From the NCBI GenBank assembly GCA_002189035.1, contig NEEC01000016.1, forward strand, positions 744,001 through 808,000: 64,000 nt of DNA, read 5' to 3'. The DNA is from Utricularia gibba (Eukaryota; Streptophyta; Magnoliopsida; Lamiales; Lentibulariaceae). The translations under genes were made by a program, and so were the position numbers. The notes under the pieces were generated by a model. The model was given only the letters and a program-made list of their open reading frames with translations, had not been told where the DNA came from and searched no databases. Positions within the stretch are counted from its first letter, which is position 1. Each line of letters opens with the position of its first letter. This document shows positions 1 through 64,000 of this stretch, piece after piece.

Positions 1-616
1 TTTTTGAATTTTTCACTTTGATATCTTCCTTTGACTGCTGGGAGGTTGTTTTTGACGGGTTCACAAAACCGTTTTTATTTATTTACACATTAATAATGTG
101 AATATTACGAGAAACTATTGTTGGGCTGGGGACTGATTAGTTGATAATATCTAAAAAATCACATTAAATCAATTATGAATTATTATTGCCGTATATTAAT
201 TTAAATCATGATTAAATTTAATAATTTTTTATAAGTAAATATATTGAAATTTAAAAAAAAAATAATGAAGGATTCAATAATGATGCATGCATGTAAACCA
301 TTCACCATTTTTTTGAAAAACAATCATCCTTACATTATCTCTCACACATTAAGATCAAAATTTTATATATAGGATAATTATTTTCATATATAGTAATAAT
401 AGGATGGTTAATTTTCTAAATTAACGAAATTAATATATTCTCGTAGGTGTGGGGTCCGCAACACAGGGGGCAATGCCAGCTGTCCGGCGGTGGACTGGAC
501 TACAATACAATGGATGTGGGCTGGGCGGGTGTGAAGGGGCAGTCGTGTAATCTGGTCATTTTTTGGCTTTCGAGTGGTGACAGTGGCTCGACGAACCCTA
601 GTGGTAAATTCGGAGA
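1..616. promoter_or_regulatory. 5' flank and upstream leader of the RPS15A gene
   Basis: The first 440 bases are AT-rich with no gene. From about 445 the composition turns GC-richer and fits promoter and leader sequence. A site II-type element (TGGGCT) is at 517-522 and a telo-box-like AACCCTA at 594-600; both are commonly found upstream of plant ribosomal protein genes. A likely 5'-UTR intron runs from GT at 618 to AG at 868, leaving 22 leader bases before the start codon at 891. The open frames here have no recognisable protein similarity. The element assignments are motif matches only. Confidence 0.5.
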
Positions 617-887
617 GGTAAATTCGATCGTGATTCTTGTCCCGTCGGGTTTTGTACTTTTGAGTTGGTTTCGGGTTTCTTTGGTGATAGAGTATGCGTT
701 TGGAGGCAGGATTGCACCGTTTTTTTTTTTTTGAATCGCATTTTTTATGGAGGCCTTGGATTCCGGCACTTCGGTGGAATGATAACGTGATATGGGTTTT
801 TCATGTTTGTATTTGGGGCGGGGTGGAGAATGCAGTTCATTTGAATAAAGATTGTATTCTGAAAGCAGGTTTCTCAGCTGGAATTGA

Positions 888-1500
<613 letters not shown>

Positions 1501-1865
1501 GCTTCATTACAATGGCGGTAGCAGTTTGATTTTGTTCACAGTTTGAGGGATTGTCTACGCGTGCTGATTGAACATTTGGCTTTTGTTTCATTCTCTGAAT
1601 TGCTGGGAAACGTTTTTGAACTGCTCATTAGCTTGAGAATGCAAATCATGCCAGACAACTGCTGGCTTTTCCTTGCAAAGTGGTATGCATTCACAGGAAC
1701 ATAATCTTGTGCATTCAACAATGGATCCCGTGCCAGAAGCAGTTAACACAACTCGACACACCAATTGGAAAAATCAAGAACATGGATTGATGCAGTGATG
1801 GTCTCCACAACCACAAACATCGATTTTTATTGAACCAGAGAAGTTACCAGTGTCGGATGTATGTC

Positions 1866-2543
1866 TCAGCCTCTCAAGGAAGCAGCAGCACCTCCCTTTG
1901 ATAGATCCTCAAGCGCCTTGGATATCTGCTCTTCGCTCAGCCCCTCCAACCGTACTTCTCGCTCGACACCCATGTCTGTGTAAGAAAGACAGCATCCATG
2001 ACTTGATCAGTTGCCTTCATCAGATAGCAGCTACAAGCCATGGCCGATTTGTTTGAGAACTAAACTACATCCAGAGTTGCAATCACAAAGTAATATGCTT
2101 GTTGCATTTTTCTCTATGAAATTCCCAATGAAACTCAAAGAACAAAGGGAGAGTTTATCAAAGAACAATCCGGGTATTCAGACGATACCCAAATCATTCA
2201 GAGTTGAGATTTATCAAACTCAGAACAGCAGCTGCATTGCATAAAATTGGGATCCGGATGCGAAAAATTAAAGCTTACCGTATCTAGCCCAAAGCTGAGG
2301 CTCGATACCAGTTGCCTCACGGATCAAAATCGGGAGCCTAGGGTTCTTCGTTTTCAGATCCTTGTAATGATGCTCGATGAAACTTCTGGGAAGATGTACA
2401 ATGCAGCATTAACCGAAAAAGCAATCGCAATCGACTGAAGAACAAATCAAGCATTACTTGGCAGCCGCACTCGAGGGCGAATCGGGAGAGAAGAGGAAGC
2501 GTAGCTCCTTGATATACCGAGATAACTGGCCCCTCCACGCCAT
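1866..2543 (-). CDS. NADH dehydrogenase (ubiquinone) 1 alpha subcomplex subunit 2 (complex I B8)
   Basis: Accessory subunit of mitochondrial complex I with a thioredoxin-like L51/S25/CI-B8 fold. Exons in transcript order are 2543-2458, 2385-2279 and 1975-1866; phases fit and give 100 residues, against about 98 in plant relatives. The protein starts MAWRGQLSRYIKELRFLF. The middle exon encodes SFIEHHYKDLKTKNPRLPIL followed by IREATGIEPQLWARY, the family signature, and the last exon begins MGVEREVRLEGLSE. No exon is long, so no single open frame shows the gene. It is divergent from the ADF gene, with 372 bases between start codons, and a telo-box (AAACCCTA, 2689-2696) lies in that gap. The identification is firm from the core motif; the exact third-exon acceptor is inferred. 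Confidence 0.92.
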
Positions 2544-2915
2544 TTCTCGCAATCAAATGCAACAATATCTGGTTCCAGTTGCAATCGTTTTCACAAATCT
2601 GTGCCCTAATCGCCAAGAACAGACTAATCGGAAAAGGGAACTTACCTGCCAAACGGATCAAGCATTTTGCTCGCAAATTCTACTACTAAAACCCTATACC
2701 CAAATTCGACAAACCGGGAGCGGTGAACCGGGTCAGTGAGGCCGGTCTGGTTTGATTTTATTGACAGATGTACACCCGTGCCATAGTTCTATTCTTGTTG
2801 TCCGTCTGTGCGTGCCCCAAGGGAGAAGCTTTCCTCTTGAGCACATCGACCCCAGGAAACAGAGTTTTTTCTCAGCCTTAGAATCCCGTCCTTGAGGAAT
2901 TCTTCTGTCGTCGCG
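2544..2915. promoter_or_regulatory. Shared divergent promoter region, complex I B8 and ADF
   Basis: The 372 bases between the two divergent start codons must hold both leaders and at least the core promoters. A telo-box AAACCCTA is present at 2689-2696. A pyrimidine-rich stretch precedes the ADF start. No clear TATA box was seen for either gene. Confidence 0.4.
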
Positions 2916-4051
2916 ATGGTATGGACTTCTTGGTTTCAGTGTTGTTTCTGGGGTGTTTGTTTTTTCTTTTTTCTTTTTAGGCTAGGTTTCGTGTGTGTAT
3001 TCCTTACGCTTTCTGCGAACTTTGTGCTTTTTTTTTTTGAGTTCAAAGCGAAATCACTTTCTCTTCGGATTCAATTTCTTGTGCTCAAGCTCTCGTGTGA
3101 CTATTAGCCGAATCTGAGAGGAGTCTTACTGTAGCAACTCTGTTGCTGTTGGTGGTTTTTTTTGTTGTTTGATATAACATGCTACGGTTGCGGGGATTTA
3201 GCATTCTAGTGTTTTTTCATGGAGTTCGTGACTGTTAGAATGATTGTATACATGGGTTTATGCCGTTTCTTCTTATGTTTTTGGACTCCAACTCTGGATT
3301 ACAGAAAAGGGAATGGTCTGGAATTCATAAAACAGTGTGTATGGAAGTGTTTTTGAAACGAACATCAAGAAGGTGTTTCATTTTCGCATCTCCTGTGGCT
3401 ATGTAACATTTTTTGTGGTTTCTCTGTTTGGAAATTCATGTTTTTACATTCTGTGGTATACTGAATAAAGGTAAAAGATCAAGTCTTGTAACCATTGTTT
3501 TACTCAGCGTTTATGTTTGTGTTTTCCTTACTCGGGTTTCCATTCGCTTCTCAGGCTAATGCAGCTTCTGGAATGGCTGTTCATGATGATTGCAAGCGCA
3601 AGTTTATGGAACTGAAAGCTAAACGTACACACCGCTTCATTGTCTTCAAGATTGAAGAGAAGCAGAAACAGGTACTTGTGGAAAAGCTTGGTGAACCAAC
3701 CCAAACATATGAAGACTTCACTGCAAGCCTACCAGCTGAGGAGTGCAGATATGCTGTTTATGATTTCGAGTTTATGACCGAAGGGAATGTTCCTAAGAGC
3801 AGGATTTTCTTCGTCGCATGGTAATTTCCTTATCTTTTTTATAAGCATGTTATCAGACCATGGACACCCTCTGTATATGATGATAACTCGGTGGACTTAG
3901 GTCGCCTGACACTGCCAAGGTGAGGAACAAAATGATCTACGCCAGCTCAAAGGACAGGTTCAAGAGGGAATTGGATGGCATTCAGGTTGAGCTGCAAGCT
4001 ACTGATCCAACGGAAATGTCTCTCGAAGTTTTCCAAACTCGTGCGAATTAG
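2916..4051 (+). CDS. Actin-depolymerizing factor (ADF/cofilin)
   Basis: Binds G- and F-actin and drives filament severing and turnover in the cytoplasm. Exons are 2916-2918 (only the ATG), 3555-3820 and 3901-4051. The single-codon first exon followed by a roughly 640-base intron is the classic plant ADF gene structure. The product is 139 residues, the normal length. It begins [20 protein letters not shown], with the conserved N-terminal Ser region that is phosphoregulated in the family. The ADF-H core includes [20 protein letters not shown] and the actin-binding helix [14 protein letters not shown]; it ends VFQTRAN. The first intron is long and pyrimidine-rich, and in this family such introns can raise expression. 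Which ADF subclass this is cannot be decided here. Confidence 0.95.
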
Positions 4052-4416
4052 TTCCAGCAGAGTAAGATATTAGCTCTCTGCTGGACCCTAAAGAGTGTTT
4101 GTTTGCTTGTAGTCATCCTCCTGGCTGTGAAATGATCTTCACTCAGTCAATGTATTATTGGTGTTGTCCCTACAGAGCATATTTTGCTGTTGTCCTTCCC
4201 GTCTTTACTTCCTGGGGTGTCTCAGTTGTGTGGTTGGAACTGGATTCTGGAATACCATCTCCTTAATGTAATGGTTTTTCAAATTCCATGCTTTCACTCT
4301 GCTCCATAGGAGGAAAATGGTTTATGTTAGTATGTTACATGATACAACAAAGAACAATAAGCAAGCTGCTCTATACAATTGCACCAAATCCAGTTTTCAA
4401 TGGTGAACATGTCCTG
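4052..4416. other. Convergent 3' flanks of ADF and PPR genes
   Basis: About 365 bases between the ADF stop and the PPR stop on the opposite strand. The sequence looks like two 3'-UTRs; an ATGTAATGG stretch near 4266 could be part of a polyadenylation region. No further gene is seen. Confidence 0.4.
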
Positions 4417-7023
4417 TTAGCATCGACACGAATTCATTGTAATCGCATTCATAAGATGAGCATTGGTTGCTGGAGTTAGCTTCAGGCCTCGTTTGATCAT
4501 ATCAGTCTTCAACTGAAGACTCTTGGAGTATTCTCCTGCTGTGCAACATGAGTGTATCAGAAAATTATAGGCAACAGCATCAGGCTCAATCCCCTGAGAC
4601 AACATAGTCTCCCAGAGCCTCAAGGCTCCTTGCAAATCACCTATCCCACAATATGCAAACATAACAGTTGAATAGCTTATGCAGTCTGGAAAAATACGGT
4701 TGTTGGTCATCTCAACAAGTGTTTCAGAAGCATTTTCCATTTTGCCCCACTTGCAGAAACCTCGAATCAAGATATTGTACGTGATGTTGTTAGCAAGGGA
4801 GGCGCTGAGCATCATTTTATGCAGCTTTATAGCCTCTTCCATGTTGCCTACTCTGGTAAAATGATCAAGAAAGCAGCCACAGGTGAATTCATTAGGAGTA
4901 ACATTTCTGGAAAGCATGTCCTCATACAGAGTCTCCACCTTGTCAATGGATCCTGCTTTACATAGGCTATCGATCATTGTGGTGTAGGTCACCACATTAG
5001 GGAAGACACCTTCACTGATCATGAGATCCCAATGAGCCTTGGCCATTTTCAAATCTCCTTCTTTTCCATACTTGTCTATGATGCTAGTATAGACCACCTT
5101 ATCAGGACTTAAACCCTGATCATGAATCTGCTTCAAAGTGTTCATGAACAATCTTGTATCTTTTTGTCCAAGAGCTTCTTGAATGATGATAGAATAGCAT
5201 ACAAGATCCATTTCCACACCCCTTTCCTTCATCTCTTCACAAACATTCAGTGCGTCCTCCAATTTACTGTGCTTACAGTAACCATGTACTAGTTCAGAAT
5301 AACACATCTCATTCAACATATGATTTCCCTTCCACAGATCATCCAGGAATTGCTTGGCCTCACATAGCTTACCCACAGAACAAAGCCCAGAAATTAGAGA
5401 CCTATAGGTATATGTGTCAGCTTGTAAGCCCTTTTTTGTCATCTCATCAAACATTTCGAATGCTCTCGTAACATTGCCTATCCTGCAAAGGCCATAAACT
5501 AAAACGTTATATGTAACCTCATTGGGAGCAACATTAAGCTCACCCATTTTATTGAACAAATTGCATGCTTCAACCACCATATTTGCAAGACAAAGTCCAT
5601 ACATAAGTGCTGTGACTGTTTGAACATTAGGTGAAATCCCTTTCCCTGTCATCTCATGATACAACCAGAGCGCCTTTTTTACTTTGTTCATTTTACAGTA
5701 GCCATCAATCAGCGTTGTATATGTTACAACTGTGTGAGCCAAGCCTTTCGTTTCTGCATCCACGAACAGTCTCTCTGCTGCATCCAATCTTCCCAACTTG
5801 CAGTATCCACTAAGTAGTATGTTATATGTGTAAATTGTTGGGCGCATTCCATTACTGAGCATTTTACCAAGAAAGGCCATAGCTTTGTCAACTTTTCCCC
5901 TCTTACAATACAAATCAATGATAATGTTGTATGTTATATCACTGGTGAGCAACCCCTTTTGCTCCATCTTCGTGAATACTCGCTCTATGTATTCCAAATG
6001 GTTATTTTTACCCAAGGAGTGGATCAAACCATTACAAACATACATATTGGGCAGCTGCCCTAGTTTGCTAACCTTCTCAAATAACTCATAAGCACTGACA
6101 ACATCCCCTCTTCTTCTCATTCCATCAAGCACAGATGATAAAGCCTCACCACTTGGAACAATGCCATTCGCTACCATCTCATCTACCATACCTCGAGCAA
6201 CATCAAACTCATTCTCTTTGCAAAGTCCAAAGATCAATGTACAGTAGGTGACTACATCAGCCTGCAAGGTTTTAAGAGTCATCATCTTCTTAACCTCAAT
6301 GGCGTCCAACAACATTCCATTCTTACACAGCCCATGGATCACAACGTTGTATGGAACCACATTCATTTGGCAGGACTCATTATTCTCAACTTGGCTAATC
6401 ATTTCCTTTGCTCTTCCAAAGTCCTTCAACTCACACAAGCTCTGAATGACAGCGGTATACACGTATATATCTGGCTGCAACTTGGAATCCAAAAAGAGCT
6501 CATGAAATAAGCTAAGAACCATATCAGATCTTCGTATCTTGATTAACGCATTCAGCATCGCACTAATAGTCCTAACTTCCGTAAACAATCCACGTTCATT
6601 CATTAACTTCACGACCAAAACAGAATCCAAAACTCTTCTCCGCTGAATATAGCTCTGTACTAACAAATCGAATCCATAAACAGAATCAAAATTGAATCTT
6701 GTATATGAAATAAACATGCTCCAAAAAACAACTCCAGGGTCACCCTTCCTTTCCAGAAGGGTCTGCAAAAGAGATGACGCCGGCCAGTAAAGCTTCGACC
6801 GGACTAAAGAGTGAACCATCAAACAGAAGGACTCCGTGGAATGGGGGAAGTTCTTGTGAAGACCTAGAAAATTGAAGAAACGGAGGGCTAACCTGGAATC
6901 ATGGAGATTCCGAAGAATGAATTTTTCCACATGATGTGGGCTGAGGCGATTGAAGATGGAGGCTGACTCGAGAGCCACGGACCACCTCTGCTTGCCGCGG
7001 ACGACGTTGTCCAGCTCGGCCAT
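4417..7023 (-). CDS. P-class pentatricopeptide repeat protein (At5g59900-like)
   Basis: Predicted organellar RNA-binding protein of 868 residues in one uninterrupted exon. From about residue 185 to the end it is a continuous array of roughly 35-residue PPR motifs of P type, for example PNVVTYTTMIDSLCKAGSID and PNEVTYNVLVYGLCRIGNVT, with no E or DYW domain. The N-terminal block (LALRFFNFLGLHKNFPHSTE) and the overall repeat order resemble Arabidopsis At5g59900, as I recall it. The first in-frame ATG is at 7023, but the expected organelle-targeting leader is missing. The frame stays open for about 36 codons upstream without an ATG, while an adjacent frame carries an Arg-rich MLARRMRAPR start near 7126. 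One missing base would join them. The true start is therefore uncertain; the repeat body is certain. Confidence 0.9.
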   Translation of the reverse strand: MAELDNVVRGKQRWSVALESASIFNRLSPHHVEKFILRNLHDSRLALRFFNFLGLHKNFPHSTESFCLMVHSLVRSKLYWPASSLLQTLLERKGDPGVVFWSMFISYTRFNFDSVYGFDLLVQSYIQRRRVLDSVLVVKLMNERGLFTEVRTISAMLNALIKIRRSDMVLSLFHELFLDSKLQPDIYVYTAVIQSLCELKDFGRAKEMISQVENNESCQMNVVPYNVVIHGLCKNGMLLDAIEVKKMMTLKTLQADVVTYCTLIFGLCKENEFDVARGMVDEMVANGIVPSGEALSSVLDGMRRRGDVVSAYELFEKVSKLGQLPNMYVCNGLIHSLGKNNHLEYIERVFTKMEQKGLLTSDITYNIIIDLYCKRGKVDKAMAFLGKMLSNGMRPTIYTYNILLSGYCKLGRLDAAERLFVDAETKGLAHTVVTYTTLIDGYCKMNKVKKALWLYHEMTGKGISPNVQTVTALMYGLCLANMVVEACNLFNKMGELNVAPNEVTYNVLVYGLCRIGNVTRAFEMFDEMTKKGLQADTYTYRSLISGLCSVGKLCEAKQFLDDLWKGNHMLNEMCYSELVHGYCKHSKLEDALNVCEEMKERGVEMDLVCYSIIIQEALGQKDTRLFMNTLKQIHDQGLSPDKVVYTSIIDKYGKEGDLKMAKAHWDLMISEGVFPNVVTYTTMIDSLCKAGSIDKVETLYEDMLSRNVTPNEFTCGCFLDHFTRVGNMEEAIKLHKMMLSASLANNITYNILIRGFCKWGKMENASETLVEMTNNRIFPDCISYSTVMFAYCGIGDLQGALRLWETMLSQGIEPDAVAYNFLIHSCCTAGEYSKSLQLKTDMIKRGLKLTPATNAHLMNAITMNSCRC

Positions 7024-8660
7024 GAAATTTTCGTCATCAAGTATTCGGCGAGGGCGTAGACTGAAACCCTTGTTCTGGAACCTGGGAATGAGTCCTTTAC
7101 CCGCGGCGCCCTCATTCTCCGGGCAAGCATTTTTTCAGGAAGCCATCGGCGGCGAATTCCATGGCAACAACGGTGACGCTTTTTGGTGTACGTGGCGGTA
7201 CTTTTAGTTATCCGCAACGTACATCAACAAAGACGCGCCCGTCAAGGAAATTGGGGATTACGAATTCATTCGGCCAAGCGCCAACAGAAGAGAAGACGAC
7301 CCAATCGCGGCATTTATAACAAAGGAACAACCTGGCCGGGAATTCCCTTTTTTGTGATAAAATCCGGAAGACGTCGGAATCACAATGCCTCCGCCGTCAA
7401 ATGTTGGGGGGTTCCGATCATCACCGCGGCCCTGGCAACCGGGTACGAGATAGCTAAAAAGCCCCAACTCTACCGCTTATTTACAAATATGATCCCCTTT
7501 TCCCTTTCCGAAATTAACACACAAATTTTATTCCGAGTGTCAATTTGTAAAAATTAATAAATTGAAAAATAATTATATTTTATCAAATAATAGTATTTAA
7601 TAAAAATGTCTCATTTTAATGTAAAATTTTATAATTATCAAAGATATATATCTTAATACTATATTTTAATTAATCAACTAAATTGATCAATTTGTATTTT
7701 GAAGGTTTATGTAAGGTAAGATGTTTTATAATGATATTCTATATTGATTATAGATAAAAAAAATAAATGTGTTTAGATAAATAGATTATCTTAATATTAT
7801 ATGAGGCTTTGTAATTGAAATGAAAAAACGTAAAATTATGAGAATTATATACTAGAATCAAATAATATTATGTAAAGAAAAAGATGAATCGATATATTCG
7901 ATATTAAAATCAAATTCGAACAAATACTAATGGTAAAACAAGGTGGCACTCGGTAAGAATACTTATTGTATAAAAGAGGAGAAATATAAATTTATTTGAC
8001 TTATGATGATATTTTAAATTAATTATGTATAAAGTAAATACGTTTAAATAGAATAATTATTCTATTTAAATTATGAAGTTTGAATGTTTCAAACAAGTAA
8101 TATCATATAAAATAGGTGTGTCGGTTTACATGAAAAAATTATTTAACATTTTACTCCATGATATTAAATATCATTATTTACATATATCTTAATTAACATA
8201 TTTTTTTCGCGATCCCTTTGTCCACAGGCCGGCACCGCTTTCGCCCCCACCCATCATGCGCAGGCACCCCTCTTCCTCCTTGCTTCTATAGCTTATGAGT
8301 GTGTTTGGTAAAAACGATAAAGAGGTATAATTAAATGATAAAAAAAATTAGAATGTTTGATATGTGAGATAAACTAAGAATAAGTTATACCATGAATATG
8401 ATATAAAATAATGATAAGGAAGTACATGACATAAAATTATATTATAATATACCTTCGTCTTTTATTAGGCGATGGGGATCTCACCGGACCTTTCTTACAA
8501 TGAAGGCGGCCAACGGGAAACGTTCAAAACTGTCGGGCTTTGCTTCCATTAGAGAAATCAGAGAAGCCGTCTCTGTATTCGCGAATCCTGGCCACGGTCT
8601 TAATTCAAAACTCAACAGTAAATAATGACCCAGGATCGCTTCCTGGTTTGGACCTTCGCG
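7024..8660. other. AT-rich intergenic region between PPR and RLCK genes
   Basis: The first 500 bases hold the PPR upstream region. From about 7540 to 8480 the sequence is very AT-rich with only short, meaningless open frames, apart from a small GC-rich island at 8218-8290. No tRNA, repeat array or mobile element end was identified. Confidence 0.5.
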
Positions 8661-8663
8661 TAG

Positions 8664-8672
8664 TATATAAAA
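8664..8672 (+). promoter_or_regulatory. TATA-box candidate for the RLCK gene
   Basis: TATATAAAA lies 35 bases before the ATG at 8707. If used at the normal 25-35 base spacing, the 5' leader would be only about 5-15 nucleotides, which is unusually short. An upstream promoter with this TATA inside a longer leader is the alternative. Confidence 0.35.
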
Positions 8673-8706
8673 CACCCAGACTTTTACAGATTCTCATGCT
8701 TTTGGA

Positions 8707-10287
8707 ATGAGTTGCTTCCATTTCACCTCCGGCGGCGAGCAGCAGCCTTCCGACGGCGGGAAAACAGGTGGGTATCAACGGAAGCTGACATGGGCCCGTT
8801 CTCTGAGCGTGGCGTCGACGAATCTGGACTCACGGCGGTCGGAGGTGGACGCGGAGTCACGGAGGGACTGGGAATCACGATTGCTGTTCAACGATTTCTT
8901 GGCTCAGAGAATGTGCAACGATCTGCGGGTATTCTCCTTTTCGGAGCTGAAATCGGCCACCCGAGGGTTTAGCCGCAGTCTCATCATCGGAGAAGGCGGC
9001 TTCGGCTGCGTTTACCGCGGCCGGATCCAGGACTCCGACACCGATGTGGCGATCAAGCAGCTGAACAGGAACGGATTCCAGGCATGCCCTTTACCATTTT
9101 CACCTCCCAATTATTCTCTCAAGTTGCTCTCTAGATCATCCTTTACTGCCTGCTTCTTCTTCCTTCTGCACAAGAAGACACAGATAGGCACAATCTACAA
9201 CTCTAGCTTCGTTTGAACCATAAGCTTACTTGTTTCAGTTGTCACATCTAGTCATCAGGGGCATGAGGAATGGATAAACGAAGTGATCATGTTGGGTGTG
9301 CTGAATCACCCCAATCTTGTGAAGCTGGTAGGCTACTGTGCTGATGATGACGAGAGAGGAATTCAGCGTTTGCTGGTGTATGAACTTATGCCCAACAAAA
9401 GCTTGGAAGATCACTTACTGTCTCGGTCAAATGCTCCTCTCCCCTGGAGCCTGAGATTGGGGATTGCTCGAGATGCAGCTCGTGGGCTGGCATACCTCCA
9501 TGAGGAGATGGAGTTTCAGGTACTGGAGCTTCCCTTTTAATCATCCCTCTGTGTCATTGTCTGCTGTTGAATAGCACACTGGGAGATGAACTTCTTGTGC
9601 CTTGTTTCCTTAGTTGATATTCAGAGACTTGAAGACATCAAACGTTCTTCTGGATGAGAACTTCAATGCAAAGCTATCAGATTTCGGGTTTGCCAGGCAG
9701 GGACCTGCTGCTGGATCTGCTCACGTTTCTTCACCTGTGAGTTCAGTTCTGTCCCTCTTGAACATGTTCGGCTGTGAGTTCAGTTCAGTCCCTTCTGAAG
9801 TATAGCATTTCAGGTTGTTGGAACAGTAGGTTATGCAGCACCGGAATACCTCCATACAGGCAGATTGACTGTCAAAAGCGATGTATGGAGCTTCGGCATT
9901 GTTCTGTTCGAGCTCATCACCGGCAGACGAGTGATAGAGAGAAACCTGCCGCGGGACGAGCAGCAGCTTTTGGACTGGGTAAAGCCTTACGTTGGGGACC
10001 CCAAAAAGTTCCACATGATTTTGGATCCGAGGCTCCAAGGGGAGAGCTGCATGGAGTCTGCGCAGAAACTGGTGTCTTTAGCCAACAAGTGCCTGCTCAA
10101 GAACCCAAAATCACGACCCAAAATGAGTGAAGTAGTCCAGATTCTTGAGAGTATCTCAAATGAGACTGTGGCTGATTGCATGCGTCAAGCTGCTAATGAA
10201 GAAATGGCTCAAGAAGCAGCAGGCGTTGGATGCGTGAGCGTCGACCGCAGCATCTTCTTCCTGAAAAAAGGGTTATTTAGACTGTAG
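8707..10287 (+). CDS. Receptor-like cytoplasmic kinase, RLCK-VII (PCRK1/PBL19-like)
   Basis: Serine/threonine kinase of the PBS1-like group that relays pattern-receptor signals at the plasma membrane. Exons are 8707-9081, 9259-9519, 9614-9736 and 9814-10287, giving 410 residues. Visible motifs: MSCF N terminus (Cys3 a possible palmitoylation site), glycine loop [10 protein letters not shown] (about 94-103), catalytic Lys in VAIKQL (117), FRD in place of HRD (215-217, normal for this subgroup), DFG (235-237) and [10 protein letters not shown] in the activation segment. The 125-residue first exon ends at CAG and intron 1 appears to start with GC (CAG|GCATGC), acceptor at 9257-9258; this keeps phase 0 and restores the family's GxQ-GHEEW junction. 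The C-terminal tail after [12 protein letters not shown] is not conserved. No transmembrane segment is present. Confidence 0.92.
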
Positions 10288-10608
10288 GGGGATGGTCCAG
10301 AGGCATAGGTACCTAGTGAAGCTGCGCCTTGGAAGATCATCCCTCCATATTTGGTGAAGGGTGCTTGATGATTTCTTTTGTTCTTTTGCTTGCTTGGGTA
10401 TGAAATCAGAGGCTGGTGGCTGATCTTGAAATGCAAGGAGGAAAATGAAGTACTTGAAAATGAGTAAAGAAAAGGTAAGTTGCTGCAGCTATTTACATCG
10501 ATTCATAGTAAAGAATATATTCTCACAACTTGAAGTAACTGTAGCAGAAAATTGGCAACACAAGACGTGCAAAAACAGGCAAACATTTGCCAAGCTAACC
10601 ACACCAAA
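10288..10608. other. Convergent 3' flanks of RLCK and KIN14B-interacting protein genes
   Basis: A 321-base gap between two stop codons on opposite strands. It is consistent with two 3'-UTRs; no other feature is seen. Confidence 0.4.
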
Positions 10609-13306
10609 CTAGAGTAAGTACCTCCAAGAAGCAGGTCTGTCTCTGGATATGATGAGAACTCTAGAAAGGGAGTAATCAAATGAAGGAGAATCATACATTT
10701 TCTCTGAGGCTACAACTTCTTTTGCATTCGATGATGAAAGCCCAAAACCATAGTTCAATGCGTCAAAAACATAGAAAGCAGCGCCACATACTCCCATCAC
10801 AAACCTTGAATTCCCCCAAACTTGAGTCAATGATGCGTAGTGGTCATGAACGTTATTCAATTCCGGTAAAGTGAAAGTTCGTACAAGCTTCTGTTGGCGC
10901 AGGGATAGCTGATCGATGTGAGAGCAAGACTGGTTTTTGGTAGCAAATGAGCGTAAATTTGTGCACCCTATGAAAAGGGAATCTCCACGGGAGAAAGCTG
11001 CCTGCATACTCACTCCGATTTTTGCAATCTTCATACAGATACCATATGGTTGTCGAAAATCAAGCACATTAATGGTATCACCAGTACAGAAAACACCATC
11101 ATTTCCCGTCTCTTGTGAGGTAGTTCTGTGATGGAAAAGAATGCTCAAAAGATGAGCAACAATTTAACCACAGTCTGATCCGAAAATTAGAAGTAAAACA
11201 AGGTAATCCAGGCATTAGTGAGGAAGGCACTGATATGTGCAGAAAGCAATTTATGACCCCCCCCCCCCCCCCCAGAAAATCAAATGGTTATATCTGAGGC
11301 ATTAGAGATGTGTTTACCTCTGCCTCACACCTCCACCCAGTTCTGCGTCAGAATTCTTTATATGCATGGCAGATATATTCCTTAGTGATGAGGCTGAACA
11401 CACAGCCTGTGAATTGAGGGAACTCACATCCCACGTAGAAACACGATCCGTCTCTGCTATTACAACTTTACTTCTGTTCCTCCACTGCAGAGGACTTGAG
11501 TAATTCATGGCCGCAACAGGTTTCCGGGATTCCCATTTCATTACTTGATCACCATCACGAATATCGTAAACTTTAACCTCTTTTTGGATGCTGGACGAGG
11601 ACACAATAAGTGGTCCGCATGGTTGATACCACCACCGCCTGTTGTCAGTTGAAAGTGCAGGAACAAAATTCCCTTTGCAGATTGTGCTGTTATTTGACAG
11701 AGGAGCAGGATCAGTTTCCACGGGGCCAGAGTCACTCTCAAAATGGAATGCTCGAATACTTTTATCATAAAAGTCCCAAGAGCAGAACCCTGACTCCCCT
11801 GAATTCCCAGCTGATGCTGCAACCACATATTTCCCTGTGCATCCATCTGCACCAGGGGCACGGATTATCCAACAATCCCTCCACAGATTAGGATAGATAC
11901 CCGAAGGAGGGTTATATTCAGCCTTCTCCTGCACAGACACCCAACTATTAGCAGAATGTCAACTATAGAGCCCATAGTTTTTTAGACATGACATGACCTG
12001 CGCCAAGAATAGGGGAAAATACAATAAAATAACACATTACAATTGTGCATACCTCACAGTTAGCAGTATCATAGAAAGAACATGTCCCGTCATCATGAGC
12101 AAGAAGAACACTATCTCCTTCAGATACAAACCATCCAGCAGTTGAGGACTTGATACCAATGTCATTCATCTGAGATTTTGAAACTTCTTCATCCATTGTC
12201 ATTAAAGTAACCTTTTCTTCATCATAACCATTGAAAGTCTTATCAGATATTAAAAGGGAATCAACATTGTCACTTCTATTCCCCAGCACATTCAAAGTAG
12301 AGCATTTGGCAGTTGAAGATACAATTTCATCCATCTCTCGGGCTTCACTAGAATCTGAAATCGAATCTGCTTCTATTTCAAAAGAAGGATCTTGGCATTC
12401 TACTGCAGTAGCATTATCACGGGAAGAAACTAAATTGCCATCAGTAATTACACTAGAAGCCCTGTCCCAAATCAACTTCTGGTGCGGAAATGTATCTTCC
12501 AGGTTTTCAGCATTCAGTCCTTGAATATGAATTTGGGAATCCATCACAGATTTGTTGCTCTTCTCATCATTCTCAAATTTTACACCCCTTGCGATTTCAT
12601 CTTCTTCATCTTTAATGACATTCACCATAGCCTTCTCAATTCCAGAAATCTTTTCTTGTATAACAGATAACATCATCTTTAAAGCATCTGTATTATTCAT
12701 ATCTAGCATTTCTTTAGTCTTATTAATATCAGTGGCCATATGTTCCGCTTTACCTTCTGGATCAGCCAGCTTCTCGTGTAGCTTGCCAAGATACTTGCCG
12801 GAACGCTTTTCTCTAGAGGAACCACTCACCCTATCCTCCAGTTTTGACCTTCTCAAACTAGAAACCTCACCTAGTGGAGCACCAATTTTCGGGAAGAGAT
12901 TTGAAACTCTCTTTTTCTTAGAAGAATGAAACTGAAACTTTTCGGATGATGAGGAGTCAAGATTATAATCTTCACCGTCACCTTTCACAGGGTCACCCAT
13001 GGTAATTTTCATATCCGAACTTTTAGCACTGTTTTGAAACATGTCCTTGTTTTTAGACAACATGGAGCTCAACTCCAAGCCTTTCTTCCCATCATCGCTA
13101 CTAGAATCGACAGCAATGTCAACGACGTTCAGATCCTTTAAATCCATTCTCTTCTCAGAATTATGGCCTTTGGAGAGTGATGACTCCGGTAGCGAGGGCT
13201 TTTTTCTGTTATCTGAAAAAGTCCCTCTGAACTCCTCATGACCAGGGCTCCTGCCTCTGGGAACCGACGAAGTAGATCTCCTAGAACGTGAATTTAATTC
13301 TTCCAT
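10609..13306 (-). CDS. KIN14B-interacting protein, WD40/transducin-like (At4g14310-like)
   Basis: Three exons, 13306-12053, 11928-11318 and 11125-10609, keep phase and give 793 residues. The N-terminal 400 residues are Ser/Lys/Asp-rich and probably disordered (SRRSTSSVPRGRSPGHEEFR, SSKKKRVSNLFPK). The C-terminal half is a beta-propeller-like region: GWFVSEGDSVLLAHDDGTCS at the end of exon 1, then EYNPPSGIYPNLWRDCWIIR, RRWWYQPCGPLIVSSSS and KVYDIRDGDQVMKWE. This layout matches the Arabidopsis protein At4g14310, annotated from memory as interacting with kinesin KIN14B (KCA2), a kinesin linked to cell division and chloroplast positioning. The biochemical role is unknown. A run of 17 C lies in intron 2. 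The start ATG is taken from the MEELNSRSRRS beginning; an upstream start was not seen. Confidence 0.85.
11257..11273. repeat. Poly-C homopolymer (17 C) in an intron
   Basis: Seventeen consecutive C on the plus strand (17 G on the transcribed sense strand), 44 bases downstream of the donor in intron 2 of the KIN14B-interacting protein gene. Its exact length in the genome is likely to be uncertain. Confidence 0.9.
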
Positions 13307-13705
13307 TGATGCTGCCGTTCGAGAGCTGGGTTTTTGAAGTGAAGGCCCGACAGGTTAAAAGGTCCTCACATTCTCCTTTCCAGTCGCCGCAGACGTGCCC
13401 TTACCGGGAACTATTGTAACCCTTCCGGTAGTGACGGCGACATTTCCGGCACCTGCGGTTGCCGGCAAACCAAGAAATCCTTCGGTATGAGATCAATTGG
13501 GGTTCCCAATTCCGCTTCGTAGCATGTGACTTTTAGGATTCGTGTTTAGGAATTAGCGGGAATTGCATTTTGGGCCTGGGCTCCCTCTCACGAAATTAAA
13601 ACAATATTTTAAATCATTTTAATAAATATAATTTTAAATATAAAAATATACTTATTTAATGTTCATTCGTATCACAGATTCTTCGGATGCATTCAAAGCA
13701 TCGCA
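13307..13705. other. Intergenic: upstream of KIN14B-interacting gene, downstream of PHT1
   Basis: About 400 bases. The part next to 13306 is GC-rich and fits a leader and core promoter for the minus-strand gene; 13600-13660 is AT-rich. No additional gene. Confidence 0.4.
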
Positions 13706-15325
13706 TTAAGCAGGGAGATTAGTAGCAGACGGCGCCGGTCGCACGGACGTCTCTGGCTGATCGTCTTCCTCGTTCTCGCCGGAGAGCTCCTCCAGTGATT
13801 TCCCATTCGGCTCAGGTACTAAGAACGTGAAAAGAAGCCCTAGAGCATTAACACATCCCAGCACAATCAGCGAGTATCTTACTCCGATGCCCGGTGAATA
13901 TCCCTCGTCCGTCTTCGTCGGATCACGAGGCTGCGCGGCATAGAGGAATCCAAAAGCGCCGATGATCCCTCCGGCCTTTCCAGCGGCGGCGGAGATCCCA
14001 TGACATGTGGATCTCAATCTCGCCGGGAAAATCTCCGCCGGCACGACGAATGTGGTCGCGTTGGGGCCGAAATTGGCGAAGAAGAATGTGAATGAGTACA
14101 TGATGATGAATCCGATTCGATTTTCGCGGCGAGTCCAGTGTTCGTAAGGAATGGCTATGGCGAACATGAAGACAGTCATGAAGAAAAAGCCCTGTATCTG
14201 GATAATGAATCGGCCGATTACGTCGATTAGGGCTACGGTGAACCAGTAGCCGGGGACGGTGCTCCAGAGGGCGATTAGGGTTTGTGCGGTGGCGATTCGG
14301 AAGACTTCCTGAACGGCGTTCATGTTCTCCGCCGGCGGGATCCATCCAACGGCCGAGTAAATATCCTTTTGGAAGAGATTCTGGCTGTAGAAGGCGATAT
14401 CGAGTAAGAACCAAGTGGAACAAGTTCCGAGCAAGTGAAGCCCATGGCGGCGGAGGAATTCTTTCGAGAAGAGGCCGTAGTTATGAGATCTCTTCACAAC
14501 GAGTTTCTCTAATTTCTCATCCTCCGCCTCGATTTCCATATTCAACACTCTAGCCATATCCTCTGCTGCCTGTTTCGCATTCTTCGCAACCAGCGCCGTG
14601 TACCGCGCCGTCTCCGGCATCTTCATTCGCCAATAGAATGTCAGAGCCGCCGGAACTGCTCCAAACATGACAATGATCCTCCAAATGTAATCCGCCTGCG
14701 GCGCAGTTGAAGCGATGGGATTATCTCTGTAACTAGGCGCACCATATGCTCGATCAAAGGCCGCAGAGACAATCAGCGCCACAATCCCACTAGTGAGTAT
14801 CCCGAACCCCTGCATTGCAAACACAGCCGCAATGAATGCCCCCCGAGTCTTCTTATTGGCGTACTCCGACATGATCGTGGCCGACAGAGGGTAATCGCCG
14901 CCGATTCCAAACCCGAGCCAGAACCGGAAGAAACAGAGTGTAGCCATCACCCCTGAAGGACTCGATCCAAAAGACAGCCCAGAAGCTAAGGAACACACGA
15001 TCATGAGAAGTAAGGTTGCTCCATACACACTTTTCCTGCCCATTTTATCCCCCAGCCACCCGAAAAACAGCTGTCCGGCGAGAGTTCCGACAAGCGCAAC
15101 GCCCGTAACGGAGGACGAGACGCTCGGAGGGAGCGTTCCCGGCTTCGGCCGCGACGGATCGGTGTAGTAGATCCTCCCAAGAAGCCTGGTAACAAGTGAT
15201 ATGCTGAATAGATCATATGCATCGGTGAAGAACCCCATTCCTGCTATGACTATGGCAGTGAAATGATAGAGCTGAGTCTTTGCTGCGTCCAGCGCATCCA
15301 GGACCTGGAGCTGCTCCCTCCCCAT
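13706..15325 (-). CDS. Inorganic phosphate transporter, PHT1 family
   Basis: Plasma-membrane H+/phosphate symporter of the major facilitator superfamily, taking up or redistributing phosphate. A single 539-residue exon, the usual PHT1 length (520-540), starting [20 protein letters not shown]. The PHT1 signature [13 protein letters not shown] is at about 142-154. Twelve hydrophobic segments are visible in two groups of six around a charged loop ([20 protein letters not shown]). The conserved [18 protein letters not shown] segment is present. The hydrophilic C-tail has a Ser-rich stretch, a usual phosphorylation and trafficking zone. A 5'-UTR intron is likely (about 15500 to 15333) and a P1BS element lies 218 bases before the ATG, suggesting phosphate-starvation control by PHR1. 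The paralogue number cannot be assigned. Confidence 0.97.
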
Positions 15326-15542
15326 TTCAGATCTGAATCAACACCGCCACCAACAACAACAAAGCATGAATTGAGTGAGCATAGGTACGCACTTTTACAC
15401 AGTTTTTCTAAGATGGCATAGCTCACACACATACCTTAGCAAGAATGAATACGTTACAAGGAAATGATTGATCTTATGCGATTAGAAGAGTAGACGTTAC
15501 CTGGTATTTATTAGGACAGCGTCAGACTTGGAATATTTCGTA

Positions 15543-15550
15543 GCATATGC
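15543..15550 (-). promoter_or_regulatory. P1BS element (PHR1 binding site)
   Basis: GCATATGC fits the palindromic P1BS consensus GNATATNC recognised by PHR1-type MYB-CC factors. It lies 218 bases upstream of the PHT1 ATG and about 43 bases upstream of the proposed 5'-UTR intron donor. One copy was found. The 8-mer occurs by chance fairly often, so the position beside a phosphate transporter is what gives it weight. Confidence 0.55.
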
Positions 15551-15762
15551 TTTGTCACTGCTGTTTATGTTCAGTGTCTAGTTCTAAATGCTTAACCCTA
15601 TTAATCACCTGCTTGAATTGTCTAAAATCTCGCCGAGAAGTTTGACCCACAGTAGGTCTTTCCTTTCCACACCGTGAGGAGGGGATCAAACCAAACACCC
15701 CTTTTTTTCTTTTGTTTGTTTGTACCTCCAAGTCTTCTCATGTCCATCCGTTTGTTTCCTTT

Positions 15763-15806
15763 GTTAACCTTCCTTTTACTGGTTGTTAACCTTCCTTTTA
15801 CTGGTT
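15763..15806. repeat. Perfect 22-bp direct duplication
   Basis: The 22-base unit at 15763-15784, beginning GTTAACCTTCC and ending ACTGGTT, is repeated exactly at 15785-15806. It lies in the shared upstream region of the divergent PHT1 and CWF19-like genes. Confidence 0.9.
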
Positions 15807-16563
15807 GGTGGAATTGCAGTAGTCATCTTCCTCCCGTTTCTTCATTTTGATTTACTTTTGAGGTTCTGCCATGGGATGCCCTCATGCTGACATTATTTTG
15901 TTACTCTCAAGCAGGGGCCTGGTTAGTTCTCCCATCTTGAGATACTGTTGATCAGCTACATGTTTTTAATAATCGATGATTTACAGGTTTGATGTAAATC
16001 CCAGTTTAAATCATATATATATATATATATATATATAATTTTTTGTTAATTTGCGTAATATAGTGGAAAAATATCGGATTATTTTTTAATGTGGAATTTC
16101 AAGAGTTTTGTTAAGCGATCAATTTTAAACTCAATAGCGTGTAGTTTCTGATTAGTTCCCCTTGTCAGTTCAAAAGCTATGGCAAGACTTCGCTGCAAAT
16201 TTAGTCACGGCAACCATATCCTTTGTCAAAACAAATCATCATCAATTTTTCCAAATCCTAAACCGGACAAAACTGCCGAGACCGACCGGTTTCATGCGGC
16301 CGGGTCGGGTCTCCGGTTTTGTGGGATTGTGAGTTTCAATTTCCAGGTGTATTTAAATTTATAACCGTCTTGCTCCCTTGCGAGTTGCGAGTTCCGTCTT
16401 GCTCCGATCTCTTTATGGATACAACCTAATTTCTCCTCGTTGGGAACTTCGCGAATACGAGGCCCGAGCACGGTGTGTGTTCTGGTCCTGGAGGATCGAG
16501 CTGAGTTCCGTGACGAATTCACCCTTTTTCCGTAACCCGGGACCTGTGATTGGGTGGAAGAGG
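15807..16563. other. Upstream region of the CWF19-like gene, with an AT microsatellite
   Basis: Contains an (AT)n dinucleotide run at about 16013-16036, then a GC-richer stretch from 16260 that is probably promoter and leader of the plus-strand gene. The open frames here show no protein similarity. Confidence 0.45.
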
Positions 16564-19500
16564 ATGCTGCAAGGGTTGAAGTTTATACCGCGGGACAAGG
16601 TCGATGGTGTAAGTGCTAACTGCTAAGTGCCCACTGTTCTTATGATTTTTTCGTGTGCGGTATGGATTGCCCCATCATTGGAGCTCTGCATTGAGTTTAT
16701 ACCGTGAAGATATGGCGTTATTCGTGTTGTTGGAAAAGGGTTTGACTTTATCGTAAAGGTTTTGTGGGTTGTTTTAAGTGCTTAGCTTTGTTACATGGGG
16801 CTCTGTAATGTCTTCAGGGACGGGATGACGCACCCGATGGTTCCAGAAAAGGGAAAAGAAAATCTGAGCGTCGAAAGAAACCCAAACGAAGTAAGCATTC
16901 ACGTAGCGATAGCTCTGATGATGAAGGCCTGGAGAGAATAAAGAGTAGGTCCAGAAAGAAAGCAAAATGGTATTCTTCGGAGGAGGAGCTTTCCTCATAT
17001 TCTGAGAGCAGTGGCAAGAGCGAATCTGATCATAGAAAGAGTCGCCGTAGAGACAAAAGATTCCAAAAGGGGCATGATCACACTGGTGATGAGTCTCCTG
17101 CTGACCCTGAAGCCGAATACTTAAATGAGAAACGGATTCCTGAGGGTGAGCGTGAATAGAATGCAGTGCGGTTTGCTATGCAACTCATGCGTGCTTTAAA
17201 AATATGGTATTTGTAAATTTACCAAGACTATCTCTCACACACATTTGGAATGTGAAATCAGATGTTGAAGGATCCAAGTCCCAGAAAAACATTACTTCTA
17301 TGAGGAAAGAAATGGGCTTGGATTGGATGCTTCATTCAAAGGGCAATAAGGAGTTACCTGTTCACCCTCCTCATTCTGAACCAATGAAAGATTCACCTGA
17401 AGTGGTAATGCAGTCTAACTTTTATCATTCTTATGATGTTTTATTTCTCAAGGAGCTCTGTTGTTGATGATATTAGTAAAAAAAATGTTAAAATTTTCAT
17501 TTTTCACTTCCCAGACGGATAACCCTAGAGAACTGAATCCATATCTTAAAAACAACGGGAGTGGGTACCCAGAAGATACTAATCTTGTGGAAAACCGAAA
17601 CAGACTTCTGTCAAGTTCAGTTGTTGGTGATGGTGGTGCTAGCTGGAGGCTTAAAGCTTTGAAACGGGCACAGGAGCAGGCAGCTCGGGAGGGAATGAAG
17701 GTGGATGAGGTATTGATTTGTGATTCCAAAATTTATCATTCAAAGCTTGGTATTAAATGCAATTTTCATTAACAGGTGATTCAAGAACGATGGGGTTCTG
17801 TTGATGACTTGGCAGTTTCTGTTGAGTTGCGGAAAGCTGCACCAGCTTTTGCTCATCTACATGCCACTAAGGGTCGGAGGAAAGGTTTGTTCCCAGATGA
17901 AATGAAACAAGAAGACGAGGAAAATGTTGACATTGAGAAGGTAATCAATAATTCGCCATTTCCCCAATTATGCTTGCAGTTTAACCGTGAACTTGTGTTT
18001 TCCCAACTTTAGATATGGATTCTCTAAGATGTTTCACCCATAATATTGTAGTATTGTTGTTCTTATTATTCTATTTTTTGCATCTTTTTAGTTTAATGGG
18101 AAAAAGGGATGAGGGATAGTCGTCAAAATAGCCAAAAAATGAGAGTACCAAGGGTTGATCAATCTTTGTCTTGGGGGAAGTCAAGGAGACCAAGCATGTC
18201 AACTCCAGATTCAGCAGTTCCCTCTGCTGCTATTTCTAACATCAATAAGTTTTCCAATGATGGGAGTTTCATGGATAAACTTAAGCAAGTGGTGGGCAAT
18301 GCTGATGATCCTGTTAGTACTTCTAGGACTTTTGCTGGACGAGAGTCCAATGAATCTGCGGCACCTAGAGAAGATGCAGATGATGCAGGACATCTGAAAC
18401 TCTCTGGTAGTGCAAATCAGTTGGCTGCCAGAGCTATGCAACTCCGCTTGAAGGGGAAGCATGAAGAAGCCGAGAGTATAATGGTACGAGTTTGTTGACA
18501 TTATTTACTTTTTAGATTACTTTTACCCATTTAACTGTGCCTTTAAAAAGTTTATTTTCCTTCCCGTTTGCATTCATCATTTGGATGCAGTCCGATTTTG
18601 ATCACAAAACCTATAATCTTGCAAAGGTTTTTGTTTTTTTGTTGTATTTCTAAACATCTTCTGTTTCCTTAAATTTTTAAAACTTAGGCGGAGGTCGCGA
18701 AAATGAAGGAAAGGAATGACGCAAGCAATAAATCTAGAAGACCTCATATTGATGCAACATCCAGCAGGTTCTCCTACATCTCTGTTTTTTCTTCTCAGGG
18801 CCTTTTTTTTAATAAATTTTCATCTTATCTTGCTCACCGTTTGACGGGAATTTTCTATTTAATGTGTAGCTTGATCATACATGATTTCTCGGAAAGGAAA
18901 AAGAATAGAGAGGACGATGCTGACGTGCATCTTGCTCAAAAAATCGCGCGTAACAGTCGTTACAGCATATCCAACCAGGCAGACGATGAATACGACTATG
19001 ATGGCAGCCCAAGGAAAAAGGGTCGTAAGAAAAGAGGTGGTGAAGCATCCTCACATGAGATGGTTAAATCTGCTAACCGGTTCTTGACTCAGCAGGAGCG
19101 CTGTGCCTTCTGTTTTGATAATCCAGCAAGGCCTAAACATCTAGTCGTTTCTATTGCAAACTTCACCTACTTATCTTTGCCTCAACAGCAGCCTCTTGTC
19201 CCTGGTCATTCTTGCATTTTGACCTTGCAGGTGAACTTCTTGTAAATATCCCCCATTAAATGTTGCTACCTAGTTTCTGTTGCTCATTCCAAAGCATCTA
19301 TTTTGTTCGTAGTACTTGATGTATGTTTGCTTCATCTTTACAGCATGAACTCTCAACAAGAAACCTCGATGACAATGTTTGGGAGGAATTTCGCAACTTC
19401 AAGAAATGCTTGATAATGATGTATGCAAAGCAGGAAAAGGAAGTTGTGTTCCTGGAGACGGTAATGCAATTGGCAAGACAGAGACGCCACTGTATGGTTG

Positions 19501-19982
19501 AATGCATTCCTTTGCCTCAAAATATCGCAAAACAAGCACCTCTGTACTTCAAGAAGGTGAGCATGTGCTCCTTAAGCTTACACCATATGAACATCTCCTC
19601 GTTTTTGAACGAGTCGAAGTGGTAAACTGCTCTTTTCTTGATGGTGCAGGCAATCGACGAAGCCGAAGAGGAATGGAGCCAGCACAACGCCAAGAAACTG
19701 ATCGACACAAGTGAAAAGGGGCTGCGTGGGTCAATCCCAAAGAACTTCCCATACTTCCATGTTGAGTTTGGTCTGAAGAAGGGGTTTGTACATGTGATCG
19801 AGGACGAGGAACAGTTCAAAGGCAGCAGTTTTGGACTGAATGTGATTAGGGGAATGCTGCAGTTGCCGGCTGAGGACATGCACCGGCGCCGTAGACAAGA
19901 ACCACTCGAAGCACAAAAACAGGCAGTCGCTAGTTTTGCTAGGGAATGGGAGCCATTTGACTGGACCAGGCAGTTGGAGTGA
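16564..19982 (+). CDS. CWF19-like protein 2 homologue (late spliceosome factor)
   Basis: Homologue of CWF19/CWF19L2, linked to spliceosome disassembly and lariat debranching. Exons read: 16564-16608, 16818-17145, 17262-17404, 17515-17709, 17776-17940, an exon ending 18483, 18688-18767, 18870-19230, 19344-19556, 19650-19982; roughly 745 residues. The protein starts MLQGLKFIPRDKVDG, followed by a Lys/Arg/Ser-rich region. The C-terminal CwfJ domains follow: CAFCFDNPARPKHLVVS (CxxC metal ligands), LVPGHSCILTLQHE (HIT-like), then FPYFHVEFGLKKGFVHVIED and a REWEPFDWTRQLE end. Exon 5 ends in phase 0, but no AG before 18109 opens the next exon in the frame that encodes MRVPRVDQSLSWGKSRR. The natural acceptor at 18090-18091 runs into a TGA within seven codons. 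One missing base near 18101-18111 would explain this. All other junctions fit. Confidence 0.88.
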
Positions 19983-20408
19983 CAGAACACATAGCTACCA
20001 TGTTCTTACGCATCTGCCATAGCTCATGTATCTATACAAGAATGGGGAACAGAACCCTGCTTTGGTTTTTCCTGATTTATATCAATTTTCTGGAGTCCTG
20101 GAAACAGTTTCAAGCAGCCCGAAGCCTGCAAAGGGATTTGATTACCTTGGCTTCTCTCTTTCCCCAATGTTCTTGTGTTTGTAGTATGTGCTACCTAAGT
20201 CCACAAACATCCCTATGTGCTAAAGTACACGAGACTGCATCTCATCTGCAAGTATTTGCATGTGATACACCAATTTTATACATCAGATTTCAATGGAGGC
20301 AGATGCTTTCTCTCCAAATTGGCACAACTAGCCAGAAGTAGCCATTCTTCTTCTGACTGGTAAGTGCTGGCTAACGAACAGTTACAGGATAGGCTCCTCA
20401 TTTACAGT
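19983..20408. other. Convergent 3' flanks of CWF19-like and CFM3 genes
   Basis: A 426-base gap between opposed stop codons. It reads as two 3'-UTRs; no other gene is supported. Confidence 0.4.
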
Positions 20409-23400
20409 TTAGATGGGGATTTCCTCCAGATCTGCATTTTGGTAAAGTAAGCTCCCATCTTCCTCCTGAAAAGTGGCAAGAAATATACAGCATATCAATA
20501 GCCCTCCAACATTGTTTCAATTAACAGAGGCACACACCTCGCTATTATCATCTTCGGTGAGGTAAGCAGTTTCCAGTTTATCATACAGTTCACGGTCGCC
20601 TTGCTCTTTAACAGCTGCCATTTGTTCCTGCAATGATCAAACCAGTGGAAGAAAGCTCAGCAGATGGATTGATGTATATTTTACAAGAATGATCATTGAC
20701 TAAAGACATACAATTTCTGATCTCAGCTGCCTCGCTTTCATTTCCAGCTGTGTAACATGAGTCAGGAGGGCCTGTGCACAAGATCCTTTCAAGTTAACAG
20801 TTCCATTCCAGGAAGAAAGTTGCTATCAGGAGGAATCAAGAGTAGGAAGATGGATTCACCTGACGCCTCTGAAGCTCGATTGATCGTGCTAATGCTTTCC
20901 GTTTTGTCAAGAGGTTCTTAGGCCTCAAGAAAGGTGGCCTTTTGTACTCCCGGCCCCTGTAAACGATTACTGCATACCCCTTTGAGATTTTGTCCACTGA
21001 AACCAGCACTCCTCCACTCTCTGCTTCTAGAGCTAATGCTATGTTCTTCACCTCCTCAATATTTGGAGCCTTCACGATGATCTTAACCAGTTCTCTGTAT
21101 TTCCAATGCAGGTGCATGTTCTCCACCGTGCCGTCGAAAACTCCGCGTCGGCCTGAGAAGAAGAAACCATGCACCAGGTTTTGACATAATTCGCTGAACA
21201 TAAACTAAGTGGATTTCTGATCTTATGTACCCAGAAGTAGAAATGCCTTCATCCTTAAACCAAGCTTCCGAAACATAAACCGTTCCTCATCTGTGATAGC
21301 TTCAGGTTCTCCCGCACGATCAACAGGATTTAAAGACTCCTCGACCTTTGACAAAGCTCTCTCTGCTTTTCTGAGTTTTCTTTCTGCCTGGAGAAATTCA
21401 AGGTTTTAGCTGCTGAGTTATATGATGATGAGCATTCAATACCTGGAAAATGTGAAATGGAAAACCATGAACTTCATATCAAGCGGACTCACAAGAGCAA
21501 GCTTATTCTCAAGCTTCCTGATGATGCTGGCATGCCTAAGAATTTCCTTTTCCCTCATTATCTTTTCCTTGTGAGATTCATCCAGCTCCTTGCTCCATTT
21601 CCTGTCGGCATCAAGGGTTTCTTTAAGAGTACCAGCAGCTGCAGATTCTTCATTGTCTTCTTCACTTGGTGCAACAAAACCTGATGCTCTCAACCGTGCT
21701 TGTTCTTCTTCATCCTGCAGAGCCTTAGCTAATCTCTCCTTCTCCAATAATGCCTCAGCAACATCAGTAGATAAAAAATCCTTTCCTCTATAATACACCA
21801 AGAAATCCTTGTTTCGCGAAAGCAGCTTACCCCCAGTTAATATCTGTATCAACCATTCAGATTGCATTACACAACAAGAAATCATGAAAAAATGATTTAA
21901 CTTCTTGTCATTGGATAAGCTACTTTTTCAGCCTGCTCATTTCTCATGCACATTGATGAGCATGAGGTAGGATAAGCTACTAAAAACAATGCATCACCTT
22001 TAGATCTTCAGCCATTCTCTCACTTGTTGTCAGCTGAACACCTCTTTTAAGGGCGATTTTTGCAATTGAGCTTTTTTCCCAAAGTTTTACCATTGCTGCA
22101 GCTAATCCTTGATGCTGCCTGCTTCTTCCTGGAGGTTGTGGAATGCAGTATGATACTATTGAACAAGATTATCAAGAATGCAGCAGTTCAGTGAAAGGAG
22201 AATATACCAAGAGCAAAATGTGGAGGGAGCCCTCTAGCAAGCCGTCTCAAGGCAGTTGCCTCCTTTGTCCCTAATGTTGATCTAACGCCATAAGGAAGCA
22301 GTCGAAAGGGAGGCTTATAGCCTGGAATAACACCTGGTAGCAAATCAGCATCTACAGGAAGAGGATCATCTCCAGGCCAATCTTCATATCTTGGCCCAAG
22401 GCAGTCTAATAGCTTTTCAACTTCTTCCTCATATCGTACAAAGGATGTTGTTCCAGTACTTTTGCTGTCTTGCTTGATGGTAACTGGCCTGTGCTCTGGT
22501 TCTTCGGCATCATCTGAGAGTGTGCCGGCATCTCGACCAGTTTCGTTGGTGGGAGATCTGAACTCCTGAGATCCTTCAATTTTCTTAACAAGTCGTTTCT
22601 CTAATTTTACAGGAGGATCTTCATAAGTCACACCTCTGTAAAGTGCAACAGATGTACCAGATCGCCAGATAACCAAACCACCAGTTTTCCTCTGACACGC
22701 AGAAAAACAAATCCATTTTAGATGGAAAAATCGAACACAGAAGGATAAATGCATGGGAGATAAAGAAAGCAATATTCAAGCAAACTGAAGCTTCTACACA
22801 TACTGGAATATTACTCATGAAAGTTCCTACATTTAGGTACAGCAAGTGGATTACAATCTGCAAGCAACATTACTTTGACAGTGCAAACAAAAAGAGTCAA
22901 CATTCCATGAAGAACTGAAAGAAAGATTCACATTTTTAATAAGAACTTCACCTCCAGAATCCCATGAATTCGTTTCATGTTAAGTGCATGAGGCCCCTCG
23001 ATCTTCAACCTGACAACTTCAGATGTTTTCCACTTCTGATGAATAGCCTCCACAATCTCTTGTGTCACTCCAGCACTTCTAATCTTAGTCTTGTTCTTTA
23101 TCTTGAGCGTCAAATTCCTCAGTCTAGTAATCTCAGACTCCGGCAGAGTCATTTCTGCTAAACTACGGGTCTTTCGGCTATCCAAGCTTCTCTTTTTTTC
23201 ATCTGGTTCACTTTTCTCCCATGGAAATCTCACTCTTGCATCCAGACTTTCATCTCCAAATGGGAACCTCTCAGAAAACCCACCTCTAGAATTAGGCAAA
23301 AGTCCTTCTACATAGAATATTTCATCTAACAACCCTTTTTCAGTAATATCATTCTTATCATTAGCATCACCATCTTCATCATCCATATAACCAAATTTCT

Positions 23401-23854
23401 TCAACTTTTGGACAATCCTCTGCATCGTACTACCACCAACGCTAGTACTAGTACCTTCCTCAGCATCGGAACTCGAAACCTCACCGGCATTCCTATAATA
23501 CGCCGAAGCCCGAGACTTGCTATCTACATTTTTCATCGGCGGCGTGGCATTCCAACTATCCAACCAAGAAACCGATGGCCCGGCATTTTTTGGCCGCGGG
23601 AAAAGTTTTTCATCTGTGAAATTCCATTCCTCCCTCTTGCTCCTCCTCAAAAAGTCAAATCTCCTGTGTGGATTCTCCCTTGCGTTCCTGAATTTAGAGA
23701 CAGTGGGCTCGGAGGCGGCACCACGAAATTGCTTCCGGGAATGAAGTGACGAACAGTATCCCAATAACTGCAGCCTCCTTCCATGGAATTCGGGGACCGA
23801 GTCCAGAAAAACACCGCTCTTCGGACAAAGCTGATACCCAGGCATCGCAACCAT
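20409..23854 (-). CDS. CFM3: CRM-domain group II intron splicing factor, CFM3-like
   Basis: Organelle-targeted RNA-binding protein that promotes group II intron splicing with CAF-type partners. Nine exons keep phase: 23854-22952, 22691-22208, 22128-21998, 21843-21493, 21387-21231, 21152-20860, 20771-20712, 20627-20538 and 20465-20409, giving 841 residues. Three CRM domains are visible: about 245-335 ([37 protein letters not shown]), about 430-545 ([37 protein letters not shown]) and about 640-750 ([53 protein letters not shown]). Each has the family GxxG-type loop region. The N terminus is Ser/Arg-rich like a transit peptide. The C-terminal acidic EDDNSEEEDG tail is short. It matches Arabidopsis CFM3A/B (At3g23070/At4g14510 from memory). 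MVAM offers two close in-frame starts; an in-frame stop lies just upstream. Confidence 0.95.
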
Positions 23855-25414
23855 CCTCGTTTCGAATCACTTCCTTGAACCCATCCACTCAAAAATCAAA
23901 TCTTGACAACAAGAATAGATTTTTAGATGAATATACCTCAAAAAAATTTTGGCCAGATGAGGTGAAAATTGTAATGAATTATTAAGAAAATAAATATAAT
24001 AACATAATTTTTTATTGTTTTATTTTACTTCTATGTATCTGATTTTCAATGAAATTATTTATCAAATAATTATATTAAATTTTTAGTTGATTGAAAAATT
24101 ACCTATTTAAATTTAAGGGTGTATTTTGATAACATCACTTCAAGTTACAATCAATATAAATAGTTTGACGTTCAAGTTTTAAAATTACATCATAAATCTT
24201 TTAACTTATTTTTTTTGTAAACAATTTGACTCTAAACTTATAAAATTACATATTTAACTCTTTATATTATTAAAACTAATCTATTTTGATTCTAATGTCA
24301 AAATGTGATATATTGTCTTACTTTTACATCAAAATATAGCATTCAAAATTTCTATTTTTTTAATTGTGATGGTCTTACTCACATCAAACTCCAAATATTA
24401 CAAGATATAAACACAAAATAACATTAACATGATATTGATGAGGTACAAATCAGATATGGTTAATCAATCTGTGAAAATCTATTAAAAGGTGTTCTGATGT
24501 GATAGTGTTGGCCGACATACCGATACGCGCCAGAGACACAATTTGAAAAGTGGGTGAATTATAGCAGAGTAGACGACGATTTTTTGAAAAGCAGGATAGT
24601 AATACCAGCGTAGAAAACAACCGATAATTATAGAAGTTAGGATTCGGTCAAATCGACCTCTCCTATAAGTAGGAGAAATCCTGGACGAAAAAAGGGTTGA
24701 ATCCCTAGCTTTCCAACTAATATTTTCTACTCTCACATCTGTCTAATAAAGATTTTCTTAAACGAGCTCCGATAGTTTCGTGGTTTTCATTGTTTCCACG
24801 TAAAAAATTTCCGCCTCTTTTTATTTCAGTAAACCGCATCAAACAACGCATTCAAACCATACTCAGATCCGATGCATCCGGCCATTTTCACAAAACTGAA
24901 AATCAATTCTGATCTCTGTGTCGATTTTCAACCACAACAAATATCATTCAATTTACTGAACTCTAAAAGTAAATGTAAAAAATACTAACATAAAATTTTG
25001 TTATATTTGAAAATAGTTTACAATATTGTGAATTGATTCATTTTTTAAAAATTTTGAAAATTGTTTAGATAGTCATTGTATGGTTATGAAATTTTGAGGT
25101 TTTTTGTGATTTTAAAACTTAAAAAGTTTAAATTTTTTATGCTGATTAAAAATTGAAGCGTGTTTTTATTATAATTTTATCTTAAATTTAATTAGTTTCT
25201 AAATAAATTATATGACAAAATATACTTTTATTTAATTACAATATATATTATTATATTAATATTTGTGATAATAGATCACTATAGCAACATCATAATATTG
25301 TAAATATTAATTACAATATATGATCTATGTTCCAGCTGAAGGAAAATAGATGATTATAGCAACATCATTAGTGATATATTATTCTTAATGACGATTTATT
25401 GCTCCATAACCAGT
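23855..25414. other. AT-rich intergenic region with one dispersed repeat copy
   Basis: Mostly AT-rich sequence with no coding similarity. It holds copy A of a dispersed repeat (about 24430-24880), described separately. The remainder shows nothing recognisable. Confidence 0.5.
24430..24880 (-). repeat. Dispersed repeat, copy A (inverted relative to copy B)
   Basis: Read on the minus strand, this stretch aligns over about 400 bases with plus-strand 32300-32740. Shared blocks include AAACCACG(A/G)AACTATC (A: near 24765-24790), a GTCGAT(T/C)TGACC block with flanking TTATA (A: near 24645-24665), and CATCAGAACACCTTTTA (A: 24484-24500). Spacing between the blocks is similar in both copies. Divergence is substantial, with many small indels. 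No terminal repeats or target duplications were recognised, so the class (solo LTR, SINE-like or other) is open. Confidence 0.6.
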
Positions 25415-27261
25415 CTACTGTCTCCTCAACAGCAGCGGCGCTCCGTGCTGCGGCTGAATGGTGAAGGCGGCGTACGGCGCGTGCTTGTAACTCGGAGCCA
25501 ATTCGAACGTGAAAGTTCGCAGAAGTTGAGCCAGAAAAGCCTTCCCTTCCAAGAGGGCGAAATGTTGCCCGATGCAGATCCTCGGTCCCCAGCTGAACGG
25601 CATGAACGCCGCCTGGCCGTTAGCCGCCTTCAACACGCCGTCGGCGAATCTATCTGGCTTGAATTCCAGCGCGTCCTCTCCCCAAATATCAGTACGGCGG
25701 TGCAGAAGTGCGACGGGAACCTGTATGTAAACGCCTTTAGGAATCACGAGATCCCCTAATTGCGTCTCCTCCTCCACTACACGGGAAAGCTCCATCACCG
25801 GCGGGTATAATCGGAGCACTTCATGTAAAATCATCGCAACCTGTGAAGAACAATAACCGGATTAACACACTGTGTTGGGCATACACGGAGCAGAGGAGAT
25901 GGATTGTTCCACTTACGATTTTCAGTTGGCTGAGGATGTCACTGCTGAGGATTTTGGCGTCTCCCACGATTTGGAGAACCTCTTCTCTGGCACGAGCTTG
26001 CCAGTCCTGATGAATGGCGAGGATGATCATTGCCCAGACCATGAGATTAGTAGTGGTATCGAAACCAGCAAAGTAGAAAAGCTTGCACTGAGCAATGGCT
26101 TCTTCAACGACCCTCCTGCGATCCCTGTTGCTTATTTGCTTTCCTGGTGCATACAGTTCATCAAGGAATAGATCAAACAAGTCCTTTTCTTCATTGTGAA
26201 TCCCTTCACTCCGATCCTTGAGACGCTGGTTAATCATCTTGGTGAAGGATTGTCTCACTTCCTTCTCCATTTGTTTCGCTTTCCATTTCGTTTTTGATGG
26301 CAGGTACCTGAGGAAAAAAGGGTGGTCAGTTTCTTCACATTTCTGGGCGTTGGCTAAATCAATTCTGCTTACTCTGCGCCAGGGAAATTGAAGGGCTTGG
26401 AAGCAGTATCAGTCATGATGGTGAGGTCTCTGAGGTACAAGAAGTTCCTTCTCATTTCATCGTTAAATGGAGTGTGGAACAGAGACTGAGTCACCATGGA
26501 ACCACTGATCTCTTCAAGGTAATGTAAAACATCCACTACACCTGAACCATCTTCAGCCATTTTGTTCTTCCATTGGTTCAGAACCTTCTCAGTGCACTCT
26601 TGCATCAATGGGACCATTCTCTGTGGGGGAGAAATATAGTTGGTTCTTTCTCTTTTTCCAGGAAATTACAGATCTGGGAATGAGATTTTACCTTCAATTT
26701 TTCCAAATGAAACGCAGGGTTAAGCTTCGCCCGCGACCTGCTCCACTCATCCCCTTCAAAGTAAACAAGGCCGCCGATAGCAAGCCGGATAAGCTTGTTT
26801 GCAACCCTGAAACTCTTCTGGAAATTTCTGTGCTTGATCAGCACGCTCCTCATCAGCTCCGGCTCCGATATGATGATCCGCGCAGTCGGGCCGATCCAGG
26901 CGAAGGCGTTTGTTCCTGTGAAGCAAACAAACCAGCAACTTCAGTTGAGTTCTGAGTTCATAAGCAGAATCAAAAGTTAACCAACCACAAACTCACCATA
27001 TGTTTTCACTGTCTTCTCAATGAAGGGCATGACCCGGGAAGTAATATCATCCAACGGACCGATCGTCGTCGAGTTCGCCTTACCGTACATGTCCGCTATC
27101 TCCCCCGCATCGCCGACGAGAAACCGGTAGGGGTTGCCTTTCAAGCCCTGGCGGCGGAGAAACCGCTCCATACGGCGGGGCTCCAGCCACGCCCAGCTCA
27201 AGAGCTGCCATACCCATACTGCAAGTATGCAGAGAAGGGAGTAGAACAAGTAAGCCCACAT
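25415..27261 (-). CDS. Cytochrome P450, CYP72 clan (CYP72A/CYP749-like)
   Basis: Microsomal haem-thiolate monooxygenase; CYP72-clan members act on terpenoids, hormones and fatty acids, and the substrate here is unknown. Exons 27261-26997, 26915-26692, 26620-26373, 26307-25917 and 25840-25415 keep phase and give 517 residues. An N-terminal membrane anchor is at about 2-25. The clan motif [17 protein letters not shown] follows. Also visible: oxygen-binding I-helix AGFDTTT (about 326-332), ExxR as EVLR (384-387), KPDRF (438-442) and the haem loop [10 protein letters not shown] (459-468, Cys466). All catalytic residues are present, so it should be active. A TATA-like CATATAAAG lies at about 27300-27308. 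The start is the ATG at 27261; the leading TTG-CAT codons before it are not needed. A broken copy of its first two exons lies 1.6 kb upstream. Confidence 0.93.
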
Positions 27262-27309
27262 ATGCAAGTCGCAGAGTACTCAATCAGCGAACCTCTGTCT
27301 TTATATGAG

Positions 27310-28060
27310 AAGATCTGTACGGAGATGTGTGTGGTCATTTTATAATGCGCTGCGAACACGAGATCCACGGACGAGATCCTTTTTACTTACGTTGGGAAGG
27401 CGCACTCCACTCCATTGTTCTGCGCTTGAGCTGTCAACTTCCATGCTTTCGTGTCGGAGTGCAGGTGCTGGAATCTTCGTACCGGCCTCGTTGCTGCCGG
27501 TGCTGGTGCTCACACGTGGCCCAATTTGGCGCGCTACCTAACTCCATCAAAAGGTATGCCGCACATCAAAATAGAAAAATATTTAAGTATTATTTTTGAA
27601 AATTTTTAAAATCTATTTTTACTTTTTAAAAATAAAAATAATTTTGAATTCTATCAAAAATATTTTAAACTTTATACTAAAAAAATTATTTTTGTAAAAG
27701 TAAATAGTTAGTTAATTTTAATTATTTTTTAAATTAATTTTAAAAAATAAAAACAGTTTTCAAAAATTTTCCAGAACATTGCTTTATATTAGAAATATGG
27801 TTATCTTTGATGGAACTGTCTCGAAAATTAGTCAATCTTTGATGAATTATGTGAAGAAATTGGTCGTCTCATGTGTCAAAATAGAGTGAAAATGTGGCAA
27901 TGACCCGATACCCCATCATTTGAAAAAAAAAAAAAAAAGAATACTAATTGTTGAACCCAACTTTATTTTCTGATTGGAGCTGTGTTTAGAAATCAACATT
28001 TCAAAGTGGACTGGAATGGGACTGGTGTGGTTCAAAACCGTTGACCGGTCAAATACGATT
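27310..28060. other. Intergenic region upstream of the P450 gene
   Basis: P450 promoter region followed by AT-rich sequence from about 27580. A poly-A run sits near 27924. Nothing else recognisable. Confidence 0.4.
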
Positions 28061-28063
28061 TTG

Positions 28064-28371
28064 ATCCATCAAATCCGAATTAATTATAAAATATTATAAC
28101 TTTAAAAAGTAAATTAAATATTAATAATATAATGAATATATTAATTTTTAATAAAAAATGTCATGTGTATTTTTAGTAATATGAATATAAATATTGAAGT
28201 ATTTTACATTTTGACCAGTCAAACCTGAATTAATTACAAAATATTATAACATTAAAAAGTATATTTAATCTTAATAAATAATAATATAAATGAATATATT
28301 AATTTTTAATAATAAATGTCAGGTGTATTTTCATTAATATAAATGTAAATATTGAAATATTTTATCTATTG
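28064..28371. repeat. Two imperfect tandem copies of a ~150-bp AT-rich unit
   Basis: The block beginning CCATCAAATCCGAATTAATT at 28064 recurs from about 28215 as CCAGTCAAACCTGAATTAATT. Both copies continue through AAAATATTATAAC, AATGAATATATTAATTTTTA, AAATGTCA(T/G)GTGTATTTT and AAATATTGAA(G/A)TATTTTA in the same order. Each copy is about 150 bases. It may extend slightly upstream into TTGACCGGTCAAAT at about 28039. Confidence 0.7.
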
Positions 28372-28859
28372 AATAAATAAAATCACATTAACTATAATTT
28401 ACACATTGATTTTTATATATAAATATCATTACCCAAAATGATTATAATTTTTTTCAATAACACCAAATAACACAATGATCAAATTGAAATATATTTTAAA
28501 GTAAAATTCTTAATAAACATAAATAAATCTCTTACATTATATCCATATCCTATCTTTTTTATTTAAAAATTAAAATTTGAGATTAAAATAATTAAATTTT
28601 CAGATTAAAAAAGTTTTATATTCATAACCGGTATTCGGATATCCGGTTAACCGATAACTTCTAAAAAATGGGTCTGAGTCAATCGGCCGAGCTGAAAATA
28701 TAGATTTGCAGTTGTTGGGCGACGACGGCGAGCCCAAGCGCCACCTCCAACCCAGTTGCGCATGGCCTGCGGAATGCTGCAGCCTGCGAACTGGAATGGG
28801 TAAAGCCTCGCTCTCGCCTTTCTCCGTTCGTCTCCCTCCTTGCGCCAATGCCGCCACCA

Positions 28860-29165
28860 ACTACCAGTCGAATGATTCCGTTTCTGTGGCTGAATCTGTC
28901 TCGCTCCTCACTAGCTTTGCCGATCCAAGCATGGGCTTTTCGCCCCAGTGAAGTAAACAGAACCAGATCAAATCAACCATATGCTAGAACTATATCGTCG
29001 TGTGGTGTGCCGACAACAGTTAAGTTCTCCTTGCCGTAGGTTTCATTTGCATCGCCGACCAGAAACCGGTGGGAGTGTTCCTTGGCGGAGATACCTAACC
29101 TACCTCTCCATACGGCGGGGCTCCAGCCATGCCAAGCTCAAGATTTGCCACACCTACAGGCCATG
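28860..29165 (-). pseudogene. Truncated tandem copy of the CYP72-clan P450 (exons 1-2)
   Basis: On the minus strand, 29010-29160 aligns with exon 1 of the neighbouring P450 (27075-27215); the stretch CTCCATACGGCGGGGCTCCA is identical in both, and GCATCGCCGAC(C/G)AGAAACCGGT is near-identical. 28880-28965 aligns with the start of exon 2 and its splice acceptor (TTCTGTG, CGCTCCTCA, GCCGATCCA, GTGAAG(T/C)AAACA in order), and CACCATATG/CAACCATATG marks the exon 1 donor. The exon order and strand equal those of the functional gene. Small indels and substitutions destroy the frame, and exons 3-5 are not seen. It is a decayed partial tandem duplicate. Confidence 0.75.
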
Positions 29166-30043
29166 TTCAATCAATCGGCTCCGAATGCGAGTCCGCCATC
29201 AGGTTTGGTGACTGGTATTAGTGTTTCGGTGGAAACAAGTAGCTTGAAGAGCAGGGGTTGTTGAATAATATTTGGAGAAAGAGATATGGATGTCGTTGTT
29301 GTTCACTTTTTTGGAAAAGAGAAGCATGTTGCTTCAGATACATGAGTTGGTACTTATAGGAAATAAACTAGCCGTTGTTGCGTCGTCTAGCTACTGTCAG
29401 ATTTCTCCTGCATACTTGCTTGTTTCATCCGTCTTACTTCACATGGGCTGCTGGGCAGATCAGTACCACGGATGGGCCTTGAATCGGGCTTTTGTGCTGG
29501 CGGGGTCCAATACATTGAGACTGAAGGGCCTTTTGTATCAGCAGCCCTGTCGCCTCCTCTCACCAAGTCCTTTGATTCTAGTTCATTCTCCCGCGACATC
29601 TCAGCATCTTCTCGCAGATTTCTGGTTTGGCATCCTATGATTCTCGGCCGGGTCTTCTTTTCTCCATCATTCACCAACAACTGCTGCCATGGAGTGAGAT
29701 TCTTTGACGATCTCCAAGCTCAGAAATTCATATATTTCTTGTTTAAGTTTACAGGTTGTGACCCCCGGTTTGAAACCACCAGACAAATGGATGTTCATTC
29801 ATCTGATGTAAGGACTTCCAAGTGAACTGTTGCCGAGGAGCCTCCAGTCCAGTCCTCACCATGATTTCAGTTGGTATGGAGTGGTACATTATGTGAGAAA
29901 GGCAGCAGCTTTTTTATTACTACCAGAAAACAATGAAGAGGATGATGAAGTTTGATTATACAAGTCACAGGGTAGCATGTCTTCTTCACAGCTTGTCTGA
30001 AGCTTCATGCCTTGCTGGCTTCTGTAGTCGAGGGGATGAAGCT
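29166..30043. other. Unassigned stretch between P450 pseudogene and CIPK gene
   Basis: Moderately GC-rich in places, with open frames on both strands (for example 29472-29825 on plus and 29680-29387 on minus), none of which I recognise. It may include further decayed sequence and the CIPK 3'-UTR near 30000. No function is proposed. Confidence 0.3.
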
Positions 30044-31326
30044 TCAATTCACCCATGAAAGTGCAATGCCATCAAGCTTGCGTTTCATTTCCTCCCTCTG
30101 AAACTCAACTCCACAGCCATTGAATTTGAGCTCAACGAAGCAGAGTTCTACGCTCATTTCCCATATCTCCATAGCCAGATGAACTCCTCCATTCACCATT
30201 CTGATCTCCCCACGCTTGTCCATCTGTGTTCTGTACCCCAATTCGCCCCCAGCTTGCATCACCTTCTCTTTGATGTCACACACCCTCTGTACACTTGTAA
30301 ACTTCATCTCCTTCATGAACTCGTCGTTCTCGAAAAGACCTGATAGATTCAGCCCACAAGACAGAGAAATTATGTCGAAAGCTGTAGGCGTTCTAGGAGA
30401 AGACACCTCTGATTCGAGGTAGCTCTGTGAATCGGTGCTCAGATTTGGAAGGGAAAACGATTTCTTGAACCAAGAATGCTTCATCACGTCACCAAGACTT
30501 AATCTTGTATCTGGGTTTGGATCCATGAGTCTCTGTATCAAGTTCTTGGCCGATTTGGATACCCAATCGGGGATATCGAATGCACGGCGGTACATTGCTT
30601 TGTACATTTGCGGTAAGTTGCTGTCGTCGAAAGGGAGGCGACCCACCAAGAAAACGTAGAGGAGAACTCCGCAAGACCACGCGTCGGCCTTTTCTCCGTC
30701 GTACCCTTTCCGATGCGCCACCTCCGGCGCGCTATAGGCCGGTGTTCCGCACGCGGTGTGCAAAAGTCCGTCCTTTTCTGCTCCGGAAGCGCGGAGAGCC
30801 CGAAGTCTGTGATTTTGACCGTCCCATTCCGATCTAGGAGAAGATTCTGCGGCTTGATATCGCGGTGAGCGATTCCGTTCTGATGGCAGAAACGGAGGGC
30901 GGAGACAACCTGTTGAAAGTACCTCCGTGCCGCCGGTTCCGTGAACCTACGGAGGCGGTAGAGCTTGGCGAAGAGCTCGCCCCCCTCGGCCAGCTCCATA
31001 ACGAGATAGATTTTCGATTTGGTGGCCATCACCTCGTGGAGCTTTAAAATATTAGGGTGGTGCTGAAGGCGGCGCATCGCGGAGACCTCCCGTGTGATCA
31101 CCGACTCCATGACGGCGCCGATTGCAGATCCCTTGTCGATAACCTTGATCGCCACCACAGAGTCACCATTCTCCAGAGACGTCCCCAGGTACACTTTGGC
31201 GAAGCTACCCCGGCCTAGCATCCGCCCAAGCCGGTACCTTTCGAGGATGATAGACCCGCTTCCACCCCCGGAGCTGGTAGTTCGCCTGAGCTTCTCAGCG
31301 GCGGGCTGAGGACTCCTGTGGGCCAT
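30044..31326 (-). CDS. CBL-interacting protein kinase, CIPK4/CIPK7 type, with one apparent frameshift
   Basis: SnRK3 kinase activated by calcium-bound CBL proteins. Intronless, about 427 residues if the break is ignored. From ATG 31326: glycine loop [10 protein letters not shown], Lys in VVAIKVIDK, catalytic [14 protein letters not shown] in [12 protein letters not shown]. The frame breaks at about 30770 and resumes one base shifted with [15 protein letters not shown]. The rest follows intact: [20 protein letters not shown], the NAF/FISL motif [19 protein letters not shown], and a PPI-like C-terminal domain ending ALSWVN. TAF in place of NAF and the C-terminal sequence fit the CIPK4/7 subgroup. 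The break lies inside AGAAAAGGACGGAC and is equivalent to one missing base. Both sides are otherwise free of damage, so an assembly error is as likely as a real pseudogene. Confidence 0.9.
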
Positions 31327-32290
31327 CCCTGCAACCCCAATCTTCCTCCAGTGATAGATATCCGCAGTTGGCTTCTTAGTTCTTATACACACCCAAAAAA
31401 TCAGCCCGCCGGCTCGCGAGTCGCGCAGCAAGACCAGATGTGGCGATCTTGGCCTATTCCCGGGGATCCCATCTCGCCGAATATTCCTCACCAGTAAAGA
31501 ATAAAACACCTCTCTATTCCGTTCAGGTTAAAAACCCCAAATCAAATCAGGGATCTCCAAATCCCTTTTCAAGCATCATCAGCAGGACATGTATTCTTGC
31601 CCTCCACACGATCTTTCGAGGTTTGGGATTCTGGGAAACAGACAATCGATCCTTGTCGTGTATATTGTATACGGCAGTATCCAGGAAGGGGTCGACCACT
31701 CACGCCTGGTGTTACTCAAATTAATGCCGACCAGTTCAGCCATCCATCACGCCAGCTAAAGCCGGTCAACTTCGGACCACCGTGCCAACATAGAACTATG
31801 TTTTATTACAAATTTGGTTGATGTACTTTGAGTTTGTGAAAAAATTGGACACTTTATGTGTAAAATTTTGATCTGAGATATAAATTTACAATGTCTATTT
31901 TTCTAAATGATTCTACGGGACTCAGGCTTCTCTCAAACTTGCCTCCATTCTGGTCCTCTAGCACTCTAAAACCAATATTTTAAAAATGAGTTAAGATTTA
32001 AAGATGAATTTGATTTGAATCATCTTTAAAATTGAATTTAATAATTTTAATCATATTTTAAAATATTTTTAAAATATTTTTAAAATATATACATTATAAT
32101 TTAAATAAATTAAAAGGTTTCAAGATCTAAATCATGCAAATTTAGAGTAAACTATATCTAACCACGAATTAAACTTGTTTGATTTATGGTATTATATAAG
32201 TTTAAAATTAATATTATAAATGTTGTAGTCAAGAATCTTCAGAAGGGCGGAGACTAATTTTCGGTTTAAGGATACCGCTGAACGCGTCCT
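31327..32290. other. CIPK upstream region and AT-rich intergenic DNA
   Basis: The first 300-400 bases are the likely CIPK leader and promoter. The rest is AT-rich with no recognised feature. Confidence 0.4.
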
Positions 32291-32299
32291 ATCCAATTT

Positions 32300-32740
32300 A
32301 GATTTTAAAGGGTTGAGTGTTGTGATGCGATCGACATAAATGAAAAAAGATAAGCGTTTTAATGTGTAAACCGTCGAATAACGGAAAAACCACGGAACTA
32401 TCAAGGGCTTGTCGTAAAATGGTTTTACTAGATAGGGGTGAGGAAAAGATACAAGTTTCTTATATTTATAAAAGAAGTCGATCTGACCAAATTATAAATT
32501 CTGTAGTTGTCGGTTACTTTTTATACTTCTGTTTGTACTATGGTTCTGCTTTCAGATAATTGCGACTGTTCTGCCATCACCATAATTCGGTTACTTTTAA
32601 GACTGTTCAAAACGGCCATTACTGACAAACTCTGACAATCATTGGTCTGTCGTCTTGCGCCAATCCATCAGAACACCTTTTAGCTACTTTTCAATAGTCG
32701 ATTACCTCATTTCGATTTAGACTCTATCAATAAATTATAA
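32300..32740 (+). repeat. Dispersed repeat, copy B
   Basis: Plus-strand counterpart of the minus-strand repeat at 24430-24880. Shared blocks in the same order: TGATGCGATCGACATAAATG-type start (about 32319-32341), AAAACCACGGAACTATC (32385-32401), GTCGATCTGACC (32478-32489), GTTGTCGGTTACTTTTTA (about 32506-32523), and CATCAGAACACCTTTTAGCTA (32667-32687). Ends are not defined. The short open frame at 32362-32559 is probably spurious. Confidence 0.6.
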
Positions 32741-35700
32741 GATATTTAGTTTATAGCTTTAAATAAATTCTGAATTACATGGGTTTAGAGTGTGTTATTT
32801 TCTTACTTTACATAAAATCAATTAATCTCGTTTTTAATTCCAATAATTAAATACTATTTCAGAAATTAATTCCAATATGCCAATTTTATTTAAATCCAAA
32901 TAAATTAAATCTATTTTATCTCACTCTCATCAATCAAATACGATTTAAATTGTTAATATGCATCAGAAATGTGTAATATGCCCACCCAAGTTGAATCAAC
33001 ATGAGCACATTCGAATGAAAGATTAGGCACGTGCAAGGCACCTACCTGAACTTCTCATGTTTCCTAGGTGTACGTATGTAACACATCACAAGTTAATTCC
33101 CATTAAATAATGTATTTTATAAAAAAGGTAACGTTTAGTATCATATATTATACATGTGAATAATTGCACAAAATATTTAATCTGTTGTATTAAATATGTG
33201 ACTGATATATATTATTTAATATTTACACTTCATGTTGTACCAAATGAGACGTAAGTGTGATCATCAATCCGTAGGGCGCAGCTGGCTGACGTGCACCGTG
33301 CACCGTGCACCGTGCACCCCACACACCGAATCATTTTCTTAAATAAAAAAAAAGAAATTCAGTCAGCAATGAGCGGCTACAATTGACAAAATTGCCCCAA
33401 GTGGAAGAGCCGAGAGAGATTGCGTGGCAGCCCTTCTTTCCACGTTTCTTTTGTGCAATTATTTAATTTATTTGCTCAAAATCCAGATATTTTATACTAC
33501 CATAGATAGTTGGGGGTGCGTGTATTTATGTTATGAATACATCAATTTTTTATTTTAAAAATTACGCATAGTCGAGATAATTTTAATTTTATAATATTTA
33601 AAATATATTAAATTATTTTTAAAATACTAAAATAAATAATTTTGAATAAAAAATTGAACATTCATAAAAAAAATTAAAACGATAATTGATGAAAATAAAT
33701 GAATGATGATTATTAAATTTTGAATGATGGACAACAATGTCAATCTATATGAAAATAAATGAAACTATGAGAAAATCAAATAAATATTTAGTATTAAACT
33801 TAATAATTAAAAATATGAAAATAAAAAAAACAAATCAGGATTCTAACTAATCCGTGATTCCCACATTTTACATTCCATTTTTTTATTAAAAAAATTAAAA
33901 TCCAATTTGCCGGCGCAAGAAACAGAAGGTCGTTCTTTTTGAGCCAACTCGAAGGCCCAATAAAATTTAAAATGAACTTCACTATTGACTCATTTTGGGC
34001 CGAGGCCCAATGAAGATCTGAATAGAAATACACTTATTGAAAAATAATGCAATTGCTATCAATTTAAAAAAGAAATATATTCCCCCTGGTCTGGGATCGT
34101 GTTCTCTGTGGTTGACTCTTCCAGACCAAAAACAGAAAAGAAAAACATTGACAGCGGATTGGTGGGCGCAGCTGCACCAACCCACCAACTTTGTGATGAG
34201 GAGAGGGACTTCGGTTGTCGCTACTGCACCTCTCAACGCCCAACCAATTTCAATTTAATTTCTAAATTAAATTAAAATTTAATCTTGAGATAATTAGGCG
34301 ACCGGCGGACGCGCTTCAACAATGGACTTGTTGTCTTTATATAATTTTTTAAAATAATTTTATATAATTTTAAAATATTTTAATCTCTAACTACTCTACT
34401 GTTACATGTGTCCAATGAACTACTGGGTTTCAACGCATTTAAGTATTAATATTAAAAATTCAGATGTTGTAATAAAGTATAGAAATTATTGAATTTTTTG
34501 AATATAAAATGTGGAGTAATTAAAATAATAAATTAATTAAAAATATTATTATTTATTTTTATATATTCTACAATATATTTATATCATAATATTAAATTAT
34601 ATAGTAATTTTAATAATGTATAATTTATTATATTTAATCATATAGTACGTGTTTATGTGAATTCAAACAAGAATTGAGTAGCACATTTACATAACAATTG
34701 TAATAATCCAAATGGTTTTTGTTTGGAAACTCGGAACTGAAAAGAGCAGGGTGCAAGTTGTGTTGGGGAAGAGACAACAACGTGGTGCCGTGTCGTGTTG
34801 CTTGTCCGAACAAGTAACGGAGTGCCGTGTCCGGTATTTGTGGGCCCATATTTATGGACTCCCCCCGGTTCCCTTTTGTGGCCTCCTCAAGTGGCGGTTT
34901 CCCTCCCTGTATGCTCCTGACCCGCCCCGGATTCCAACCCCCGACCTAATGCAGTAATGTTCTCGAAAACTTTTATAATTTACTTTTACTTTCATATATA
35001 TACTTTTGAAACGTGAAAGTAAACCTAACAAAAGGGATTTTGGAAGAAGTTGAATCTATATTTGAAAAGTATAATTTAGTAAATTTTGTAAAAGTTTTTT
35101 TATCATATAATTTCAAAAATACTTTTATTAAAACTATTTTTGAAATTAATGTTTTGAAAAAAAATGAATTTAGAATTAAAAGTAAATCATACAAGTTTTA
35201 CATAACACTCCTTGTATTTGATATATCACCCATTTTATTTTATTAATTTCTTTAAATAATTCTGTTTAATTTTTTAAGATTTTAGTTTGTAATTGTTATA
35301 TAATAAAATAAAAAATTTAAATTATGTGATTAATTTTAAAAATTATTAAATCATTATTTCAAAGATTAAATAATAAATTAATCAGAACTTTATAATATTC
35401 AATTTTCATTTATTTTTAAATTATTTTTGTATTATAATATTAAATTATTGGTTTATTAAATTTTATAATAAAATTTTATATTATACTACAAAACAATTTT
35501 ACAATTATTTTATTTTATATAATCTTAAGTACATCTTCAAATTACAGAATAAGTCCATACTTTCAAAAAAAAAGTAAAAATTGTGATTTGGTAATTTTAT
35601 AAAAATAAAAAATATTTCTAAATTTTTGAAACATTCGATAAAAAAAAAACTAATTTTGGAAACATGGTCACGTGGATGCCACCACACGGGTACAGGGAGA

Positions 35701-36830
35701 ATATCATATAAAAAGTGGTCAATTTTACTTTCACAATTTGAACCAGCAGTTAAAAAGCTAGTAAAAAAAATCGGGAACTTTTTCTGTTTTTTTTTTCTAA
35801 AAAAAAAGGCGAACAAAATATTCAGCACCACAAGCCGCGTCCACGTCATCGACCCGCGTTGGGATTTTTGAGATCTTTCTGAATTTGGGGAGAGCAGTCA
35901 ATCAGTTTCCGTCTTCTTTATTTTTATTAATTTTTAAAGCAGATAAATTCGAGGGCAACCTTTTCATTACACCCCTAACGGTAACCAAACACCAGAAACC
36001 CCATTTATTTCCTGATTAGTCATCTGTTTAGAAAGCGGCTTTTGTTTTTGTGACAGAGAAGTTGGCATGGTTCAGAAGCAAGGTAGCGGTAGCAGTTAGT
36101 TGTTGTCTGTTGATGCAACTCCATCATCCTCTGCCCCATCATCATCATCATGTGTGTAATGTGGAATTTATCCCCACCCCTGAACTCAACTTACATGGAT
36201 CACTTGCTTGCACTTTGAGTGATGTGTTTCTAATCACATAGATTGTCATCCCCATGTATGTTTTTGTTGATTGGATTGTTGAAATTAACGATTCGATGCA
36301 TAGGAGGAATATACATAAAATTCAAGTATATGATAAATATGAATTATTAGATATAATCAATGAATAGTTATTTATTATATAATTAAATTCAGATATGGTA
36401 TTATTTATTATGATACTCATCTTAAAATTGAATTGATATTTGATATGTTTAAAATTTATTTATTTTTATCATTGTAATTAATAAAAAAGATTAAACTCAA
36501 TTAATTATTAATAATTTATAATCTATCATATAATTAATTATTTCATTTTTATTTATATATATGTAATTGATTGTTGTAAGATTATCTTTACCCATTTACG
36601 GAAATGGTTATGTGACATTTTCGAAAATGGGGAAATGTTTTTGAAAATGAATACAGTTGTTTCTCATTTCTTATGAAAACGTAAATGAGTAAATCTCGTT
36701 TACTTTCATAAACAGTTTAAAATATAATTTGTACTATTTATTTTAGTATTATATTTTCTAGAAATTGATATAAATATAAATGAAATTTAATAAAGTAAAC
36801 TCAATAATTCAATTTCCATAAATACAACAT
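32741..36830. other. Gene-poor AT-rich intergenic region
   Basis: Four kilobases with no supported gene. It holds a (GTGCACC)4 tandem array, small GC-richer islands near 34080-34250 and 34730-34960, and many low-complexity AT runs. Open frames are short and unlike any known protein. No tRNA or transposase was recognised. Confidence 0.45.
33291..33318. repeat. Heptamer tandem repeat (GTGCACC)4
   Basis: Four perfect head-to-tail copies of GTGCACC, 28 bases, preceded by a CTGAC sequence. Each unit contains the palindrome GTGCAC. Confidence 0.9.
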
Positions 36831-37226
36831 CACCATTTAATAATATTGATAAATATCTCTAATAGAAATTTGGTGAGGGAGGGAAGGGGAAGGGACATCC
36901 AGTGTGTACTGGAGACAGAAAGCTTGGTGGCATGGCAGGAATTGACCAGAGGGAGAAGGGTGTTTTCGGAACACTGGTGTTGCAATCTGGCACTGTGGAG
37001 GGCTGCTTCAATTTTGTGTTTTGAATTAGTTTGGGTGGTTGGGTTCCCCGGCCGGCTTCCCATCTGTCACCGGCCCCTCATTTACGCCCTTTCTCTATTC
37101 TTCTTCTTCTTCTTCCTGTTTAAATACCTCTGTTCATCTGGGTGCTGTTTCCTCATTCTCAGTTCTCTCTTTCACGTTTCTACTGCTTCTCCTTGTTTGC
37201 ATTTGCAGCTGTCGTGAAGACACGGA

Positions 37227-38850
37227 ATGGGTGAGGGTGAAGGTGCGCGGAAGATCTCAGTAGACGTGGAACGCAAGAACAGGCTCCCCAATTTCCAGCA
37301 ATCTGTGAGGTTGAAGTATGTGAAACTGGGGTATCACTACTTGATCTCTCACGGTATGTATTTGCTCCTCGTCCCATTCCTGGGCGTCTGCTCCTTCCAC
37401 CTCACAACTCTCGAGTCCCGAGATCTCATCCAGCTCTGGGATCAACTCAGATTCAACCTCCTCACGGTTGTTGTTTGCTCAACACTCATGGTGTTCCTCG
37501 CCACTCTCTGCTTCATGAGCAGACCCAGGAAGGTGTTCCTTGTGGACTTCGCTTGTTACAAGCCGCAGCCTGAAAATATTTGCACCAAGGAGATGTTCGT
37601 GGAGAAATCTATTCAAGCTCAGTGTTTCACCCCTGAGAATCTGGAGTTTCAGAAGAGGATCATTGAGAGGTCTGGTCTGGGACAGAAGACTTACTTCCCA
37701 GATGCTATAATCAGTGTTCCTGCAAATCCCAGTATGGAAGCTGCTAGAAAGGAAGCTGAAATGGTGATGTTTGGCGCCATTGACGAGTTGCTGAGCAAAA
37801 CTGGTGTTAAGGCGAAGGAGATTGGGATCCTTGTGGTCAACTGCAGCTTGTTTAACCCAACCCCATCACTATCCGCCATGATCGTCAATCACTACAAGCT
37901 CAGGGGCAACGTTCTGAGCTATAATCTCGGAGGAATGGGTTGCAGCGCTGGACTGATCTCCATCGATCTTGCTAAACAGCTTCTGCAGGTAACGATCTGA
38001 CCTTGATTCCCTGACTACTGGATCGAATTTCCAGAGCCCCCTAATTTCTCGAAATCCAGGTGAATCCCAATTCCTACGCACTGGTTGTGAGCATGGAGAA
38101 CATCACTCTGAACTGGTACTTCGGTAACCAGCGCTCGATGCTGGTTTCCAATTGCATTTTCCGAATGGGGGGCGGGCGATTCTACTGTCCAACAGACCCT
38201 CGGATCGCCGCCGCGCGAAATACCAACTGATGCACACAGTGAGAACCCACAAGGGCTCCGACGACAGAAGCTACTCCTGCGTGTTCCAAGAAGAAGACGA
38301 AAAAGGGGAAGTCGGGGTATCCCTATCGAAGGATCTCATGGCCGTCGCCGGCGAAGCCCTGAAAACGAACATCACCACGCTTGGCCCAATCGTGCTCCCG
38401 ATGTCGGAGCAGCTCCTCTTCCTGGCCACGCTCATCCTGCGAAAAGCCTTCAATCTAAGAATCAAACCCTACATCCCCGACTTCAAGCTCGCGTTCGAAC
38501 ACTTCTGCATCCACGCCGGCGGCCGAGCGGTCCTCGACGAGCTGGAGAAGAATCTGGAACTCACGGAGTGGCACATGGAACCTTCCAGAATGACCCTGTA
38601 CAGATTCGGCAACACTTCCAGCAGTTCCTTGTGGTACGAGCTGGCATACACGGAAGCCAAGGGAAGGATCCGGAAAGGTGATCGGACATGGCAGATCGCG
38701 TTCGGGTCGGGTTTCAAGTGCAACAGCGCGGTTTGGAAAGCCCTGCGACGCATCGACCCGGAGAGGGAGAAGAACCCGTGGATGGAGGAGATTCACGAGT
38801 TCCCCGTGGAGGTCCCAAGGATCGCCACACTCTCTGCAACCAAACAGTAA
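37227..38850 (+). CDS. 3-ketoacyl-CoA synthase (KCS11-like), with one apparent frameshift
   Basis: ER-membrane condensing enzyme that joins malonyl-CoA to acyl-CoA to build very-long-chain fatty acids for wax, suberin and sphingolipids. Exons 37227-37988 and 38060-38850; about 517 residues. Two N-terminal membrane segments (about 40-105) precede the FAE1/type III PKS-like domain. Catalytic Cys239 lies in [10 protein letters not shown]; the His and Asn of the triad lie in [13 protein letters not shown] and [16 protein letters not shown]. The C-terminal [10 protein letters not shown] matches the KCS11/KCS2/KCS20 clade. The frame shifts by one base inside ATGGGGGGCGGGCG (38165-38178). The sequence before it reads NCIFRMGG and after it reads [18 protein letters not shown], both conserved. 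Exon 2 is 791 bases, one short of a multiple of three. The rest is intact. Confidence 0.9.
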
Positions 38851-39403
38851 AAAGTAACTCCGATGTCACTCTTCACCATTCTCACGTTAGGGACAGGGGG
38901 CCTCGGTGCAAATAATGTATTTTTGAGTGCCACAGACACAAATGCAGTAAGTTGACAGTGCACATGGGACTGGAGCAGTCAGTCTGCGCTCTGCATTACC
39001 AGAGCCAGACATGCATAGTTACGGACGCATGGTCCATTTTCCTACACCACACCGTGGTAAAAAAGAACAAACTACTGTCTGAAAACAAACCCAAATCGAT
39101 TTAGGAGTTGCTGGTCGTGTTGCTGAACTGTGAAAAGAGCACAAATTGGATCCATGGAGTGGCGCGCAAGAAGGGTTCGTTGGATGGGTATTTATGGTAC
39201 CAGTTTCTCCATTGATGGAACTCAGCGCACACCTGATCATCCCACTGGTACGTCTGTGAGAGGAAGGGTAGTTGCGCAGATTGAAGTTGGCCGATGTGGG
39301 ATGTGATTGATGCAGCAAAACTTGGATTCTGATCACCATAAAGGTTGTAATTTGTACGGTACAAGAGGCAAAGAGGAAGAGTGGCAGCAACATCTATCTT
39401 CTC
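38851..39403. other. Convergent 3' flanks of KCS and plastid pyruvate kinase genes
   Basis: A 553-base gap between opposed stop codons, consistent with two 3'-UTRs. The open frames here have no similarity I recognise. Confidence 0.4.
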
Positions 39404-41953
39404 TTAGGGAACTGTCATAACTTGAATGGACTGCAACGTGTCGGTGACGGTGATCACCAGATCACCAGGCTTTATCAGCCCTCTGGCTTTGAGCAAGGAG
39501 AAGGTCTTGTTCAGGTTGCTCTCCATGTCATCGGCAAGCGCCAATCGGAAGGGCATCAGCCCCCATTGCAGGTTCAGTCGCCTGCGCACCGATGTGGTCG
39601 TGGTGAAGGCGAAGATGGGGCAGTCGGGGCGGCATCTTGACAACAGAGATGCCATGTGGCCAGTGTTGGTGTAGACGAAAATGGCATCAGCCTCTAGTTT
39701 GTTCGCTGCAGTATGTGATCGCAAGCATTAGTATGTAAAGGACAGTGCGTTTGACTGATTATGAAGACAGATTCTTCTTACCCATTTTGGCTGCACAGTT
39801 GCAGATCTCTTCTGAAATGGTGTCTGAGAAAGAAGATGCTATGGCAGGGAGTTCCTTCATGTCATGGTGCTTCTCTTCCCTCCACCATTTCTCAATTCTC
39901 AAGCTGACATTTCTGAGAACAGTCAGTGCCTTCTCGGGAAACTGGCCCATGGCAGACTCGCCGGACAACATCAATGCATCAGCTCGCTGGCGAACAGCCT
40001 CCGAAACATCGGCTACCTCCGCTCGAGTGGGTGTAGGATATTCTATCATCGACTCGAGCAACTGGCTGGCAACAATGACCGGCTTGTTTAATTGCCTGCA
40101 GACTTGAACAACCTTCTGCTGTTCAGATGGAACCTGCTCCAATGGTACTTGTGCACCCATGTCTCCTCTTGCAACCATTGCTCCATCAGACACTTGAATG
40201 ATCTCCTCCAAGTTCTTTAATGAGTCGATACTTTCAATTTTGGCGATTATAGCAATGTCTCTGCTTCACCACATGAATTCAGAAGTTGCAGAAATGGCAA
40301 AGAAAGATCCAACACCAAAAGGATAATGAAATTTAGTTTATGAATCACAACATACGAGTTTCAATCGCTCTAGCATGCAATGTTTGCTACTTCACGACTC
40401 AGAAACATGATACAAGTTAGCAAATGGAGAATGGCGTTTAGAGAATACCCTTCATGCGCCCGAGCTTGAATGTAGCTCTTCAGGTTCTTCAAAACTTCAG
40501 CAGATCTCACAAATGAGACAGCAATGAAGTCTACACCCTCGGTAATTCCAAAGTCAATGTCAAGCCAATCCTGACAAGCAAGCAATACTTAAATGAAAAT
40601 ACTGATATATGTGACTCTTGCAAGACTAAAATATAACCTTAAGTGAACCTTTGAGGAAATTGTAGGAAGCATTGCATTACGCTCCCTAACTAAGCTGCCA
40701 TCACGCCAGAACGTAAGATTGGCTCTAGGCAATAGACGCCCAGGATCAGTGCAGAGACACTTTACATCTGGACCAATCTTCTCTATCACCTCAAACCTGA
40801 CCATCCCACCATCCACCAGAAGTTCATCACCTACCCTTACATCTGCCAAGTGAGAAAGATTTGATCTGTTACCAATGCACACGATCTTCGCCATATTCAA
40901 GTATGGCTACAGCCAAACTCACAGCATAAATGCATGAAACTAGGACCTTAACCTTCTGCAAATCCATCATAGCTCACATTGATAGTTCGTTCAGGGAGTC
41001 CCGTGTCAAATACCCGAACACTAAAAGTCCATATCTCACCATCCTGCACAAGTGTGCATACTAAATTGGAAGTCCTTGACATCAACTAAATCGTGTAATC
41101 AGTAAAACCATCACAAGCCAGCCAAGATAATTTGGCACTCCTTTTCATTTCAGTGGTCTGCCTATTCCACACTATGGACATATGAAATACTCAGCAACGT
41201 ACAAGAAAAAGGGGAAAACGTTCAGAAAAACAACTTCTTTCAGAAATCTAGAACTAAGAAGGAGAAATGCAGCCAGAAGTTGTGATTTTTAACCTTATAA
41301 GAAGAATATGTTAAGAGGACGATAGTTCACAAGGCTGATGATTGACAATGATGAGCTTTCATAGCAATACCTTGATCCAAAGAACATAAGAGATCAAAAG
41401 GGCACAGTCTAAAACGTACCTCTGTTTTGACAGAGGAAGCACCACCAAGATCGCCCATGTGAATTTCACTACCCTCCGTGTCCATCATAATCGCAACCGC
41501 GTATCCCTTCTCCTCATTCAACTTCCTCACCCGCTGGATCACTTGCCTATGCCATTCCCTCGTCCCATGGCACATATTAATCCTGGCCACATTCATCCCG
41601 CCCACAGCCAACGCCTCCAGTTGCTCCGGCATACACGTCGCCGGCCCAATCGTACAAACCAACTTTGTTCGCCGCGTGCTGCGGAACCCATTCTCCTTGA
41701 CTTCCGTCTCCGTCACCGCATCCACCTCAATCGAACTGGCGTCGGTAATTGCCGAATATGGCACTGTAGCCAACCCAGAGCCGTTTTGGAAAGTTAGCCC
41801 TGATAGATTCCCATCCGATGCTGAAGCTCTGATCAAACAGGAGGGAGCAAAAGTAAGCGGCAATACGCGTTGAAGTGGCGGGTGTAGCGGCGAAGTGTAG
41901 CCGGAGACAAGAGCTTTAGCCGCGGAGTGCAGATTCAGAGACGCCGCTGCCAT
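39404..41953 (-). CDS. PKP1: Plastidial pyruvate kinase alpha subunit (isozyme A)
   Basis: Converts phosphoenolpyruvate and ADP to pyruvate and ATP in plastids, feeding fatty acid synthesis; in Arabidopsis the alpha subunit pairs with beta subunits. Exons 41953-41420, 41043-40953, 40842-40649, 40570-40449, 40260-39782 and 39705-39404 keep phase, 573 residues. An N-terminal transit-peptide-like stretch (about 1-75, Ser/Ala/Leu-rich) precedes [20 protein letters not shown]. The substrate and metal segment is [20 protein letters not shown]; the active-site helix reads [40 protein letters not shown] and [10 protein letters not shown] follow, then an [21 protein letters not shown]-domain, ending SIQVMTVP. 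The MDTEGSE motif, replacing MDTKGPE, is typical of the alpha type. The start is [10 protein letters not shown]; the longer upstream frame begins with GTG. Confidence 0.96.
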
Positions 41954-42925
41954 TTCGGAGGCGGAGATCCTGAGATTGAAGTGATTGATAATGACAGTGA
42001 GAGAATGACCGTGACGGGCGAACACTCCGCTTAAAAAAAAAAATACTTTTTTTCAATATTTCTACACGCGTCACGCGCTATTAATTTATTATTTTTTTTA
42101 AAAAAATGTATGGTCACCAAATATGAAGCCCACGAGAAGCCCAATCGTGACCCTCCACCAAATCCCAACAATTTAATGGGCCGGTATCTGACAAATTATC
42201 GGCCCATAATTGTGTTTTTGTATTTCATTTTTCAATTTAATTTAAAAATGATTTTAAATAAATTTAAGCTTAATATATGTGAATGTATTAAAATGTGTTT
42301 CATTGTATAGTATACAATACTTATATCTAAGTTTACACATAAACCAATATTTGATTAGTTAACATATATATAATAATCTTATATAACTACACTATTTCCA
42401 TAATCTTTTAAGCATGTAAGCTTCGGATAATATACATAAATGGAGGGAGGGGATTAATTATATTTATACCACTTATATAATCATATTTATATTTTTAATA
42501 TCAAACGTTATATTTAATTGAATATATATATATATATATATATAATTATATTATATTTAAACACACTAATTCTTTATTATAAATTGATTTCTTAGAAAAA
42601 TAGCTATTCTCCCTTGAGTGTATGAGAAATTTGGGCACTGCATATATAAATAATAGATTGTAATATGTAATATAAAAAGGTAGGATGATAAATTTTATAA
42701 ATGGTCACAATATAATTATTTATTTCTCAAAAAAATGGGAGAACATGTTTAAAACCTTATAATATTCAAAAACATTTTTAAAACCAAGTAAACTTACTTT
42801 TCTGGACGGCACAACAGCCACCAGATCTGCTTTCAATGCCATCATTTATTCAGCGACTTCGGTGTCATAATGAAGTGCACATTGCCACCACCGGACCCAG
42901 CTCCTTATCCTCCTGGAGTCGCGCC
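41954..42925. other. Intergenic between pyruvate kinase and ADH-like genes
   Basis: AT-rich from 42030 to 42800, with a (TA)n run near 42524-42543. Both genes start on either side, so the region must contain divergent promoters. No other gene is seen. An in-frame ATG at 42836 could extend the ADH-like protein by 30 residues. Confidence 0.45.
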
Positions 42926-45684
<2,759 letters not shown>

Positions 45685-46758
45685 CCGGTATATGGAGTCG
45701 GGTCGGGTCCCTCGAATATCACCCGGACAAAAGAACCCGGTGATGTTTGACCTATGTTGAAATTAAGTGGTTTTTTGTCCATGCCAAAAATTAAAACTTT
45801 ATAGTATACATTTATCGTACTTCTAACGTTGATGTAATTTTCATCATTGTTTTAAATTTTATAATCTTTTTAGTTTTGATTTAATAAGTTTTATTAAAAA
45901 TATTAGATTTAGATGATTATTTTTATTTTTCATAATATTTTTATATACTAAATATATCTCAACATTAATGACTCCAATTCAACTTAAAGTCATTTGTTTT
46001 TTTAAACATTGATTTCTATTAGAAAATATAAAATTCAAAATAATGAAAATATTTTTTGGAATATTTTTTTTGTATGAATAATTTTTGTGATTGAAAAAAG
46101 TATTTTAAAACTAGTTATATGAAATAGGAGCTACTTTTACTTTAAATGAAATAAAATTTTTAAAATATTTATTAATTTTAGTAAATTATACAGATAATTT
46201 TTATTTAATTTACTTTTGACAAGTATATCCTTATTAACTCCATGGGTAGATCTCAACAGCGTGTGTACGGAATGTCCAATGTTGTAATTAACTGCCTTGT
46301 CAGAGAAGCGTGTGTACGGTATGGCTGGTCTGAACCGTGTGTTGACCGGTGAGTGTGAACTCCGACCATGCAACCGCCCAGCAGTCGGTCAATGCCGGAG
46401 ACACGAATTGTCTTTCGGTATAAAGCAGACGAATCTGCATCATCCAAAGCACACTTTGGCTGATCTTTACGGGCAAGTAACTCGTGATGGAGACCTTGAT
46501 TTCCAAAAGCACCGCGGGCTCTGTGGATTCAAGGAAGACTTCTGATGCAAATCATTTTTTTAGTGCAAACCCCAGATGCTTTCTCTGAAAGTAGGACCGA
46601 AGGGTCTTACTTTTCCATGAGCATCTAGATATGGATGATGATATACAGTCGTGAGTGATGATGATTATCAGGAAAATTCTTTCCCGTGTGTTGTTGTCGT
46701 CTTCCTGGTTGTGTTGGGGTACAAATAGCTTTTGAGGCGATTGCATCAGTAGCTGAGA
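45685..46758. other. Intergenic between ADH-like and calmodulin-like genes
   Basis: AT-rich to about 46230, then a more balanced stretch (46240-46540) in which GCGTGTGTACGG occurs twice (46258-46269 and 46307-46318). This is probably the CML upstream region. No gene is supported. Confidence 0.4.
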
Positions 46759-47570
46759 ATGGAGGGAGGAGTAAGCCATGAGCAGATGCTGGTGTTCCGG
46801 GCTTTTTTCGATCTGTTCGACAAAGATGGTGATGGTAAGCCCCGATCCTCGTCGGAGTTTTAATGGAAACTGGTGGGCATTCCCCCACAATCGGATCGAG
46901 TTCAGAATTTGTGCTGTTTTGGGGTTCCAGTATGTTGGGTAAGAAGCCGGTTTCTCTTGTAGGACACATCACTGCTGAAGACTTAGCCACGGTGGTCCGA
47001 TGCCATCTAGGTCGGAATCCGACGGCCGAAGAGCTCCAACGCATGATCGACTGTGCCGATGGTGACGGAAACGCGACGATCGAGTTCTCGGAGTTCCTCA
47101 ACCTCGTTGCTGGCAACACTCAGGTGGGTAGGGAAATATACATCCCTTGCACGATCACGCACACGCACAAACGTCTCAGCTACATCAGTTACCTGAGAAT
47201 ATCTAATGTGTATGCAATGCATGTGCCGGAGATGTTGATTCATGGTATTCTTTCACTTCGCAGGCAACTGATCCAGAGGAGGAACTCAAAGAGGCCTTTA
47301 AGGTGTTCGACAACGACCAGAATGGCCGCATATCACCCGACGAGGTCAGTCTGTTCTCCTCGGAAGCGAAGCAACTGTAACCTCCTTGGGAAAAAAGAGG
47401 ATCCTTTTCAAATGTTTTTGGTTTTGCGAGTGCAGCTCCGCATGGTGATGATGTCTCTGGGGGAGAAACTGAGCGAGGAAGAGGCGGAGCAGATGATAAG
47501 GGAGGCCGATTTGAATGGAGATGGCCACGTTGATTACCAAGAGTTTCGAAAAATCAACTGGATTCTGTAG
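46759..47570 (+). CDS. Calmodulin-like protein (CML8/CML11 type)
   Basis: Calcium sensor with four EF-hands and no other domain. Exons 46759-46834, 46963-47123, 47264-47344 and 47436-47570 give 150 residues. Loops: DKDGDGHITAED (EF1), [12 protein letters not shown] (EF2), [12 protein letters not shown] (EF3) and [12 protein letters not shown] (EF4). EF1 has Asp instead of Glu at position 12, which usually lowers calcium affinity or shifts preference to magnesium. EF2 has Ala at the usual Gly position 6. EF3 and EF4 look canonical. Linker helices AEELQRMID and [13 protein letters not shown] follow the calmodulin pattern. The intron inside the EF1 loop codon (GAT G|GT) is the usual place in plant calmodulins. 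The C terminus KINWIL replaces the normal KMM tail. Confidence 0.92.
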
Positions 47571-48965
47571 CCCGTACTCACGTTCCCGATTGTATTTCTA
47601 TGTTCATTTGATTCTTCGTTTTTTTCTCTTCAAATGCAGAGCAAGAGGATTAGTAAATAATCCGCTCTGATGTAGCAATTAATGACTGTAAAGAGTTGGA
47701 AAACAGTGTTAACTGAATGAAATCAATGCATCCTGACGAAAAGATGGAACTGGGTGTGGGTTTTTTTATATCCCCGTTGTTCTTGAAATCAAAAAGTCTG
47801 AAGGAACCCTAAAAACCACCGTGAAAACTACACCACAAAGAGCAGAAGCAGCTTGCATATGGAGAGCAGGAAAAAAACAAGTGTAAACGAAAGAACCCAT
47901 GGAATCAGGACACGAGGAGAGCAACGGGGACTCACTGTCATGAAACCCTAATGTTCTGTCTGTGTGGAGACAAGGAGCGTGAGATGAGACTGCCGCATGA
48001 TCTGATCTTTCCCCATGAAGATGATGGATAGTTAAGATCAAGCTGGCAGCTTCACCACACGCTGCTCTCTCCCATTCAACGCTGCTCCCTACTTACAACA
48101 CAACTCTCCCTCTCTCTGTATTCACACTCTTCCTCAGGAGAAGAGGATATATATAGAGAAGGGAGGGATGAGTGCCCCAAAAGTGGGCACTGTTCTCTCT
48201 TTTATTCTCAAACTCCCATGGGTTCTGTATCCCAATTGGGTTGCAATACACCCCTCTTGAACCCATCATTTGGCAATGTTATGTGCATATACGCCACATT
48301 TCTAAAGTAGGCACCAATGTTGAATAAATTCCAGTCTTGCTATATGTTGTTACTACACTTCGATGGAAGATCAGGGGACATTGTGAAGTACAGACAGTGA
48401 GATTTTTACTTGGCATGTTCATTTATGAACCCTGACTGTTGTTCTAAGGGAATGGGAGGGACTGTCTGAGCGACCGCCTTCAGTTTTGAATACCAACCAA
48501 CCAACAAGCAGAGAATTAGTTAATGCGCTTACTACAACTCTACATGGCTTGGCTGCCTGCCCAGCTGCAGGAGGAGGAGCTGCTGCTGCTCTGCCAGAAC
48601 CCAACTGGTTGCTTACCAAGAAGATCAATCAAGTCGGCCAGCTGGAGATTTGAGTCTTCGAAGGTGGAAGAGGCATCCCTCATCCCTCCCCTTTAATTCG
48701 TACGTTTGCTTGCTTTATCAGCTGCAGGAATTGGTGTAGAGTTGCAGCAGATGCATTCAATTTAGAAACCCCTCTTCCTGTTTCCGTTCTTGTCACCCAA
48801 TTAACACTTCTGGAGACACTCAGCAGCTTTAATCGATCTCGCTAAGGCAGCCCTCCTGCAAAACGATTCACATCCCACATGTTGTGCTCTGTACTACACC
48901 CATCACTAGTAGTTTACCCTCGTGATATCATCTTCTGCTGCTAATGCACACCACTTTGGATTTCG
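47571..48965. other. Intergenic region with no recognised gene
   Basis: Balanced composition with a TATA-like ATATATATAG at about 48146-48155 and a short hairpin AGTGCCC-loop-GGGCACT at 48171-48191. A non-coding transcript is possible, but no known microRNA mature sequence was recognised. Open frames are short and unlike known proteins. Confidence 0.3.
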
Positions 48966-49685
48966 GAGTTAATTGGGGAACTAGCCCTCTGCAAAAAAAC
49001 AGGTTTGATGAATGGCCCTATCTGGAAATTCTTGGCTATTTAGCCCTACTTTTTGTAGTTATTATCTAAATAGCCCAACTTTTAGTATAAATAAAAATAA
49101 TTAATTATTGATTACGAAAAATAATAATAGAAAATCAAATATATATTTTATATATATTTATTTATTCATTAAATTTTATATAACCAATATATAACTAAAT
49201 ATATATATAAAATGTATATTTGATTTTCGCCTGCTTGGATTCTTGATGTTAGCTCGGTGCAGGCACAGGATGGAGACATAGGCAGGATGTGGAGAAGGTT
49301 TGAGTTGAAGGGGGAGATACCTGTCTCCAGATCCTTTCATGGTGCTTGCGCCGATCCATCAGGGCGTTTCTTGTACCTCTGTGGCGGGATGGTGGATGGA
49401 GTGGTGAACCCGGCTGATTCCTATAAATTTTTAAATTTATGTTTTTAGCTATATATTAATTATATAAAATTTAATGAATAAATAAATAAATAAATAAATA
49501 TATATATATATAATGTATATTTGATTTTATATTATTATTTTTCGTAATCAATAATTAATTATTTTTATTTATACTAAAAGTTGGGCTATTTATATCAAAA
49601 AAATAGGGCTAAATAGCTAAGAATTTCCAGATAGGGCCATTCAGCAAACTTTTTTTTTGCAGAGGGCTAGTTCCCCAATTGACCC
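48966..49685. mobile_element. Pack-MULE-like non-autonomous transposon with captured gene fragment
   Basis: A 720-bp element with long terminal inverted repeats of about 240 bp (48966-49203 and 49446-49685). The left end reads GAGTTAATTGGGGAACTAGC; the reverse complement of the right end reads GGGTCAATTGGGGAACTAGC. The arms continue matching through CCTATCTGGAAATTCTT and AATTAATTATTGATTACGAA. A 10-bp direct repeat TTGGATTTCG flanks it (48956-48965 and 49686-49695), a size that fits Mutator-like elements (8-11 bp). It carries no transposase. The central ~240 bp holds a kelch-type coding fragment. Long inverted repeats, a terminal G, the duplication size and the captured host sequence together fit a Pack-MULE. 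Confidence 0.85.
49227..49421 (+). pseudogene. Captured kelch/galactose-oxidase-like gene fragment
   Basis: A 65-codon open stretch inside the transposon, encoding a kelch-like segment with SRSFHGACADPSGRFLYLCG followed by GMVDGVVNPAD. The HGA, DPSGRFLYLCGG and D pattern is the kelch blade motif. It starts and ends inside the element without its own initiation context or the rest of a propeller, so it is a transduplicated fragment of a host gene elsewhere. No intron is visible within it. The frame is still open, suggesting recent capture. Confidence 0.65.
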
Positions 49686-49695
49686 TTGGATTTCG

Positions 49696-50353
49696 TACAG
49701 TTTTGATGAAAATTAGTTTATAAAATACCAAATTTTTGATTCAGATTACTTTGTCATAATTGTGATATTATATTATTAGTTGTTATTTGATTCGAGTAAT
49801 TTCCTTCTAATCAACAAGGGTTGCGGTAAAGCCTCATCAAAATTCATTTTTTTACGCAAAAAGTGATCTACTCAATTTAAAACGTACCAAATGATAGTAT
49901 GATAATATTTTAATCAATAGTTAATAATCATTCAATTTATATATTTTATTTTGATTAAATATTATTATTTTTTAATTCTAAATGTGTATTACATTTTAAT
50001 TCAATGCAAATAAGATATAATGTTCGTATATCTTCTTTCTAACAATATGATAAGATGTATTTTACAAACTAAATCCAAAATTCAGTCCTTTACAAACTAG
50101 TTTTTAGAAAAACTCTATATTATTAATTTACTCATTTTTTTTCTCAATACTGTCGACTTGTTCTATTTGGTTCACGGTTTCATGATGTGGGCATGCCCAG
50201 TGATCGTTTACAAAGGAAGATATGCACATAGAGTTCAAGTTCATCATCACTTGGGCTACACGAACCCATTTATTTCCATTTTGCATAGCCATCTATGGAT
50301 CAGATCAGATCAGATCAGATCATGCTTGTAACATTTTGCAAGGCTCTCTGGGA
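49696..50353. other. AT-rich intergenic region with a (GATCA)n microsatellite
   Basis: AT-rich sequence downstream of the transposon. A pentamer run GATCA x5 lies at about 50298-50322, just beyond the TSJT1-like stop codon. Nothing else is recognised. Confidence 0.5.
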
Positions 50354-51483
50354 TCAGAATTTACCTGACCAGTTCGCGTCGCTTCCGACTCGAGGCATCC
50401 CGGTTTTGCGCTTTCCCGAGTCCTCGTCGACTTTGAAAGAGATCCCGCACACGTCGCCGGAGCTGTCCACTCGTGGCACGGCCTTCAGCTCACTGACAGG
50501 GTGCTCGTAGCTCTGCAAGCCCCCGGAGGAAGTGAAGAAGCATCCTGAAGGGTAATGAAAACAGGGGCATCAAGAGATTTTAAGGATCTGTGGTTTTCAC
50601 TGATTGATCGAATGAAACCCACCTTTGGGGAATGATGCGAAGGACTTTCCACAGCATTGCTTCACAGCTGTGTCCTCATTGGAGACAACGAGATTACCTG
50701 CAGCATCACTCCCCCAGAAGAAACGTGCACTCCCCTCTGCATCCTGCGCCAATTGGTGAGCAGGAGTTGTGAATGTGGGCGGCTTAATAATGATGCAGGG
50801 GATGTGGTTCTGAACTTACAGAAGCCATGAACACTGATTTTGAAGTGAGGTCGAATAGGATGAAGGCGAACTTTCCTGTGATGTCCCTCATGACTTGGGC
50901 AGCAGGGTAGGGAGCTCTGTCCCTCAAGGTTCTGTAAGCCTCAATCACAATGATCACCTCATTTGCTGTCTTGTTTAGACCATACTGCTGCTTGAGAAGT
51001 GCTATGCTTTCAATATGGCCTTCGAATATGCAGAATATGTCGTCCACCACTCCGAACAGCCTGTCAGAAGAAAATTTCCAAGCTGCTGATGAAAGAGATT
51101 ACAAACAGCATGAAAAAGTGGGCATAGACGATGATTGTCCAAAAGGGGTCATGCGAATTTCAATTTTCAGAGCAGAGTGAGTTCAAGGGAATCACATTAT
51201 TACAGATCAGATAATCAGCAGTAGTATCATCAAAATTCTACGGACGAGAACAAAAGGAAAGCCTGCGAATTGACCTTGGAGATAGTGGGTTCTGTCCATG
51301 GGAGGTGTAGGCCATGAAGCCAGCTGAAGGGAGCCTGATGAGGACGGAACCCGGGTGCACAGAGGAAAACTGGGTCGCCACAAGATCATCTTTTAGAGCA
51401 GAAACAGGAACTGCAGCAGGATCGGCGTGGAGGAGTAGTGCATCCGGAGTTTTCGCAACTGATCTCTCGAACACGGCCAACAT
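50354..51483 (-). CDS. Stem-specific protein TSJT1 / aluminium-induced protein (YGL and LRDR motifs)
   Basis: Member of the plant DUF3700 family, which has a glutamine amidotransferase type II-like (Ntn hydrolase) fold and is induced by aluminium, sugar starvation or auxin; the molecular role is unknown. Exons 51483-51275, 51060-50820, 50743-50623 and 50544-50354 give 253 residues, the family norm. It starts MLAVFERSVAKTPDAL. The naming motifs are both present: YGL in KQQYGLNKTANE and LRDR in RTLRDRAPYPAAQV. Other conserved parts are LFGVVDDIFCIFEGHIE, GKFAFILFD and ARFFWGSDAAGNLVVSNE; GCFFTSSGGLQSYEHP is close to the C terminus. Cys2 is absent, so amidotransferase catalysis is unlikely. It resembles Arabidopsis At3g22850 as recalled. 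Confidence 0.94.
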
Positions 51484-51791
51484 CCCTTAACTTTTTGTTC
51501 TCCGACAAGATCAGATAAGATATTGGGAGTTGCTTTGACACCTAAGTCGCCCTTCGAGTTCCTTCAGTTGTACACAAAGTCAACGGGAAACAAAATAGCA
51601 ATTACTACAAATACAATAGCATTTATTTATTCTCTGTGGATTGTCAACGAGCATGATGCACATCTCACGTTTCGACAACTCTCAAATGAACAAATAGCTA
51701 TGGCCATTTAACAAAGAAATGCGTAGCTGTTTCATACTTCTGAAGGGTGCGTATAAGTACTGTACAAGAAAATTATTTCTGGAATCTGATG
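51484..51791. other. Gap between the TSJT1-like and dymeclin genes
   Basis: About 300 bases that must hold the TSJT1-like leader and promoter and the dymeclin 3'-UTR, both minus strand. No other feature. Confidence 0.4.
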
Positions 51792-54700
51792 CTAGTATTC
51801 GTCATAGACATCTTCATCGCTTGGCAGCCTCTTCAACTGATGCTTCTGTTCTGTGGTGTTGTCCTGAAGGTCATCAACGTTCATTTTAAGATGAGCAGTC
51901 AATTTTCTGACAAAAAAACAAGAAGCATGAAGCATGGTAGGAACTTACATCAACTGCCACGGGGAATAAGTGTATGCTCGCAGGATTGAAACTTAAATGA
52001 CTGCATGAAACAAGGTAAAAAATGGTGATTACGTTTCTGAAAAAGAATGCGGAGAGAAAAATGATATATCTACCCTTTTGACAGGATAAGCTGCCACACA
52101 TAAGGAATAAAGAATTCCTCGGGATGCTTCTCTTGTTCGTAGGTGAAATGCAACTGGGAGAACAACTGTTCAAATAGTGAAATGAAGTGTCATACAAGGA
52201 GAAAAAGGAAGCAGCAAATCACACAAGTTGTTTTTCCTTACTTTCATGCCCCCTCCCCTCCATGATCGGCTGTGATTTATTATCACTTGGAGTGCCTTCT
52301 CGACAGACCAATCACCCTCAGTCTTATCGGCATCAACTCGGCTGTTAAAGAAATCCAGAACCTGTGATGGGGGTGGGTGAGAGGGGAGGAATTAGGATAC
52401 GAAGAAAAGGGGAGGGGGAGCTTGTTCTCTTTTTTTTTTTAGAGCAGGCAGAGCTTCTTCCAACAGTGCAAAAGCAACTTTTCGAATGATTAAAAAAATA
52501 TTAAGGAAATAAAAAAGGATTCAGAGTTCTACTCTATGAAATACTCACGGTGTATATGTTCTCCAGCAGCTCACTGAAACGAGGATGATTTTTGAAAGGA
52601 AGAAAAACTTCCTGCCTCTGCATAATCGCATACACAACCTGGAAAACCAGTCGGCAGGAGCACAGTTAAAGAGGGAAAAAAAATTGAACAAGAAGGAATC
52701 TCATTCAAATGAATTCACTCACCTCAGGGTTTCTCGGTAATGCATAGGTTAGAATTGCATTCAAAATCTCCAGCACATGCCTCAAAAAATCAGCGCATAT
52801 GTGCAGGTCTGCGGACTTCAAAATGGTACATGAATCTCAACAAATATTCGTTTGGTTTTCAGAAAACATGGTAAACTATAGAAAAACTCCATTACAGTAT
52901 CATCCTGAAAGTTGTCTCCTATGAGATCACCATCTGCCGTTATCGTTTTGGCATTTTCAATTTCAGCAAGTTTATTGTACCTACATATTGAAACATTTTC
53001 ATGCAACTTAGACACATAACTACAACACGATAAGAGAAGCTCAACTCATGCGTGACTACATTACGAGTAAGAAGCTGGAGGGAGGATCAACATACTTGCG
53101 TGAAAGCATATAGAAAAGGCTAACCAGCCGCTGTGATGCATATGAACTAAGACGATGTGCATGTGGTGCCATATTTGCCAAAGTTGCTAGACAGCTGGTA
53201 AGGAGATAAACATCCTGTTTCAATGCAAGGCAAACTGAATTGTTTTATGCAATCAGAGAATACTGCAACTTTAAAACTATCCAAAGCGGAGAGAGCAAAT
53301 GTCTAACCTGCATTTTGGAAAGATTGTATCTTACAGTCCTAATCAAGATTACAACCATAAGAGAGCCCAGAGAAGTTTGATTAAGGCGGCGCTCCATATA
53401 CCAAGAAATATTGGGAAGAATCTGCAAAAGAATACGTTCTCAAGCTTCAGCTTGAAACAGCCCATAATAATGAGTCGGGGAAATCATTTACCACTTTGTG
53501 AATACTGGCACTGAAACAGGGATCTTGACTTAGAATGAGCAAGATTACAAGCACCATATAAATATGATTCGGTGTCTTCGCTGGAGCATTATAAAGAGTC
53601 TCGAGCATCGGCATCAACTGTTATCATGAAAAAGGAATGATCTGAAAATTGTTGAAAGCAGAAAATAACATAAATGTAAGAGCATAAACACTGAAAATAA
53701 TACAAGCAGCAAGATAAAAAAAATGTCAAAAACACAAGAAATAACTTATTAGTGAATAAAAATTCCTGTAATTGGCGGAAAATGAAGCCAATGTGCAGAA
53801 AGTTTATATTACCATATCTAAAAAGAATATAATAGGCAATTTAGATACTGAGAAACATGGAGGACCAGGGAGTGGAGTTCACTATCTACAATATCATTAT
53901 GCAATTAAAAACAAATCTCAAGATTCTTTATGAAAAAAACTTCAGTCTTTCGGAAAGTGAAATCACAACCACATAACTTACCAGCATATCAATATCAGTT
54001 CGCACTAGAGTATACTCTAAAAAACTTGGATTCCCGTGTACAAGAAGATAAAGCATCAGGACAGAGGTTTCATCTGCCAAGAACCTAAGAAAACAGTAGA
54101 CACATAAATTAATGCATTCCATACAATCATTATAACTCAGGGATCATCACAATCCATCACCCGAGCACTTACATGCCAAGACTGTCAAATAGAGATGCAA
54201 AAGGTATCCTCACAAGTGGGAAACTATGTGCATTAACCTCAAGATCATTGCGATCAACTGCAAGAACATACAGAAAAGTACATGTTAAACAATTTGATTG
54301 AATAGAAAAAATTAAATCACCCAAATAACAGTTGTACAGTTTCACATTACATTCTGTATCCTGAACATTTTCTAATGCTCTGCAGAAAGGATTTTCGGAA
54401 AAGCATGTCTCTTCCTTCTTGAAAGACTCAAAATTGCTGTTTTCCAGCCTGTCCTGAATATATTTTTCTGATTCCCTTCGACGGTAATTGCACAGCAAAA
54501 GTAATACATTTAGGCTCGCATCAGCTAGCGGACTTAGGGAAGCTTCACCTTTTGAGCTGACCAAGTAGTGCAGTGGCAGCCGTATCAAACTTGCTGCAAG
54601 CATACGAATGATGAGAACCATCTCACAAGCTGAAATTAGTTAAGATTAAAAAAATATAACGTAAATTGTTTCCGTTTGCGTTCATTATTCATGTGATGCA

Positions 54701-56132
54701 ACTTGCAAAAGAAGAAAGCATGTGTGCCGAAAAACCATACCTGCTGCAAAACCAACCTTCAATAATAAGCTAGTCTCACTTCCTTCAAAAGGTAATTGAG
54801 AAAATGAATTTTTCAAAGTGAAACGTGGCCTTATTAAATAATTCATCAATAACTTGCGGACCACCAAATTGACCACGCTGCGTTCCTACAGAAACCGGTC
54901 TTTATTCAGAGGGAATAAATGATTCATAAGAAAAAAAAAAAAGAAGCTTTTGCACTCAAAGGATCTTACCAAGATCATTCCTGAATCAATAAACGGGTGT
55001 ACGTCATTTGGTCCTGCTGATGGACCAGAGAGAAGTTGTGTTGACATAGTGATTGCTATGAAATTAAGAAGTTGCTGATGAAGAAGATAGGTTCCAGAAC
55101 TACAGGAAAACAAATACTTTAAGAGATAATATCTAGGCAGTTATGATGTAGTGACAACAAAGTTAGACAACACCAGCGGTGGCTCCATCAAAGTGAAACT
55201 AACCATTCTAGCTTACCTGACATCAACTGTGCCAACAAATTTAAGAACACTGTGCATCACTTGGCTCTCAACTCTTTCTCCTGTATCAAAAGTGTTAAAC
55301 AAATGAATAGATAAGGATCGAAAAATCTACTGAACATTGCACAGCAGCAAAAAGAAAATGGGAAGAAGAAAAAAAATTGATACTGGAAGGCGTTAACAAT
55401 GTAGAAAATAAAAAAAAAAGGTTGAAAACGAATGTGTAACCTTTGGAAAAATTCTCTGGGAGAGGCTCTGTTTCATCCAGGCAGAGGTAGAGTTCTTCAA
55501 AGTTGTCACTCTTAGACTCCTCAATGAGATATTTAAGAAACACGGATGATATACACACAGCATTCAGAGCTCTCGAGAAGGCAGGGGATGACGATGAAGC
55601 AGAAAGACACTCTTGCAAGCACCTTGCTAAGTGAATCAGTATCTTTGCAAGATGTCGCGTGCTGTGGTTATTCGTGGCTGAAGATATCCCACGTAAGAAG
55701 CATTAATCAAACAGGTATCGGAAAAACGTAAAAAAAAGGCCGGGTATCTCCAAATTAGCCCGCCAATTTGCTCGAGTTCAACTCAGATATCGCATGTATA
55801 ATAGAAAACGTCGAAACCCAACCTCCTTGACACTCAACAAGTAAAGCACAATTGATGCATAACCAATTTCGACGTCAAAAACTAAACACGGGAAAATTTT
55901 CGCGCAGGCAGGCTTTCATAAGGGTAAGAATGCACAAACCGAGATGCTGGCAAGCGTGGAGAACGCGATCAGATCGCCAGCGAAGATCTAGAGGTAACTC
56001 CAGAAGCTTGTTCCAGTAATCAGAAGCCAAAGGAAACGATTTCTCTCCAACAAATTCCCCGATCAAATACTCCGCCGTCTCCAGTGGCCTAACTTCGCCG
56101 CCCAGCCGCGGCGACGACGCCACTCCGCCCAT
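51792..56132 (-). CDS. Dymeclin (Dyggve-Melchior-Clausen protein homologue)
   Basis: Golgi-associated protein needed for normal Golgi organisation and trafficking in animals; the plant role is little known. Eighteen exons keep phase: 56132-55940, 55677-55441, 55280-55217, 55099-54970, 54885-54741, 54593-54351, 54257-54173, 54084-53982, 53617-53492, 53421-53308, 53214-53096, 52980-52896, 52815-52723, 52638-52549, 52361-52242, 52165-52074, 51991-51949 and 51863-51792, totalling 717 residues. It starts [12 protein letters not shown] (Gly2, a possible N-myristoylation site as in animals). Conserved segments: [79 protein letters not shown] and [16 protein letters not shown]. Leu-rich helices run throughout. 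The frame upstream of ATG 56132 begins with GTG. Confidence 0.93.
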
Positions 56133-56664
56133 GCTACGCTCCGAAATGTTCACCTAAAACGACGAAAATCGTACAATTCAGTTTACAAATTGTGCACCAC
56201 CGCCACGAATGACGGAAGTCAAATCTGGAATTTCTCCGATTGATCCGAGAAACTTTTGGTTTCTGTTCCAAGAGCTCTTTCACAGGCGCCGCGATCCAAT
56301 ATGCCAAGTACCGTTTTGCCCTTCCAGTTTTCCATCCTTTTTCTTTTATTAATTAATTTGCCCAAAACGCAGAGACAGACCTCCTTAAATAGAATAACAA
56401 TACTTGTCTGATTTCATTCATACAAGTTGTCCCCGATAGCTTCTTATGGTACATCAAAATCAAGAGAAGGAAGAAGCACACACTTCCTTGTAAGGTCCCG
56501 CCCGGGGAAGGGTTGAAGTAATAGCCTTAAACGAATCTTATATTGAACAGAGGAAGAGGATGAGATTAAGTAGAAATTACTACGTAAATATTTCACTAGA
56601 TGCATCCTTCTTGACAAGATTTCTATGCTCCTGCAGTGGTTCAACTCTGTTTCTGAAATGCTAA

Positions 56665-56967
56665 GAATATTTTCAATGGTTTCCGAAAGTATGCAATGTC
56701 ATGTCATTTTTACTATATTTTCGAAAATCTAGTTACTAAATTTTCATGTTATTTACAATTATTTCAGTAACATAAATCATTTTCGAAAATATGAAGTGTC
56801 ATCTTTTTATGTTTATTTTAATGGATTTTCCTAATGAAAATAGAAATTCTATTATATGGAAATCCGGAAACAAAACTACATACATCTAACATCTAATGAT
56901 TTCCGGAAATCTAATAAATCAAATGAAAATAACATATATATTTCCATCGAAACGGTTGAAGATGCTC
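56665..56967. mobile_element. Tourist-like MITE candidate (TAA target site)
   Basis: A 303-bp AT-rich element between TAA direct repeats (56662-56664 and 56968-56970). Imperfect terminal inverted repeats: left GAATATTTTCAATGGTTTC against the reverse complement of the right end GAGCATCTTCAACCGTTTC, 14 of 19 identical. A 3-bp TAA duplication and GAGCATCTTCAA-type ends are usual for PIF/Harbinger Tourist elements. No coding capacity. The TIR is diverged, so it is an old insertion. It ends 21 bases beyond the terminal stop codon of the TPR pseudogene. Confidence 0.55.
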
Positions 56968-56988
56968 TAATGACAGCATTGAGTTCTT

Positions 56989-58345
56989 CTAACACTGCTT
57001 GAATAAACGAGGGAGAATTTCATGCACGCTGATGTCCAACAGAGCAGGATCCATAGGCATAGATGTGGTTGATGAGAAAGAGATATGATGCACGTATGAT
57101 GAAGAAGATGTAGATGATTAAACCTGTAGAGAGTCCCGCCCTTCTCAGTAGTGATTGGAACAAACCACATTTTACGCATCCCAAGTGATTCGAATTGGAA
57201 AAAGAATCCATCAATCTGTGATCCTTGTCCTTTCCACAGCTTTGTACACCGACAATGACTTAGTTTTGCAAAAGGCGCCTTGTCAGATTCATTAATAGAG
57301 TAAAATACTTGCAAAAATGCACCATGTGACATGGAATAGAAAAATAATTTGGATTTTGGAAACCAAATGCACCTGGGGAATGGATATTATGCTGAAAGAA
57401 TCTTCAGCATACTGCCTGAGAAATGTAAAGCAGCTGCTGTGTGTTTGTGAAGATTCAGAGGCCTGACATTTCAACAGAATATTAGAATTCACGAGTAGGC
57501 GGGGAGTTTGTGAAAAGTAAGCATATGCCAGACGAAATGAAAAAAAAAACACCTTCTCAATACTGGCAGCAGGTGCACACTTCTCAGTGTCAGCAGGAAA
57601 TAAACTGTAGGCTCCACAGTGGAATTCTGATGACAAGTTTTTATGGCATTATCTACAATTTCAGTGGTGAAAGAGAATATCTTTTTTAAGTTATTTTTGT
57701 CTTCATGTTTCCCATAGTGCAAATAAAGTAATTTTTTCAATGAGCACGGCCCATGATTATGTACACAAGCATTGAAGCTGAGCAAAACGGAAAACTGAGT
57801 GTGAAAATATTCAATCCTTGTGTTTACTAAAAAGGAAAGTTGAAAAGTTGAACGAAGAACAAGAATACAAGTAGCAATTAAGTGCAGCCTGAGATTCATA
57901 TAAAACCAAATAAAATAGGATATGAACAGGCCACTGAATGGATGACATTTGACTCACCAGTTCAACGTTTGATCGCATAGTCTCAAATTCTACTGCTCTA
58001 TTTACCTCTTGCTATCTGTGTAAGCTTCTTGATTTTTTTAGCCACCTCCGAACTTTATGCGTTATGCTTTAAAGAAACCTGGAAAGCGTCTAAAGCCTGT
58101 ACCAATAATGGCCAGATTCCATTTTTGTTTCTTTTTAACAGGTGACCATATTACGGTCGTATCGTTCCATAACTTCCAAAACACATACTTTCCTGAAATA
58201 ACTCTGAACAAACAATCAAAAAAGATTCAATATAAAGATCATATGAGATTATTGGAATAATTCTATCCACCAAGAAGCGTACCTTTTCCCAATCTGGTTT
58301 CAGAGTAATAGCCATCTCGGCATCAGCAAGCGCTTTATTATGTGA
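56989..58345 (-). pseudogene. Decayed TPR co-chaperone gene (TPR3-like)
   Basis: Remnant of a tetratricopeptide-repeat protein like Arabidopsis At1g04190 (TPR3). Recognisable pieces in order: KALADAEMAITLKPDWEK (58337-58284) with a good donor; SYFRKVCVLEVMERYD (about 58216-58169); ALDAFQVSLKHNA, a stop, SSEVAKKIKKLTQIARG (about 58097-58006); FSFTTEIVDNAIKTCHQNS with a frame slip before ADTEKCAPAASIEK (about 57675-57554); THSSCFTFLRQYAEDSFS (about 57441-57388); WKGQGSQIDGFFFQFESLG (about 57233-57177); and DPALLDISVHEILPRLFKQ (about 57051-56995), stop at 56989. Damage: the in-frame TAA at 58055-58057, deletions in several exons and the missing N-terminal TPR exons. It lies between dymeclin and NET1. 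Confidence 0.85.
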
Positions 58346-58478
58346 AGTTTACATGTACATAGAAGCAATCAGATGCTCTAAGAATTAGTTATGGAACTAC
58401 ATAAAGTCAAGACTATGCATCTTTTAGATAGCTAATCCATCTCCATTGTACTGCTACCTCAGATGATGATTTGTTTGG

Positions 58479-61400
58479 TTATAGCATCCAGCCAGCCTCT
58501 GGTAGCCGTTCACTTCCACTGGTTGAGGGCTTGAAGCATCCACAGAGAGAGCTCTTCTTCTTCTTCCCATTGCTGTTCCTTCCCTTGTAGAAAAAGTCCC
58601 TTTGAATAGTACTGTTCTTGGTTCTTTTGCTCTCCTCCTCCACCTCTAGCAAAATGTTTTGGATCTTCTGAAGCTCTAATTGCATTCTGAAGATTTCTTC
58701 AGACGCTTTATGTGCTAGTTCGGTTATATGCCTTGTATGCAAGGCGTCAGTGATCAACACAGGAGATGGATAGGGACAACCATCTATGTTCTTGACCAGG
58801 TAGACGTTTAAATCTACCAGCTTTACAATAGCTTCCTCAGTTTGCTGCAAATGGTGCTGGACTCTCTCAAGATCAGCATTCCAGGAATTTTTACCATCCT
58901 CATATGCCTGAAGTTTTATTCTCAAGTGATCCACTGTTTCCAGCAGAATTTGCAGTGTTTTTGCATCCGAGATAAGCCTTTCCAGAATATCAATCGACTT
59001 TATTTCTCTACTTGGCACGGTGATTCTGGTCATTAAAAGCTTATCCACGAAGTCTGAATCAGTGGAAAGCAGCTGTTCAGGATTGACATCAGAATCATCT
59101 GAGTGACTGTAATATGCATCCTTCTGAGACAGTGTATATGACTTTCGGGCTACTAGTTGCTCATACTTTCTGGCATTTTCAGCCGTCTCCCTGATATCAC
59201 GCAGTTGATCATCGTCTATGGCAGTATCTTTTATTGGCATTCCTTCACGAAAAACAGGAGGCTTTCTCTTTATCCTCTGCATCCTTGGAGAATCAAGGTT
59301 ACTCCTATTTTTTCTTCCTTGCCTCAGCCGTTTTCCTCGATGCGAAAAACGATGATGTTTCAACTGCTCAAACTTACTCGACAGAAGCACGGTCTCCTGT
59401 TTGCCTAGAAGGGCTTCTTCCTCCAGCATCCCAGGGAGACATGCATCCTCAGAGGCAATTTCCAAAAACTGAAAAGTAAATGGAAGCCTAGTTACTAAGA
59501 TGCAAACGAAGAGGACGCCAGGACAAAAACTGTGCATGGTATATTTAATGTTATATATAGCCCCTTTTCTACCGCTCAACCTCCCCTTGACTTTTTGTAG
59601 ATCTTACTAGCTAGCAAAGCAGCTGAACAAGTTTTGCTCAGCTACTTCGTTCAATAATGCTGACGATTACCTCAGGCTCGTGGTCATGGTTTGCTTTTTG
59701 CTGCTTCATCTGAAGAAATGCGTTCTGCTCAGCGAATATGTTTTGTTCTCTGCTTGCCTTCTCATTTATTTGTTTACGGAGTAGGCTGAGTTCAGTCTCC
59801 AACTCTTCCTTAGCTTTGTGAAGAACATCAATTTCCGCCACCAGTATCATTTGTTTCTCTGAAAGATTGTATACATTCTTCTCCATATTTGCTCTCAGAT
59901 GAAGTGATTCTTGTTCCTCAGACTTCAGTTCATCAATTGTTTGGCACCACGGAGGGTTCATTTCTTCAGCAGTGACAAGTTTCAATCCTGCACTCCAGAG
60001 TTTCTGTTCCTCATGAAGCAACAGATATTCAGCATTTAAAGCATCATTCTTCATCTCCACATTGCATTCCCTCATCCCCCACATCTCTCGTTCTAGTTTC
60101 CAAATGGTGTCCCGGAGTTGACAGGATTCAGCTTTATGCAATTCCAACTTCTCTGATAACATGCCAATATCCCTTTTGAGGACAGAGCTTATGTTGTGTT
60201 GTTTTTCCAGTTCTTGAATCATTAATTTCATTTCTGCAGTTTCCTCGTTGACCAAACTTGTGAAAATGGATGATCGATTAATAGATGTTAAATATTCCAG
60301 GAGTGCCTCATCAAGATACTGATCATATAGTTGCTTTTCAGTCTCTAGATCAGAAAATCTCATCAGCAAATTTCTGTTATCCTGAACAAGTTGTGAGTTT
60401 CGTTCCACCATTTCTTTGTGAGCCTCCAGCAGTTGATCATGTGCGATACGAAGACTATCATTTTCTGTTTCGAGTATGACTGCATGCCAATGTCTTTCAT
60501 TCAACTCAGATTGTAGTTTCATGTTCAATGCAAGGGCTTCATCTTTCACTACGTTTAAAATAGAAATCTCATTACTTAAACTTAAGAGTTCCTTCTCCAT
60601 GTGTTGCTTCTGCAATTCAAAATCCATACTTTTTGACTCTGCCTCATCAAGAAAGGCTGAAAGAACAGACTTCTCAACCAAGCAAAGCTGCTTCTCATCG
60701 TCATGCTTCAAAAGGGAACATTTCATACCTTCAATGATCTCAAGAATGTGAGCTACCACAGTCTCTTCACTCTCTGTCCATCCCTCCAGATCATCATCAA
60801 GGGCCTTAAAGATCTCATATATATGCAATCTCAGTCGCCAGATTTCATTCAAAAGACGTTCAGTTTCCAACTGTTGTTCAAAACTTTTGCTCTCCAGTGC
60901 AGAGATTAACTTCTCTGCCAATACAGATGCCTCAACATGTTTCTGGCACTCGGAAATTAGAGAGCAGTTCGTCTCTTCAATGTCTTCAAGAAGTTTCCGC
61001 ATGGCATAAAACTCGATTTGGGCTTTCAGAGAATCCTCAAGCTCATCTTGATGTTCTTCCTTCTGCCATTTGTTCTCTTCTTCCAAGTGTTGAATTTGTT
61101 TCTCAAGCCCAGCCATCCTTAAGTCATTATCCATCTGAACTCTTGTTCTTTCCTTCCTTTCCACATTCAGGAAAACCTCAAGCTCTTGAACTTGATTATG
61201 CATGGCTTCGTTCTCCTTTTTAAGGCAACAATATTTTTCTTGGAGCACCATACATCGGTTTTCGAGACTTTCCAGTTTCTGTTCAACAGTTTTCAGCTTC
61301 AATGACAAGCTATCCCTTTCATTCAAAAGGTAAGACCTTTCCTCCTTAAGCATTCCACATACCGTTTCCAATCTCTTAGATTTTTCCCTCAAAACTTCAA

Positions 61401-63054
61401 GTTCATGTCTAGCAGCAGATAAAGAGTTCTCTGAAACAGCATTCTTTTCCAATAGACTATGCATACTCCTTGTGACGACCTGTAGTTGAGAGAGGAGAGT
61501 ATCTTTCTCAGAAGCAACTTCAGAGCTTTCAACTTGGACATGTTGGAAACATTCTTCCATTGCCCTCATATTCCTTTCTGATCTCTCCAGATTAGTATTC
61601 AAGATGGAAAAGGAGGTTTCACAATGCTCTTCCATGTCATCCTTCTCCAGCAAACTTTCTTTCTCTCTATTGTTTTGTTCATTGTTTTTCCCGATGATTG
61701 AGTTTTTATCTCTGAATCTCTTTACTGCAGAAGCCAGACAGTTCGGGCCTGACCGTGTGGTTTCAACCTGATCAACTAAAGCCTGGTAATTTTTATTCAA
61801 TTCTCGCATTTCTTCTTTCAAACATGAAACCTCATGTTGAAGGGACTCGCTCTTGCTGATATGGCACCTAATTTCACTTTCGAGCCTAGACTTCACCACA
61901 TTTAATTTCATAAGTTCTTTGCGTAAGTTCTCTATACAAGCAGCAGCAGACAAGTTTGTCTGACAAAGAACCTCATTCCCATCTCGAACCAGCTGAAGTG
62001 CCTCTTCCCATCCTTGTTTATTTGTTTCCAAACGTGTCAGCGTTTGAAGCACATCTTTGAGTTCTATGGCAAGAGCCTTTTGATCTTCTTGTGATTGGAA
62101 GTGCAATGTTCTCAGATTCTCAAGAGTGCATTCCATCTGAGCACGCCGCAAGTGTTCATCTTTTATGTATTTTTGAAGAGTTTCCAACTCCTCCTGCTTA
62201 TCAAAGAGTTGTTGATCTTTCACAGCTATCTTCCGTGCCAGATAATCTGCCTCATTCTTCAGGGATTGCTTTGATATCTTCAACAGGTTATACTTATCTT
62301 CAGCATTCTTTAACTTTAAATTTCCAATCAAAACATCATTATTAAGCCGCTTTACTTCCTCTTCAGCACCATATAATTCTTGCTCGAGCCGAATTGCAGA
62401 GTCTTCATTCTTCTTGTTCACATCAGAACAAGAATTCTCTTTTCCGACTCCCATCTCAGCAGGAGCCTCTTGAAAGCTCTCAACTTCACTCCCAGCTTTT
62501 CTGTCTAGTTCACTCTCAACAATAGTATTCTTCTTATTCTCATTATTTTCACTGGATAGGAGGGTCACATGATTAACAAAATTTCTTCCTTCAACAGATG
62601 ATGAAGGATCCTGCCCCAAAACCAAGGGTATTGAAGATGATTCTTCAGCCATTGGAGGGAATGCCTTCGCAAGAGCATAATGTGCATGACGAATTTCTCC
62701 TATGGCATGGTTATACCTTTCAGCTAAAGCCCGATAAGCCCTATAAAACTCCTCAACATGTTTCATTAGCTCAGGGCGTTTCTCGTAGTACATTTCAGCT
62801 TTTTTTGCAAACGAATCTGCATCTTCTTCAATCAATTTAATCATGGATCCCACTTTAGCATCCATATCTAATGCAGAGGCAACACAGAACATTATTACTA
62901 CATCCAAAACATGGAAAATAAAGCAGAAAGTTACTCCCAACACCTCCATCCCACCTGTTAGATTTTCTTGGAGCCATTTTGAGTTCTTTGGAGTATTGTG
63001 GCTATTCCACCACCAAGAATACATGCTCCTTGTTTCAGAAGACAATGTTTCCAT
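58479..63054 (-). CDS. NETWORKED 1-family actin-binding protein (NAB domain, coiled coil)
   Basis: Membrane-associated protein that links actin filaments to membranes. Exons 63054-62955, 62867-59671 and 59468-58479 give 1428 residues. The N-terminal NAB domain (about 10-95) has [40 protein letters not shown] and [21 protein letters not shown] very long Glu/Leu/Lys-rich coiled coil follows (about 180-1050), then a basic stretch and a second short coiled region. The C terminus [19 protein letters not shown] resembles the Cys-rich end of NET1 proteins and could be lipidated. The first intron can be read through in frame, but removing it restores the NAB domain (LQENLT-DMDAKV). At 1428 residues it is shorter than Arabidopsis NET1A (about 1700). 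The family member cannot be fixed. Confidence 0.93.
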
Positions 63055-64000
63055 ATTCCCTCAGCAAATTGAAGTCGAAAACACGGCCTTACTCAGTCAA
63101 GGATATGATCATGAAACAGACCTTCCTCCGCAAAAAGGTGGTCCACCTGATGAATCAGGCAACAAAATGCTCAAGAACAACACCAAGTAGGAGCACTTTC
63201 CAATGCAACCCAATAACAGAAACCAATATACAGAAATCTCGCACAAAAATCTAACAGAAAACCAAGCCTCTTTCACTACATACACTTGACTGGTTTTCAC
63301 CTTCCACTACCAACAAAAACTAATACATCCATTCAGGAAAGTGAATAAACTCGTCTCCATAACAAAATGGATGAGCTCCATCAACGAAACTAGTAATGAC
63401 CTGAAATGATTCCAAAATTTCAATCAAATCCATTGAAGAGTGAAGCAAACGTTCATGCAAATGCACCTCTAACAAAGAAAAGCGTTGATGTAGCAGCGCT
63501 GCAACAATCCGACGGCGAGGGTCACATCGTTCTCTCCGGCCGGATCTCCATTCTCTTCAATGCGAGTATAGTGTATTCATTAGACGTCCCTCAAGCATCA
63601 TCTTTTCATACAGTATGGTGTTGCCGTGTTGAATTGATTTGGCAGTTGGGATGGGACTCATTTCTATTTTCTTTTATATCATTTACCAAAAATAATTTAA
63701 ATTTCATCGAAATTTCAAGAATTTTCAGTTTATAATATTTGTAAATTTTCATCGAAATATTATTTTTTGTTTCCAATTTAAAATTCAAAATTATTCCGAA
63801 TTTCCTAAGTACAGGGTATATTAAAAAAAAATTAGTCATGTATTTCGGAATAATATTTTTAAAACACCAATTATCAAGCATTTATTGCACGGAATAAAGA
63901 CAGAACAAACCATCAATAGTTGTGTCGGTTCCCACTTGCTATTTGAGGAAAGGGAAATTAATCAATACTCTATGGATAAATTGGGTATTTTTAGTAAAAT
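63055..64000. other. Upstream region of the NETWORKED gene and right window edge
   Basis: Leader and promoter of the minus-strand NET1 gene probably lie in 63055-63600, possibly with a 5'-UTR intron. From 63650 on the sequence is AT-rich. No further gene reaches the window edge. Confidence 0.4.

Follow-up and report, generated by a model that had tools for sequence, protein, structure and literature searches.

Results

A 720-bp inverted-repeat element between two genes

The window, by which we mean the whole stretch of 64,000 nucleotides of Utricularia gibba DNA that was analysed (C402:744001-808000), carries an EF-hand (calmodulin-like) reading frame on the plus strand at 46863-47570 and a DUF3700 gene on the minus strand, running from about 51483 to 50784. 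Since the element described here lies between these two, it interrupts no recognisable gene. It occupies 48966-49685 and is flanked by perfect 10-bp target-site duplications (TSDs), TTGGATTTCG, at 48956-48965 on the left and 49686-49695 on the right; a first-pass annotation had proposed a 720-bp element with terminal inverted repeats (TIRs) of about 240 bp and a perfect 10-bp flanking repeat, and this was borne out to the base. An inverted-repeat search placed the left TIR, which starts with GAGTTAATTGGGGAACTAGCCCTCTGC, at 48966-49209 (plus strand) and the right TIR, whose outer end read inward is GGGTCAATTGGGGAACTAGCCCTCTGC, at 49450-49685 (minus strand). The two TIRs, of about 225-245 bp, are 94.7% identical to each other across the outer 225 bp, gaps aside, and, as arm alignment showed, the right subterminal stretch at 49425-49449 is common to non-Pack members of the family, the ends of which read GRGTYAATTGGGGAACTAGCCC. 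The arms enclose a junction filler (49201-49231) and a captured 193-bp piece of an F-box/kelch exon (49232-49424), the GC content of which is 53% against 20-23% in the arms. With no transposase and only this kelch piece within its 720 bp, the element is non-autonomous. A search of Rfam with window positions 40000-58000 gave no matches.

Immediately to the left of the insertion, at 48710-48896, there is a GC-richer, non-coding-looking stretch that matches C505:1410697-1410922 at 68%, the match ending about 60 bp short of the insertion; this stretch may have arisen by duplication of an untranslated or regulatory region.

Sister copies and relatives sharing the TIRs

The first-pass annotation suggested looking for further copies of the TIR, and a search of the whole assembly (100.09 Mb, 516 contigs) found the terminal 26-mer at about 10 loci with two mismatches or fewer, while the reversed 26-mer, used as a control pattern, had zero matches even at three mismatches. 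With the element as query, three further copies of full length were found, at C402:1421033-1421743, C412:2368464-2369187 and C328:1254627-1255361 (93, 91 and 89% identical to the window element, respectively), in which both the cargo and its junctions are the same, and host-gene cargo within this type of TIR was found only in these four kelch elements. The C412 and C328 copies have perfect 10-bp TSDs of their own, AAGCAAATCA and TTTTTTGAAA, respectively. No recognisable TSD was found at the borders of the C402:1421033 copy, perhaps owing to a later deletion. Because there are three other full-length copies, two of them with different perfect TSDs, a chance structure is excluded, and the four copies with their common junctions show that the cargo travelled together with the TIRs. 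An empty paralogous site was sought in the same genome using the joined flanks; beyond this locus, the search gave only weak matches that did not span the site.

The assignment to the Mutator-like class, which the first-pass annotation had proposed, was confirmed by a relative of 5,357 bp at C451:5083993-5089349 (L032:694-6050). Its arms and those of the window element are 85-92% identical, its 10-bp TSD has one mismatch (GAATGTAAAA/GGATGTAAAA), and it encloses a MULE transposase domain (genome match C451:5086224-5086520) that passes the curated threshold of PF10551, at E 1.3e-10, and the gene for which is decayed, its frame being broken by stops. Since this relative with the same TIRs contains the transposase, the window element belongs to the Mutator class. 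At two further loci, a MULE domain lies no more than 3 kb from related TIRs (C413:3530723/3533672 and C4:1460708/1463137), and perfect 10-bp TSDs flank the window, C412, C328, C2:3661008 and C304 copies. AT-rich arms such as these can yield inverted repeats by chance, and one might imagine a duplicated gene fragment that happens to lie within such a repeat, or an element of another superfamily such as CACTA, hAT or Helitron; however, the independent copies with 10-bp duplications and the MULE transposase between the same ends leave practically no probability to a non-Mutator origin, as do the duplication sizes of these other groups, which are 3 bp for CACTA and 8 bp for hAT elements, Helitrons making none.

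Other members with these TIRs have no host cargo. The AT-rich interiors of the elements at C2:3661008 and C1:878141 are 95-96% identical to the C451 interior beside its left TIR, and the interior of the C4:2918498 element matches the same region; since their interiors match that of the transposase-bearing relative, these three members are plain deletion derivatives. For the same reason, the C2 and C1 interiors were rejected as extra gene captures. A search for a helper with an intact transposase gave, after the C451 relative, closest protein matches of 70-77% identity.

PF10551 matches number at least 150 genome-wide in this compact 100-Mb genome, several of them in long open frames of 500-816 codons. 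Elements of about 1.15-1.18 kb make up a sister subfamily, comprising L018, L020 and L023 (C304, C321, C3) and L035-L037 (C1, C2, C451); between its C304 and C321 members and the window family, TIR similarity is 78-86%, and the C304 element has a perfect 10-bp TSD, TTCAGGTGAC. At C321:1304629-1305842 (L020), a TIR end of the window type directly adjoins a related element of 1.18 kb, an arrangement that resembles the nesting of one MULE within another's end.

The donor of the kelch cargo

As the first-pass annotation had suggested, a genome search identified the donor kelch gene. The 193-bp cargo, in the sense orientation as read, is 97.9% identical to C413:3569543-3569735, within an F-box/kelch gene on the minus strand of an unlinked contig (C413:3569483-3570921). 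The reading frame of this gene is intact, with 448 amino acids in two exons, GT-AG borders and no stop, and its protein has an F-box at the start followed by kelch repeats. The captured piece falls within exon 2 and ends ahead of the stop codon, and identity ceases at both junctions. The annotation had counted 65 open kelch codons: the frame is indeed open, but what was captured spans 49232-49424, or 64 codons, and no gene resident at the insertion site has these as an exon. With host-gene cargo, a donor on C413 and four copies with common junctions, its Pack-MULE-like reading of the element held.

By protein search, the donor is effectively single-copy, save for an inverted and truncated duplicate at a distance of about 20 kb (G000:C413:3549747-3550878; L029:948-2079), which is 99.1% identical over 1134 bp, retains the intron and terminates inside the stretch captured by the Pack-MULE. 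No TIRs of the window-element family were matched around this duplicate. The second kelch-like copy, at C413:3550821, was rejected as the source of the cargo, as it runs through only 58 bp of the captured sequence before ending. The window copy is marked by differences of its own at cargo positions 68, 130 and 178, whereas position 152 is the sole difference from the donor that is common to all copies, with T in the donor, which encodes Cys-Cys-Gly, and G in the copies, which encode Cys-Gly-Gly. Since kelch repeats typically carry a double glycine, it may be the donor, not the copies, that changed here.

A TIR-derived filler at the capture junction

The sequence at 49201-49228 matches the reverse complement of TIR segment 49130-49157 at 27 of 28 positions and also resembles 49500-49528; it is followed by three extra bases, GCC, and then by the cargo. 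None of 5000 dinucleotide shuffles equalled this match, the best reaching 25. All four kelch copies have the filler, and it is absent at the inner ends of the three relatives without the cargo that were examined, cargo-free or transposase-bearing. A filler, extra bases and foreign DNA in succession would be the expected trace of template switching in interrupted gap repair, so that this one junction points to gap repair as the route of capture. Gap repair is one published model of gene capture (PMC4858842), the mechanism of Pack-MULE acquisition having been described in 2012 as yet to be understood (PMC3310237).

Timing of the capture and the burst

An alignment of the four copies over 700 ungapped columns showed 49 private changes, 10-14 per copy, and the five sites that divide the copies two against two conflict with one another. 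Private change amounts to about 1.75% when the full element is counted; for the cargo alone, with 13 changes in 4 x 193 positions, the figure is about 1.7%. The four copies thus form a near-star, and since the divergence is equal in arms and cargo, it suggests a single capture followed by a closely timed, short burst. Substitution rates in other plants are 7e-9 to 1.3e-8 per site per year, and with these the age would be about 1-3 million years, though the host's own rate may differ. The first-pass annotation had argued for youth from the similar arms and the open frame. We agree that the insertion is probably young, but arm similarity is the weaker argument because the arms of other, more diverged family members are also 84-95% alike; the 97.9% match to the donor is the better sign.

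Reading frame and possible function of the cargo

The captured frame of 64 codons is open in the window element, where an in-frame TGA, part of the element's own sequence, lies immediately upstream of the cargo. The first in-frame ATG over the cargo is at 49287, giving a longest ATG-started frame of 53 codons plus stop at 49287-49448 on the plus strand, which is probably no gene. The openness of the frame in three of the four copies could be taken as a sign of exaptation, with selection maintaining the cargo as a mini-gene of 53-64 codons that encodes part of a kelch blade. Such a mini-gene is very improbable in view of the in-frame stop in the C412 copy, the stop right upstream of the cargo and the small part of the kelch propeller that the cargo holds; moreover, of the 13 private cargo changes, 8 are amino-acid replacements or stops, where about 75% would be predicted in the absence of selection, and the probability of so few is 0.15-0.26. 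Since one copy has a stop and the changes look neutral, we take the open frame to reflect recent origin, not function, and the cargo probably has none.

The single-stranded element folds at -353 kcal/mol, 28 s.d. below shuffles, and the four copies hold 193 bp about 98% like a single-copy donor. Together with the regulation of parental genes that has been proposed for Pack-MULEs (PMC3310237), these properties would suit a long hairpin whose small RNAs silence the donor gene in trans. However, the kelch part lies in the loop, outside the stem, so that processing of the hairpin would by itself yield small RNAs of the TIRs, and we consider this role unlikely. That the four-copy family makes small RNAs or antisense transcripts of the kelch cargo that regulate the donor F-box/kelch gene is likewise decidedly improbable.

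Discussion

We conclude that the element is almost certainly a Pack-MULE, a non-autonomous Mutator-like DNA transposon bearing a host-gene fragment, with the following history. An ancestral member of the small TIR family would have lost its interior, and the gap under repair would have received a short stretch copied from the element's TIR and, after it, 193 bp of exon 2 of the unlinked F-box/kelch gene. The resulting 0.7-kb product was presumably mobilised in trans by the MULE transposase of a relative with the same TIRs, giving at least four insertions, each of which would have made a 10-bp target duplication, and the copies would then have decayed neutrally. Two observations count against this explanation: the C451 relative, decayed and with arms 85-92% like the element's, is at most a candidate helper, and the C402:1421033 copy has no recognisable TSD.

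In a literature search, Utricularia gibba and Pack-MULEs came up together in passing mentions only, and no title or abstract found for Pack-MULEs and kelch describes this family. The case is a clear but ordinary instance of a well-known process and leaves the general picture unchanged. It is nevertheless cleanly readable, in that donor, transposase-bearing relative, cargo-free relatives and four sisters are found in one compact plant genome. The complete set dates the capture relative to the burst, the junction filler speaks for template switching in gap repair, and both filler and completeness make it a good teaching case.

Pack-MULEs have been defined for rice, maize, Arabidopsis and tomato (PMC3310237, PMC4858842), and the window element shares their properties: they are non-autonomous, with TIRs of 100-500 bp and TSDs of 9-11 bp, and contain a fragment of a non-transposase host gene, the cargo being GC-richer and one capture giving several copies. 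There is no difference in kind; the window element is of small size (0.72 kb), and its short cargo comes from a single exon. By contrast, the non-autonomous MULEs at C2:3661008, C1:878141 and C4:2918498, which have the same TIRs, differ from it in their AT-rich interior, derived from the transposase-bearing relative, and in having no host-gene cargo. The PM-ZIBP Pack-MULE family of tomato (PMC3310237) is similar in that one captured fragment was amplified into a small family and the parental gene can be identified; unlike PM-ZIBP, however, the window element is without tandem duplicated TIRs and has only the 28-bp inverted TIR filler at one junction.
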